From: a virus
IMG/VR virus record: IMGVR_UViG_3300028610_001751
Location: 1-47,009 of that record
Length of the DNA: 47,009 nt
Strand: one strand, 5' to 3'
The position numbers and the translations under genes are program-made. This document shows positions 1 through 47,009 of the stretch, in pieces (position 1 is the first letter of the stretch; every line of letters begins with the position of its first letter). The notes beneath the pieces were generated by a model. The model searched no databases. It had not been told where the DNA came from and worked only from the letters and a program-made list of their open reading frames with translations.

Positions 1-144
1 CCCGCCGGCGGTCTGGGCAACGGTGTGAACGATCGCGATCTCGTCGACCATTAGCTGGAGCTCCCTCGGCGGTAGTGGCTCGAGAGCGCCGCCGCCGCCG
101 CGCGCGCCACTTCTTCGCTGATCTCGACGTCTTCGTCGATCGCC
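1..144. repeat. Terminal direct repeat, left copy
   Basis: These 144 bases are identical to 46866-47009. The copy holds the first 17 codons of the fibre-like gene (its ATG is at 51-49) and the last codons of the lectin-repeat gene, whose TAA stop is at 51-53. Joining the copies rebuilds both genes exactly, so this is most simply the overlap of a circular assembly (circularly permuted or terminally redundant phage DNA). A true short terminal repeat is possible but cannot be told apart from sequence alone. Confidence 0.95.
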
Positions 145-1616
145 CGCACGAGGCCCGGGACGTGCTCGAGCTCCTCCGAGACCTCTTCCGTCGCGTCGAC
201 GTTGCGGTAGATCGCCAGCGCGCGCTCGACGGCCTCGGGGACCTCCTCGACCTCCGAGACCTCCCGGAAGATGGCCAGGGCCCGCTCGACCTCGTCCCCG
301 ATCTCGACGTCCGACTCGGCCGCGCGGCGGAACGCCATGGCACTGAGGGCCTCTTCGGGGACCTCCTCATCCTCATCGACACCCTGGCCGGCGAACTTGC
401 CGAGCTCCTCGGGTGTCTCCACGTCCTCGTCCACGGCGCGCACGAGCCCCAGCACGCGCTCGACGCCCTCCTCCACTTCCTCGACATCAGCGACGGCCTG
501 CCCCGCGAACTTGCCGACGGCCTCAGGAATCTCTTCGTCCTCCGAGACCTCCCTGCGGAAGGCCATGGCCGAGAGCGCTTCCTCGCCGATCTCTTCGTCC
601 TCGTCGACCGCACGCCGGAAGGCCATCGCCCCCAGGGCCTCCTCGGGAATCTCCTCGTCCTCGTCAACCCCCTGCCCGGTGAAGCGCCCTGTCTCCTCCG
701 GCAGTTCAACGTCGCTGTCGACCGCTCGGCGGAATGCCATCGCGCCGAGAGCCTCTTCGGGAACCTCGACGACCTCGGCAACCGCCTGGCCAGTGAAGCG
801 CAGCGCCTCCTCGGGCACTTCGACGTCGGAGTCCACGGCCCGGAACAGGGCCGCGCCGCCAGCGACCGGGGCGAGGATGGCCACGGCCACGCGGCGCTCG
901 AACATGCCGAACGGGTCGTTGACGATCAGTTCGATCTCTGCGTCGGTCAGCACGCGGTTCCAGATCCCCGTCCAGAGGATCTTCGCGTTGTCGACGCCGG
1001 CACCGGCGTTGTGCCTGCGCGAGAGGTAGGCGTACCCAAGATGGGTGATCGTCGACGTGGTCGTGTCTGTGGCCCCGTTGTTCGTGAAAGGCTCGTCAAG
1101 CTGCAGATTGTCGCCGTCCGAGCGCATGACGCACGCCGCGAGCCGGTTGAGGATGGGAAGGGCTGTAAGGGTCATGCCCGCCCCGCCAAAGTCGCCGCCG
1201 TAGGAAAGCCACGGGAGCGACAGCTCCTCCCGGATTGAGAGCCGCACGGTTTCGAGTGAGAAACTGTCGGCCTGCGACGCCCACATAAGGAAACGGGTGC
1301 CGCTGGTGTTCTGAACCTCCTGGAAGAAGAGGGAGATCCAGGTCCACTCCTGCCCGAACGTGAAGTTGCCCAGGAAGACGTCGTGCCCCAGCGTGTCGCG
1401 ACCGTCGAACGCGATTCCGTACTTCGTCTGCGTCCAGGAGGGGCCGGCGCCCGCCGTTCGAGCAACCGTACCGATATGCCCGCGCGCCACGTCGGTAATG
1501 CTCCCGCTGCGCGACTCCCACATCGGGTAGAGCGCGACGGCCGACGCGGGGTCGGTCAGCGGGTGGATTCGGTTGCGCCCAGGCCACCAAGGGACCGGCT
1601 TGATGATTGAGGCCAC
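51..1616 (-). CDS. LamG-like virion protein with acidic C-terminal repeat array
   Basis: 521 aa. Residues 1-240 look like a concanavalin A/LamG-type jelly-roll: an early GIAFDGRD segment, a central WTWISLFFQE strand, and a closing segment at about 216-240 ending in NDPFGMFERR, a C-terminal signature common in phage LamG proteins. Residues 260-513 are 13 degenerate units of 18-20 aa with the core D-x-D-E-E-I/V-P-E-E, ending alternately in RFTGQ or AMAFRR. Likely role: surface-exposed tail or capsid-decoration protein binding glycans (inference). It is last in a run of virion-like genes, and its TAA overlaps the ATG of the next gene on the circle, which carries three more of the same repeats. 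Confidence 0.8.
   Translation of the reverse strand: MASIIKPVPWWPGRNRIHPLTDPASAVALYPMWESRSGSITDVARGHIGTVARTAGAGPSWTQTKYGIAFDGRDTLGHDVFLGNFTFGQEWTWISLFFQEVQNTSGTRFLMWASQADSFSLETVRLSIREELSLPWLSYGGDFGGAGMTLTALPILNRLAACVMRSDGDNLQLDEPFTNNGATDTTTSTITHLGYAYLSRRHNAGAGVDNAKILWTGIWNRVLTDAEIELIVNDPFGMFERRVAVAILAPVAGGAALFRAVDSDVEVPEEALRFTGQAVAEVVEVPEEALGAMAFRRAVDSDVELPEETGRFTGQGVDEDEEIPEEALGAMAFRRAVDEDEEIGEEALSAMAFRREVSEDEEIPEAVGKFAGQAVADVEEVEEGVERVLGLVRAVDEDVETPEELGKFAGQGVDEDEEVPEEALSAMAFRRAAESDVEIGDEVERALAIFREVSEVEEVPEAVERALAIYRNVDATEEVSEELEHVPGLVRAIDEDVEISEEVARAAAAALSSHYRRGSSS
78..839 (-). repeat. In-frame array of about 13 repeats (54-60 nt units)
   Basis: This is the coding array for residues 260-513 of the LamG-like protein. 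Units are 18 or 20 codons and strongly Glu/Asp rich. Two endings alternate (RFTGQ or KFAGQ versus AMAFRR or ALAIFR), so the array seems to have grown by duplication of one- and two-unit blocks. Three related units occur at 45540-45686. Confidence 0.85.
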
Positions 1617-1625
1617 CGCGGGCCC

Positions 1626-2228
1626 CTATTCGATGGCGTCTGCGGTCGACATCAGCGCGAGCACGTGCATGGTCGAGCCGGTCGCGCTTACGCGGTGGTT
1701 GAACGTCACGCGCACGCGGCGCACGCCGGCAAGGTCCATGGGGAGCGCTGCGACGAAGGCTTGATCGAAAACCTCATCACTTGTGTCTTTGGCGTTCTGC
1801 AGCCCACCCTCGATGAACAGAGAGGTCGACTCCGCATCCATGAGCCGGTGCCACTCGGAGTCTGCGATCGTGGTCGGGTCCTGGATGTAGATGAAGTCTC
1901 GCGGGTCCATGCCCGTGATGCCGTCGACCGTGATCTCCGTTTGGCCGGCCGCCTCCGCGGCGTTCACGGTGACGTTAGAGGCCGCGATCGTGGACGTCTT
2001 GAACTCGACAACGCGTGTCCATTGGTCGTGAGCCGTGGCGTGCCCCGTCACCTCGACGTAGATGTCCATGCCGCTGGCGTTCGCCGTGGTCCCGATGGGG
2101 GCGGCGAAAATCTGGAGCACGCCCGAGAGCAGGGCCGAGACGTCGAGCTCTCCGCTGGTCGAGGCGTTCAGCGCCAGCGAGGCGTGGGCGACGACGCTCG
2201 CATCATATGTCTCGGTATAGTCGACCAC
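1626..2228 (-). CDS. Virion-associated protein, unknown function
   Basis: 200 aa, no signal peptide or membrane segment. It is rich in Thr, Ser, Ala and Val with alternating hydrophobic strands, typical of all-beta phage structural proteins. An early segment reading STSGELDVSALLSGVLQI and a central hydrophobic block near residues 93-115 (ITVDGITGMDPRDFIYIQD) suggest a small beta domain also seen in phage tail accessory proteins; this is pattern recognition only. It sits 9 nt upstream of the LamG-like gene and 7 nt downstream of the 102-aa gene, in a row of virion-like genes. Confidence 0.6.
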   Translation of the reverse strand: MVDYTETYDASVVAHASLALNASTSGELDVSALLSGVLQIFAAPIGTTANASGMDIYVEVTGHATAHDQWTRVVEFKTSTIAASNVTVNAAEAAGQTEITVDGITGMDPRDFIYIQDPTTIADSEWHRLMDAESTSLFIEGGLQNAKDTSDEVFDQAFVAALPMDLAGVRRVRVTFNHRVSATGSTMHVLALMSTADAIE

Positions 2229-2235
2229 GGATCAA

Positions 2236-2544
2236 TCAGATGCTTGGGGTCACGACGCCGGCCACCTGGTTCCAGACGGCCGCAAGGAGAGCGTTCACCT
2301 CGGAGTCATTCGGCGTGGCGTCCGCCGTACCCTCGAACGCGCACGCCACGAGCATCCGCCGGAAGTATTGGTCCGGCTGTTCGAGGATGGCGACGGCGAG
2401 GGCCTGGCGCCGCGTGTGGGTGTCCGCGTCTTGCGCGCCCTGCGCTTCCCCCGCGATGGTGATCGCGTTGAAAACCATCCCACCGAAGATGCGGATCTGA
2501 AAGGTGGAGTCGTGGAGGAGGTTCGTGTCGGTTACGAAGGTCAT
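2236..2544 (-). CDS. Small hypothetical protein, probably virion-associated
   Basis: 102 aa, ATG at 2544. The same frame is open further upstream, but the ATG follows the preceding stop by 5 nt, so the short form is preferred. The first half is beta-like (QIRIFGGMVFNAITIAG) and the second half helical, ending in NALLAAVWNQVAGVVTP. No catalytic motif seen. Its position between two virion-like genes suggests a structural or assembly role; function unknown. Confidence 0.6.
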   Translation of the reverse strand: MTFVTDTNLLHDSTFQIRIFGGMVFNAITIAGEAQGAQDADTHTRRQALAVAILEQPDQYFRRMLVACAFEGTADATPNDSEVNALLAAVWNQVAGVVTPSI

Positions 2545-2549
2545 CGGCT

Positions 2550-3137
2550 CTACACGCCGTTGAAGCGGTGATTGACGTACGTGGCCAGGGTGTCGGCGGA
2601 GGTTTTCACAAAGGACGCGCCGAACGCCGCGTGCATGAGCAGGGGGTCGGTGCCCGAGGCGGCCGACTGGAAGATCGCGATCCCGATGATCGTGCCGTTC
2701 GCGTTGGCCGTGACCCATGAGCGCCGCCAGGTGACGATATCGGTCCCCGTCGTCCCAGGGTTGTTCGCGTCCGAGTCGTTGGTCATCGGGTAGGTCGCAT
2801 CGATGTCCTGCGTCCCGCCCGTCGGAATGGTCGTGAGGTCCGAGAAGTCCGTCGTCTTCGACGGGGCGTTTTGCGCCGTCGTCAACGCCATGTCCGGCGC
2901 CGCGAAGTTGGTCGGCGACTCTCCAGCCCCGAGCTCGGCGTAATACACGTCGCCGGCGTCGGTGACGATGTTCTTGCCGACGATGATCTCCTTCGAGAAC
3001 TTCGCCGTCATTGCCCCACACGTGCAGCAGGACGGCGGCAGGTAGATGCCAGAGGGGTGGACGAGACGGCACGTCTTCAGGTGCGTCGTCTTGACCGCGT
3101 AGACGTTCTCTCCGTATCGGACTTTCTCGTCAACCAT
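2550..3137 (-). CDS. Virion structural protein candidate
   Basis: 195 aa, ATG at 3137 preceded by GGAGAAACC as ribosome site. A Cys cluster CCTC lies near residues 37-40, followed by GKNIVTDAGDVYYAELGAGE and a long Thr/Asn/Asp-rich beta-like region. The layout resembles phage tail accessory proteins with 'NIVTxAGDxYYA' segments (recollection of family style, not a search). It overlaps the preceding membrane-protein gene by 8 nt and is followed closely by the 102-aa gene. Confidence 0.6.
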   Translation of the reverse strand: MVDEKVRYGENVYAVKTTHLKTCRLVHPSGIYLPPSCCTCGAMTAKFSKEIIVGKNIVTDAGDVYYAELGAGESPTNFAAPDMALTTAQNAPSKTTDFSDLTTIPTGGTQDIDATYPMTNDSDANNPGTTGTDIVTWRRSWVTANANGTIIGIAIFQSAASGTDPLLMHAAFGASFVKTSADTLATYVNHRFNGV

Positions 3138-3594
3138 GGTTTCTCCGTCGTTTGCGTTCGGTGTGAACGTCGAGGCCCTTCTTGCCGGCAAGCGTCCCTC
3201 CAGCCGCCAGAATGACAAGGACGATGCGCTCGATCCAGGCCAGGAACTTGTCCGATTCGTACCAGGCCCCGACGGGCTCCTGGGGCGGCTCCTCCGGCTC
3301 TTTGGGCTCCGGGTCGGGCTCAGGAGGGGAGGCGCCCGGGACCACCGAGGAGGGGAGCTCAAGCGCCGGGGCTGGCGCCAATCTGCTGCAATGCTCACGG
3401 GTGGTGGCCCCAGGCGGTTCGTCGCTGTACGTGATCGGGAAGTGCAGGGAGACGCCGACCTCGTGGCCGTCGACGTCCCCGCTCCCGCCATGCTTGAGGT
3501 CCTGGTCCCCCCGGTACCTCGACGCGTAGAGCTCGACCTCAGTGGGGAGCCCGATACACGCCGGCGCAGCGAGGAGGACCAGGAGCCCCCTCAT
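3130..3594 (-). CDS. Proline-rich protein with N-terminal signal and C-terminal membrane segment
   Basis: 154 aa. Residues 1-17 form a short hydrophobic signal (RGLLVLLAAPACIGL). Residues 84-107 are a Pro/Glu-rich spacer, and residues 119-138 form a transmembrane helix (IERIVLVILAAGG) followed by a basic tail (ERKRRRN). A membrane-anchored periplasmic protein is likely; a lysis or entry role is a guess. The ATG overlaps the stop of the 64-aa gene as ATGA (3591-3594), and the end overlaps the next ATG by 8 nt. Confidence 0.6.
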   Translation of the reverse strand: MRGLLVLLAAPACIGLPTEVELYASRYRGDQDLKHGGSGDVDGHEVGVSLHFPITYSDEPPGATTREHCSRLAPAPALELPSSVVPGASPPEPDPEPKEPEEPPQEPVGAWYESDKFLAWIERIVLVILAAGGTLAGKKGLDVHTERKRRRNHG

Positions 3595-3785
3595 CCAGGC
3601 GACTCCAGCGCTGCCACGCGCTCCGTGAGCGCGCGGATGGCCGCTCCTTGGCGGTCGGCGAGTTGCGCGAGCTTGCTCACGGCCTCTTCCGCCTTGTGGA
3701 GGCGCTCCACGGGGTCCGCCACCTTCGGGGCGCCCAGGCTGATCTCGCCGATGTCGCCGGCGCCGATCGTGATTTTCTCGCCCAT
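3591..3785 (-). CDS. Small coiled-coil protein
   Basis: 64 aa. After a short N-terminal segment (KITIGAGDIGEISLGAP), residues 25-61 form an amphipathic helix with heptad spacing (VERLHKAEEAVSKLAQLADRQ onward). Its start overlaps the stop of the 182-aa coiled-coil gene as TGATG, and its stop overlaps the next start as ATGA, so the three are translationally coupled. It may be an assembly partner of those neighbours; function unknown. Confidence 0.6.
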   Translation of the reverse strand: MGEKITIGAGDIGEISLGAPKVADPVERLHKAEEAVSKLAQLADRQGAAIRALTERVAALESPG

Positions 3786-4333
3786 CAGAGCACCTCCCCG
3801 GCCGCGATGGACCGCTCTGCCTCGCGCTCGTCGGCGCCGGCGGTCTCCGCCTCCGCTGCCTCCTTGCGCTCCGCGTCGGCCACCTCGTCGGCGATGGTGG
3901 GTTGGGTGCTGCGCGCGGCGTCCATCGCCATCTCGGACGAGCTCGGGGTCTCGACAACCTCGCCGTCTTGGATCCCGGCTAAGGCCGCCGTGACCGGATC
4001 CTCGAGGGCTTGGATGCGCTGCGCGAGGGCTTCCAGGTCGCCCATCGAGACGAGATCCGTGCGCTCCTCCTTGGCGGCCCAGCGCCCGTAGACCTCCTCG
4101 AGCGCTTCCAGGCGCCCCGCACTGGCCACGAGGGTCTCCTCGAGAGCCAGCAGGCGCTCGTCGGCGCTGTTTAGGCGGTCGTCGTGCTGTTCGGCGACGC
4201 CCTTGAGGACGTTCGTGCGGTCCATGACCTCCCGGTGTCCGCTGCCGGCGCCCTTCACGAGCCCCAGGCTGGCGATGCGCTCTTTCAGCTCGGGGATCGT
4301 CTCGCGTTCGATCTTCTCCAGTTCGGCTCTCAT
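3785..4333 (-). CDS. Acidic coiled-coil protein
   Basis: 182 aa, ATG at 4333 with a ribosome site GGAGAGAC three bases upstream; this exact 8-mer recurs before several genes here. Residues 1-115 are dominated by charged heptads (ELEKIERETIPELKERI; LLALEETLVASAGRLEALEEV). The C-terminal third is Ala/Glu rich and probably disordered. No enzyme motif. It is the first gene after a 430-base gene-free stretch and so probably heads the transcript running to the LamG-like gene. Confidence 0.65.
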   Translation of the reverse strand: MRAELEKIERETIPELKERIASLGLVKGAGSGHREVMDRTNVLKGVAEQHDDRLNSADERLLALEETLVASAGRLEALEEVYGRWAAKEERTDLVSMGDLEALAQRIQALEDPVTAALAGIQDGEVVETPSSSEMAMDAARSTQPTIADEVADAERKEAAEAETAGADEREAERSIAAGEVL

Positions 4334-4764
4334 CAGTCTCTCCGTGTGGGTGTGGGTGTGAAAAACGGGTGCGACGGGGACCGAAGCCCCTCCAGATTCC
4401 TCGATCTGCGTTTTCGACCACGCCAACCCGCTCCAGGATCGCCCGCTCGGTACTCGGACCGGCGTATGGGCGAAAGAGCGAGCCGGCGTGCGCGGGGCGG
4501 GCGCCGCCCCTCGAGACCTCCACAATCCCCCTCTGGCCCTCGAGAGACCTTCGGGGGCGCGTTTCTGGGCGCCAGGGTAGCCGCGTGAATGCACATGCTT
4601 CGCCGTACTCGTTCCGGTCGCCTCATGGCCGCGCGAGGACGCTCACGTTGGCGCCTGTTTGGCGGGGTAGTCCAAACCCTCGTGCCGAAGCACTCCGATC
4701 CGCACGTCCCGCCAAGACTCCCCCGGAACAGTCCCCGGGGCCTCGAGGTTCCGTGGAGGAGACG
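4334..4764. promoter_or_regulatory. Gene-free interval, candidate leader/promoter region for the 4.3-0.05 kb genes
   Basis: The longest gene-free stretch in the window. Read on the minus strand it holds a CCCCGG/CCGGGG hairpin near 4720-4745, a GTTTGG/CCAAAC hairpin with a 9-base loop at about 4660-4680, a GGGG-CTTCGGT-CCCC hairpin near 4375-4390 followed by T5, and a short (GTGGGT)-type tandem tract at 4346-4357 just before the ribosome site. A 97-codon Arg-rich minus frame (4333-4626) lacks a ribosome site and looks spurious. No sigma-70 consensus is evident. A promoter or attenuator is inferred from position. Confidence 0.4.
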
Positions 4765-5028
4765 CTACGCCTGTGGCCCCGGCGATTCAAGCATGGCCGG
4801 CCCGGTGGCCGTTACGAAAGTCTGGTATTCGAGATCAACCTCGCTCACCCCGCCGAGCTCCAGAACCTCGGGCGCGCCCCGAGGGAGATCGACGCCATGC
4901 CGGTCCGCGAGGCCTCGACAGGGGGCGCACCACGCCCCGTCCCCACAGCGCTCCCCGTGGGCCATCACGCGCCCACACCCCTCGAGGACGCGATCCCGGC
5001 CGGTGGTGCGCTTCTTCCTCAGCCACAT
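4765..5028 (-). CDS. Small Cys-rich (zinc-binding type) protein
   Basis: 87 aa. Basic N terminus (RKKRTTGRDR), then Cys residues at 18, 28, 34 and 37 in CGRVMAHGERCGDGAWCAPC, consistent with a small zinc ribbon. The rest is acidic and beta-like (VSEVDLEYQTFVTATG). The ATG at 5028 overlaps the end of the 184-aa gene by 10 nt; no strong ribosome site is visible, so it may depend on coupled translation. Function unknown. Confidence 0.5.
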   Translation of the reverse strand: MWLRKKRTTGRDRVLEGCGRVMAHGERCGDGAWCAPCRGLADRHGVDLPRGAPEVLELGGVSEVDLEYQTFVTATGPAMLESPGPQA

Positions 5029-5573
5029 ATGTTCGGGTAGCGCTTGGCGAAGGCCCTGAGCCCCTCGGCGCCCTCGTACAGGGCACCGTCGGCGCGGGCC
5101 CAGAAGTCTTCCGGCTTCCCCTTGTCGAGCTTCAGGTTGTCGAAGAGCTCGTCGAAGGCCTTGGAGGTCGCAGGGTCGAGCGGGCTCATCTCCTTGGGCC
5201 TCTCCCACTTCCGGACCTCCCCGGGCTCGGGCCGGCTCCGCTCGATGAACTCCCGGTAGTCCTCCAGCTTCAGCGGTGGCGCGGGCTCGAGACGCTCGAT
5301 CCGCCTGTCGTGCTTCTCGAGCGCTTCAAACATCTGCCCGAAGGTGATTTCGATCTTCTCGAGCGCGTTGACGACGGCGGCCTCGAAGGTCTTAGGTTCC
5401 GCGCTGCCGTCGTTCGGGTCCTTCCCAAGCATGATGTCGATGCCCTCCTTGAGGGTCACGTTCCGCTCTTTGGCGCCGGCGTTGAGGGCCGCTTCGTAGT
5501 CGGCGGACGCTCCAATGAAGGGCGGGCCGGTAGCCTCGACGTAGTCGTCTAGCTCTTCGCGCTCCTCGCTCAC
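5019..5573 (-). CDS. Hypothetical acidic helical protein
   Basis: 184 aa, strongly charged (N terminus MSEEREELDDYVEATG), with a helical middle (EKIEITFGQMFEALEKHDRRIERLE) and a Glu/Arg/Lys-rich C-terminal half ending in YPNICG. No membrane segment or catalytic signature. Its start overlaps the stop of the lipoprotein-like gene as ATGA (5570-5573). Function not recognised. Confidence 0.65.
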   Translation of the reverse strand: MSEEREELDDYVEATGPPFIGASADYEAALNAGAKERNVTLKEGIDIMLGKDPNDGSAEPKTFEAAVVNALEKIEITFGQMFEALEKHDRRIERLEPAPPLKLEDYREFIERSRPEPGEVRKWERPKEMSPLDPATSKAFDELFDNLKLDKGKPEDFWARADGALYEGAEGLRAFAKRYPNICG

Positions 5574-5875
5574 GCGTCCCTCGGCACCGGCGCGTCCATG
5601 TCGACGGGTTCGCTGTCGATCAGGTAGTCCGCGATGTCGGGGCCCTCGGCCTCGACGGTGAAGGAGTGCCGGCCGATCTCGCGGTAGATGTCCCCGTCGA
5701 GGAGCTCAATCCGCAGGTACCGGCCGCCGACGTTCGTCAACCGGTACGTGATCGAGTCGGGTGAGGGCTCGAACGGCGGCGGGTCGACGACGGGTGGCGG
5801 AACGACCGGTGGAAGCTGGCAGGAGGCCCACACGATGAGCCCCAGTGTGAAGAACCCAGCGGCAATGTGCTTCAT
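5570..5875 (-). CDS. Small proline-rich lipoprotein-like protein
   Basis: 101 aa. A signal-type helix (residues 4-18, AAGFFTLGLIVWAS) ends at Cys19, an imperfect lipobox (WASC). A Pro-rich stretch (LPPVVPPPVVDPPPFEP) is followed by a small beta domain. Size, Cys and Pro spacer recall outer-membrane spanins, but no partner inner-membrane spanin overlaps it, so lysis is only a possibility. The ATG follows a GAGG site; the stop overlaps the next ATG. Confidence 0.6.
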   Translation of the reverse strand: MKHIAAGFFTLGLIVWASCQLPPVVPPPVVDPPPFEPSPDSITYRLTNVGGRYLRIELLDGDIYREIGRHSFTVEAEGPDIADYLIDSEPVDMDAPVPRDA

Positions 5876-5967
5876 GCGGTAGCCTCGTTCCCCCGCGGGG
5901 GCTTGTTGCCGCCCGGGATGCGGGGGGCGTTTTCTCCTTACTCGGGGGGGCGTCCCCCGTCTCGTCT

Positions 5968-6639
5968 CTACGGCCGCGCGCTCTTGCCGCGCCGGCGACG
6001 TCTGCGCCGGCGGGAGCTCGAGGAGTCCGGTAGCGGGGACGGTGCGGTGTTCTCCGCTTGCTCCTCGCCCTGATCGGCAACGTCGTCGAGCGTCTGGTCC
6101 GGTTGCCCCGCGCGGTGGCGCTCGAGCTCGCGCTCGCGGTCCTCGGTCCCGACCTCGCGCAGTTGGCGCATCTCGATCTGGCGCTTCTTCAGCCGCTCTT
6201 CCTTCGCCTGAATGAACTCCTTGGCGAACGAGTGAATGATGCCGTACTTGATCTCCGGCGGCAGCGTGGTGAGGTCGCCCTCGTAGTTGTTCCGGACGTA
6301 GTCTCGAAACGTCGAGAGCTCTTTGAACGGGATCCCACAAGCCTCTGCGTCTGCTACTCCGATCATGTCGTCGTCTCCTTTCGGCTCCTCAGTCTGCCGA
6401 AGCCCGAGGACGGCGTCCAGGACCAGGCCCCAGGCGCAGATGCAGGGCTCCTTGCTCTCGCCCCCGTGGCACGTGGCCAGGTGGCAGCCGTACTTCTCGA
6501 GCCAGCCGCCCAGGGTCCGGATCATCTTGCGCTGCGACTTCATCGTCCGCACGGCGGCGCCTAAGGACCTCTTCGCGAGCTCCAGGTCGCTAATCCCCAT
6601 GGAAGCCTCGCGCTTCTCCGAGTCGCCGGGGTCTCTCAT
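5968..6639 (-). CDS. Hypothetical two-part protein with internal in-frame start
   Basis: 223 aa from the ATG at 6639, which overlaps the upstream stop as ATGA; an alternative ATG lies at 6600. The N-terminal part (to about residue 90) is a small Cys/His-rich module (KYGCHLATCHGGESKEPCICAWG). The C-terminal part is helical (KEFIQAKEERLKKRQIEMRQ) with an Arg run near the end. At the junction an in-frame ATG at 6366 is preceded by a perfect AAAGGAG (6381-6375) with an 8-nt spacer, so a separate 132-aa product (5968-6366) is likely too. Function unknown. Confidence 0.6.
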   Translation of the reverse strand: MRDPGDSEKREASMGISDLELAKRSLGAAVRTMKSQRKMIRTLGGWLEKYGCHLATCHGGESKEPCICAWGLVLDAVLGLRQTEEPKGDDDMIGVADAEACGIPFKELSTFRDYVRNNYEGDLTTLPPEIKYGIIHSFAKEFIQAKEERLKKRQIEMRQLREVGTEDRERELERHRAGQPDQTLDDVADQGEEQAENTAPSPLPDSSSSRRRRRRRRGKSARP

Positions 6640-7166
6640 TTTCTTGCGTAGGGGCAATAAGCCTCGTGCCCGAACCCGAATGGGCGAGCGGTAGTGCCGC
6701 AGGATTTGCAGCGCCCAGTCTTGGGCCTGGGCCCTTCACGAACCAGGACCGAGTTGCGCTCCTGGAGATGCTTGATCTGGTCCCTGAGGATCGCATTCGC
6801 ATCCTCCAGCCCTCGCATACGTGCACCCTCCGTGTCGATGCGCTTGCGTGAGGCGATGTCGAACCGGAGCCCCCTGTTCTCCTCTTCTCGGTCGTGGATC
6901 TCCGTCCGCTGCTGCTCGAGGATCCTGGCCGCGTCATCCAACGCCTCGCGCTTGTCTTTGATCTCGAACCGAAGCCCGCCGTTCTCCTCCTCCAGGGCCA
7001 CGCAGCGGTCACGCAGGGCCTCGCCCCCCGCTTGGAACTCACCGGCGAGGCCCTGCGCTTTGATCTTCTCCGCGCGCGCATCCTCGATGGTGTGAACTGC
7101 ATCCCCGAGGAGCTCTAGGAGGTCGTCAATCTCGACATCCGACAGGATCTTCTTCCGGCCGAACAC
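6636..7166 (-). CDS. Coiled-coil protein with C-terminal zinc-ribbon-like motif
   Basis: 176 aa from a GTG at 7166 that overlaps the previous TAG and follows GGGGAGG. Residues 10-145 are almost all coiled coil and contain a visible internal duplication (EEENGGLRFEI at about 60 and EEENRGLRFDI at about 95). The C terminus has Cys153, Cys156, His167 and Cys171 (CKSCGTTARPFGFGHEAYC), plausibly binding zinc. A scaffold or nucleic-acid adaptor role is conceivable; no known family recognised. Confidence 0.65.
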   Translation of the reverse strand: MFGRKKILSDVEIDDLLELLGDAVHTIEDARAEKIKAQGLAGEFQAGGEALRDRCVALEEENGGLRFEIKDKREALDDAARILEQQRTEIHDREEENRGLRFDIASRKRIDTEGARMRGLEDANAILRDQIKHLQERNSVLVREGPRPKTGRCKSCGTTARPFGFGHEAYCPYARK

Positions 7167-7918
7167 TACCCAGGCCTCCCCTCGTACACCGGCGTCCCAT
7201 CCGGCAGGTTGCCGGTGAGTTGCTCGTGGATGAAGGCTTGGGTCGCGTCCTCGGCGAGGGCGAGCTCGTCCGCCAGCGTGCGGAGGTGGACCTTCTGTGC
7301 CGCCAGGTCGATGTAGACCCCGCACTCGATCTGGATGGTGTAGCGGAACCCGGGGTTGGTGTAGACGTCGACGCTCACCCGGAAAGCCTCGGGCACGTTG
7401 TCGGCCTGCTGGATCGCGGCCTCCACGGAGTTGCCGAGGGTTTCCCTACCGTGCTCAACGCTCGCGTGCCCTTCGCTGCGCCGCGTGAAGTCGATTCGGC
7501 TGATGGCATCGATGACGTGTCCGACGTTGGTGCCGTGCAGCTCGAAGCGGAGGAACTTGACGGCTGCGGGGACGTCGAAGTCCCGGCCCGCCGCCAGCGC
7601 GGCGACGGTCTGGTACCTCTTGGAGAGGTGGAGCGGCACGATCATCTTCTCGCGCCGGTCCTGCCGGTTTAGCAGCAGCGTCACGAGGCCGGTGTCGTGG
7701 TAGACCTCCGGCGATGGGGCCATATCGCTGGCCGCCGCGAGCACGTCGTTTAGCCCGTGCAGGTCCCCGCTCCGCGGCGGGGGTGGAGCGGGAAGCCACT
7801 CGGCGCTGTCGCCTACGCGCTGACATACCTGGTCGGGTAGCAGCTCGTGCGTGAGGAGCTGGACGGACGTGGCCTCTCGTGCTAGGGAGGCAATTCGGTC
7901 GATGGCTTCAGTTAGCAT
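7166..7918 (-). CDS. DUF2303-like phage protein
   Basis: 250 aa from the ATG at 7918 (AGAGAGAC upstream); a TTG two codons earlier is less likely. Conserved-looking blocks match my recollection of DUF2303 phage proteins: RREKMIVPLHLSKRYQ, KFLRFELHG, IDFTRRSEGHASVEHGRET, GNSVEAAIQQADNVPE, and a beta half with TNPGFRYTIQIECGVYIDL. The family has no firm biochemical role but commonly sits among early genes of temperate and lytic phages. The partly overlapping upstream gene looks like its usual small partner. Confidence 0.65.
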   Translation of the reverse strand: MLTEAIDRIASLAREATSVQLLTHELLPDQVCQRVGDSAEWLPAPPPPRSGDLHGLNDVLAAASDMAPSPEVYHDTGLVTLLLNRQDRREKMIVPLHLSKRYQTVAALAAGRDFDVPAAVKFLRFELHGTNVGHVIDAISRIDFTRRSEGHASVEHGRETLGNSVEAAIQQADNVPEAFRVSVDVYTNPGFRYTIQIECGVYIDLAAQKVHLRTLADELALAEDATQAFIHEQLTGNLPDGTPVYEGRPG

Positions 7919-8162
7919 TTTCAAGTCTCTCTGGTTCGGTTGCGTCGTCGATCGTGCGTTGGTGGACCGCGTCGGGCGACATCTCGTTGAAGTAGAGCCC
8001 GGCGCGTGTGTAGACGCGCGACTTGCGCTTGGGCACCTGGTCGACGATCTGGAATTGAACGTCGCAGCTTTCCATTGATCCCTCGGGGTCGAGGATCGGC
8101 GTCATCGTGACCTCAAGCTTGACCTTGCGCGCCTCCTTGACGGCGGCGTTCGACCAGGCCAT
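7908..8162 (-). CDS. Main part of a small conserved phage protein, 5' end probably in another frame
   Basis: 84 aa from the ATG at 8162, which has no ribosome site. The segments ARKVKLEVTMTPILDPEG, DVQFQIVDQVPKRKSR and LYFNEMSPDAVHQRTID look like a small conserved phage protein that usually begins with an 'LGTIDxIDxGR'-type N terminus. That N terminus is present here, but in a different frame at 8242-8180. A one- or two-base indel, or a sequencing error, near 8165-8185 would join the two. Overlaps the DUF2303-like gene by 11 nt. Confidence 0.6.
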   Translation of the reverse strand: MAWSNAAVKEARKVKLEVTMTPILDPEGSMESCDVQFQIVDQVPKRKSRVYTRAGLYFNEMSPDAVHQRTIDDATEPERLENAN

Positions 8163-8242
8163 GCGCCGCTGCGAGTCCGACTGCAGATGCGGCCGGCGTC
8201 GATCTTGTCGATTGTTCCGAGCTCGAATTTCTCAAGTGTCAT
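8102..8242 (-). pseudogene. Out-of-frame 5' portion of the 7908-8162 gene
   Basis: 46 codons. The ATG at 8242 has a good ribosome site (GGGAGAAGATAGACC upstream), and the first 19 residues (MTLEKFELGTIDKIDAGRI) look like a real protein start. After that the frame becomes Arg/Ser-rich, typical shadow sequence, and stops at 8102. The downstream protein continues in another frame. Either a recent frameshift, a programmed shift or an assembly error. Confidence 0.5.
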
Positions 8243-8483
8243 GGTCTATCTTCTCCCAGTCTTCCCAAAGGGCGTCGGTCCAGTCTTGTTGCGCTACAGC
8301 GTTCCAGGAACCATCTTTTTTCACGCTGATGGCCAAGCGCCTGGACGGGTTGTTTTCGTCCAGATAGAACAGTGTGCACGTGTGTTCGCGCATCCTCCAG
8401 CCTTGCTTTTTTAGTTCGGCGCGGATCCTATCCGGAAGCTCCTTGAGGGTGCCGGACCGCGCTACCTTGCCTGCCGAGATCAC
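8232..8483 (-). CDS. Hypothetical protein
   Basis: 83 aa from a GTG at 8483 that overlaps the upstream stop as GTGA. Alpha/beta: KELPDRIRAELKKQGWRM, then beta strands (CTLFYLDE; RRLAISVKKDG) and an acidic Trp-rich tail (WTDALWEDWEKID). No motif recognised. It overlaps the start of the frameshifted gene by 11 nt. Confidence 0.6.
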   Translation of the reverse strand: MISAGKVARSGTLKELPDRIRAELKKQGWRMREHTCTLFYLDENNPSRRLAISVKKDGSWNAVAQQDWTDALWEDWEKIDHDT

Positions 8484-8734
8484 GCCGGCTCGTCCAGATG
8501 CACGTGGTCGTCGGGGAGCATCCGGCACCGGCACACGGCCCGCACTTGGCCAGGGCTGAGCGTGTTCCCGTTGGCGACACTTTGAATGGCTGCGGCCATA
8601 TCCCTGATGTGAACGATCAGCGCTTCGTAGCACTCGTTCGTTGTGGCGTGCGGGCAGTCGCCCGTCGTGCACCCGGCGGTTGCGGGATCGCCGTACTCGT
8701 CCGAGAGCCTCTCCAGGTCCTCGCGTAGCTTCAT
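8480..8734 (-). CDS. Small Cys-rich hypothetical protein
   Basis: 84 aa, ATG at 8734 behind GGAGGG. Cys residues at 22, 27, 35, 68 and 70 plus His29 could bind a metal. The middle is one helix (YEALIVHIRDMAAAIQSVANG). Not recognised. It is the first gene after an 18-nt gap and couples to the 83-aa gene by a GTGA overlap. Confidence 0.65.
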   Translation of the reverse strand: MKLREDLERLSDEYGDPATAGCTTGDCPHATTNECYEALIVHIRDMAAAIQSVANGNTLSPGQVRAVCRCRMLPDDHVHLDEPA

Positions 8735-8752
8735 CTCCCGACCCTCCTTCGG

Positions 8753-9139
8753 TTACGTCTTTCCGTGGTCCCTCTCCAGGCGCGCGAACTCGAGCGCGCC
8801 CTCGACAATGCCCCGAAGGGCGAACGTGTAGTGTATTGATTCCGACTGAGAAAGCGCCCTCGAACCATGGTGGAGCGTCCACTCCGCGAGGCCGACCCAG
8901 TCGGGCACGGTCACGACGGCGCCAGGCAGGCAGTTGACCTCGGTAGTCCCGTCCTTGCCGTGGTCGATCCAGAAGACGAAGTCCGGCGCGCGGTTGGGTA
9001 GGTCCTTGCGCTTGGGGCCAGGCACGCCCGTTAGCGTCTTCATCACGACCTCGCGCGCCGCGTCCTCGTCCAAGAGCAGCAGCGCACCCTTCGACTGCAG
9101 GGCGTCCAGGATCTTCGAGGCGAGCTCTTCGATGCTCAT
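8753..9139 (-). CDS. Hypothetical protein
   Basis: 128 aa. N-terminal helix (EELASKILDALQSKGALLLL), a central beta region (PDFVFWIDHGKDGTTEVN; GAVVTVPDWVG), and a C-terminal helix (FALRGIVEGALEFARLERDHG). Soluble, no metal or nuclease signature. Its ATG overlaps the upstream stop as ATGA (9136-9139). Function unknown. Confidence 0.65.
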   Translation of the reverse strand: MSIEELASKILDALQSKGALLLLDEDAAREVVMKTLTGVPGPKRKDLPNRAPDFVFWIDHGKDGTTEVNCLPGAVVTVPDWVGLAEWTLHHGSRALSQSESIHYTFALRGIVEGALEFARLERDHGKT

Positions 9140-9372
9140 GCCGGCCCCCCGAGCTCGTTGAGCGTCACGGTCCCCACGTGGCGGATCATCCCCACGTAGA
9201 TCCCAGCCTTCAGGCCATCCCAGTCGAAGTCAATCCCGCGCGACCCAAGTGCCCTTTTCTTCCTGATCGCCCCAATGAGCATTACCTCGGTCGGCCGGCG
9301 CTTGAAGTCCGCACCCCACGACCTCTTGCCGCGGCCAACGTCGCGGAACTCGGCTCTCCATGTGGCGCTCAT
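9136..9372 (-). CDS. Small basic hypothetical protein
   Basis: 78 aa, basic and Arg-rich in the first half (ATWRAEFRDVGRGKRSWGAD), then IGAIRKKRALG and a beta-like C terminus. It ends in LGGPA, and the upstream gene ends in LRGGPA, because both junctions use the same GGGGGCCGGCATGA sequence: a small local repeat of the stop/start junction. ATGA overlaps on both sides. Function unknown. Confidence 0.6.
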   Translation of the reverse strand: MSATWRAEFRDVGRGKRSWGADFKRRPTEVMLIGAIRKKRALGSRGIDFDWDGLKAGIYVGMIRHVGTVTLNELGGPA

Positions 9373-9794
9373 GCCGGCCCCCCGCGCAGCTTCGACTCGC
9401 CCACGTGTATTTCGCTCCCGTTAGGAAAACGCAGGGGCTCGGGCTTGCGGACGGTCGGTATCCCACGCACCTCGAGCCAGTCGGCGAGCGGGTCGCCCTT
9501 CTCTTCGAGCTCGGCCTGAATGTCGGCGCGCTCGTTCGAGCCCCAGCGCCAGGGCGCGAGCCCGGACTCCGGAACCCGCGCGCCCCGGACTCGGCGGATC
9601 TCAGCCCAGAGCTTGTACGTGTCCGGAATGCCCTTCTGATGGTTCAGGAAGCCCACGGCGGCCCTGCGCAGGACCTCGGACTCCACGCCGGCGAAGGCCG
9701 CCTTCCACCTGAGGCGTGCGGACGCGCGCCCCCTGCTACTCCACGACGGCCGGCCCTTGCCGATCGTCTCGATCATCTCCTGAATCACGGTCAC
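9369..9794 (-). CDS. Hypothetical basic protein
   Basis: 141 aa from a GTG at 9794, strong ribosome site AAAGGAGAGAC. Basic N-terminal half (SRGRASARLRWKAAFAG), helical middle (YKLWAEIRRVRGA), acidic turn (ADIQAELEEKGDPLADWLE), beta C terminus. Possibly nucleic-acid binding from charge; no named family recognised. Confidence 0.65.
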   Translation of the reverse strand: MTVIQEMIETIGKGRPSWSSRGRASARLRWKAAFAGVESEVLRRAAVGFLNHQKGIPDTYKLWAEIRRVRGARVPESGLAPWRWGSNERADIQAELEEKGDPLADWLEVRGIPTVRKPEPLRFPNGSEIHVGESKLRGGPA

Positions 9795-9921
9795 GAGTGT
9801 CTCTCCTTTGCCCCTTCGGGGCGCGGCCTCTGCGCGGTGATCCTGCGGATCTTTGATCTTGGAGGATGCGCCCTAGATCGGGCGCAGGACTTCGGTTTTC
9901 TCGCTCGCGGGTTTTTGCCAT
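9736..9921 (-). CDS. Doubtful small basic ORF
   Basis: 61 codons from an ATG at 9921 that follows a striking GGGGGGAGGGGGGG ribosome-like tract. The first about 40 residues are Arg/Lys rich; the last 20 overlap the 141-aa gene by 59 nt and look like shadow. A competing frame ends at 9791 with a GTGA overlap onto the 141-aa gene but lacks a credible start. One of the two is probably real, or there is a frameshift. Confidence 0.35.
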   Translation of the reverse strand: MAKTRERENRSPAPDLGRILQDQRSAGSPRRGRAPKGQRRDTRDRDSGDDRDDRQGPAVVE

Positions 9922-9983
9922 AGCCCCCCCTCCCCCCGTGCGCAGCAGGAATCCCGGAGCCAGTGTTAGGACAGCGGGCCGCG

Positions 9984-10511
9984 CTACGCGGGAGTTGCCC
10001 GACCACCTGCCGGGCTGAGGTGGGTGAGCCGGCCCGGACTTGTAACGTCCTCCGAGCACTTATCCCCCTGGACGGTTGAGAGCTCCTTGCGGACGCCCCC
10101 GGACACCACCTGTTTTCCGGATGTGGCGTGCCATTCCGGTGTTCTTGCGAGGCTCGGATAGAGCCGGGGGAGGGCGGCGAGGAACTTGTCGATGCCAGTC
10201 ACTCCCGCGACGAGGACGCAAGGGTAGTCCACAAGGGCTCGATAGCGGGCCATTTGGGCCTGCCAGGCCGGCTTGTGGGGCTCGGTGTCATGGGGGACGA
10301 AGCGCCCCCTCCCCTTCTTCACCTCAATGCCGAGACAGGCCTGATTGCCGCGGTAGACGACCAGATCGAGCCTCCTCCGGCCCCTGCCCACCTTGCGGCT
10401 CCCCTTCCTGCCGATGCACACCTCGCCCCGAACGCTGTACCCGGGGCGCAGGACAGACAGGAGTGCGGCGTAGAGTTGCGCCTGTACCTCGAACTCGGGG
10501 GGCGTCCTCAC
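9984..10511 (-). CDS. PD-(D/E)XK nuclease-like protein
   Basis: 175 aa from a GTG at 10511 with GGGGGAG upstream. The core pattern fits a PD-(D/E)XK fold: helix with Glu8 and Gln11, beta hairpin with Asp49 (RRRLDLVVYRG), then Glu63-x-Lys65 (LGIEVKKGRG) and Gln86 in the following helix. A DNA-cleaving role (recombination, VRR-NUC-like, or nicking) is likely; substrate unknown. The C-terminal 50 residues look disordered. It stands alone downstream of a hairpin-rich interval and a 20-nt motif shared with 11257-11276. Confidence 0.65.
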   Translation of the reverse strand: MRTPPEFEVQAQLYAALLSVLRPGYSVRGEVCIGRKGSRKVGRGRRRLDLVVYRGNQACLGIEVKKGRGRFVPHDTEPHKPAWQAQMARYRALVDYPCVLVAGVTGIDKFLAALPRLYPSLARTPEWHATSGKQVVSGGVRKELSTVQGDKCSEDVTSPGRLTHLSPAGGRATPA

Positions 10512-10555
10512 GTTTGCGTCTCCCCCGGCCGTCGCCTACACTTGCGTCGCGATGT

Positions 10556-10575
10556 CACAACCGCACCCTAGTTCC
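10556..10575 (-). promoter_or_regulatory. 20-nt intergenic motif, copy A
   Basis: Minus strand reads GGAACTAGGGTGCGGTTGTG. It matches copy B at 11257-11276 in 17 of 20 positions. Both copies sit between a hairpin and the start of a minus-strand gene, here 45 nt before the nuclease-like gene. A phage-specific promoter or operator is the simplest reading. Confidence 0.45.
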
Positions 10576-10593
10576 GCAAGGAGCCAGGTCAAG

Positions 10594-10629
10594 GAAGCCG
10601 CTTCCCCCTCCGGAAGCGGCTTCTTTTCT
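10594..10629 (+). terminator. Strong rho-independent terminator facing the plus strand
   Basis: Perfect 12-bp stem GAAGCCGCTTCC/GGAAGCGGCTTC (10594-10605 with 10612-10623), 6-base loop, then TTTTCT on the plus strand. On the minus strand there is no T tract after the hairpin. No plus-strand gene precedes it, which suggests an antisense or small plus-strand transcript, or a blocker of readthrough. Confidence 0.7.
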
Positions 10630-10640
10630 ATCCAGGGTGC

Positions 10641-10699
10641 GGCCCTCCCCGGCAGTCGTCGTCGTCACCAAGGGTTGTGGTGAGGTCGCGGGGAGGGCC
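10641..10699. ncRNA. Candidate structured RNA element
   Basis: A perfect 10-bp outer stem (10641-10650 with 10690-10699, GGCCCTCCCC/GGGGAGGGCC) encloses a 6-bp inner stem (10665-10670 with 10678-10683, TCACCA/TGGTGA, 7-base loop). It begins at the stop codon of the 60-aa gene on the minus strand. It could be a 3' stabilising structure, a processed leader of the nuclease mRNA, or part of a plus-strand RNA. Confidence 0.45.
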
Positions 10700-10881
10700 T
10701 AGATGGTGGGGTCGGGCGGAGCCCAGAGGGCGTCCTCGAACTCTCGAAGAAACTTTGCCGAGCGCGGGCCAACGTGCGCGACGAGCTCTTCGTCGGGGAG
10801 CATGAGGAGCTCGAGGACGTGATCCATGCGAATGACGTTCGTCGCGAGGTACGTTCTCAACGGATCGGGCGGAAGTGCCAT
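10699..10881 (-). CDS. Small hypothetical protein
   Basis: 60 aa, helical and acidic (MDHVLELLMLPDEELVAHVG; FLREFEDALWA). ATG at 10881 follows the truncated methyltransferase stop by 8 nt and has no strong ribosome site of its own, so expression may depend on coupling. Its stop codon lies at the edge of the inverted repeat 10641-10699. Function unknown. Confidence 0.55.
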   Translation of the reverse strand: MALPPDPLRTYLATNVIRMDHVLELLMLPDEELVAHVGPRSAKFLREFEDALWAPPDPTI

Positions 10882-10889
10882 CAGGTCGC

Positions 10890-10982
10890 CTACGCTGCGC
10901 CGAGTTGATACGCGGAGCGCCAGAGCGTCCCCACGTTTGATTCGGTCTTGCCCTGGTAGATGCCGATGCCGAAGTAGCTCAC
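10890..10982 (-). CDS. 30-aa minigene equal to the N terminus of a SpoU/TrmH-type RNA methyltransferase
   Basis: GTG at 10982 with an excellent AGGAGG six bases upstream, overlapping the previous stop as GTGA. The peptide begins SYFGIGIYQGKTESNVGTLW and continues RSAYQLGAA before a TAG. This is the characteristic opening of SpoU/TrmH-like methyltransferases (NVGTLWRSA block), which are normally about 150 aa or longer with the SAM-binding knot at the C terminus. Here everything after the first block is absent, and no remnant is visible downstream in any frame. Either a decayed gene that kept its translation signals or a peptide with its own use. Confidence 0.65.
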   Translation of the reverse strand: MSYFGIGIYQGKTESNVGTLWRSAYQLGAA

Positions 10983-11254
10983 GCCTTCCTCCTGCGCTCG
11001 CGCCGCGCGCGCTTCCTAAACGCGGACTGGCCTAAATCCTCTATGGCAGCCGCCACGCCGCACGTGCGCGTATGCCCTGTTTCGTGTGGCTCGACCTGTC
11101 CGTGGTTGCTCATCCCGTACGCCCATCCCGGGTTCACCCCCTCGCATTCACGACACTGTCCGTTGCCCATGCCCCACTCGTTTTTTCTGAGGAGAGCCAG
11201 GGCCGGGGGCAAGGCAAACGGGTCTCGGAAGTCCGATAGCTTGTTCGGTGTCAT
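10979..11254 (-). CDS. Small Cys/His zinc-finger-like protein
   Basis: 91 aa. The core pattern is C-x2-C (QCRECEG), then HGQVEPHETGHTRTC, i.e. C-C-H-H-C spacing typical of small phage proteins annotated as zinc-finger-like. A very basic C terminus (RKRARRERRRK) suggests nucleic-acid contact. The ATG at 11254 lies only 2 nt after the 20-nt motif B and lacks a purine ribosome site, so it could be translated from a leaderless or nearly leaderless transcript. Confidence 0.65.
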   Translation of the reverse strand: MTPNKLSDFRDPFALPPALALLRKNEWGMGNGQCRECEGVNPGWAYGMSNHGQVEPHETGHTRTCGVAAAIEDLGQSAFRKRARRERRRKA

Positions 11255-11256
11255 CC

Positions 11257-11276
11257 CACAACCGTACCCCGGTTCC
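11257..11276 (-). promoter_or_regulatory. 20-nt intergenic motif, copy B
   Basis: Minus strand reads GGAACCGGGGTACGGTTGTG, 17/20 identical to copy A. It lies between the terminator at 11280-11316 and the ATG at 11254. A promoter restarting transcription after the terminator is the natural inference; the very short distance to the ATG would make a leaderless mRNA. Confidence 0.5.
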
Positions 11277-11279
11277 ACG

Positions 11280-11316
11280 AAAAAGGGGCGCCGTGTCCCA
11301 ACCGACACGACGCCCC
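11280..11316 (-). terminator. Rho-independent terminator (minus strand)
   Basis: Stem of 13 pairs with one mismatch (11285-11297 with 11304-11316), loop of 6, followed on the minus strand by TTTTT (11284-11280). It begins 20 nt after the stop of the secreted 184-aa protein and ends the transcript of the DNA-metabolism block. Confidence 0.85.
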
Positions 11317-11335
11317 AGAGAAGAGTGCCGACGCC

Positions 11336-11890
11336 TCAGACTTCCCAGGGATCCCCCGGTAGGGTCGTCACGTCGTCGCCGAACCACCCGTCAAAGGGAA
11401 AGGTGTCGAACGCCTTGACGGGTAGTGGAACGGCGAGCGGGTCGAGCCGTTGCTCGAGGCCATCGAAAGGTAGCTCATCCGCGACGAGGACGCCGTCGCG
11501 CGGTACGCGGTCTCCTGCGCGTACCCATTGTTGCCCCACGCCCTGCGTCTTGCGCGGGCGGCCCATGCTCGACCAGGTGCCGTCGGTGTTCCGCTTTTGC
11601 ATCCTCCCGTTGCTTACACGGAATTCGTTTCCACCGATCGAGCCGCTGGCCGGCGCCGCGGAGGTTGTCGGGTTCGACGAGGAGCTAGAGCTCCCAGGCG
11701 TGCCGGTGTGGGGCCCGGAGGTCACGCCCCTGGATTGGTAGGTGACGGAGACGGTATTGAGTGTCGGGTTCGCGCTGATCGACACGGTGACGGAAGCGCC
11801 GCCGTAGCGGTACGTGCTCCCGTCACGGACGTCAGCGACGGCGGTGGCCGCGAGCGCTACCAGCGCGGCGAGAGTGTGCAAGAGCTTCAT
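11336..11890 (-). CDS. Secreted protein of unknown function
   Basis: 184 aa with a clear Sec signal peptide (KLLHTLAALVALAATAVA, cleavage near residue 19-20). Residues 20-60 are beta-like (STYRYGGASVTVSISANP); a Ser/Pro/Thr linker covers about 60-90; the C-terminal half is mixed and contains GTWSSMGRP and Asp/Pro/Phe-rich stretches. ATG at 11890 follows AGAGGA. Export from the infected cell or into the periplasm is expected; purpose unknown. Last gene before the terminator. Confidence 0.65.
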   Translation of the reverse strand: MKLLHTLAALVALAATAVADVRDGSTYRYGGASVTVSISANPTLNTVSVTYQSRGVTSGPHTGTPGSSSSSSNPTTSAAPASGSIGGNEFRVSNGRMQKRNTDGTWSSMGRPRKTQGVGQQWVRAGDRVPRDGVLVADELPFDGLEQRLDPLAVPLPVKAFDTFPFDGWFGDDVTTLPGDPWEV

Positions 11891-11925
11891 AAGGTCCTCT
11901 CAGGGGTTACGGGGATTCCCGTTGT

Positions 11926-12684
11926 TCATCGGAGCCGTTCCGCCACGCGCATAAGGAAGGCCCAGTGCGCGTAGGCGTCTCGTTGGTGGAAGATCGAGGT
12001 CCAGGCGTGGTCGCCGGCGAACTGCTCGCCCTCCGCGAACTCGATCAGGACGTCGAAGGACGGGCCGCGGCGCTCCATGGCGTAGGCGTTCTCCTCGGCC
12101 TCCGCCGCGCGGTGCCAGTGCCAGAGCGCGCTAGAGAACTTGTCCACGCTCGCGGGCCAGAGACGGCGCACGTCGGCGTCTGTCGGCATCTCGAGAGAGT
12201 CCGCGAGGTACCCGTCCTCCTGCAGCGCCGAGTAGTACGTCGGCCAGGAGAGCGCCTCGTCGCCCAAGAGGCGCAGCACGTGTGCGTTGCCGAGCGCCGC
12301 GACGTTCCCGACGCGCAGGTCGACTTGCGCGACGAAGGCCTCTTCGGTCGGGAGCCAGCCGTCGCCGATGTCGCCGGCAATGTCGTTGAGAAGGTCCCGC
12401 CCAGGATCGAGCACCGCTGTTCCCGCGACGGAACTAGACGAAGTCGATTCGTCCGTCCTTGCCGCACGGAGATCCTGGACGGGGGAAGAGGAGGCGGGGG
12501 GGAAGGACGAGAGAGTAAAGTCCCGGGTGTCCGCGCCGTTGCTCGCTACGGCGCGGCTCCCCCCCGCCAATTCGATGTTGCGCGGACCGGCCGCGCTCGC
12601 TCCGCCGGTTGTAACGGCGTACACGGCGAAGACGACCAGGACCAAGACCACGAGTAGCTGAATAGCATCCGGAAGTTTGCTCAT
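11926..12684 (-). CDS. Membrane-anchored protein of unknown function
   Basis: 252 aa. One N-terminal transmembrane helix (residues 8-26, IQLLVVLVLVVFAVYAV), a Ser/Ala-rich linker, then a soluble helical domain (about 95-252) rich in Trp, His and Glu (SALWHWHRAAEAEENAYAME). Topology suggests a type II anchor with the domain outside the inner membrane. Its ATG overlaps the preceding nuclease stop as ATGA. A host-takeover or superinfection role is speculation. Confidence 0.6.
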   Translation of the reverse strand: MSKLPDAIQLLVVLVLVVFAVYAVTTGGASAAGPRNIELAGGSRAVASNGADTRDFTLSSFPPASSSPVQDLRAARTDESTSSSSVAGTAVLDPGRDLLNDIAGDIGDGWLPTEEAFVAQVDLRVGNVAALGNAHVLRLLGDEALSWPTYYSALQEDGYLADSLEMPTDADVRRLWPASVDKFSSALWHWHRAAEAEENAYAMERRGPSFDVLIEFAEGEQFAGDHAWTSIFHQRDAYAHWAFLMRVAERLR

Positions 12685-13016
12685 GCCTGGATCTCCGTGA
12701 TTGTGATCGGGTAGCGGGCCTCGACCTGTTTCTTGGCTTTGATGTACTTGGGGGTCCGATACCCCTTCACGTCCTCGATCGTCGTCCTCCCATCCTGCCA
12801 GAAGATCAGGAAGTCGGACGTGTATTTTGTGCCACCCCCGAGCTCGAACCTGGGTTGCAGCAGGAAGAAGACAATATGCCCCTGTTCCTGGAGCAACCGG
12901 AGCTCTAGGTAGCGCCTCGACTCTCCCCCTGAGGCGAACAAAATGCCGTCGACTGTGCGCAGTTCCTTGGGCGAGACCCTTATCAGGGGCGCGCGTTTGA
13001 ACGAGTGCCTTACCAC
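12681..13016 (-). CDS. DUF1064-type (PD-(D/E)XK) endonuclease
   Basis: 111 aa from a GTG at 13016 (TGAGG upstream); a TTG 14 codons earlier is less likely because a 56-aa gene occupies that stretch. Matches the DUF1064 pattern: TVDGILFASGGESRRYLEL with Glu32, QPRFEL, then YTSDFLIF (Asp68), IEDVKG (Glu81, Lys84), RTPKYIKAKKQ. The family is a small PD-(D/E)XK-type phage nuclease, probably acting on branched or recombination DNA; this fits its place beside an annealase and exonuclease. Confidence 0.75.
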   Translation of the reverse strand: MVRHSFKRAPLIRVSPKELRTVDGILFASGGESRRYLELRLLQEQGHIVFFLLQPRFELGGGTKYTSDFLIFWQDGRTTIEDVKGYRTPKYIKAKKQVEARYPITITEIQA

Positions 13017-13180
13017 CGGCCGAGCCTCAGTACGCCGATGCCGCCCACGCAAAGCCAAGCGTCACCCGACCCGAGTCGGCGGACAGACAGGCTGTACCCC
13101 TGCCGCACGAGCCGCCACTTGTGCCTGGCCGTGGCCGGAAACGGAGACCACGTGCGGAACCGGTGTTGAACGCGGCTCAC
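13010..13180 (-). CDS. Small basic protein (56 aa)
   Basis: GTG at 13180 overlaps the upstream stop (GTGA), and its TAA overlaps the start region of the DUF1064 gene, leaving no gap. The product is very basic with many Trp and Arg (VQHRFRTWSPFPATARHKWR; YSLSVRRLGSGDAWL; IGVLRLGRW). Gene packing and the exact junctions make it likely to be real although short. A DNA-binding accessory of the recombination genes is possible, not shown. Confidence 0.6.
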   Translation of the reverse strand: MSRVQHRFRTWSPFPATARHKWRLVRQGYSLSVRRLGSGDAWLCVGGIGVLRLGRW

Positions 13181-13434
13181 GTGATCCGCCTGAGGTTCTC
13201 GACGTACTCGTCCATCTCCAGCGAGATCCCCCTCATCAGCCGCTCCGCCGCTTCCTCATCGTCCACGGCGACCATCATTCGGTTGAAGATCCAGTCGACC
13301 GCGGCGTAGAAGGTCTTTTTCGTCTCGCGCCGCTGATTCGGGCCGGCAGCCACCGGCAGGATATGGAACTCGTAGAGTCTCCACGCCTCAGCCACCGAGG
13401 TCGCCGCGAGTAGCTTTTCTTGAAGCTCCGTCAT
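13177..13434 (-). CDS. Hypothetical helical protein
   Basis: 85 aa, almost all helical (MTELQEKLLAATSVAEAWRL; FYAAVDWIFNRMMVAVDDEEA; ISLEMDEYVENLRR). ATG at 13434 abuts the annealase stop and follows GGGGGGAAG. No motif recognised. Position suggests an accessory to recombination or replication. Confidence 0.65.
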   Translation of the reverse strand: MTELQEKLLAATSVAEAWRLYEFHILPVAAGPNQRRETKKTFYAAVDWIFNRMMVAVDDEEAAERLMRGISLEMDEYVENLRRIT

Positions 13435-14639
13435 CAGTCTTCCCCCCGCATGATCGCATCGAGCTCGGCCTGCGGAACGCCGTAGTCCTCCGCCTTCTCC
13501 GTGGGCGTCTGCGGCGGGTCGCCGTTGGCCTTCTTCTCCGCCTTCTTGGCGTCGGCGGCGTCTTGCCACTTCTGGCAGGCGGGGCACAGCTTGTCCGTTG
13601 TCGGCTTGCCACAGACCCCGCAGGCGCGCTTCCGCGTCTTCTTCTTGGGTGACGGGTTCTCCTTGGCCAGCTTGGCCTCGACGGCGGCCTCGAGCTTCTT
13701 GCGCTCCTCGGGCGTTAGTTCGGTGCCCTCGGAGGGTGAGCGAAAGCGGTCCACCTCCTCGACGTGCTCCGCCTGCCAGGCGGCCTTGCCCTCTGGGGTC
13801 TGAAGGTGCCCGTCGCCGGCGCCGAAGAGGTCCTCCTTGTCCTCGCCCTCGACGACGGTGCGCTCCTTCTTCGGCGGGTCGTCCTTGCCGAGGATCTCCC
13901 CGATGGTCGTCTCGCCCTCCTTCACGGCCTGCCACAGGTGCACGAGGCGCCGGCGGTCGGACACAGTCCAGTTCGCGCGCGTCTTTCCGATGGCGGTCTC
14001 GAGCGCCTCGAGGTCGACGCCCTTGCCGTCCCACGCCTGGATGATCTTCTCGATGGCCGTATCGTCGAGCCCCTGGGCCTGGAGACGCATGGCGATTGCC
14101 TTCAGCTCCGACTTCATGCCGGCGGGCACCGAGCGAATGATTACCTCGCGCACGAGCTTGGAGCGCTCGGCCTTCATCACGATGTTATGGAAACGGTCGT
14201 GGTTGTGGCGCCTGGCCTTGCCGTACTTCGTCGTGTACCACGCGGAGATGACAACGGAGTCCGACCACACGCGCCCGCGCTGGTAGTCGGTGAACGAGGC
14301 GGAGACGCGCAGCTTGTCGGGGTCGTCCTCGACGAGGTCGACGAAGGTTGCCACACGGTTGAACCCGTACGCCTCCGCCAGCGCCTCGGCCGCGCGGATC
14401 GATAGGTCCTCGGCGTACTGCATGACGCCGTCCTTGTCCTTGCCCACCGGCTTGCAGTACACGGCCGCAGCCGCGAACGTCGGGTAGGTCTCCAGTTGCT
14501 CCCTCAGCTCCTCGAGGATCTTCTTGTAGTCCCGAGGCCGAGCCGCCGCCATGGCGACGATCGTCTCGTTCTCCATCTTTAGGATCGCCAAGTCGCGCGG
14601 GAGTGCCGCGACGGCTTGGGCTTGCGGTTCATCCGTCAT
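13434..14639 (-). CDS. Candidate single-strand annealing protein (RecT/Erf-like) with zinc ribbon
   Basis: 401 aa. The N-terminal domain has the layout of phage RecT-like annealases: a helical start with RPRDYKKILEELREQLETYP, a beta region with GVMQYAEDLSIRAAEALAEAYG, an FTDYQRGRVWSDSV strand pair, and the VREVIIRSVPAGMKSELKAIA segment that resembles the conserved 'RNAVLRVIP' region. A charged linker follows, then a C4 zinc ribbon at about 342-358 (CGVCGKPTTDKLCPACQ). It is paired with a Cas4/RecB-type exonuclease two genes upstream, the classic annealase-exonuclease module. Assignment rests on pattern and context. Confidence 0.6.
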   Translation of the reverse strand: MTDEPQAQAVAALPRDLAILKMENETIVAMAAARPRDYKKILEELREQLETYPTFAAAAVYCKPVGKDKDGVMQYAEDLSIRAAEALAEAYGFNRVATFVDLVEDDPDKLRVSASFTDYQRGRVWSDSVVISAWYTTKYGKARRHNHDRFHNIVMKAERSKLVREVIIRSVPAGMKSELKAIAMRLQAQGLDDTAIEKIIQAWDGKGVDLEALETAIGKTRANWTVSDRRRLVHLWQAVKEGETTIGEILGKDDPPKKERTVVEGEDKEDLFGAGDGHLQTPEGKAAWQAEHVEEVDRFRSPSEGTELTPEERKKLEAAVEAKLAKENPSPKKKTRKRACGVCGKPTTDKLCPACQKWQDAADAKKAEKKANGDPPQTPTEKAEDYGVPQAELDAIMRGED

Positions 14640-14651
14640 TGTCGTCTCTCT

Positions 14652-14945
14652 CTAGTTGGGGCTCGGGGGTTCGGCTGGCGGCAGAGCATCGAGGTCGATG
14701 CGTTCCGTTTTGATTCCCGCATAATCCATCGCGTCCGCCATCACGCGCGGGAAGTCATTTCCGGCGATCCCCCTAGCAGACAGGATCGCGTTAGAGAGAA
14801 CGTAGCCCGCGGCCTCAACGGCCCGACCATGATCGCCGCCGGCAAGCTCCTTCCACGCGGCGTTCAGATCGTCTTTGAACTGGGAGCTGAGCGCCTCGAC
14901 CGCCTCTTCGTACAGGCCCATCTCTGCTCGACTGCGACGTGCCAT
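14652..14945 (-). CDS. Hypothetical protein in recombination operon
   Basis: 97 aa from the ATG at 14945 (GGAGAGAG upstream); an in-frame TTG at 14966 is less likely. Basic start (ARRSRAEMG), then helices (YEEAVEALSSQFKDDLNAAWK; GYVLSNAILSARGIAG) and a Pro-rich acidic end. It lies 4 nt after the exonuclease stop and 12 nt before the annealase, so all three are co-transcribed. Not recognised. Confidence 0.65.
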   Translation of the reverse strand: MARRSRAEMGLYEEAVEALSSQFKDDLNAAWKELAGGDHGRAVEAAGYVLSNAILSARGIAGNDFPRVMADAMDYAGIKTERIDLDALPPAEPPSPN

Positions 14946-14949
14946 GCCT

Positions 14950-15756
14950 TCACTCTCTCCCGGCAACGTACTTGCAGGTTGGGAAATAGCCGCAAAACTT
15001 TGGCGAGCACCACCACACGTTGAGGTCGGGGGCTGGGTGGTACACGCCTTTCTCGCGCGCCTCGATCAGCACACCTACGCGCGCGTTCAGGGCCTTCAGG
15101 TGGCGCTGATCGCGCGTGCCCTCGATCTGCTGGGTCGATAGGTTTTTGCCCGTGTCGACCACAACATCGAAGCGCACGCCGGCGGGGAGCCTGCCATACT
15201 TGGCGTTGAAGGCCGCGGCGTACCACGTGAGTTGATCGCTCGCGTCGACGTCGCCGGCTGGCTTCTTGCGCTTCGACGTCTTCAGGTCGACGACGAAGTC
15301 CTCCTCGGTCGCGAGGTCGAGAATGCCCCAGAGCTCGAGGTCTGGGCGCGGCTTGAGAATGATGTTCTCCTGCACGAGCTTCGGCTGGACGGTCGGCGCG
15401 AGCTCCTCCTGGTACAGGGCCGTCATCCGCATGGCGGAGTCCTTCTGCAGGCCGAGGACCTTCTTGCGCCCGACGGAACGCTCCTCTTCGGAGAGCTCGA
15501 ACCCCTCACGGATGCGACCCTCCCAGGCCTCGTCGGTCGCGGCGAGCACGTCATCGAGCGCGAGGTCCTCGCGACTCTCGATCTTCTGCTCGAGGTTGTG
15601 CATCACGCCACCGTCGACGGCGGAGCCCTTTATCATCGCGATGCCGGGTGGAATCTTCTCGCCCTCCTCGTAGCGGCGGCGGTAGGCCTCGCCGCAACGC
15701 AGGAACATCCCGAGCTGACTCGGGGACAGATGCTCGACCTCTTGCTCTTCGGCCAC
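14950..15756 (-). CDS. Cas4/RecB-type PD-(D/E)XK exonuclease with Fe-S cysteines
   Basis: 268 aa. LSPSQLGMFLRCGEAYRRRY opens the domain (Cys21), His53 lies in GSAVDGGVMHNLEQK, then Asp147 (LWGILDLATEED), Asp157-x-Lys159 (VVDLKTSK), and the QLTWYAAAF helix; the C terminus carries Cys250, Cys255 and Cys261. Cys21 plus these three is the four-Cys iron-sulphur layout of Cas4/AddB-like nucleases. It should resect DNA ends to give single strands for the neighbouring annealase. First gene of its transcript, after terminator 15875-15908. Confidence 0.8.
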   Translation of the reverse strand: MAEEQEVEHLSPSQLGMFLRCGEAYRRRYEEGEKIPPGIAMIKGSAVDGGVMHNLEQKIESREDLALDDVLAATDEAWEGRIREGFELSEEERSVGRKKVLGLQKDSAMRMTALYQEELAPTVQPKLVQENIILKPRPDLELWGILDLATEEDFVVDLKTSKRKKPAGDVDASDQLTWYAAAFNAKYGRLPAGVRFDVVVDTGKNLSTQQIEGTRDQRHLKALNARVGVLIEAREKGVYHPAPDLNVWWCSPKFCGYFPTCKYVAGRE

Positions 15757-15874
15757 GCCTCACCTCCAGACGTTGAGTTGCGGGAACGTGGGCGTGGAGG
15801 GCTACACATCCCCCCGTTACTGCCCCCCGGTTTCTAAGCCGGGGCGCCCCAGCGAAAGTCTGCCACCACCTACG

Positions 15875-15908
15875 AAAAAGCGCACCCCCCAAAACTGGAG
15901 GATGCGCT
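15875..15908 (-). terminator. Rho-independent terminator (minus strand)
   Basis: Minus-strand RNA folds AGCGCAUCCUCC/GGGGGGUGCGCU (12 pairs, two G-U) with a 6-base loop, followed by a T tract (15879-15875). The G-U pairs favour the minus orientation. It lies 24 nt after the lipoprotein stop and ends the tail/lysis transcript. The remaining gap to 15757 holds a second hairpin (CCCCGG/CCGGGG near 15825-15845) and presumably the promoter of the exonuclease operon. Confidence 0.85.
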
Positions 15909-15931
15909 CGCCTTTACCGGGCTCCACCGCC

Positions 15932-16606
15932 CTACGTGGCCGTGGGCGGAATAATGTTCTCGATCGTGGCGGCCATGGCGGTGTCCCCGGCGTCCAGCGC
16001 CGCCTTACGGGCGCCGGCGAGCACCATGGCGGGATCGGTGTTCGAGTGCATGTAGCCCAGGTACTTGCCGACGTCCTGGATCGCGTCGCCCACCTTGAGC
16101 TTGACGAGGTTCTTTCCGAGCTCCAGAGCCCGCTTGCGGGGTCTCTTGAAGAAGAGGGCCCCGATTGGAAGCGTCAGAGAGTCCAGCAGCCCCGTGAATG
16201 GGGCCGCGGCGGGAAACATCGTCGCCACAAGCGACCCCACGAATCCGGTGACGGGGCCGGTACGAGAGTCGATCGCCTCCTTGATGAAGTCGTCGCGTTC
16301 CTTGTATTGCGCATCGAGCGCGAGCGTCTCCGCCTCGAAGGCGGCCTTCGCCGACTCGAACACCTGCATGGCGGCCAGCGTCGCCGTAGCGTCCCCCGAC
16401 TTCATGGCCTCGCCGACCTCACGGAGAGCCGCCCGAGAGCCGCTCTCCGCCGCCTGGGCCGCGGCGGTCGCTTCCTGGACGGACGCGTCCAGGGCCTCGA
16501 GCTGGGCCGTCTGTTCGGGCGTCATGATCTGTTCGGCCGTGCATCCCGAAAGCGCCGGCGCCATGGCCAGGGTGAGCGCGACGACGAATCGTCTTAGTGT
16601 CTTCAT
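15932..16606 (-). CDS. Lipoprotein with internal membrane segment, possible lysis role
   Basis: 224 aa. Signal peptide with a good lipobox (ALSGC, Cys22), then an Ala/Glu-rich coiled coil (residues 24-120) and a hydrophobic stretch at about 125-152 (TMFPAAAPFTGLLDSLTLPIGALFF) followed by KRPRKR. Its place directly after a holin-like gene suggests lysis or late membrane function, for instance a spanin-like envelope connector, but the size and membrane segment are unlike a classic o-spanin. Last gene before the terminator. Confidence 0.65.
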   Translation of the reverse strand: MKTLRRFVVALTLAMAPALSGCTAEQIMTPEQTAQLEALDASVQEATAAAQAAESGSRAALREVGEAMKSGDATATLAAMQVFESAKAAFEAETLALDAQYKERDDFIKEAIDSRTGPVTGFVGSLVATMFPAAAPFTGLLDSLTLPIGALFFKRPRKRALELGKNLVKLKVGDAIQDVGKYLGYMHSNTDPAMVLAGARKAALDAGDTAMAATIENIIPPTAT

Positions 16607-16616
16607 GGGTCTCCTC

Positions 16617-16886
16617 TCACAGGGAAGTCCCGTCCTGAATGGCGTGTCCGATCAGATCCAGGATCTTCCAGAGCAGTCCGGCCCCGCCGACGGCGTAGCC
16701 GATCCTCAGCATAGTAGACAGAACGCGCTCGACTCGATCGAGCCGCAGGGCGATACCGGGCTTGCCGGCCTCCTGGCTCCAAATATGGCGGTGGAGCCCA
16801 TCTACGCGCATTGAGGTAGCGTCCAGGGCTCGCTCGTACCCTTCGATCCGTCCCTCGAGGCGCGCGACGTGTTCGCTTTCCGTCAT
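16617..16886 (-). CDS. Holin-like / XhlA-like small membrane protein
   Basis: 89 aa. Residues 1-55 form a charged coiled coil (ESEHVARLEGRIEGYERALDA); residues 60-79 form one transmembrane helix (LRIGYAVGGAGLLWKILDLIG); short tail. This is the layout of haemolysin XhlA-like and some one-helix phage holins. It sits between the internal-virion gene and a lipoprotein gene, a usual place for lysis genes, although no endolysin is recognisable beside it. Confidence 0.6.
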   Translation of the reverse strand: MTESEHVARLEGRIEGYERALDATSMRVDGLHRHIWSQEAGKPGIALRLDRVERVLSTMLRIGYAVGGAGLLWKILDLIGHAIQDGTSL

Positions 16887-16898
16887 CTCAAACTCCCC

Positions 16899-19800
16899 TT
16901 ATTTCAAAGCGTCTTTCCGGGCTTCAGCGCTCCGGCGCAGCGCCCGGAACCGTTCCCTGGCGGCCGTGCCCCCCTTGGCCTGCTCGAGGGCCTCCTTGGC
17001 CAGCAACACCGATTCGCGCACGAGCGCCCGGCGCTTGTCCGTGTCGTCCGTCTGACTCCTGATGTACGACAGCGCCGAGACTGCACGTGTGGCGTCGGCG
17101 AGCATAAGTCGCACCTGGCCCTGAACGTGAGTCTCCTCGACGCGATCGGATGCCTGGCGCAGCCGGTACTCGTCCAGGGTGTCGTACAGCCGGTCGATCG
17201 ACTTGGGGTGGAAGCCCATCGCCCCACCGCGCTGGAAGAGCCGGCCCAGGACGGCGATGTCGGCAGGCTCATCACCACGCCCACCGGCCTTGCCGCCCAG
17301 GCCGACCGCGTCGATCACGTCGGAGGCCACCCCTCCGAAGACGCCACGAATGGCGTGATCGATGCGCCTCGGCGAAGCCCCGAAGAGCTCACCGGTGAAT
17401 CGAGCGACGCGGCTCGTGTACTCGCTGTATTGCTCCTCGAGCGGCTTACGCGCGTCGCGAGTCGGAACGATCGGCGTGTCCCAGAAGCGGTCTCGGTTGC
17501 TCCATTGATCGGCCATCTCGTCGAAGAGCACCGGCTCCACGTTGGGTGTGAGCACCTCGAAGAACTGCGAGAACCACCGTTTCGCCGTCTCGGGCTCCTG
17601 CTGGTACCAGGCGTCCGCGAACATCTCGGGCATGGCGCCGAACATCATGCCGGGCTCGAAGGCGCGAGGAATCCGGACGAGTTCCTCGCGTCCGTTCCAG
17701 TTGAACGGCACGTGCCAGAAGAGGGCCTTCGCCTCCGAAGAGAGCTCCTTGTACCACTCTTTGTCCTTGTTCCACCACCAGAGCGCCAGCGTGATCGAGG
17801 CGAGCTCCAGGCCCCTCCAGAGGAACCGGGCGGGGTTGCGCTTGAAGGCCCGCACGTTGGCTCTGGGGCCTTGCAGGGCGGCGTTGTGGAAGGGGGCGAC
17901 GCGGTTCCACATCCGGCCATACTCGCCGGCCGCGGAGAAGTCGGTCGTCACCTGTTTCGCGGCCAGGAGGAGCTCGAGCGATTGGTCGAGCGTCATCGGC
18001 TGCCCTGGAGCCCAGCCGATCTTCTTGGCGAGCAGCTTGAGCTCGGCCACGCGCGCGGCGGACTCGGGGAACTGCAGGGTGTCGCGCAGGAAGTCGAAGG
18101 CGTTGCGGGGGTCCAGAACGCGGATCACCGGCCCCTGGAAGAGGCGCCGGGCGGCGCGGTCTGTGTGGCGAATGTCCTGGCCGAGGGGTTGGGCCATCTC
18201 GCCGCCCAGACGCCGGAACGCGTCCAGGTACGGGGACGCGTACTTCCCGCCGGTTGCGCGGTGGAGCGCCGCGTTACCGAACTGCATGAGCCACTCCCCA
18301 AACAGGCGCGGCGCCCAGGCCGAGCTCTGCGTGTTGAGGGCGAAGGTCTGCACGTCGCGTTGGGGGTTCGTGATGAGCCCGAAGGACGCACGCAGGCCAG
18401 TCGTGCCGGCCCGGAAGATTTCCGCCGGCAGGCCGAGGAACAGATCCAGCACCTTCGGCAGGCGGTACACGTCCATGCCGGCGAGCGTCTTGAACAGGCG
18501 CGCGTCGACCTCGAACCATCGGACGCGTCCGACCTCGCTGTCCCACATTGGGATGACGGGGACCTCCCCCTGGCGCGGCGAGGCCGCCGGCGCAAAGAAT
18601 GTCAGCGTCTCGCCCATCAGGTCGAGCGTGTCGGTCTCCTCGGCCTTGGCGCCCTCGACCGGCAGGAGCTTCCCGCCACGGCTGGACATCAGGGCCTCGC
18701 CCTCGGCCGCAGCGAGCACCTTGCCGGTCTTCTCGAAGACGGTCTTGGAGAGCTCGTCGATCAGGTCGGCGACGCTACGCGAGGCCACCGGCACGCGGTC
18801 GCGGGGAACCTCGACGACCAGGTGCCCCATGCCCTCGACCCCCGAGAGCCGAATCATCTGATCCAGGACGAGCCGGCGGTGCGCGAGCAGGATCGTCTTG
18901 CGCGCGTTGGCGATCATCACGGGGAAGGGGTTCTTCACGCGACGCCCAGAGCCACGGAGCAACTTCACGATGCCGCCCGACTCGGACCCCGCGCCTCCGG
19001 ACCTCGCGGCCCAGAGCGAGTCGAGCTCGGCGAATTCGCGCTGCAGGGGGATGTAGTAGCCGGGATCGACGTCGCGGATCCGCTGCACGACGCGCGCCAT
19101 GGACGGGCTCGCCTGCGCGGCGTAGTTCAAGACGCCCTCGTTCCACTCGTAGACCTTGTCCGCGGCGAGCTGGAACTGGGGGCTGTCGAGCTCTTCGATC
19201 ACCTGCTGGGCGTCCATCAGGGAGAGCCCGGGGTCTCGACTGCCGTTGGGGTCTGTCCAGAGCGCCATTGCCCGCTTGGCCCAGAGGTAGATCGAGAAGT
19301 CTCGGTAGCGACCCCTCACGAGCCCACGGATGTCCTCAAGCGCCGGACCGGTGCGGTTGCCGGCGATGTCGATCATGGACTCCCCGATCATGTACTCGGC
19401 CCTGGCGTCGTGCGTCGTGCGCAGCGCGGAGAGAGTGAAGTAGGGGTCTTCGGACGGCGCGAGCTCGCGGTCGAGACCCTTCTCGGCCTGCCTGGCGAAT
19501 TCGTTGAGCGGCTGCGCCATCTCGAACCAGGCTTCCACGGTGAAGAACCGGCGGATGGCGTCAACGCCCTCTTTGAAGCGCCCGGCGAGACCCGGCTGCT
19601 CGACCATGGAGGCTTGCGCGCGCTTCTTCGAGCCCTGGTCCCGCCAGCGGTCCGCGAGCTTGCGCACCTCCAGCAGCGGCTTCTTGCAGGCCGGGCAACG
19701 GTCGACGAGGAACGAGTCTTCAAACCACCGGTAGAAGAGGGGCGCGGTGGACTTGGCCTCTGCCGGAGCGGTCGTGTAGAGCCGGATGAACTCGGCGAAC

Positions 19801-22433
19801 CCCTCGCGCTTGTACCCCGCGGCGGGCTTGCGCTTGCCGTACAGGGCCTTGCCCATCTTCGCGAGCTCCGCCTGCAACTTGCGCGAGACGTTCTTCTTCT
19901 TCCACGGGCCACCGTCGCCGGCGGTCCACCCGAAGACGGCCTTGTCGAGGGCGTGGCCGACCTCGTGCGCCGCGGTGGCCACGTTGTTCGCCGCCTTGAC
20001 CCGGATGACCTCGGGCCCGACATGGAAGACGCCGCGGGCCTTCATGTTGCCCATGCGCCCGTAGCGGATCGGAGAGGCGGTGCCGGCCGCGGTGAGCACC
20101 TTCGAGAGCGCATCGATTATCTGTGGGGCACTGACGGGCTTGCCCTTGGTGGGCGCAGCAGAGGCGGCAAGCCTTCCGATGAGTCGACCCCCAATGGGGG
20201 CGCCGAGGTTCGCGCCCCCACCACCCATGGGGTCAGCGGGAAGGCCTGCCGCCATGGCCGCCGGCGCCTCTCCTGGGTCGTACGGCACGCCGGAGCTTTC
20301 GACGTCGTCGATGTCGGCTTCTTCGTCGACCGTGAGTCCCAGGGCAAGGTCGGCCGTGAGCCGCCCGCGCTCTTCGTGAATGGCGATCTGGGCCTTCTTG
20401 TGCTTCTCCTTGGTCGCAGGGAGCTTGGCCCTACGCCGCTTGCCCTCCAGCGCCGCCATCTCGCGATCGATCTCGGCGATGCGCTTCCTGGCCTCCTGGC
20501 GGGCGGTGTCCTCTTTTCCCGGCTCGGGCGATGGGAGTTTTTCCGTTTGCGCCAAGGCGCCCGTTCGCCGTTCCCGGACCTCATCGGCCCCTTTCACGTC
20601 CCCTTTGTCGAGCTTCTTCTGCTCTTCGGTCAGGCTGGCGAGCTCCTTCTCGAGGCGGTCGATCTGTTCCGGCCCTTCCTCCTCGGTTTCCGTGGGGACC
20701 TTCCGGCGCTCCTTGCCCTTGAAGGCCCGTTGCCCCTTCCGCCGCTCCTCCTGGCGGCCCTCCTCCTTGGCCCCCTCGATGGCCTTCGTGACCTTCTCGG
20801 CCGTGCTGGGCTTCTCTGGCTCGGGCTCTACCTCCTCAGCCGTCCATTCTTCGAGGATCTGCTCGAGGGCGAAATCGGCGTTCTCAGCACTGGCAAGCGA
20901 CTTTTTCGCCTGCTCGAGCTCCTCGTCGGGCACCCCCAGGATCTTGGCTTGCCTAGCCAGTTCGCCGCGGTGGGCAGTCGTGGCGGGGCGGTGCTCCTTC
21001 TCGGCCTCGATCTGCGCTTCGAGCTCGGCCTGCTCTTCCTTTTCGGCCTTCTTGGCCGCTTCCGGGGGTTTTGTCGGTGCTCCTTCCTCTCCCTCCAGCG
21101 CCGTCCGGAACTGCTCGATCGACTCCTCGGAGTACCCGGCCAGCCGCGAGAGCTCGAGCTTGTCCTCGGTCGTGCCGCCGTACCCCTTCTCGGCAAGGTG
21201 CTGCGCGAGCTCGTCGGCGCTCTCTCCCTGCGCGTGGTAGACGAACCACGTCCGGTCCTGTCCTTTCACCGAGAAGACCTCGAGCCCGATCTCGCGCGCC
21301 CTGGCGGCCTCGGCGCCCGAGTCCGTGAATCCAGCCTTGCGCTGGCCGGAGACGATCGACTCGGGGCCCATGTAACCCTCGCGGAGTCCTGCCTTGATCT
21401 CGTCGCTGGTCCCCTCGGCAGCCGCGACCACGGGCTCGAACTCCGGCGTCCCCTCGGGCGTGCCGCCAGCCTCGACACCGGGGGCGCCGGGCTCTTCTGC
21501 GCGCGGTCCGGGTGGGGCGGCGATGTTCCGGCGGCCGGCCATGGTCGTGATGACGGAGAGGATGACGCCGGAGAAGAAGCCGGCGGAACCGCCCTCCAGG
21601 ACCCCTTCGAGCCACTTGCGATCCTTGTCGTACCCGACGAGGTCGGCCGCGATGATGTTCGAGGCCTCGGTCTGGAAGGCCTCCTGCAGGAACTCCTCGC
21701 CGCCCTCCACGAGCACGTCCACAAGGAGGCGCTTCAGACCGCCCCCGCTGGTCTTGTCTGCGCGGTCGAGGATCCGGCCGATGCCCACGGCCTCCGAGGT
21801 CCCGACGAGCATCCCGAGCCCCCAGGCCTTCCAGGCGTCCTTGTCCGACGCGCCGCTCATCTTGGCGTCGTGGTATTGCGCCGACCCGCCCATCATGGCG
21901 CCCAGCCCCATGCTCGTCGCCTTGGCGGTGGCGCCGAGGGCCTTGCCGATCGCCCCGCCGGCGATGAAGCCCGCGCCCGACCCGAGGGCCTGGGGCACGG
22001 TCGAGTACGCGAACGAGTCGGCGGCCTTCTCCGCTCCAGGAACGGCCCACTTGGCGACGTCGCGGATGGCGGTGGCGTACTCCTTGGCCTTGCGCCCGAT
22101 CAGCTTCCCGCCCGCGGTGCCCGGACTCCCAGGCCCGCCGAACTGGAACGCACCCGACTCTGAGGCGATCTCCGACGCGATCCCGATCGAGTCCATGATG
22201 CCCGCCGGCATCTCGGCCACCCCGCCCACGAAGGACGAGACGGCCTGCTGGCCCTTCTCCCTGCGCGACGGGCGGCGTGCGGCCTCCAGCCGAGACAAGA
22301 CGGTCGTCTTCTTACGCTCCTCGGCGCGGAAGGCCTTGCCGCGCTCCGCGGTCCGCTCCTCCTGAGCCGCGAGCGTGGCCCGGAGGTCCTGCTCGGGGGC
22401 GGAAGCCTCCTGGAGGCGCTCGAGAACGCCCAT
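16899..22433 (-). CDS. Giant polyvalent internal virion protein (zincin motif, LPD38-like C terminus)
   Basis: 1,844 aa, AAGGA site before the ATG at 22433. Order: helical N terminus; Gly/Ala-rich amphipathic region at about 65-330 (GSGAGFIAGGAIGKALGATA) that could insert in membranes; charged linker; a zincin-type metallopeptidase segment with HEVGHALD at 823-830 and a downstream Glu (GYKREGFAEFIRLY); a CPAC pair at 913-916; and a long helical C-terminal part (about 1360-1800) resembling the LPD38 domain of polyvalent phage proteins (GLITNPQRDVQTF; YGRMWNRVAPFHNAALQG; WWWNKDKEWYKEL). Such proteins ride in podovirus heads and are ejected with the DNA to form the channel and attack host targets. 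Confidence 0.8.
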   Translation of the reverse strand: MGVLERLQEASAPEQDLRATLAAQEERTAERGKAFRAEERKKTTVLSRLEAARRPSRREKGQQAVSSFVGGVAEMPAGIMDSIGIASEIASESGAFQFGGPGSPGTAGGKLIGRKAKEYATAIRDVAKWAVPGAEKAADSFAYSTVPQALGSGAGFIAGGAIGKALGATAKATSMGLGAMMGGSAQYHDAKMSGASDKDAWKAWGLGMLVGTSEAVGIGRILDRADKTSGGGLKRLLVDVLVEGGEEFLQEAFQTEASNIIAADLVGYDKDRKWLEGVLEGGSAGFFSGVILSVITTMAGRRNIAAPPGPRAEEPGAPGVEAGGTPEGTPEFEPVVAAAEGTSDEIKAGLREGYMGPESIVSGQRKAGFTDSGAEAARAREIGLEVFSVKGQDRTWFVYHAQGESADELAQHLAEKGYGGTTEDKLELSRLAGYSEESIEQFRTALEGEEGAPTKPPEAAKKAEKEEQAELEAQIEAEKEHRPATTAHRGELARQAKILGVPDEELEQAKKSLASAENADFALEQILEEWTAEEVEPEPEKPSTAEKVTKAIEGAKEEGRQEERRKGQRAFKGKERRKVPTETEEEGPEQIDRLEKELASLTEEQKKLDKGDVKGADEVRERRTGALAQTEKLPSPEPGKEDTARQEARKRIAEIDREMAALEGKRRRAKLPATKEKHKKAQIAIHEERGRLTADLALGLTVDEEADIDDVESSGVPYDPGEAPAAMAAGLPADPMGGGGANLGAPIGGRLIGRLAASAAPTKGKPVSAPQIIDALSKVLTAAGTASPIRYGRMGNMKARGVFHVGPEVIRVKAANNVATAAHEVGHALDKAVFGWTAGDGGPWKKKNVSRKLQAELAKMGKALYGKRKPAAGYKREGFAEFIRLYTTAPAEAKSTAPLFYRWFEDSFLVDRCPACKKPLLEVRKLADRWRDQGSKKRAQASMVEQPGLAGRFKEGVDAIRRFFTVEAWFEMAQPLNEFARQAEKGLDRELAPSEDPYFTLSALRTTHDARAEYMIGESMIDIAGNRTGPALEDIRGLVRGRYRDFSIYLWAKRAMALWTDPNGSRDPGLSLMDAQQVIEELDSPQFQLAADKVYEWNEGVLNYAAQASPSMARVVQRIRDVDPGYYIPLQREFAELDSLWAARSGGAGSESGGIVKLLRGSGRRVKNPFPVMIANARKTILLAHRRLVLDQMIRLSGVEGMGHLVVEVPRDRVPVASRSVADLIDELSKTVFEKTGKVLAAAEGEALMSSRGGKLLPVEGAKAEETDTLDLMGETLTFFAPAASPRQGEVPVIPMWDSEVGRVRWFEVDARLFKTLAGMDVYRLPKVLDLFLGLPAEIFRAGTTGLRASFGLITNPQRDVQTFALNTQSSAWAPRLFGEWLMQFGNAALHRATGGKYASPYLDAFRRLGGEMAQPLGQDIRHTDRAARRLFQGPVIRVLDPRNAFDFLRDTLQFPESAARVAELKLLAKKIGWAPGQPMTLDQSLELLLAAKQVTTDFSAAGEYGRMWNRVAPFHNAALQGPRANVRAFKRNPARFLWRGLELASITLALWWWNKDKEWYKELSSEAKALFWHVPFNWNGREELVRIPRAFEPGMMFGAMPEMFADAWYQQEPETAKRWFSQFFEVLTPNVEPVLFDEMADQWSNRDRFWDTPIVPTRDARKPLEEQYSEYTSRVARFTGELFGASPRRIDHAIRGVFGGVASDVIDAVGLGGKAGGRGDEPADIAVLGRLFQRGGAMGFHPKSIDRLYDTLDEYRLRQASDRVEETHVQGQVRLMLADATRAVSALSYIRSQTDDTDKRRALVRESVLLAKEALEQAKGGTAARERFRALRRSAEARKDALK

Positions 22434-22435
22434 CG

Positions 22436-23719
22436 CTAGTCCTTCTTCTTGCCCTTGGCCGCGCGGATCAGGGCCTTCTCTTCAGCCTCCGGCAGGCTCT
22501 CGAGGTCGAAGTCGAGCGAGCTCGCGACCTTGGCGAGGTCCTCGCCCTTCACGATCGCACGCTTGAGCCGCGCCATGATCTTCGTCCGCCTGCCCTTCGG
22601 CAGGCTCTTGAACGAGGCGGGGGGGCGCCCGCCGGTGCGTTTCTGCCCCGGATCCGCCTCAGATCCGCCCCGCGCAGCCGGTGATGCATTTGCATCAGGA
22701 AGTGATGCATTCTCGCCTCCCGGTGCCTGGCGGCCGTTTTCGCCGTAGGCGGCCTGCACCTGGGCGGCGTAGGACTGCTCGTTTTCGGCTACCTGCCCGG
22801 GCGTGAGCTCCTGCTCGGGCTGGAGGAGCTCGAGGTAGCGCTCGATCGACTCGGCGGAGACGCTGCCCTCTTGCTTCATCGAGAGCTCGATCGCCTTCTC
22901 GCGCAGATCGAGCGCGCTCGGGCCCGCCGCGCGCGACGTCTTGCGCCCGTGCTTGGACTCGAACATCCCGTCCACGAGGTCGTCGAAGTCGAACTCCCCG
23001 GTGTTCCAGGCGGCCTTCAGGAGCTCCAAGTCGCCGGCGTAGGTGCCGTTCCCCGACTGGATCGCGCTCTGGAGCTCGCGGTCGACCATGCCGTTCCCGC
23101 GCTCCTTCAAGAGGCGCTGCTGGCTCGTCTTCTTCACGGCGCCGAGCACCTGGGCCTCGATCTCCTGGGCCTGGATCGGATCGATCTCGTCCGCCTCGAG
23201 GCCCTCGATCAAGGTCTGGAGCCGGCTCTCGATCTCGGGGCTGATCTCCGTGTCCCCCTCGAACGTGTACGCACCGGTCGCTAGGCGGTCCTGGACCCCG
23301 TCCATGACGCTCCGGCGCGCGCGCGTGAGCGCCTGCTCTTGGAGCCGCTGATGCTCCTCCTGGATGAACTGCTGGCGGTGCTGCGGCGAGAGCCGGGAAG
23401 CTATCTCCTTGGTCTGCGCGACGCGCCGCTCGAGCGGGGAGACTTGCTGCATCTCGCCGGCGAGAGCCTCCGGGTTGAGCCCGAGGGGCCCGACACCGCC
23501 CCCCTGGACCGTGCGCCGGACCGCTCCCTCGGTGGCCCCCTGGAGCTCCTCGGTGCCGATCTCCTCGATCTGGCGCATCTGGGCGTCGCGGATGGCGGCC
23601 TCGTACTCCTCGCGCTTCTTGTCCTCCTTCTCCTGCCGACGGCGCTTGTTGCCGGCGAGCCCGACCTGGACTCCCCGATCCATCCCCCTCGAGAACCCCC
23701 TGGGGCTGATGTACGGCAT
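22436..23719 (-). CDS. Internal virion protein, glutamine-rich helical
   Basis: 427 aa from the ATG at 23719; the frame is open further upstream but overlaps the 189-aa gene. Basic N terminus (NKRRRQEKEDKKREEYE), long Gln/Glu-rich helical core (LSPQHRQQFIQEEHQRLQEQ), disordered Gly/Pro region at about 335-370, and a basic helical end (RRTKIMARLKRAIVKG). Order with the 189-aa and 1,844-aa genes mirrors the gp14-gp15-gp16 ejection trio of T7-like phages, so it is the likely second ejection protein. Assignment by position and composition. Confidence 0.65.
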   Translation of the reverse strand: MPYISPRGFSRGMDRGVQVGLAGNKRRRQEKEDKKREEYEAAIRDAQMRQIEEIGTEELQGATEGAVRRTVQGGGVGPLGLNPEALAGEMQQVSPLERRVAQTKEIASRLSPQHRQQFIQEEHQRLQEQALTRARRSVMDGVQDRLATGAYTFEGDTEISPEIESRLQTLIEGLEADEIDPIQAQEIEAQVLGAVKKTSQQRLLKERGNGMVDRELQSAIQSGNGTYAGDLELLKAAWNTGEFDFDDLVDGMFESKHGRKTSRAAGPSALDLREKAIELSMKQEGSVSAESIERYLELLQPEQELTPGQVAENEQSYAAQVQAAYGENGRQAPGGENASLPDANASPAARGGSEADPGQKRTGGRPPASFKSLPKGRRTKIMARLKRAIVKGEDLAKVASSLDFDLESLPEAEEKALIRAAKGKKKD

Positions 23720-23721
23720 GG

Positions 23722-24291
23722 CTAGATCGCTGCCGCGAGGCCAATGCCGGCCGCGGTCCCAAGGACATCTCCGAAGATTCCCTCCTGCTGGGGTACGAGC
23801 CCCGCAAGTTGAGTCGAAAGGCCGGCCTGCGAGGAGCCCCGCTGCTGGTCGAGTCGCGCGAGCTGGAATCTGCCCTGCCCCTGGACCTCGCCCTTCCGGG
23901 TGGCGAGTTGCGAGAAGAGGCCGGCCATGGACGAGTCGATGGACTCCAGATCGCGCGTGAGGCTCGACTGGATCCCCATGCGGGCCTGATCGAGCGCTGT
24001 CGTGCCGTACTTGCCGCCGGCACCGTAGCGCAGGGTCGCGAGGCCCTGCAGCTTCGTGCTGCGGTCCTTGGCGTCGCGACGCGCGCCGCGACTGATCGAG
24101 CTGGTCTTGCGCTCGGCGGCCTCGAGGCCGGCCGTCTGGGCTTCGACGCCAGCACCGATCTCGCCCCTGGCGGCGGTGAAGCCGGCGTCGAGCTCCCCGC
24201 GCGCCTGGCCGATGTACTTCTTCCGCTTGCCGAAGGTCTCGCCAGGGTCCTCGCCGAAGATCGAGTCCTTGAGGTCGCCGAAGAATCCCAT
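23722..24291 (-). CDS. Internal virion protein, gp14-like
   Basis: 189 aa. Begins GFFGDLKDSIFG, followed by Ala/Gly/Gln-rich helices (ARGELDAGFTAARGEIGAG; QGRFQLARLDQQRGSSQAG) and a hydrophobic C terminus (FGDVLGTAAGIGLAAAI). Small, Ala/Gly-rich, amphipathic proteins of this kind are the first ejected internal protein (outer-membrane pore) in podoviruses. ATG overlaps the upstream stop (TAATG). Confidence 0.65.
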   Translation of the reverse strand: MGFFGDLKDSIFGEDPGETFGKRKKYIGQARGELDAGFTAARGEIGAGVEAQTAGLEAAERKTSSISRGARRDAKDRSTKLQGLATLRYGAGGKYGTTALDQARMGIQSSLTRDLESIDSSMAGLFSQLATRKGEVQGQGRFQLARLDQQRGSSQAGLSTQLAGLVPQQEGIFGDVLGTAAGIGLAAAI

Positions 24292-24749
24292 TATGCACCT
24301 ACCTGCCCTGCGCTCAGGGCGTCAAGAAGCCGATTCACCTTGTCGAGCACGGTGGCCATGTCGCTCGCCGTAACGCCGCTCACGTCTCCGCCAGGATCCA
24401 CTGTGCCGCCCGTGGAGTCCACAAGGCGCGCGATTGAATCGCCCACGACGCTGGCCACCCGCCCCTGGGTGTCCAGGCCGAGGCTTGGGCCGAGGGCCAC
24501 CTCGAGATCCCCGCCCTTCCCGATCTTCAGGCCGGCCCCCCGCAGGAGCTCGGTGAGCTTCTTCGCGAGGGGCAGGGACAGGGAGAGCGTCACCCGGCCG
24601 TCCTTGTCCGTCTCCAGTGCCTCGGGATCGAGATCGAGCTCGGTTTGGCGCTTGTTCTCGCGCCGGCGCGTCCGCCGGTCTGCGCCGAGCATCCCGCGCC
24701 CGACGCGGTCGGCCGTCCGGCGAGACTTGCGCTTGTCCTGGCGAACCAT
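24291..24749 (-). CDS. Tail-associated protein
   Basis: 152 aa. Very basic N terminus (QDKRKSRRTADRVGRG), then beta-type repeats (GRVTLSLSLPLAKKLTELL; LEVALGPSLGLDTQGRVASVV) like the adhesin-style 'LGLDTQGRVA' strands of phage fibres, and a Gly/Asp-rich end with a short helix. Coupled by TGATG and TAATG overlaps between the giant tail protein and the internal virion gene. Role inferred from position. Confidence 0.6.
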   Translation of the reverse strand: MVRQDKRKSRRTADRVGRGMLGADRRTRRRENKRQTELDLDPEALETDKDGRVTLSLSLPLAKKLTELLRGAGLKIGKGGDLEVALGPSLGLDTQGRVASVVGDSIARLVDSTGGTVDPGGDVSGVTASDMATVLDKVNRLLDALSAGQVGA

Positions 24750-27700
24750 CAGTCGGCCGTCCTCACGCGCTTGCGGCCCGCGCGGAAGGCCATAACCGAG
24801 GCCTCCTCGATGGCGAACCGCTGGTTCATGGAGGCGTTCAGGATGCGCAGGAAGACGTAGGAGCCCCGCACGCGCGTCCGCATCATGGGGTTGCGCCCCG
24901 GCCCCAGGCCTCCGGTGTGCATCGCCACGCCGGGCACCGTGGGCTCGTCGGACGAGAAGAGCTCGTAGCTGGCGCCGTCCTGCTCGTCGGCCAGCACCAC
25001 GCGCGGGCCCACGTAGCGCATCTCCTGGGTGACATCGGAGCTAGCGAGAGAGCCGATCAGGACGCGCGCGTCGATCGCGACCATGTCGTCGTCCTTGGCG
25101 TCGCGGTCCCAGCGCCGCACAAAGCCGTCCTCCCCTCCGATCAGCAGCACGCGGTCGTCGGCTGCGTCGGCGTCGTGGTTCAAAACCGCGGTGGGCTGGG
25201 GGCCGGTGTCGCTGGCGTTGCCGATCACGTCCTCCCAGGGCGCCACGACCTTCGTGTCCCAGAACCAATGCGTGAGCACGGAGCCCGACGGGGCGCCGAA
25301 GGGCATCTGGAAGATGTGGATCCCCTCGTCGTCGTCGTTCCAGGCCATGCGGATGTAGTTGGCCGCCAGGTCGACGTTGCGCAGCCGGCGCTCGATGTTG
25401 CCCAGCGTGAGACGCTCCCAGCCGCCGCCGGCGTGGACCTTGTAGAGCCCGCCCCTCGAGCCGAAGACGTACGCGTTGCCGTCGGGGTCCTTGGCCCACG
25501 CCCGCCCGAACGCGCCGCCCCACTCGTCCGAGAGCAAGTCCCACTCTCCGCCATCGCCCGGGTCTCCGGTGAGCCACCACGCGGAGTGATCGCAGAGGAA
25601 AAGGGCTACGTCGTCGCTGAAGGGAACGAACCCGTTGATGATGTCGCGCGCCATCCCCGGGCCGACGAGGTTGGCGCCACCGATCGCCGCCGAAGGATCA
25701 CGGTCGGGCGGGAAGTTGTCATAGTTGCGAAGGTCCCCTTTCTTGGAAAACTGCCAGTTGAACGCCTCGTTCAGAAGCCCGGGGGCCCTGGCGGCGAAGA
25801 GGCGATCGTTCCACTTCTCCAAGATCCGGCAGCCGTGCGGTGGGCGCCCGCTGGCGGTGCTCTCGAGCAGCGTGACGTCGTCGTCGCGCGGGTCGTACAC
25901 CTGGAGGTCGGAAACCCCGTCGGTCATCACGATCTCGCCCTGGATCGCCTGCGCGCGGTAGTAGGGGGCCGTGGCGGCCAGAGCTCCGCTCGCGCCCGTG
26001 GGTTCCGCGGGGGCGCCGCCGTCAACCGCGAACGTCCGGATGCCTCCATTGCCCGCGATGCCCAGGAGCGCGAACGTGCGCGGCGTTCCGGCGGTGGCGG
26101 TCTGGGTCACGAGGCGGACCTTGTAGACGGTTGGATCGCCGGCGGTTCCCCCGTCGTCCGTGAAGGCGTACACGAACCGCGCCAGGTCGTCGGTCAAGTC
26201 CCCCTCGTAGTCGGGGATGTTCGGGTCGACGGCGATGGCGGTGGCCTCGCGCCCCGTGAGCGTCACGTCCGAGAGCAGCGTCCCCGTGGGGCTGTAGACG
26301 CGCAGCGTGTTCGTCGTGTTCGAGATCGGCACGTACAGGTTGTCGAACTTGTCGATCGCGATCTGAGGGAGGTTGTAGGCCGTCGCCGTCGGGGCCGCCG
26401 CAACGCCCCAGGCGCCGTCCGACTCGTCCGCGCTTACGGTGTCACCCTCGTCGATGAGCAGGCAGACGTCGACGATCTCCTCGGACCCCGCGAAGAAGGT
26501 GGAGCGCGCGCCCACCGAATAGATATTGCCGTCCGAATTCACGATGACGTCGCCGCCCAGCCCGTTGACGCGGTCCGCCGAAGCGTCGTTGTCCTGGTCG
26601 GCCTGCACGAAGCTATTGATGCTCCAGACGAGCTTTCCCGCTGGAGTCCACTTCGCCACGAGGTTGTGCGAGCTGCCGATGAGCGCGTAGGCGCTTGCGG
26701 CGCCGTCCGGCGGCGGGCCGGGGTTGTAGTCGGAGTTTCCGTCCACGTTCGCGAAGGGGTGCGTCAGCGTGTCGGAGCTTCCCGGGAGTAGGTGAGCGAC
26801 CCCGTACTTGTGGTGCAGGTACCCCTCGATCCGCGTCTCCTCGGTGTCGCTCTGGTCGGCCGCGGGAATGTCGGGGTGCGTTTCGTGCGAGAGGATCTTG
26901 CCTCCGCCCACGAGCGTCGACACAACCCCGCCGGCGTAGTTGGTCTCGTCGTCGTCGGTGCGGTCGCGCCGATCGAGCACGATGATCTCCAGAATGTCGC
27001 CGAGGAGGTACGTCGTTCCGTCTGATCCGATAAGCGACCGAACCAGGGTCGTGTTCACCTCCCCCTCGTACCGGTCCACCACCCTGCCGTTGATCTTCAG
27101 GTGCGAGCGCGTGACGGCGGAATCGGCGGCTTCGACCGCGCCGTCATACTGGATGGTGACGATGGCGAGATCGTTGACGTTGTCAAACGAGCCCTCCAGC
27201 ACGTTCCCGCCGGTGCCCGCTCCCGTGTCTCCGGCGTCGAAGGCGGCAAGGTGGCGTATGTCCCCCGCGGACGCGCCGGCGGCGCTGTCCTCGTTCGCAA
27301 TGAGGGTATGGTCCGTCTCCGAGATCACTTCTTGGTGCAGCACGGCTCGCGCCGTGGCCGCGTTCTCCGGCCGGCAGACGATGAAGGCCGTGAACATCGA
27401 ACCCGCGTACGCCGGAAAGAGCGTCTTCTGCTGGTCGGCGAAGGCTTCGGTTACCGACGGGTTGGCCTCGGTCCGCATGGCGTCCGTCGTTCCGTTGAAC
27501 CGGACACCGGGCCAGATGGCATGAGCACGCTTGATGTAGGACGGCGCGGTGTCCCCGCCGGCCGTGTTCGCGAAAAGGTGCCGCCCGTTCCCCGAGCGGT
27601 CCTCCCAGCGCAGCACCTTGGCGAAGTCGTCGAGGTTTCCGGAGACGTCGAACTCCCCGATGTCCTCGGGCGCCTGCCAGCGCCAGAGTCGCTGCTGCCA

Positions 27701-28588
27701 GTCGGGCAAGTCGAACGGCGTCCAGTCCACGAGCACGGGCGTCGTGTTTGGGAACTTGGGGTTCGGTCCACGCTGGAAAACCTCCACACTCCCCGTACCC
27801 TCCGTCCCGTCGTTCTCGTGGCACGTGACGATCGAGCCGTCCTCCTTGATGTCCATCCCGTTGACCGGGTAGGCGACGAGGAACTCCTGGGTGAGCAGAG
27901 GCTCGGCGGCGTCGAGGGCGTCGTACACGCGGACGTAGCTCGTCTTCGTGTCCGGCTCGTTCTGCGCGGTGTAGAGCTTGTCCTGGCGCACCTTGCCGCG
28001 TTCCACGTAGGCGTTGATCTCCTGCGTCCAGGCGATCTCGACCTTGTCCTCGGGGAGCTGGGTGAGCTTCCAGATGCGGCCGAGGTCCTGGCGGCGGCCG
28101 GCCGAGACGCCGGCGTAGATGTCCCCGAGCTCGTCGACGTGCAGGAAGCGGACGATGTCCTCCTCGTCCTTCGTCGGGAGCGGGAACTGCCACACGACGA
28201 CCCCGTCCGGGTTGAGCTTGACGATCGCCGAATTGCCGTCGAGAGCGTACACGTTGCCCTGGTCGTCGACGGTGCCGCGAAGCGTCGAGGCGGCCTCGGA
28301 GGGCACGGCGTTGCTCCATTCGGTCGACTCCGCCCCAGCGGTGAAGTCGAACGTCACGGCGCGGTTGTCGAAGACCACCTGGGCGAGCTCGGCGACCTTG
28401 GATCCCATTACGAGCGTCGAGCTATTCGCACGGCTCATACCGGAGCGCTGCGCCATCCGGACTCGCCCGTTGGTGGGGTCTTGGCTGCGCATGTTGCGCG
28501 CTTCCCTCGTCGTGTCCGGGCTCTGCTTCGAGAACGCCTGGAAGTCGGAGATCCCCTTGAGGGGCATCGGCAGGGGGAGCTCTGTCAC
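24749..28588 (-). CDS. Giant tail protein: beta-propeller interrupted by a lectin-like domain
   Basis: 1,279 aa from a GTG at 28588 (GTGA overlap). The N terminus (SPDTTREARNMRSQDPTNGR) matches the opening of large podovirus stem/nozzle-like tail proteins. Propeller-type strands follow (GNVYALDGNSAIVKLNPDG). Residues 300-612 look like an inserted concanavalin A-like domain: DDFAKVLRWEDRSGNGRH at its start and IEGYLHHKYGVAHLLPG at its end, both hallmarks of phage/bacterial LamG folds. Propeller strands resume (HNLVAKWTPAGKLVWSINS) and continue to the C terminus. Likely nozzle with a glycan-binding insert. Confidence 0.75.
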   Translation of the reverse strand: MTELPLPMPLKGISDFQAFSKQSPDTTREARNMRSQDPTNGRVRMAQRSGMSRANSSTLVMGSKVAELAQVVFDNRAVTFDFTAGAESTEWSNAVPSEAASTLRGTVDDQGNVYALDGNSAIVKLNPDGVVVWQFPLPTKDEEDIVRFLHVDELGDIYAGVSAGRRQDLGRIWKLTQLPEDKVEIAWTQEINAYVERGKVRQDKLYTAQNEPDTKTSYVRVYDALDAAEPLLTQEFLVAYPVNGMDIKEDGSIVTCHENDGTEGTGSVEVFQRGPNPKFPNTTPVLVDWTPFDLPDWQQRLWRWQAPEDIGEFDVSGNLDDFAKVLRWEDRSGNGRHLFANTAGGDTAPSYIKRAHAIWPGVRFNGTTDAMRTEANPSVTEAFADQQKTLFPAYAGSMFTAFIVCRPENAATARAVLHQEVISETDHTLIANEDSAAGASAGDIRHLAAFDAGDTGAGTGGNVLEGSFDNVNDLAIVTIQYDGAVEAADSAVTRSHLKINGRVVDRYEGEVNTTLVRSLIGSDGTTYLLGDILEIIVLDRRDRTDDDETNYAGGVVSTLVGGGKILSHETHPDIPAADQSDTEETRIEGYLHHKYGVAHLLPGSSDTLTHPFANVDGNSDYNPGPPPDGAASAYALIGSSHNLVAKWTPAGKLVWSINSFVQADQDNDASADRVNGLGGDVIVNSDGNIYSVGARSTFFAGSEEIVDVCLLIDEGDTVSADESDGAWGVAAAPTATAYNLPQIAIDKFDNLYVPISNTTNTLRVYSPTGTLLSDVTLTGREATAIAVDPNIPDYEGDLTDDLARFVYAFTDDGGTAGDPTVYKVRLVTQTATAGTPRTFALLGIAGNGGIRTFAVDGGAPAEPTGASGALAATAPYYRAQAIQGEIVMTDGVSDLQVYDPRDDDVTLLESTASGRPPHGCRILEKWNDRLFAARAPGLLNEAFNWQFSKKGDLRNYDNFPPDRDPSAAIGGANLVGPGMARDIINGFVPFSDDVALFLCDHSAWWLTGDPGDGGEWDLLSDEWGGAFGRAWAKDPDGNAYVFGSRGGLYKVHAGGGWERLTLGNIERRLRNVDLAANYIRMAWNDDDEGIHIFQMPFGAPSGSVLTHWFWDTKVVAPWEDVIGNASDTGPQPTAVLNHDADAADDRVLLIGGEDGFVRRWDRDAKDDDMVAIDARVLIGSLASSDVTQEMRYVGPRVVLADEQDGASYELFSSDEPTVPGVAMHTGGLGPGRNPMMRTRVRGSYVFLRILNASMNQRFAIEEASVMAFRAGRKRVRTAD

Positions 28589-28824
28589 TTGCCGGCCCCC
28601 GAGTAGATCCCGGCCTCCCGAACAAAGGCGGCGGCCACCTTCGTCCCGAGAGGCGTCATCTTCATTAGCCGCCCCCCATCCCAATCCTTTGGGCCCGTGT
28701 ACTTCATCCAGCCGCGCCGAATGAGCATCCGTTGCGCCTCGTCCGGAATGTGCACAGTCCCGTCCTCTCCGTTCAGCTCGATCGCGTCGAGCCAGCCGAT
28801 CAAGAATCCGTCCAGGGCGTTCAT
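28585..28824 (-). CDS. Small hypothetical virion-region protein
   Basis: 79 aa, alpha/beta with a winged-helix-like feel (EAQRMLIRRGWMKYTG; GGRLMKMTPLGTKVAAAFV), but no confident family. ATG overlaps the adaptor stop; stop overlaps the giant tail gene start. Could be a small tail-assembly or regulatory protein. Confidence 0.6.
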   Translation of the reverse strand: MNALDGFLIGWLDAIELNGEDGTVHIPDEAQRMLIRRGWMKYTGPKDWDGGRLMKMTPLGTKVAAAFVREAGIYSGAGK

Positions 28825-29819
28825 TACGTCGGTGCGTCCACTTCGGTCGAGAGGAGTTTGCGATAGCCGCGCGGCATCCGTTGAACCGCGCCGCCCTTCA
28901 GCGGGCCCATGGTGGGCTGGATGAGTCCGTCCTGTTTCTTGGCGGAGTGCCACAGGCGCCCCTCCATGAAACGGTCCAAGAGGTCGTCGATGCTTGGCTT
29001 GCCGGCCTCTTCGCCCTCTTCGTACCCCAGGGCGATCATGCGGCAGAGGCGAATCAGGACCGAGTTGACGAGCGGCCGGTCGGCAGGGATCGGGACCGCC
29101 GCCGTTTCCTCGTCCGCGACGACGATGCGCCGGCGGTAGAAGAGAGAGAAGGCCTCGACGTCGTTGTCTTGCGGCGTGGGCCAGATGTCGAGCAGCGGGA
29201 AGGCTCCGCCGTCCGCGGTCACGTCCCAGTTGACGAAGCCGTAGTAGTTCCACGAGCTCGAGACGTCCACCTGGCTCGTGCGCTTGCGCAAGAGGTCGGC
29301 CGCGGTCGTCCACTTCATCCCGTTGATTACGCTGTTCGTGGCGCTGATCGTGATCGCCTGGAGGAAGTCGGAGGGGAGCGCGACCGAGTCGTTCGGGATG
29401 CGCCCGACGATGTCCGCGGAGCCGTCCGCGGCGGCGCCCAGGCCATCACCCAGGAGGACGATATTGTCGTCGTCGGTCCGGCTGGCAATCTCGAACGTGG
29501 ACCCGAAGTTGTTCGCTGCGATGACGACGCCGGTGCCGGCCGTCACCTCGAGGCGATCACCCGTGAGGAAGTCCCAGCCGGCAAAGGCTCCGGTGAGCGT
29601 GACGGTGCGCGTGGCGTGGGTGTAGGTGGCATTCGTGACCACCACGATGCCGCGCAGATCGAGGCGCGTCTGCCGGCTGCCCAGGAAACGCCAGGTGTGC
29701 ATCCCCGACAGGAGGTCGGCGCCCTCCTTGACGATGTCCATGGGCGTGAGCTCGGGCGCGAGGTCGCCGCCGAGGACGTGGCGGATGTGCCGTAGCAGAT
29801 CCGAATTCCGCAGGACCAT
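28824..29819 (-). CDS. Head-to-tail adaptor / tail tubular protein A-like
   Basis: 331 aa from the ATG at 29819 (GGGAGG upstream). Begins with helices (RNSDLLRHIRHVLGGDLAPE), then a beta insertion (YTHATRTVTLTGAFAGWDFL; RLEVTAGTG), and a helical C-terminal half (VLIRLCRMIALGYEEGEEAG). The SDFLQ and YYGFVNW segments and size fit the gp11/gp4-like adaptor ring of podoviruses. It follows terminator 29836-29887 and heads the tail operon. Confidence 0.65.
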   Translation of the reverse strand: MVLRNSDLLRHIRHVLGGDLAPELTPMDIVKEGADLLSGMHTWRFLGSRQTRLDLRGIVVVTNATYTHATRTVTLTGAFAGWDFLTGDRLEVTAGTGVVIAANNFGSTFEIASRTDDDNIVLLGDGLGAAADGSADIVGRIPNDSVALPSDFLQAITISATNSVINGMKWTTAADLLRKRTSQVDVSSSWNYYGFVNWDVTADGGAFPLLDIWPTPQDNDVEAFSLFYRRRIVVADEETAAVPIPADRPLVNSVLIRLCRMIALGYEEGEEAGKPSIDDLLDRFMEGRLWHSAKKQDGLIQPTMGPLKGGAVQRMPRGYRKLLSTEVDAPT

Positions 29820-29835
29820 GAGCGGCCTCCCGAGA

Positions 29836-29887
29836 AGAAAGAAAAGGTGCGCCCCCAACCCGCCCGCAAGAACGGGCCGGGGACGCG
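29836..29887 (-). terminator. Rho-independent terminator after the capsid block
   Basis: On the minus strand a GC-rich hairpin (GCGTCCCC...GGGGGCGC outer, GCCCG/CGGGC inner, loop TTCTTG, one asymmetric bulge) is followed by CCTTTTCTTTC. It starts about 20 nt after the stop of the 174-aa gene, separating capsid transcripts from the tail operon. Confidence 0.75.
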
Positions 29888-29906
29888 GAGAGACGTGCTA
29901 GTCGGC

Positions 29907-30431
29907 CTAGGTCTCCAGGAAGATCGAGCCGAATCCGTGGATGCCGTCGAACGCCACGAAGCCGGCGGTCGGCGTGGTGGGCGTGGTGACGACACCGAGC
30001 GAGATGCCGAGAATCTTGTGATTGAGGGCCACAGTTCCCGGAACGTCGTAGGTCAAGGCGTTCGCCTCGACGGAAACGTCGATGATGAGCTCATCGTACG
30101 CAGCCGCCGAGCCGCCCCCCGTCGTGTGGACGAGGGCCGAGACTCGCTGCGACGCCACGATGACATCGAACTCGTCGTTGTCTGCGATGATCCCGGGGGT
30201 GACGCCAAAGAAACCATGCGCCTCCTGGGCCGTCGCGGGGTCGATGACGTTGGCAAAACCGGAGTCGTCGCCCCCGTCGTCGAGGTTGTCGCTCACGTCG
30301 CCGTCGCTGTTAGCGAGGTCGAACATCACGATGTCGCCGGCCAGGAACGCGGCCCGTGCGATCACGGGAACCGTGTGCGTCATCACACGCATCCCAATTC
30401 CAGGCCCGCCGGTCGGTTGAAGAATAAACAT
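29907..30431 (-). CDS. Capsid-associated (decoration/cement-like) protein candidate
   Basis: 174 aa, strong AAGGAGG site before ATG 30431. All-beta composition with acidic loops (FDLANSDGDVSDNLDDGGDD), alternating hydrophobic strands and a Gly-rich end (GFVAFDGIHGFGSIFLE). It lies 39 nt downstream of the capsid gene and is closed off by a terminator, the usual site for a highly expressed head decoration protein. Function is inferred from position. Confidence 0.6.
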   Translation of the reverse strand: MFILQPTGGPGIGMRVMTHTVPVIARAAFLAGDIVMFDLANSDGDVSDNLDDGGDDSGFANVIDPATAQEAHGFFGVTPGIIADNDEFDVIVASQRVSALVHTTGGGSAAAYDELIIDVSVEANALTYDVPGTVALNHKILGISLGVVTTPTTPTAGFVAFDGIHGFGSIFLET

Positions 30432-30470
30432 CCCTTGGAACCTCCTTACGGTTCTTGGGACCGAGGACGC

Positions 30471-31658
30471 CTACGAGGTGTAGACGGCTCCGGTCGGGGA
30501 AAGGATGCCCTGGCGCTGGCGCGACGGGAACATCAGGTTGTACCAGACCGCGACGGGCATGACCCACGTGTCGGGAACGTTGTGGTGCTTGGTGACTTCG
30601 TACTTGTAGAAGTACCGCTGCACGTGGAACACGGGGTAGAGATACTCCGCGTTGACGCAGTAGTACCGGGGTCCACGGTCCGCGCTCGCCTCGGTGAACT
30701 CGTCGAGGAGAGCGGTGCCCGCGGCGTTCGAGTAGAGGGCGAGGCCCTCGAGCACGGACGCGCGCTGGATCGGGATCCCGTAATACTGCGGGTCCGGATA
30801 GGCCGGGTCTTGAGGCCCGGCGACGAAGTGGTCCTGCGACGAGCGCAGGAGCCGCTTGTAGATCGAACGGCCGCGTTTGGTCGTCACGATCATTTGCTTG
30901 TTGTACCGGGGGTCCTCCCAGTATTGCTTCATCGTCGGCGGTTGCTCGAACGTCAGATTTTCCATCAGATCGTCGAACGCCGAGAAGATGCCGCCTTCCG
31001 CGGTGGCGCTGTCCGCCGTGTACCGCTGCTGCTGCGGGGTGAACCGGCCGTTGACCGACGCGGCCCCCGGAGTGATCCCGCCGATGGTGGTGAAGGCTGC
31101 CGAGCTCTGCGGATCGAACAGGCCGTCGGTGTCTTCGTTGATGATCGCCGGGATCGAGAACGGCTCGGTGCCGGCCGTCGCTTCCATGTCCGCCGGGAAG
31201 GGGACTTGCCAGAGCAAGGCCTCGAGCCCGTTCCAGATCGAGCCCCACATGAGGGTCTCTTTCTCGTTGCGGATGTTGACGTACTCGTGGAAACGAGCGT
31301 CCTCGGTGCCGTAGGAGATAATCTCGTTGTTGATGATCTCCTGTTCGACCCACGCCATATGCGCGAGCGTGTAGCGCCATTCGACCTGAACTTTGTTCAG
31401 GCGTTGCGGGTTCTTCCAGTTGTGATTCGCACCGGGGAGGTACGTCTCGAAGGTCCCGTTGTCGCGGAAGATGACCGACTCGCGGATGTTCGCTCCGCCC
31501 TGGATCATCTTCTTCTTCGACTTCTTGCCCTGGAGCAAGCGGCCGAACCAATAGGTGTTTTCAACCGCCTCCATCACCAGGGACATCGGTCCCGTGACGT
31601 AGGTCGGTCCGGTGCCTTCAACGAAATCGTTGAAGTCCGTGAGTGCAGTTCCAGACAT
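30471..31658 (-). CDS. Major capsid protein
   Basis: 395 aa, GGAGG ribosome site. Composition and layout fit an HK97-fold capsid subunit of podoviruses: N-terminal arm and helix, a beta E-loop (FRDNGTFETYLPGANHNW), a long spine-like helix region (VEWRYTLAHMAWVEQEIINN), and an aromatic C-terminal domain (YYCVNAEYLYPVFHVQRYFY). It is preceded by a scaffold-like gene and followed by a decoration-like gene. No protease gene is seen, so processing may be absent. Confidence 0.8.
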   Translation of the reverse strand: MSGTALTDFNDFVEGTGPTYVTGPMSLVMEAVENTYWFGRLLQGKKSKKKMIQGGANIRESVIFRDNGTFETYLPGANHNWKNPQRLNKVQVEWRYTLAHMAWVEQEIINNEIISYGTEDARFHEYVNIRNEKETLMWGSIWNGLEALLWQVPFPADMEATAGTEPFSIPAIINEDTDGLFDPQSSAAFTTIGGITPGAASVNGRFTPQQQRYTADSATAEGGIFSAFDDLMENLTFEQPPTMKQYWEDPRYNKQMIVTTKRGRSIYKRLLRSSQDHFVAGPQDPAYPDPQYYGIPIQRASVLEGLALYSNAAGTALLDEFTEASADRGPRYYCVNAEYLYPVFHVQRYFYKYEVTKHHNVPDTWVMPVAVWYNLMFPSRQRQGILSPTGAVYTS

Positions 31659-31696
31659 CGCCTGATGCCTCCGAATTGTGAAGCGCTGAGGTTAGA

Positions 31697-32827
31697 TCAG
31701 CGGCCGGCAGAGAGCCGTCTGCGCGAACGTCTGCGGATCTTGTCGTAGACCTGGCGACTGTGTCGCTCGGATCCCGGCTCGGCCGCATTCGTGTGGCGCC
31801 TCAACGGCTTACCGTCGGTCACCGGGCGGGAGCGCCGTCGCTTCCTGCCGTTTCGTCCTACCTTCTGCGGAACTCCAAACTCGAGGAGCGCGGCGTCCTT
31901 GAACAGACCGTCGAGGTCGTTCTTGTAGACACCGGTGCGGGCCTGTTCGCCCACACGCCTCTCGAACTTCTTCATTGCAGTCGGATCGGACACAAGTTGG
32001 GGGTAGGCATCCCCCATCTCGCGGCGGGCCAACATCACGAGCATCGTGTCCATGAGCGCACCCTGTCGGCGCATGGACTCTTCAGCGGCCAACGCTCGCG
32101 CGTGTCCGCTGGCTCCTGCTGCTTTCAAACCTTCCGCAAGCGCCTTCCGCGCGTCTGCGTCCGCTTCGACTCCAAGCGCCTCGACGATTCGAGTGGCCGC
32201 TGCGTTGAGGTCAACCACCGAGGGAACTGCACGTTCGGTCTCGGGGCTCTCGTCAGCGGCTTCTCGTCGTGGCGCGGATTCCAGATCACGGATCCGGTCG
32301 TCGCGTTGCTGTAACGTACGGTCGTGGTTGCCCTGCCAGCCGGCCATCGACTCCGCAAGTTCGCGGATTCGTGCCGGCTTCTGGCGGAACACCCAATCAG
32401 GAGCGTCGATGCGGCGAAGGGCATTCAGGGCCCTCTCGAGGGATCTGCCCTCGCCGCGTCTATGGCCGCGCTCCTGGTCGGCCTCTTCGAGATCGTCTGT
32501 CTCGTCCTCGAAGCGTTCGTCTTCGTCTTGCTCGTACCGGTCGTCCTCGTCGAGGTCCTCGTCGTCGTCCTCGTCCCGGCGATCGTCGCCCTCGTCCCTC
32601 TCGTCGTAGCGATCGTCGTCGTCGCGGTCGCGTCCGCGCCGACCCCGGCCCTTGCCAGTGATCCGATCGAAGGCCGCGCGCTGATCGTCGAGCGCCGCGT
32701 CCTCCATGGTCGAGGGGTCATCCCTCACGACGTCCTGCATACTGTTCAGGCCGTCCATCACGGCACCGACACGTCCCTCGGTTGCCGTCGGCCGCCCGCC
32801 GCGCTCCCTGCTACGTCTCTTCGGCAT
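31697..32827 (-). CDS. Scaffolding protein
   Basis: 376 aa, highly charged. Residues 55-130 are an Asp/Glu/Arg-rich tract (DDDDRYDERDEGDDRRDEDD). The middle is helical with heptads (RIRELAESMAGWQGNHDRTL), and the C terminus is very basic (KRRRSRPVTDGKPLRRH; DKIRRRSRRRL), as expected for the capsid-binding end of a scaffold. It sits immediately upstream of the capsid gene. Assignment by composition and position. Confidence 0.7.
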   Translation of the reverse strand: MPKRRSRERGGRPTATEGRVGAVMDGLNSMQDVVRDDPSTMEDAALDDQRAAFDRITGKGRGRRGRDRDDDDRYDERDEGDDRRDEDDDEDLDEDDRYEQDEDERFEDETDDLEEADQERGHRRGEGRSLERALNALRRIDAPDWVFRQKPARIRELAESMAGWQGNHDRTLQQRDDRIRDLESAPRREAADESPETERAVPSVVDLNAAATRIVEALGVEADADARKALAEGLKAAGASGHARALAAEESMRRQGALMDTMLVMLARREMGDAYPQLVSDPTAMKKFERRVGEQARTGVYKNDLDGLFKDAALLEFGVPQKVGRNGRKRRRSRPVTDGKPLRRHTNAAEPGSERHSRQVYDKIRRRSRRRLSAGR

Positions 32828-32835
32828 GGGACCGA

Positions 32836-33261
32836 TTAGACCCCCGGGACCTTCTGCCGATCAAGGATCTCGTGGAGACGCTCGAGGGCGCCCTGGATGC
32901 CGAGCTTGCGCTGGACCGCGTCGTCCATGGACGGCCCCGAGTATTCGAGCTCGAGGTCCTGGGCCTTGGTGGCCGTGGCGAGCACCTCCTCGGCGTCCTT
33001 GAGGGCCTTCTGGACACCCGCCTCGCCCGCCTTGAGGCCCAGGATAAAGCCCCTGGAGCTCGAGAACGCGAGCATGTGGTAGACCACCGCGAGGTCGTTC
33101 TGGAGCCCCTGCTTGTCGTAGTCCAGGACATACGACGGCCACAGATTCTCCTGAAGCCCCTTCATCAGGAGGTTGAGGAGCTGCTGGGCGAGACCGACGC
33201 TCGTCTTGTCGATCACGCCCGGCAGGCTCCTGCGGCCAGGGAGGATCAGGCCGTCACTCAC
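32836..33261 (-). CDS. Hypothetical helical protein in head-gene block
   Basis: 141 aa, mostly helical (SVGLAQQLLNLLMKGLQENL; VVYHMLAFSSSRGFILGLKAG; GVQKALKDAEEVLATATKAQ), no signal or nuclease motif. Overlaps the 64-aa gene by 8 nt and lies 8 nt before the scaffold. A head-assembly accessory is likely from position; family not recognised. Confidence 0.65.
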   Translation of the reverse strand: MSDGLILPGRRSLPGVIDKTSVGLAQQLLNLLMKGLQENLWPSYVLDYDKQGLQNDLAVVYHMLAFSSSRGFILGLKAGEAGVQKALKDAEEVLATATKAQDLELEYSGPSMDDAVQRKLGIQGALERLHEILDRQKVPGV

Positions 33262-33448
33262 CGAACCGTTCCGTTGCGGCCCCCATCGCCTCCGAGAGGC
33301 ATTCCATCTTCACCCTGCCAAAGGGCGCGCCGCGGATCTTCATGGCGAACTCGTGGAAGTCCTCCAGCGCCAGCTTCCCGAACGCGTCGGCCGCGATCTC
33401 GGCAGAGCTACGATTCGCCGCCTTCGGCGCTTTCTCCTTCTCGTCCAT
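33254..33448 (-). CDS. Small hypothetical protein in head-gene block
   Basis: 64 aa from the ATG at 33448 with GGAGAGAC three bases upstream. Lys/Ala-rich start (DEKEKAPKAANRSSAEIAAD) and a helical rest ending in SEAMGAATERFGE. It overlaps the GroES-like gene end by 41 nt in another frame and the next gene by 8 nt. Function unknown. Confidence 0.6.
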   Translation of the reverse strand: MDEKEKAPKAANRSSAEIAADAFGKLALEDFHEFAMKIRGAPFGRVKMECLSEAMGAATERFGE

Positions 33449-33938
33449 TAGTCTCTCCTGAATCTTGTGTTGCAGTTTCAGCCACCTCGACACCCCCGCC
33501 TTCACCCGGAAACGGGTCGGGATCCACCTCCACCTCGACGAGGGTGGCCTGCAGGAGGTCTTCCTGGATCAGGAAGTGCCCGCTCCGGCCGGGAACCGGC
33601 GTCATCAGGTGGGGTGCCGAACGGTTCATCCAGCCGCGGTCGCCGGGCTCGTAATTCGAGCCCATGAAGACGCCGCGGTCCTGGTTATAGCGGCCCTGGC
33701 CAATGGCCAGCACCTCGACCTCCTCGAGCTCGGACTCGTCCTGCCCGGGGAGGATGATTCCCTGGGGCGACTTGCGTTCGCCTTTGGGAACGACGCGGAT
33801 TAGGAGGCGCGTCCCCTTCGGAACGATCCTCCAGCCCGTGAGCGTCTGGTCGTGAGGGATCGGCTTGATCTCGCTCTTGCCCTTCACGAACTCGACTTCT
33901 TCCTGGACGACCTCTTCCTCGTCGACTTCGGTGCTCAT
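33408..33938 (-). CDS. GroES-like co-chaperonin
   Basis: 176 aa from the ATG at 33938 (ATGA overlap). Residues 36-138 follow the cpn10 fold pattern: a first strand (GTRLLIRVVPKGE), a mobile-loop-like segment with the hydrophobic triplet Ile61-Ile62-Leu63 (SPQGIILPG), EVEVLAIGQGRY, NYEPGDRGWMN, and the closing HFLIQEDLLQATL. An acidic N-terminal tail and a Gly/Glu-rich C-terminal tail of 38 aa are extra to bacterial GroES. Known phage cpn10 homologues (T4 gp31, RB49 CocO) replace GroES for capsid folding; its place just upstream of the head genes fits. Confidence 0.75.
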   Translation of the reverse strand: MSTEVDEEEVVQEEVEFVKGKSEIKPIPHDQTLTGWRIVPKGTRLLIRVVPKGERKSPQGIILPGQDESELEEVEVLAIGQGRYNQDRGVFMGSNYEPGDRGWMNRSAPHLMTPVPGRSGHFLIQEDLLQATLVEVEVDPDPFPGEGGGVEVAETATQDSGETNGREGESAEGGES

Positions 33939-34162
33939 GCGTCCGGCGCTCCGAAGAGATCCCAGTCGTCGCGCAGAAGGTCCGCGTGAGAGGCGACCCA
34001 CGGCGTTCTCCCCCCGCCCTCGGGGTGAATGACGATGTACGGTTCGGTGTTGGCCGAGTGTTCGTCGGGAAGCTGGACAGTGAGGTAGTGCTTTCCGTTC
34101 CAACCTGACCTTCGTACGGCCAGGCCGTCCCTCAGGGCAATCAATGCGGCACTGAAATTCAC
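33935..34162 (-). CDS. Tad2-like (DUF2829) anti-Thoeris protein
   Basis: 75 aa from a GTG at 34162 (GTGA overlap). The pattern is that of DUF2829: NFSAALIALRDGLAVRRSGW at the start (SGWNGK at 19-24), a central beta part (YIVIHPEG), and the C-terminal PWVASHADLLRDDWDLF (54-70). Members of this family named Tad2 bind cyclic ADP-ribose-type signals and block Thoeris defence. The ligand pocket cannot be verified from one sequence, so activity is inferred. It lies between an exonuclease and a GroES-like gene. Confidence 0.8.
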   Translation of the reverse strand: MNFSAALIALRDGLAVRRSGWNGKHYLTVQLPDEHSANTEPYIVIHPEGGGRTPWVASHADLLRDDWDLFGAPDA

Positions 34163-34779
34163 GATGAAGCCTCCAGGATGGACGGCGCCTTCATGTAGAT
34201 CAGCTCGCCGGCCCTCTTCGGGTTGACGAGCGAGCCCGTCGCCAGGACCTTGTCGAAGAGCTTCTTCGTGAGCGCGATGTCCTGCAGGCAGTAGTCGATG
34301 ACCGCGCCGCGTTCCCCGCGCTGCCATTGAACCGGGGCGAGCGCGCCGTGTCCGCTCTTCTTCTGGCCGAGGTTGGCTTCGGCCATCGCGTCAAGGCTGT
34401 ATCCGCCGTGCGTGCTCGGCGCGAAGACGGGTCCGAGACCGGCTCCAGCCCAGGCCTCGCGCAGGATGTCGTAGCACCTGGCGGGGTCGATATCTTTGCG
34501 CCAGTTCCGGTAGATCAGTTGATTGTCGAACGTGATGCTGTTGAACCCGATGAGAAGCTCGCGCGACTCGATCAAGGACGCGAACTCGTCGGCGTTGTCC
34601 TTCTCGAACAAACGATAGCGATCCTCGAGATAGTCGTAGGCGCAGACGACCGAGATGCCCATGCCCTCGAAGTCTCTCCAGCCCTTGCAGTAGTTGATGC
34701 CGGGGAGCTTCTCCTCTTTCCGGCCCTGAATCGCGTTCACAATCTCGCAGTCGTACACGAGTGCCGACGGGTTCGTCAT
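34159..34779 (-). CDS. DEDDy 3'-5' exonuclease (DnaQ/RNase H-like)
   Basis: 206 aa, GGAGAGAC ribosome site overlapping the HNH stop region. Catalytic motifs: Exo I Asp10-x-Glu12 (LVYDCEIVN), Exo II with Asn80 and Asp85 (GFNSITFDNQ), and Exo III Tyr163-x3-Asp167 (IDYCLQDIALT), i.e. a DEDDy enzyme. It stands alone with no polymerase in the genome, so it could trim DNA ends, process recombination intermediates or degrade RNA. Confidence 0.75.
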   Translation of the reverse strand: MTNPSALVYDCEIVNAIQGRKEEKLPGINYCKGWRDFEGMGISVVCAYDYLEDRYRLFEKDNADEFASLIESRELLIGFNSITFDNQLIYRNWRKDIDPARCYDILREAWAGAGLGPVFAPSTHGGYSLDAMAEANLGQKKSGHGALAPVQWQRGERGAVIDYCLQDIALTKKLFDKVLATGSLVNPKRAGELIYMKAPSILEASS

Positions 34780-34790
34780 TTTCGTCTCTC

Positions 34791-35165
34791 CTAGGTTTTG
34801 GCGAGCTCACGCCGTCTGCGGTAGCTCTTGCGGTTGGCTTCCTGCTGGCACGTGCGACAATAGCGCTGGCGCCTAGTCGTTCCATCAAGCGGGTGACCGT
34901 ACCGGCATTCCACCTTTTCCCTGTTTGGGTGTCGGCCGCGAGCCAGATTTTCCTTGTGCGTGACGGGCTCCAGATGCCACGGGTTCACGCACAGAGGGGT
35001 GCGGCAAAGGTGGTCGAGTGTCAGCCCGGCGGGGATCGGCCCGACGAAAGCTTCGTAGCTCGCTCGGTGGGCGAGAACATACTTCTTCTGGTCGCGATCC
35101 CACATGCGCGGGTATCCGTTCCCGTACGCCGAACCGCGCCAGATCCAGCACCCGTCAGTAGTCAT
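34791..35165 (-). CDS. HNH endonuclease 1
   Basis: 124 aa from ATG 35165 (GAAGGGG upstream). HNH_3-type core: YVLAHRASYEAFVGPIPAGL, LDHLCRTPLCVNPWHLEPVT, KENLARG, followed by a second Cys pair (ECRYGHPL; CRTCQQEA). Freestanding homing-type nuclease, one of three related copies (others at 38623-39042 and 42571-43017), and the most divergent of them. It overlaps the 110-aa gene end by 11 nt, a sign of insertion at a gene junction. Confidence 0.85.
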   Translation of the reverse strand: MTTDGCWIWRGSAYGNGYPRMWDRDQKKYVLAHRASYEAFVGPIPAGLTLDHLCRTPLCVNPWHLEPVTHKENLARGRHPNREKVECRYGHPLDGTTRRQRYCRTCQQEANRKSYRRRRELAKT

Positions 35166-35487
35166 ACGTGACCCCTTCCCCGTGGTCGTTGGCACGATCC
35201 ACGGCCTCGCGGATTTCCTTGCGGCCACTGAAGATGCACGAGCCGTCCGGCGCGTGTCGCTGGGCGTATGGCCAGTTTTTCGGCAGGCAGCGCGACTTGA
35301 AGCCGGTGATCGTCTTCTTGACGGCATCGGGACGCCGAGCGGGTGCTCCGTCCGCAAGCGCGTACGTCGTCTCGCCCACCTCCAGATGCTCGGCCGCCTT
35401 GCCTACCTCGAAGAGCCTGCGGATCGTCTTCGCTCCGCCGACTTCCCGGTACAAGTGGTGCCGGAACGTGCGTCTCCCACGTGCCAT
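35155..35487 (-). CDS. Hypothetical basic protein
   Basis: 110 aa, basic (ARGRRTFRHHLYREVGGAKT; KKTITGFKSRCLPKNWPY) with a helical acidic end (GRKEIREAVDRANDHGEG). Possibly DNA-binding: REVGGAKTIRRLFEVGKAAE could form a helix pair. No family recognised. Starts 29 nt after the portal stop without a strong ribosome site. Confidence 0.6.
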   Translation of the reverse strand: MARGRRTFRHHLYREVGGAKTIRRLFEVGKAAEHLEVGETTYALADGAPARRPDAVKKTITGFKSRCLPKNWPYAQRHAPDGSCIFSGRKEIREAVDRANDHGEGVTYDY

Positions 35488-35516
35488 GATCGCCGAATGC
35501 TGCCCAAAACCGGCGC

Positions 35517-37427
35517 TCAGTTCAAGCCGGCGCCCACGCTCGCGCCGGAGAGACGGCCCATCAGTTCACCCATGGGGGAGCCCTGGCCGGGGCTGCCGAG
35601 CTGCGCCGGCTTCGTGCCTGGGCCGAGGTCCTGGGCGTAGCGGGGCTGGCCGGGAGCACCTCCGGCCCCTTGCGCCTCGAGGGCGGCGCCCATCACGAGC
35701 TCGCGGAACTCCGCCAGCGCGTCCATGTCGAAGAAGTCGCCCAGGTTGGGCATGTTCATGGACTCGCCGATCACCTCGATCAGGTCGTCCCAGACGACGA
35801 AGGGGTACTGCGCCATCAGCGGCACGAGGAACCCGATCGCGCCGGTCAGATCCATCATGCGCCGCTGGACGAGGGCCTCGGACGTCTTCTCCATGGAGTA
35901 GGGCTCGATCTCCATGCCGAAGGACTCCCAGAGCTGCTCTCGCTCTCGGACCTCGTCCTCGTCGTCGTCCGTCTCGAGGGAGAAGCCCCCGCGGTAGACC
36001 AGGCGCTCGATCGGCTCCCCGGTGGCCTCGTCGACGAAGATGCCCGACGCCTCGGGGCCGAGCTCGGTCTCCGTCTCGTCGAAGAACAGGTACCAGGAGA
36101 CCGCCTCGAGGATATCGGCGGCGCCGTCGCGGAACTTGTGGATCTGGAACCCGACCCGGGTGCTGGCCGCCTCGGCGGCCGTGTTCTCGGCCGTAGCCGT
36201 GACATCGGAGCGCGGACGGCCTTGCATGGCCTCCGTGATTCCCGAGTTGCGCTGGACGCGGTCGCGCAGGATCGCGTTGTGCGTGATGTGGAGCTCGGTT
36301 GCCCCACCGATCTCGATCGACTTGACCTTCTTGTCGATGTCGTCGAGGCCCTCGAGCGCGACTACCCAGTGATCCTCGAACTCGCGGATCTTGTCCTCCC
36401 AGTCGGGGTCGGTGCCGTCGACCAGGATCCCGATCTTGTGCACGGACATCGCCTTCGAGAGGGCGCGGGCGTGGTCGTTGAGCTCGTCGGTCTGTCCACG
36501 GACGGCGGGGATCGGGCCCAGGGGCGCGGTCTCGTCCGGCACGATGTAGGTTCCGATCAGCGTGTACGGACCGCGACGCCGGCCCCAGTACGGGTACGGC
36601 CGGCGAACCCACTCCGCCTTATCGTTCGTGTCGGCGTCCTGCCCCACTCCGAGTGTGAGCCAAGCGCCGTGAACACCGGGGCGGTCCCAAGCCTCGGCGC
36701 CGTGGAACTTGATGTCGGCCCTGTCCGGCTCGTACTCGGGCACCCAAATGTTATGGAGCACCACCTCGCCGCGGTCGGGCGTCTTGTCGCGGCCGTCCTT
36801 GGTGCGGATCTCGTCGAGCCCCTGCCCCTCCGTCAGAGATTCGATCCGATCGTAGTTCCAGCCCTCGTCGGTGTTCTCCTCGGCGCGCTCGAGCAGCGCC
36901 TCCTTGTCGTGGATCGTCTTGTGCCGGTACCAGCGGGCGTCCTCCCACTCGATCGCCATCGGATCCCACCCGAACCGGCGCGGGGAGATCCGCTTCGTCG
37001 TGGGCCAGTTGCGCGGGTCCTCGTGCTCGCTGACGCCCTCCTCCCAGCCGGGCATGGTGAGGCAGACACCCCAGCGGAACCCGAAGTCGACGGCGAGCTT
37101 CTCGTTCAGGTTTCGCATCTTCGTGTCGCGGATCCAGCGGTTTAGCGCGAGCTCGTGCGCCTTGGCCATGACGCGCTGTTCACCCTGGCGGTTCGTCTTC
37201 ACGCGCACGCGCGGGTTGCCGAAGACGCACTGGGGGACCATGAGCGAGACCCACTCGAGCGCGAAGTTTTCCGGGTCGTACGTCTCGGCGTCGACGTCCT
37301 TACGCCAACCGGGACCGTAGTACCGGCTCATGTCGTCGTCCCACTCGTCGAAGAAGGTGTCCTGCCACTCGTCGGCCGCCCGAATCTCTTCGAGCATGTC
37401 GGGGGCGCTCCTGGCGGCCTTCAACAT
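35517..37427 (-). CDS. Portal protein
   Basis: 636 aa. The order of features fits podovirus portals: helical, Trp/Asp-rich N terminus (EWQDTFFDEWDDDMSRYYGP), wing with RISPRRFGWDPMAIEWEDAR, VVLHNIWVPEYEPDR, a stem helix region (TDELNDHARALSKAMSVHKIG), a region with RNSGITEAMQGRPRSD, and a Gly/Pro/Gln-rich C-terminal barrel tail. Forms the dodecameric DNA gate at the head vertex. Close to small basic and virion-like genes, with the terminase 4 kb upstream. Confidence 0.8.
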   Translation of the reverse strand: MLKAARSAPDMLEEIRAADEWQDTFFDEWDDDMSRYYGPGWRKDVDAETYDPENFALEWVSLMVPQCVFGNPRVRVKTNRQGEQRVMAKAHELALNRWIRDTKMRNLNEKLAVDFGFRWGVCLTMPGWEEGVSEHEDPRNWPTTKRISPRRFGWDPMAIEWEDARWYRHKTIHDKEALLERAEENTDEGWNYDRIESLTEGQGLDEIRTKDGRDKTPDRGEVVLHNIWVPEYEPDRADIKFHGAEAWDRPGVHGAWLTLGVGQDADTNDKAEWVRRPYPYWGRRRGPYTLIGTYIVPDETAPLGPIPAVRGQTDELNDHARALSKAMSVHKIGILVDGTDPDWEDKIREFEDHWVVALEGLDDIDKKVKSIEIGGATELHITHNAILRDRVQRNSGITEAMQGRPRSDVTATAENTAAEAASTRVGFQIHKFRDGAADILEAVSWYLFFDETETELGPEASGIFVDEATGEPIERLVYRGGFSLETDDDEDEVREREQLWESFGMEIEPYSMEKTSEALVQRRMMDLTGAIGFLVPLMAQYPFVVWDDLIEVIGESMNMPNLGDFFDMDALAEFRELVMGAALEAQGAGGAPGQPRYAQDLGPGTKPAQLGSPGQGSPMGELMGRLSGASVGAGLN

Positions 37428-37433
37428 CGCGGT

Positions 37434-37865
37434 CTAGATCGCTCGAACGGTGGCGTGGATAACCATGTCGTCGACGCCGTCGTCGATGTCGGCGCGATCG
37501 ACCACCCGCAAGACGGCGCCCTTGGGCAGGAGGATGGGCGGCATCCACTGATATTCGAGCGAGTTTCGGACGAAGTCGGCGACCGACAGATTCGGAACAA
37601 GGTGAACCGTTGCGGAGGCGGAGGCGACGATGGCCTCGAGCGCCTCGATGTCCATCTCGAAGATGATGTCGGCCCCCGACATCACGCGGAGCACGATGAT
37701 GCGCGTCCCCACTTCGACGCTTGCGGTGAACTCGATGCGCAAGGCGAGGATCTCGTACGAGCCGCCCAGGAGGGTCTCGAGGTCGAGGTCCTTGGAGGAC
37801 TCGTTGACCGTGGTATCGGAGAGGAGGATCGCCTTGCCCCCCTGGTTCGCGACTACGTACGCCAT
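37434..37865 (-). CDS. Virion-like beta protein next to portal
   Basis: 143 aa, alternating hydrophobic strands (AYVVANQGGKAILLSDTTVN; ALRIEFTASVEVGTRIIVLR; GAVLRVVDRADIDDGVDDMV). The pattern fits a small jelly-roll accessory protein. It precedes the portal by 6 nt and follows the small basic genes by 3 nt. No named family. Confidence 0.6.
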   Translation of the reverse strand: MAYVVANQGGKAILLSDTTVNESSKDLDLETLLGGSYEILALRIEFTASVEVGTRIIVLRVMSGADIIFEMDIEALEAIVASASATVHLVPNLSVADFVRNSLEYQWMPPILLPKGAVLRVVDRADIDDGVDDMVIHATVRAI

Positions 37866-37868
37866 GGT

Positions 37869-38093
37869 CTAGGCTCCTCTGTTCTTCCGCATCGAGCCCA
37901 TTGAATCGCCCGCACCTGGCGCCTTCCTGCGCGCCTTCGCCTTGTGCTTCATGCCGCGCCGGCGAGCTCGGTCCTTCTGATCCGCCAGCCGCTTGCGCAT
38001 TGCCTCGCGCTCGCGCTCGCCCTTGGAGCGGGCCTTCTGGCCGCCGCGCACCGAGCGCTTGTTGATCTGCGCTGAATACTTGCGAAGGGCCAT
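37869..38093 (-). CDS. Small very basic protein
   Basis: 74 aa, about 40% Arg+Lys (KRSVRGGQKARSKGERERE; RARRRGMKHKAKARRKAPG). Likely DNA-binding, either packed in the head or acting in assembly. It follows two other small basic genes by 4 nt. Function unknown. Confidence 0.6.
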   Translation of the reverse strand: MALRKYSAQINKRSVRGGQKARSKGEREREAMRKRLADQKDRARRRGMKHKAKARRKAPGAGDSMGSMRKNRGA

Positions 38094-38097
38094 GGGC

Positions 38098-38358
38098 TTA
38101 CAGGGGGTAGGGGCGTCGACCGCCCTTCTTCTGGCGCGCGATCTTGAAGGGCGTCTTGCCGGGTCGCCCGCCCTTCGGTGAGTGCGAGCTCGAGGTCGTG
38201 GGTTGCGACACGCGCGGGCCCTTGCCCGAGCCGTTGACGCCGCTACCGGTGCGCTTGGCTTGGGCGGGGTGGTTGCTCGCGGGGCGAATCGTTCCGCCGC
38301 CGACCTCGACGTTCATGCCGCCGGCGTTCTTCTTGAACCTGGGGTAACTGTGGGCCAT
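38098..38358 (-). CDS. Small basic Gly-rich protein, paralogue of the next gene
   Basis: 86 aa (ATG 38358; a GTG one codon earlier overlaps the previous stop). It shares with the upstream gene the segment NAGGM-x5-GGGT (here KKNAGGMNVEVGGGTI) and a GKGP...SSS tract. Low complexity: Gly, Lys, Ser, Pro. Probably arisen by tandem duplication with reshuffled order. Role unknown, perhaps DNA condensation or capsid packing. Confidence 0.6.
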   Translation of the reverse strand: MAHSYPRFKKNAGGMNVEVGGGTIRPASNHPAQAKRTGSGVNGSGKGPRVSQPTTSSSHSPKGGRPGKTPFKIARQKKGGRRPYPL

Positions 38359-38561
38359 CACGACCTCCCTGGATTCTTCTGGCGGTACTTCTTGAGCGTC
38401 CCGCCACCGCAGACAACGCCCTTCATGCCGCCGGCGTTGTGCGTGAACCGCGAGGACGAGGAACCCGGCCCCTTGGCCGTGATCGTGTGAGGGCCCTTGC
38501 CCGTGTGGGTCTGCGTCTGCCGCTTGGACGAGCCCTTGTGCTGGTCGGCGCCGTGCTTCAT
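38358..38561 (-). CDS. Small basic Gly-rich protein, paralogue of the downstream gene
   Basis: 67 aa, ATG 38561 after GAGGAGACC. Shares NAGGM-x5-GGGT (HNAGGMKGVVCGGGTLKKY) and GKGP-x6-GPGSSSS with the 86-aa gene. Highly basic, His/Thr/Gln-rich N terminus (ADQHKGSSKRQTQTHTGKG). Probably disordered. Function unknown. Confidence 0.6.
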   Translation of the reverse strand: MKHGADQHKGSSKRQTQTHTGKGPHTITAKGPGSSSSRFTHNAGGMKGVVCGGGTLKKYRQKNPGRS

Positions 38562-38622
38562 GCCGCGGTCTCCTCGTTCGTTGGGGTCTCGTCTCTCCCC
38601 GTCAGAGGCTAGGATCGCGGAG

Positions 38623-39042
38623 CTAGGCTCCGGACTCAAGCCTTTTCCGTGCGTACCGCGCGCGACCCCTCGCCCTCTTGCAGGGCAGGCATCTTCTAGC
38701 GCCACGCTCCGGCCCGCCAGGCGTGATGTATATGTTCCTGGGGATCCAGGGGTGGCCTTGGGGACAATGGGTCTTCAGGCCACTCTGGACTCCACGGCGC
38801 AGATTTTCGCGGTGAGTGACGGGCTCCAGGTGCTCAGGATTCACGCACGGCGGATTGCGGCAACCGTGGTCGAGCTCCAGTCCTTTTGGGATGGGGCCTA
38901 TTTCCGCCTCGTAGGCAACCCGGTGCGCCAAGAAGGACCGCCCAAAGCGCTTGACACTTCCGTATCCGTCGCGAGTTTTGGCGCCGGTCCAGATCCAGCA
39001 CCCCTGGGTCTTCTCGACTTTTGCCCAGAAGCGGTCATCCAT
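38623..39042 (-). CDS. HNH endonuclease 2
   Basis: 139 aa from ATG 39042. Core: SFLAHRVAYEAEIGPIPKGL, LDHGCRNPPCVNPEHLEPVT, HRENLRRG, then THCPQGHPW and CLPCKRARG zinc-like Cys pairs, and an Arg-rich tail. Very close to HNH 3 beside the terminase (LDHGCRNPPCVNP identical). Overlaps the upstream gene end by 8 nt. Confidence 0.85.
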   Translation of the reverse strand: MDDRFWAKVEKTQGCWIWTGAKTRDGYGSVKRFGRSFLAHRVAYEAEIGPIPKGLELDHGCRNPPCVNPEHLEPVTHRENLRRGVQSGLKTHCPQGHPWIPRNIYITPGGPERGARRCLPCKRARGRARYARKRLESGA

Positions 39043-39535
39043 CGACGCGCATGATCTCGATCTTGATCCCATGCAAACTAGCCTTCTGGTAGGCGGCCCT
39101 CAACACGTGAAATTGCCACCGCCGGCTCCGATTGCGCCACTTGGCCCCGAACACCCTTATCTCCTTTGCGCCCAATTCCTCGACCATCTTCTCCAGGGCC
39201 AGGAACATGGCGTTGGCCGGCCTGGGGATCTTGCGCGGCCCCATCACCATCGGCTTCTCGAGCGTCTTACGCAGGGGTGAGAACGTCACGCCGGCGCCAG
39301 CCCAGACGATCCGCGCCTCCTCGGGCGCCCACACCTCGAGGCCGGGCGGGAACTGGCGGACGCTGCGGTGGTGGCGCATGGTCGCCCAGACGTGGATCCG
39401 GTTCTTGGCCGCGTAGCCGATGGCCGACTCGATCGCGACCCGCGGGCCGTCGAGCAGGAGCCTGCGGGGCGTGAGGAGGCCGTACTGCGTCGAGCAGATC
39501 AGATTCCAGCGGTCGGAGGTAGGGGCGTCAGCCAA
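39035..39535 (-). CDS. Hypothetical protein (TTG start)
   Basis: 166 aa from a TTG at 39535 with AGGAAG five bases upstream; no ATG or GTG is available in a sensible position. Mixed alpha/beta: AIGYAAKNRIHVWATMRHHR, ARIVWAGAGVTFSPLRKTLE, NAMFLALEKMVEELGAKEIR, VFGAKWRNRSRRWQFHVLRA. Basic overall. Family not recognised; possibly DNA- or RNA-related from charge. Confidence 0.55.
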   Translation of the reverse strand: MADAPTSDRWNLICSTQYGLLTPRRLLLDGPRVAIESAIGYAAKNRIHVWATMRHHRSVRQFPPGLEVWAPEEARIVWAGAGVTFSPLRKTLEKPMVMGPRKIPRPANAMFLALEKMVEELGAKEIRVFGAKWRNRSRRWQFHVLRAAYQKASLHGIKIEIMRVDG

Positions 39536-39693
39536 TGCGCTTCCTGGGCGGCGGTCTGGATCAGATCGAGGTAGCGCCCCGGATTGTCCTGAACCCAGCG
39601 GTTCGCGGCAAGGTTGAGGGCGCGGACGATCCGACGGCGCTGATCCGCGTCGAGCTCGGGGGCGAGCTCGTCCCACCACTCGTAGTGGCTCAC
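39499..39693 (-). CDS. Small hypothetical protein
   Basis: 64 aa from GTG 39693 (GTGA overlap). Helical: SHYEWWDELAPELDADQRRR, IVRALNLAANRWVQDNPG, RYLDLIQTAAQEAHW. Overlaps the next gene by 37 nt. Function unknown. Confidence 0.6.
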   Translation of the reverse strand: MSHYEWWDELAPELDADQRRRIVRALNLAANRWVQDNPGRYLDLIQTAAQEAHWLTPLPPTAGI

Positions 39694-39887
39694 GAGTAGC
39701 GCTCGCTCTTGAGCTTCGGCGGCATAGGGCGACCACTTTCGTCGAAGTCACCAAAGACGCCGGCGTCGACGAGCTCGTCGCGCGTAATGCTGATCTCTCT
39801 GCGTCCGACGCCGAACTTCTCAATCACCAGATTCCAAAGGCGGCGACGCGCCCAGGAATACCTTTGCCAGGGCTCCGGCTTCCTCAC
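39690..39887 (-). CDS. Small basic hypothetical protein
   Basis: 65 aa from GTG 39887 behind GGAGGAGGG, overlapping the upstream stop (GTGA). Basic aromatic start (RKPEPWQRYSWARRRLWNLV), then a short alpha/beta end (EISITRDELVDAGVFGDFDE). The same frame is open upstream, but the GTGA junction decides the start. Function unknown. Confidence 0.6.
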   Translation of the reverse strand: MRKPEPWQRYSWARRRLWNLVIEKFGVGRREISITRDELVDAGVFGDFDESGRPMPPKLKSERYS

Positions 39888-40084
39888 CCCTCCTCCGCCT
39901 CCTCCGCTTTCGCGAACCTCTCCAGGCATAACAGGTGAGCCACGAGAACGCGGCCCGCCATGTTCGCAGGACCCTCCCACCCCTCAGCGGGGTTTGTTGC
40001 CGCGAGGTAGAAGAGCGCGTCCTGATCGTACCCGTTGGTGGGGGTCGAGCAGACGAGGCAAAGCCGGGTGGGTTCGGGCGTCAT
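39884..40084 (-). CDS. Small Cys-rich hypothetical protein
   Basis: 66 aa from ATG 40084 (ATGA overlap). CLVC at residues 9-12 and HLLC at 50-53 give a C-x2-C...H-x2-C set that could bind zinc. The middle reads GYDQDALFYLAATNPAEGWE, the end is acidic (KAEEAEEG). Part of a chain of tiny coupled genes. Confidence 0.6.
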   Translation of the reverse strand: MTPEPTRLCLVCSTPTNGYDQDALFYLAATNPAEGWEGPANMAGRVLVAHLLCLERFAKAEEAEEG

Positions 40085-40269
40085 CTCGGATCTGGCCCCT
40101 CGCAGAGGCGCTCGCGAAGGCGCTGGAAGAGCTTGAATGTCCAGTTCGTCGGCGCGTACGTCGTGAACCACAGGACCACCCTGGTCGGGAGCGGAATGTT
40201 CGCCGGGGTCTGCCCCCACGTCCCCTCACAGAAGGCAACGAACCGATGCGTGGCGCCGCGAGGCCTCAT
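40081..40269 (-). CDS. Small hypothetical protein
   Basis: 62 aa, ATG 40269 and stop both in ATGA overlaps. Basic with an aromatic core (VVLWFTTYAPTNWTFKLFQR). No motif recognised. Confidence 0.55.
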   Translation of the reverse strand: MRPRGATHRFVAFCEGTWGQTPANIPLPTRVVLWFTTYAPTNWTFKLFQRLRERLCEGPDPR

Positions 40270-40511
40270 CGCCGATGCCTCTCGGCGTGCGGGCAGTCCG
40301 AGAAGTGCGCCGCCATGTGCGGCACGCCGTCGAGCCGCTTGGCCGTGGCTTCGCTCAGGAGCATCGGCACGACCTTGCCGTCCTTCTTGCGCTCGATCTT
40401 GACCCAGTAGCAGGCGGCGCCGCAGGACGCGCAGTTCGTTTGCTCGTCGCGCGCCAGGTCGACGGGCCAGCCGTATTTGGCGACGTGCACGCGTGGTTCG
40501 TCACTCTTCAC
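40266..40511 (-). CDS. Zinc-finger-like phage protein
   Basis: 81 aa from GTG 40511 (GAGG upstream). NCASCGAACYWVKIERKKDG, then KVVPMLLSEATAKRLDGVPH and a C-terminal SHFSDCPHAER-like segment (AAHFSDCPHAERHRR). This 'CGA-x2-YW...H-x3-CP' layout is a widespread small phage/bacterial zinc-binding protein, often of unknown role. Overlaps the upstream gene by 11 nt. Confidence 0.65.
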   Translation of the reverse strand: MKSDEPRVHVAKYGWPVDLARDEQTNCASCGAACYWVKIERKKDGKVVPMLLSEATAKRLDGVPHMAAHFSDCPHAERHRR

Positions 40512-40668
40512 AGGGCACCGCCTCTGCGCTGAAGTGTCGTTCTCCTTTCCCCTCGATCGGCTCGACCGTGCGCGCAACGAAGCCCATGCGCCGGCCGAGG
40601 TCGGCCCAGTCTCGCGGCGAGAGCAGGCACTCGAGCCTTGCCTCGCTCGTCTCGAATTCCCTTCTCAA
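40501..40668 (-). CDS. Small protein (55 aa, TTG start)
   Basis: TTG at 40668 with GGAGG (GGAGGACCCAAC) upstream, overlapping the previous stop as TTGA. Product: RREFETSEARLECLLSPRDW, ADLGRRMGFVARTVEP, then a charged end. Too short for default gene calling, but the start signals and exact packing support it. Function unknown. Confidence 0.6.
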   Translation of the reverse strand: MRREFETSEARLECLLSPRDWADLGRRMGFVARTVEPIEGKGERHFSAEAVPCEE

Positions 40669-40844
40669 GTTGGGTCCTCCACGACCTCGACGCACTCGTT
40701 GATTGCCAGGTCCTTGTGAGCCACGGCTATTATCTCGCGGCCGAGCGCGCCGTCGACAATGAGCTTCACCATCTCGTGTTTTGCGGCCGTGTGGAGCACG
40801 CGGCCGGTAATCTTCGGAACCCACTCTCTCGTTAGGTACTGCAC
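40665..40844 (-). CDS. Small protein (59 aa, GTG start)
   Basis: GTG at 40844 immediately after the previous TGA, with GGAGG five bases upstream. Product: QYLTREWVPKITGRVLHTAA, KHEMVKLIVDGALGREIIAV, AHKDLAINECVEVVEDPT, a plausible alpha/beta mini-domain. It fills what would otherwise be an unexplained gap. Function unknown. Confidence 0.65.
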   Translation of the reverse strand: MQYLTREWVPKITGRVLHTAAKHEMVKLIVDGALGREIIAVAHKDLAINECVEVVEDPT

Positions 40845-41048
40845 TCAATCCTCCGCGTGCAAGAGCAACTCGTCGCCCTTGGCAACGAGGGTGATGCCTT
40901 GAGGCTCGTCCCACCCCTCTTCTTCCCCCGAGCAATCGGGGTTCTCCTGGTGGATCATCTCCTTCCAGGCGGCGACTGCCCCTTGCCAGGATGACGAGAA
41001 TACGAACATCGGCCGGTCGTCGTCCTGCACGCGATAAAGGTTTCGCAC
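40845..41048 (-). CDS. Small acidic hypothetical protein
   Basis: 67 aa from GTG 41048, directly abutting the terminase stop with GGAGG upstream. N terminus RNLYRVQDDDRPMFVFSSSW, helix QGAVAAWKEMIHQE, then beta strands (GITLVAKGDELLLHAED). The 'YRVQ...PMFVFSSSWQGAVAAWKEM' form recalls small phage proteins that modify a host process, but no family is certain. Confidence 0.6.
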   Translation of the reverse strand: MRNLYRVQDDDRPMFVFSSSWQGAVAAWKEMIHQENPDCSGEEEGWDEPQGITLVAKGDELLLHAED

Positions 41049-42587
41049 TTAGATCCTCCGCTTGCGGGTTTTCCTGGCGAGCATCGAGGCGTCCTCTCTG
41101 AACGGCTGCGGGAGCTCGACTGGGTACTTCGGGGTCTTCTTGCGCTTGGACAGATCCTTGCGCCAGGCGTGGAGCCAGAAGTACATCAGATCATCGCACC
41201 CGTGGTCTGGGCACCCCTCATCCGACTCTTCTTGGGGAACCTCGCCCTTTTCGGTCTCACGGGTCTTTGCGAGCACGAGGGCCGTGATCTCGTCGACCGT
41301 GCAGCAGGGCAATTCGTCCTTGTCGAGCCGCGGGTCGCGCACCCGCTCGCTCCCCGGCGCCCACAGATTGTCGCGCAGGAAGTAGATCGAGGGGTGCCCG
41401 TCGCCCTTGACCTTGAGACCCTGGCGGACGTGGTCGAAGCCGTGCCGCTTGCGCTTGGGCTTGTCCACGCCGACGCAGATTCGCGGCATCCCCCGCTTTT
41501 GGCACCAATCGTTCAGGTGCTTGATCGAGCGCGGCTCCGCCGAGTCGCAGACGACGAAGCGGAAGCGGAAGATTTTCCAGGCCTCGTAGATGACGCTCGA
41601 CCACCAATCGAGGTCCTTGTGCGTGTAGTACGTCTGTCGCACCTGGTAGGCGCGACGCTCACCGTCGACGCCCCAGGCCGAGAACGAGCCGGCCGCTTCC
41701 CATCCGAAGTCCATCGAGGCTCCGAACCAGCGCAGCTCCCGCTCCTCGATGTCGTCGTCGGTCACGCCGCGCTGGATTCCGATCGTCACGGTTTCGCCGC
41801 GGATGACCTCGCCGTAGGCGTCGCGCGGCCACGTGAGCTCCGCGCTCAGAAGGTGCACGTAGTCGCGGTACATCTTGTAGATCAGGCCCTCGGCCGTACG
41901 CCACAGGCCCAGGTAGAGGCGGTCGTGCGTGGCACCGCTGAGTTGGCGGTCGAGGCGGCGCAGGTAGGCCTTCGTCACCGTCGGATTGTCGGCGTGCACC
42001 GACATCAGGCGCAGTTTCCCGTCCTTCTCCGCCAGGTGCCCTTTCGGAAACCGGCGATTCAGATAGTGCTCGCCGGCGTCCGGGTTGCACGCCCCGATCA
42101 GAATGTGCCATCCGGGTCCACCTGGCCGGCGCAGCGCGCGGTGCAGAGACTCCCACTCCTTTTTCAGGAGCTCGGTGGCCTCTTCGACGAAAACAATCGT
42201 GTACTGCGTCGAGAAGAGCGAGCGCGGCTTGTCGAAGCCGCCCAGGCGCAGCTCGGCGCCGTTTTGGTGCACGTACTTGGTGCGGTACTCGCGCAGCCGG
42301 CCCTCGACCGAGGGGTGTTCAGGCCAGAGGACTTCGTTCTCAAAGGTGTCCTGGAACGAGTCGCGCAGGCTCGTCAGCGTCTTGCGCACGACGAGGATGC
42401 AGGCGCTCGGGTACATATCGAGCACCGTCCAGAGGAACTTGCCGATCCCGACGCTCTTGCCCGTGCCGGCAGGGCCCTCGATCAAGCACTCGTCTGGAAC
42501 CTCGCCGCGGCCCTGGATCCAGCGGAACGGAACGGCGGATGCACCATAGGCATTGTAGGTGCGCTGGACTTCAAGTGCGTCGGGCAC
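41049..42587 (-). CDS. terL: Terminase large subunit
   Basis: 512 aa, GTG 42587. ATPase: Walker A GPAGTGKS at 38-45, Walker B IVFVEE at 131-136 (catalytic Glu), coupling motif IGACNP at about 164-169. Nuclease: Asp293 (SMDFGWEA), Asp348 (FVVCDSAEP), Asp465/Asp466 (GCDDLMYFW), the three-acid RNase H-type centre. Basic C-terminal tail. Packages DNA through the portal. The phage type of ends (pac or cos) cannot be read from this alone, though the circularly permuted assembly is compatible with headful packaging. An HNH gene overlaps its start by 17 nt. Confidence 0.9.
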   Translation of the reverse strand: MPDALEVQRTYNAYGASAVPFRWIQGRGEVPDECLIEGPAGTGKSVGIGKFLWTVLDMYPSACILVVRKTLTSLRDSFQDTFENEVLWPEHPSVEGRLREYRTKYVHQNGAELRLGGFDKPRSLFSTQYTIVFVEEATELLKKEWESLHRALRRPGGPGWHILIGACNPDAGEHYLNRRFPKGHLAEKDGKLRLMSVHADNPTVTKAYLRRLDRQLSGATHDRLYLGLWRTAEGLIYKMYRDYVHLLSAELTWPRDAYGEVIRGETVTIGIQRGVTDDDIEERELRWFGASMDFGWEAAGSFSAWGVDGERRAYQVRQTYYTHKDLDWWSSVIYEAWKIFRFRFVVCDSAEPRSIKHLNDWCQKRGMPRICVGVDKPKRKRHGFDHVRQGLKVKGDGHPSIYFLRDNLWAPGSERVRDPRLDKDELPCCTVDEITALVLAKTRETEKGEVPQEESDEGCPDHGCDDLMYFWLHAWRKDLSKRKKTPKYPVELPQPFREDASMLARKTRKRRI

Positions 42588-43017
42588 GGCTGCGCTCCGT
42601 CCGGCAGATCAAGCAACTGCGCGCGACTCTTCCGCTGCGATGCGTCTGGAGGTACCAGTTCTCAGGCACCCACGGATGCCCCTGAGCACAAGCCTGCTTC
42701 AGCCTCCCTTTGAGCCCGCGCAGCGTGTTCTCGCGGTTGGTGACCGGCTCTAGGTGGTCCGGGTTCACGCACGGTGGGTTGCGGCAGCCGTGATCGAGCT
42801 GCAGTCCATCCGGAATGGGCCCCACGTAGAACTCGTACGAGAGCCTATGGGCGTACACCTGTGGCCCGCGCTTTCCCTCTGGTCGAATCTGACCGTAGCC
42901 CCTGCTCGTCTTGCCTCCGTGCCAAGGCCAGCATCCGTCAGGCTCGGGGCTGCGGGTAAACTTCTGCTCAAAACGCTCTCGCAGGTTCGCGGGGGTCGCT
43001 GGCCGAATGACGTTCAC
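42571..43017 (-). CDS. HNH endonuclease 3 (terminase-linked)
   Basis: 148 aa from GTG 43017 (GTGA overlap). Core: QVYAHRLSYEFYVGPIPDGL, LDHGCRNPPCVNPDHLEPVT, NRENTLRG, then CAQGHPW and CLICRTERS. Nearly the same core as HNH 2. HNH proteins next to terL assist terminase cleavage in several phages; it could instead be a selfish copy. Overlaps terL by 17 nt. Confidence 0.85.
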   Translation of the reverse strand: MNVIRPATPANLRERFEQKFTRSPEPDGCWPWHGGKTSRGYGQIRPEGKRGPQVYAHRLSYEFYVGPIPDGLQLDHGCRNPPCVNPDHLEPVTNRENTLRGLKGRLKQACAQGHPWVPENWYLQTHRSGRVARSCLICRTERSRARRT

Positions 43018-43313
43018 TCGTGCGAATCCTGCCCCGTGCGCCTGTGGAGGATCTCCTCGAGCTTGGTGCGCGTGTCGGCCAGGAGGGCGCGTCCGTTGCT
43101 GTAGACGCGCTCGGACCCCTTCTCGAGCAGCTCACGCTCCCAGCGGAAGAGCTCCTCCATGCCCTCCAGCTTGCCTAGGAGGTCGCAGTCGAGCGGGATC
43201 TGCGCACCCTCGCCGAGGATGCGCGCGGCCTGGCGGGCGCGGCGCGCTACGCGGCTCGTGGTCTCGTCGTCCTCGTACTCGACGGAGCGGTCCTTCCAGA
43301 GGTCGCGGGTCAT
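43014..43313 (-). CDS. Hypothetical helical protein
   Basis: 99 aa, charged and helical (RVARRARQAARILGEGAQIP; LEGMEELFRWERELLEKGSE; TRTKLEEILHRRTG). ATG 43313 overlaps the stop of the membrane mini-protein as ATGA. Function unknown. Confidence 0.65.
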   Translation of the reverse strand: MTRDLWKDRSVEYEDDETTSRVARRARQAARILGEGAQIPLDCDLLGKLEGMEELFRWERELLEKGSERVYSNGRALLADTRTKLEEILHRRTGQDSHE

Positions 43314-43465
43314 AGGAAGAGCGCCTTCAGGAGCACCTGAGTCGCCGTGAGCGTCGGGTCGCCGAACGCGAACACGACGCAGCGGACCCAGATGAGGATC
43401 CCGATGGCGATCGGTGCGGCTCGCCAGTGCCGCAGGTATTCCCTCAGGATCTCCCTGGGCTTCAT
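43310..43465 (-). CDS. Small membrane protein (51 aa)
   Basis: ATG 43465 and stop are both in ATGA overlaps with neighbours. Basic start (KPREILREYLRHWR), then one transmembrane helix (APIAIGILIWVRCVVFAFG) and a short hydrophobic end (ATQVLLKALFL). Too short for default calling, but the junctions are exact. An early membrane protein (superinfection exclusion or holin-like) is possible. Confidence 0.65.
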   Translation of the reverse strand: MKPREILREYLRHWRAAPIAIGILIWVRCVVFAFGDPTLTATQVLLKALFL

Positions 43466-43692
43466 TCGACCTCCCCGGGCGCGACATTGGCGTGCTCTAT
43501 GATGGGCGCGTAGGGCTGGCAGGGGGCGTAGTGGTAGAGCCCCGGCGCGGGATCGTCCTCAGGGAGCCACACGAAGGTCTCGCCCTCGCGGAGCCAGTAA
43601 TGACGATGCCTGTCGGGATAGGTCTTCCCGCACGGCTCGAGCTCGTACGGCGTCGGCGCTTTGTACCGGCTCGTGCGTCTATACGCCTTCAT
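43462..43692 (-). CDS. Small hypothetical protein, Tyr/Pro-rich
   Basis: 76 aa from ATG 43692. Basic start (KAYRRTSRYKAPTPYELE), Cys21 and Cys58, aromatic core (HRHYWLREGETFVWLPEDD; LYHYAPCQPYAP). It overlaps the small terminase gene end by 14 nt. Function unknown. Confidence 0.6.
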   Translation of the reverse strand: MKAYRRTSRYKAPTPYELEPCGKTYPDRHRHYWLREGETFVWLPEDDPAPGLYHYAPCQPYAPIIEHANVAPGEVE

Positions 43693-44239
43693 CCTCACCC
43701 TCCGCGTGCGGCGCCGGCCCGTCGTGCAGCACCACCGTCTGCGTGATCTCGCCGGAGTGCTCGACGGCGAGGCGGTTGCGCGTGGCCCACCTGGCGGCCT
43801 CACGGCGCTCGAGGAGCCACGACGAGGCCCGCCAGTCCTTCTTGGTGGAAGTGGTCTTCTTCTTGGCCACGAGCACCATCTTGCCGTGCTTGCCGTCCTT
43901 GTCGGTCTTCCACGCCCACTCCTCCTCCGTGCGGATCTCCTCAACCCCGTTGCCGGCGTCCTCGATGTTGCCGACTGCCCGCATCTCGGCTTCCGTGCTC
44001 GCGTTGCGGCAGTCCTTGGCGAACGTGATGTAGGGCTCCGCCGGCGGCTTGCCGTTGCTGCCCTTCTCTCCGAGCTCGAGCCAGCGGTAGTGCGTGGATG
44101 GATTGATCCCCCCGATCGCCGCGGCCGTCTCGTTGAAGTTGCCCGCGCGCAGCGCCTCAACGATCAGCGCGTGCTTCTTCTGGTTGTACTTTGTCCGCCG
44201 GCCCCCGCCGTTGTTCGACCCCTTCTTCGCTGCCGTCAT
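43679..44239 (-). CDS. terS: Terminase small subunit
   Basis: 186 aa with GGAGGAGAGACAAG before the ATG. Helix-turn-helix pattern in the first 60 residues: KKHALIVEALRAGNFNETAA, AIGGINPSTHYRWLELGEK, followed by a helical oligomerisation region (AKDCRNASTEAEMRAVGNIE) and a basic stretch with RREAARWATRNRL before an acidic tail. Recognises packaging sites. The order terS, three small genes, HNH, terL is compact. Confidence 0.75.
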   Translation of the reverse strand: MTAAKKGSNNGGGRRTKYNQKKHALIVEALRAGNFNETAAAIGGINPSTHYRWLELGEKGSNGKPPAEPYITFAKDCRNASTEAEMRAVGNIEDAGNGVEEIRTEEEWAWKTDKDGKHGKMVLVAKKKTTSTKKDWRASSWLLERREAARWATRNRLAVEHSGEITQTVVLHDGPAPHAEGEDEGV

Positions 44240-44555
44240 CTTGTCTCTCCTCCGCCCTCGGGGGCGGTCTCATTCCGTGCAGATCCTTCAGCCTAGCGTG
44301 TGCGCCCCGCGCTTTCCTCTTCTTGGGCGTCGCCCTCTTTGTGCGCCCGCGCACACGCCACTCCCGTCCGTAGCCCTCGGAGCTCGCCAGGAGCTTTCGG
44401 AACTGGCGGCGCTCGCTGGCCTCGAGCGGCGGGCCGTAGGCGAGGGGCACGCTCTCGTCGAGCTCGTGGGCCTTGATCGACCCGGGCGTGCCGAGCCGGT
44501 TGGCGTCGAACTTCGCCACGAGGCGCTGGAAGCGCAGGTCGGTCTTGCCCTTCAC
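44157..44555 (-). CDS. Hypothetical basic protein overlapping terS
   Basis: 132 aa from GTG 44555 (GTGA overlap with the Tat-signal gene). First 95 residues look real: KGKTDLRFQRLVAKFDANRL, PGSIKAHELDESVPLAYGPP, LEASERRQFRKLLASSEGYG, then a basic tail (RTKRATPKKRKARGAHARLK). The last about 27 codons run out of frame through the start of terS, an 83-nt overlap unusual for this genome. Function unknown. Confidence 0.6.
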   Translation of the reverse strand: MKGKTDLRFQRLVAKFDANRLGTPGSIKAHELDESVPLAYGPPLEASERRQFRKLLASSEGYGREWRVRGRTKRATPKKRKARGAHARLKDLHGMRPPPRAEERQDDGSEEGVEQRRGPADKVQPEEARADR

Positions 44556-44977
44556 TCTGAGAACCTGGGCATGGAGTACGGCGCTGGGCGGCACAGGCGC
44601 GGAGCCCAAAGACATTCGAGGGTTTCGTTGACGTAGTGTGCGGCGTACGGCTCGGACATCTCGCATCCGACCGACCGGAAGCCGTACTGTCGCCAGGCGA
44701 CATCAATGGCGCGCGCCCACCATTCAAGGGATAGCCCCGTCCGCTCCATGAAAAAGACCGACTTGCCGTTGTCGTCCCACACCTGAAGGCGCCCCGGCTG
44801 GGCGTACCCGAACCAGATGAACGCGGTGAAGCGGCCGTCTTCTCGGAGAGGGATGCCCTTGTATGTCGGATAGCGGTGGTCCTGCGGGCCGTAGCTTCGA
44901 GTCGCCGGCTGGAGCTTTGCCAGCAGCGGCGCGAACGGCGCGGCCAAGAGGCCCTTCAGGAAGGACCGGCGCTTCAT
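44552..44977 (-). CDS. Twin-arginine (Tat) signal protein
   Basis: 141 aa. KRRSFLKGLLAAPFAPLLAK is a near-ideal Tat signal (RRxFLK followed by a moderately hydrophobic stretch). The mature part is aromatic and Cys-containing (FTAFIWFGYAQPGRLQVWDD; LEWWARAIDVAWRQYGFRSV; Cys105, Cys122, Cys129). Export in folded state through the host Tat system is expected if the signal works. Surface or periplasmic role unknown. Overlaps the next gene as GTGA. Confidence 0.65.
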   Translation of the reverse strand: MKRRSFLKGLLAAPFAPLLAKLQPATRSYGPQDHRYPTYKGIPLREDGRFTAFIWFGYAQPGRLQVWDDNGKSVFFMERTGLSLEWWARAIDVAWRQYGFRSVGCEMSEPYAAHYVNETLECLWAPRLCRPAPYSMPRFSE

Positions 44978-45405
44978 GCCTCGCGCACGCTGTAAACCGG
45001 GATCATCTTGTACTCGTGCACGAGGATAATGTCCGCCCACGTCGGCGACAGGATCGTGAGCTCGACGCGGTAGATTTTGCCGCCTTCGGGGAACAGGCCG
45101 CCGGCGACGATGTCCGCCCACGGGATGAGCACGCGCACGTTGTAGCCGACGGCGTCCGGCTTCCAGCGCCCGTCCGTCTGCAGGGTGTCGAATACGCGCG
45201 TGTTCACGTCCACGCCGGCGCTGGGGTCCTGCGCGAGCAGCTCGTAGCCGACGTCTCGGCTCGTGACCTCGAACACCTGAATGTCGATGCTCGTGACGTC
45301 GGCCTCCACGAGGCGTACGCCGGTGCGCCCTGAGACGCGGTCGAGCGGCTCCCAGTCCTGGCCCTGGGGGAGCTCGTGTTTCCAGACTCGGAAGGTTGAG
45401 GCCAT
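44974..45405 (-). CDS. Virion-like accessory protein downstream of the fibre gene
   Basis: 143 aa, all-beta pattern (STFRVWKHELPQGQDWEPLD; GVRLVEADVTSIDIQVFEVT; GGKIYRVELTILSPTWADII). Size and early DVTSIDIQVFEV segment recall baseplate/tail upper-protein-like accessory domains; uncertain. It overlaps the fibre-like gene by 1 nt and couples to the Tat-signal gene. Confidence 0.6.
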   Translation of the reverse strand: MASTFRVWKHELPQGQDWEPLDRVSGRTGVRLVEADVTSIDIQVFEVTSRDVGYELLAQDPSAGVDVNTRVFDTLQTDGRWKPDAVGYNVRVLIPWADIVAGGLFPEGGKIYRVELTILSPTWADIILVHEYKMIPVYSVREA

Positions 45406-46916
45406 CAGAAATCTCCGTCGTCGCCGGCTTCGGACCCAGCGAAGGCGTTGCGTCCGCGCTCGGCGCCAGCCTGGGCATTATCGGCTTTGGTAGTGAACTG
45501 ATCCATGGCCGGTAGGTCCAGGTTCGTCACGACGGCCAACACCTCCTCGGAGAGCTCTTCCACCTCTACGGCTGCCGCCTGGCCGGTAAAGCGTCCTGTC
45601 TCCTCGGGGATTTCTTCGACCTCGGCGAGCTCCTGGCCGGCGAACCGGCCCACCTCCTCGGCAATCTCCTCGGTCTCGTCGATGGCCTGGGGCAGGGCCG
45701 CGATCCCGATGACGATCATTCGGCCGGCCGTGGCCGTCGAGAAGTTGAGCGTGAAGCCCAGTTCGTCCATCGAAACGAAGGTGGCCTCCGCTGCGACCAC
45801 GCCGGCGTCGTCCGGCAGGTACAGGGCCTCGTTCTCCGCGTGACTCTGGGCGTTCGAGGTTGGCGGGTTCGCGATCGTCAAGCCCTGCTCGCTGTACGCC
45901 GAGTGCGAGTATTCCTCGGACTCGGTGAACGCGCAGATCGCCTCCGAGCCCGGCAGGGGGCTCGCCGCCAGGACCGCGTCCTCGGTCGTCACGAGCGTCG
46001 CGATAGCCAGCACGAGCTCGGGGCGGAACCCAAGGCCCGTGAACGCCTGGTTCCCGGTGGTCCCCGGCAGGGTCTCGACGACGACCATGGCCGTGCGGAC
46101 GTCGGTGAACTCGAGAGCGAGGTACTGGGCCGGGATTGAGCTCCCGTTGCTGTCCCACGTGAAGCCCGACGCCGAGAAGGCCGTCACGATGCCCTGGCCG
46201 GCCACGCCCCCGTTGAGCTCGCCCAGCCCCTCGAGCGTCGAGAGGTAGCTCTCGGTCACGGTCGGCTCGGTGAGCGTCTCCCAGTCCAGGACAAGCGAGG
46301 CCTGCGTCTCTGAACCGTCGTTGACGGCCGCGCCAAGGCCCGAATCGTAGTCCAGCGTGGCCGCGGCTGGGCCCCCGCCGTAGTTGCCGTGCTGGGAATG
46401 GAAGAAGACGAGGTCCGGCTCGAACCCGATGTTCTCGAGTGTTGGGGTCGTGGGGACGTTCGCTTGCGCCACCACGAGGTTCGCCGTACCGCCGAACAGG
46501 ATGATTGTCATCCGATAGGCCGCGTCCGGGGTGTCGTCCCAGGTGATGCGGAAGCCGTTGGCAATGCCGGAGACCGAACGGGCGATCACGGTTCCCGTGC
46601 CGATCAGCGTGGGGGCCGTGCTGCTCGTGGCCGTCGGGTGCGGGATGACGATGGCGCGGTCGTTCGAGCCCCACGTCACGGTCTCGGGGACGGACGCGTT
46701 GGCGTCCTCCGAGCGCCGCGCGCTGCAAGCCTGGTTCCCGAGCTCGTCCGAGAAGCCCACCATCATGCGGGCGTGGGGCGCGTCGGCTCCGAGCGACGTC
46801 GCGCCGTTCAGGATGATGATGCAGCCCGAGAAGTCCGTGATGTCGGCGTGGGTAATGTCCTGGTTCCCGCCGGCGGTCTGGGCAACGGTGTGAACGATCG
46901 CGATCTCGTCGACCAT
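45405..46916 (-). CDS. Tail fibre-like / surface virion protein
   Basis: 503 aa from ATG 46916. Residues 1-410 contain repeated beta units with the phage signature 'IGFEPDLVFFHS' (about 160) and 'GLGFRPELVLAIAT' (about 290), each beginning with a Gly-x-Gln-type strand, typical of surface-exposed phage virion proteins. Residues 411-459 are three acidic repeats (DETEEIAEEVGRFAGQ; AEVEEIPEETGRFTGQ), clearly related to the 13-repeat array of the gene that precedes it on the circle. A Ser/Ala/Gly/Asp-rich tail follows. Likely host recognition or decoration. Confidence 0.7.
   Translation of the reverse strand: MVDEIAIVHTVAQTAGGNQDITHADITDFSGCIIILNGATSLGADAPHARMMVGFSDELGNQACSARRSEDANASVPETVTWGSNDRAIVIPHPTATSSTAPTLIGTGTVIARSVSGIANGFRITWDDTPDAAYRMTIILFGGTANLVVAQANVPTTPTLENIGFEPDLVFFHSQHGNYGGGPAAATLDYDSGLGAAVNDGSETQASLVLDWETLTEPTVTESYLSTLEGLGELNGGVAGQGIVTAFSASGFTWDSNGSSIPAQYLALEFTDVRTAMVVVETLPGTTGNQAFTGLGFRPELVLAIATLVTTEDAVLAASPLPGSEAICAFTESEEYSHSAYSEQGLTIANPPTSNAQSHAENEALYLPDDAGVVAAEATFVSMDELGFTLNFSTATAGRMIVIGIAALPQAIDETEEIAEEVGRFAGQELAEVEEIPEETGRFTGQAAAVEVEELSEEVLAVVTNLDLPAMDQFTTKADNAQAGAERGRNAFAGSEAGDDGDF
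45540..45686 (-). repeat. Three acidic repeats related to the 78-839 array
   Basis: Residues 411-459 of the fibre-like protein. The unit core E-E-I-x-E-E-x-G-R-F-x-G-Q is shared with the LamG-like neighbour. Shared repeats in adjacent genes point to recombination or gene conversion between them. Confidence 0.8.
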
Positions 46917-47009
46917 TAGCTGGAGCTCCCTCGGCGGTAGTGGCTCGAGAGCGCCGCCGCCGCCGCGCGCGCCACTTCTTCGCTGATCTCGACGTCTTCG
47001 TCGATCGCC
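46866..47009. repeat. Terminal direct repeat, right copy
   Basis: Identical to bases 1-144. It contains the first 17 codons of the fibre-like gene (ATG at 46916-46914) and, beyond 46916, the last 31 codons including the stop of the lectin-repeat gene, which is complete only at the left end of the window. Confidence 0.95.

Follow-up and report, generated by a model that had tools for sequence, protein, structure and literature searches.

A 30-codon remnant of a SpoU/TrmH-family RNA methyltransferase gene in a phage genome, most likely the scar of a recent deletion

The 5' stump of a SpoU/TrmH-family RNA 2'-O-methyltransferase gene was recognized in a viral genome, IMG/VR record IMGVR_UViG_3300028610_001751, which was analysed over its whole length of 47,009 nucleotides (the window). 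The stump is most likely the scar of a recent deletion rather than a working mini-protein. With a probability of about 0.78, we consider it to be what a recent deletion left of the 5' part of a single-domain gene (~145 aa). The full-length gene would have been acquired horizontally, and a full-length ancestor on this branch is presumed. The deletion would then have taken, recently, codons 31 to the end, i.e., about 340 nt as judged from the size of relatives. Codon 30 would thereby have been joined to sequence that gives TAG at once, with the next small ORF starting at an ATG 8 nt on. Among the nearest relatives, none was found with a full gene at the stump site, so the deletion is inferred rather than directly seen, and its ends are not mapped.

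The stump is a clean case of a truncated gene in the accessory region of a phage, caught before decay. It also gives a caution: a short ORF may look conserved and have good start signals without being a mini-protein under selection. The features of the region are listed in Table 1.

Table 1. Features of the stump region in the window
Feature	Position	Strand	Remarks
Terminator-like hairpin	11285..11316	-	13 bp, then T5; between the upstream gene and the small unit with the stump
Upstream small ORF	10979..11254	-	likely ATG start at 11254; stop overlaps stump GTG (GTGA); no family
AGGAGG Shine-Dalgarno-like site	10988..10993	-	5 nt before stump GTG; weak evidence
5' stump of SpoU/TrmH-family RNA 2'-O-methyltransferase gene	10890..10982	-	30 codons; beta-1, alpha-1, motif 1; ends TAG
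Downstream 60-aa ORF	10699..10881	-	ATG 8 nt past stump TAG; may be translationally coupled; no family

Homology and structural boundary

The SpoU family was gathered by scanning viral contigs with patterns and profiles. Over 29 residues, the stump aligned without gaps to the N terminus of the ~145-aa single-domain members, with up to 86% identity. The best match was L007 (25 of the 29 residues, including the unusual SYF start). A tblastn search against a full-length phage homologue gave an E value of 2e-12 (85.7% over 28 aa, to residues 4-31), and the family N-terminal profile matched the stump at an HMM E value of 2.6e-18. No match to the degenerate family motif was found in shuffled windows. 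The likeness to the N terminus of SpoU/TrmH enzymes, which the first-pass annotation had pointed out, was thus supported, and on these comparisons it is judged to be true homology. The 30-aa stump alone was not recognized by Pfam and PHROGs, and the curated cut-off of PF00588 was not reached. The full-length relatives pass PF00588 at 59-79 bits, and L006 and L002 score as PF00588.

Motif 1 of the SpoU/TrmH (SPOUT class IV) RNA methyltransferases is present in the stump as NVGTLWRSA, with the conserved Asn and the catalytic Arg. Both residues were invariant in 35 unique family blocks, although both lie within the search pattern; they were invariant in A4 too. The motif-1 Arg is the catalytic residue in TrmH (PMC12255305, PMC11640301), and the SAM pocket and knot are built by motifs 2 and 3 (PMC12255305). 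The stump is alike to the phage single-domain SpoU/TrmH enzymes (e.g., L006, L007, L055 and Mycobacterium phage WXIN) in its start, beta-1, alpha-1 and motif 1, whereas residues 31 to ~145 of these enzymes, with motifs 2 and 3, the SAM pocket and the trefoil knot, are missing from it. The WXIN protein used for comparison, WPH57748.1, is annotated as "RNA methyltransferase, TrmH family".

The family's AlphaFold (AF2) model (pLDDT 86, pTM 0.84) matches solved SpoU structures, e.g., 5l0z, 2ha8, and 5co4. Its elements are beta-1 at 4-10, alpha-1 at 15-27 and beta-2 at 32-36, and residue 30 falls in the loop between alpha-1 and beta-2. By this model, the stump covers exactly beta-1 and alpha-1 with motif 1, and the cut lies at the end of the unit. 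Because motifs 2 and 3 are missing, the stump peptide is expected to have no enzymatic activity.

Start signals and neighbouring ORFs

The stump reads GTG + SYFGIGIYQGKTESNVGTLWRSAYQLGAA + TAG, and its start context is AGGAGG-AAGGC-GTG. The AGGAGG site, the GTGA coupling sequence, the 30 codons and the TAG, all listed in the first-pass annotation, were present as described. That a perfect AGGAGG drives translation stood only in part: the site does lie 5 nt upstream, but AGGAGG occurs 52 times on the minus strand of the window and here it doubles as Arg-Arg codons of the upstream ORF. For these two reasons, it says little for a tuned ribosome-binding site (RBS). In codon-position GC (0.52/0.48/0.84), the stump is like the genes of the phage.

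The stump GTG overlaps the TGA of the ORF listed at 10979-11308. The listed GTG start (11308) of this ORF falls within the terminator-like hairpin, so its true start is probably the ATG in Table 1. This strong hairpin suggests that the stump and its two neighbours form one short unit, which it sets off. No Rfam match for an RNA element was found in the stump region. Searches with the proteins of two nearby ORFs (10979-11308 and 13434-14639) found no relatives, and no neighbours were common to the window and other SpoU-family loci. Another strong hairpin, of 12-15 bp, was observed at 10597-10629, where it separates ORFs 10699-10881 and 9984-10511. On the plus strand TTTTCT follows it, and on the minus strand an A run comes before it. 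Its direction is odd, as the surrounding genes are likely on the minus strand.

The layout of the unit raises a different explanation, i.e., that selection retains the stump as a translated leader joining the upstream ORF to ORF 10699-10881, whatever the peptide sequence. The GTGA overlap and the TAG-8 nt-ATG arrangement would let ribosomes pass through the stump to ORF 10699-10881, which has a weak RBS of its own. However, the ancestral full gene could share the same layout, and the AGGAGG is common on the minus strand. Such a leader also needs no family-like residues, so the undecayed state would be unexplained unless the event was recent. A leader of this kind is therefore considered unlikely. 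Still, if anything keeps the frame of the stump, coupling to ORF 10699-10881 would be the likeliest cause, ahead of the peptide itself.

Absence of the remainder from the genome

Motifs 2 and 3, the SAM pocket and the C-terminal trefoil knot, together ~80% of the gene, are absent from the stump ORF and from the whole window. The family C-terminal profile, run unfiltered in six frames over the whole window, found nothing at E<=10. As controls, the same profile picked up the full domain of L055 at 2e-45 and, in L064, a remnant spanning 26 positions at 5e-7. Pfam PF00588 also gave nothing over the window. The earlier statement that the knotted SAM domain is missing with no downstream remnant was borne out by both searches.

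An exact 144-bp direct terminal repeat was found at window positions 1-144 and 46866-47009. Since the ends share this repeat, the genome is indicated to be closed (circular assembly) or terminally redundant. A split or intron-interrupted gene was rejected, as no C-terminal part is present anywhere in the closed genome. Readthrough or frameshift was rejected as well; an in-frame TGA lies two codons past the TAG, and no frame after the cut is family-like.

A wider motif scan of viral contigs gave 42 loci, of which four were cut by the end of the sequence. Among the 38 uncut relatives, 37 were full length (about 140-170 aa) and one was broken (L064, the same as L038). The full form is the rule among these relatives, and the 30-codon form with the stop at the same place was found in no other viral contig, although near-identical records may lie outside the scan. 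A stop-position pattern check recovered the window itself. A scan of genome contigs with Y[QH]GKTExN[VIMTA]GTLWR gave no match, and the rarity of the short form is stated for viral contigs only. Among these, it was not seen in several diverged genomes, as a conserved micropeptide would be.

The broken relative is on a low-GC contig, IMGVR_UViG_3300035698_012533. Past TLWRSAF, its sequence jumps to PMCLNVAVAGSIIMFDK, a family C-terminal motif, one frame off. This points to an internal out-of-frame deletion of about 300 nt in a SpoU-family gene, at 2983-3123 of L038 and at the same place in L064. Like the window, this contig keeps a 5' stump and has lost most of the rest. The differences are that its family sequence stops short of the window's by a few residues, that a 3' remnant survives out of frame, and that the two contigs are unrelated. 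The deletion is thus independent of that in the window, and the middle or end of a SpoU-family gene was apparently lost at least twice. By this parallel, such deletions do occur. Shortly past the broken methylase gene, at 3355-3490 of L038, a low-complexity run of TTCTGCAACTCTTGCGAC-like units was also observed.

An assembly or sequencing artefact, with the full gene in the population and the contig misjoined, is quite unlikely. The stump is a single copy in a metagenomic virus record, and the other odd copy of the family is likewise metagenomic. However, the contig closes on itself through the 144-bp repeat, the sequence to either side of the junction has normal codon-position GC, and no gene remnant is present, so a simple frameshift or false stop does not apply.

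Age of the truncation and selection

Every residue of the stump also occurs in the family at the same column, and in a leave-one-out family profile its score was the third best of 36. If a stump-like ancestor had changed neutrally, the probability of no family-foreign residue was 0.38 at 0.02 substitutions/site, about 0.09 at 0.05 and 0.009 at 0.1. Neutral decay would thus be bounded at roughly 0.05 substitutions/site. On that scale, either the truncation happened recently or the peptide is under constraint, and a single copy does not tell these apart. Recency needs no added assumption: a recent deletion accounts for all the observations, with no need for selection on the peptide. In the nearest DNA-level relatives, about half or more of the third positions differ from the stump, and 81-88% of the first and second positions are kept. 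This pattern fits selection that acted on the full protein while it was still intact.

The first-pass annotation had offered two readings, a very recent deletion or selection that kept only the first structural block. The first is probably right, considering the undecayed stump and the neutral bound. The second was not upheld, as no second copy of the form was found in the viral collection (near-identical records may lie outside the scan) and a neutral stump below ~0.05 substitutions/site looks the same. Some observations also speak against the deletion scar. The undecayed sequence is also expected from selection on the peptide, and the structural-boundary fit with the intact start signals is mildly suggestive of retention.

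It is highly improbable that the stump is a functional micropeptide, whose beta-1/alpha-1 motif-1 block acts in trans, e.g., by dominant negative pairing with host SpoU enzymes or by RNA binding. Its undecayed state, with the Asn and Arg of motif 1, and a cut exactly between secondary-structure elements agree with such a role. However, the form occurs only once in the viral collection, motifs 2 and 3, which form the SAM pocket and knot (PMC12255305), are missing, and 30 residues with one strand and one helix would be unlikely to fold alone. Least probable of all is that the phage pared its RNA methyltransferase to a selected 30-residue motif-1 peptide acting on host SPOUT enzymes or RNA; if true, it would be surprising that so minimal a fragment acts in the absence of the SPOUT knot.

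Probable origin of the gene in the phage lineage

Searches with LPD38 and capsid proteins gave relatives of the phage itself, i.e., L009/L041 (one record, 47,219 bp), L040 (47,004 bp) and the shorter L010, L042, and L043. These resemble the window mainly across structural genes, and capsid-level relatives showed 68-73% in best segments. No trace of the stump or of its gene was found in these relatives, and the 8-16 kb region of the window had no counterpart in the nearest ones at the thresholds used. Since the phage's own relatives are without the gene, it was probably an accessory gain on the branch of the window and was truncated afterwards, in agreement with the deletion scar.

In the same genome, an ORF of 1844 aa at 16899-22433 carries an LPD38 domain (E 2e-30), so a phage genome of 47 kb encodes a large protein of polyvalent type. 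It is about 56% identical to L009/L010 in the best segment.
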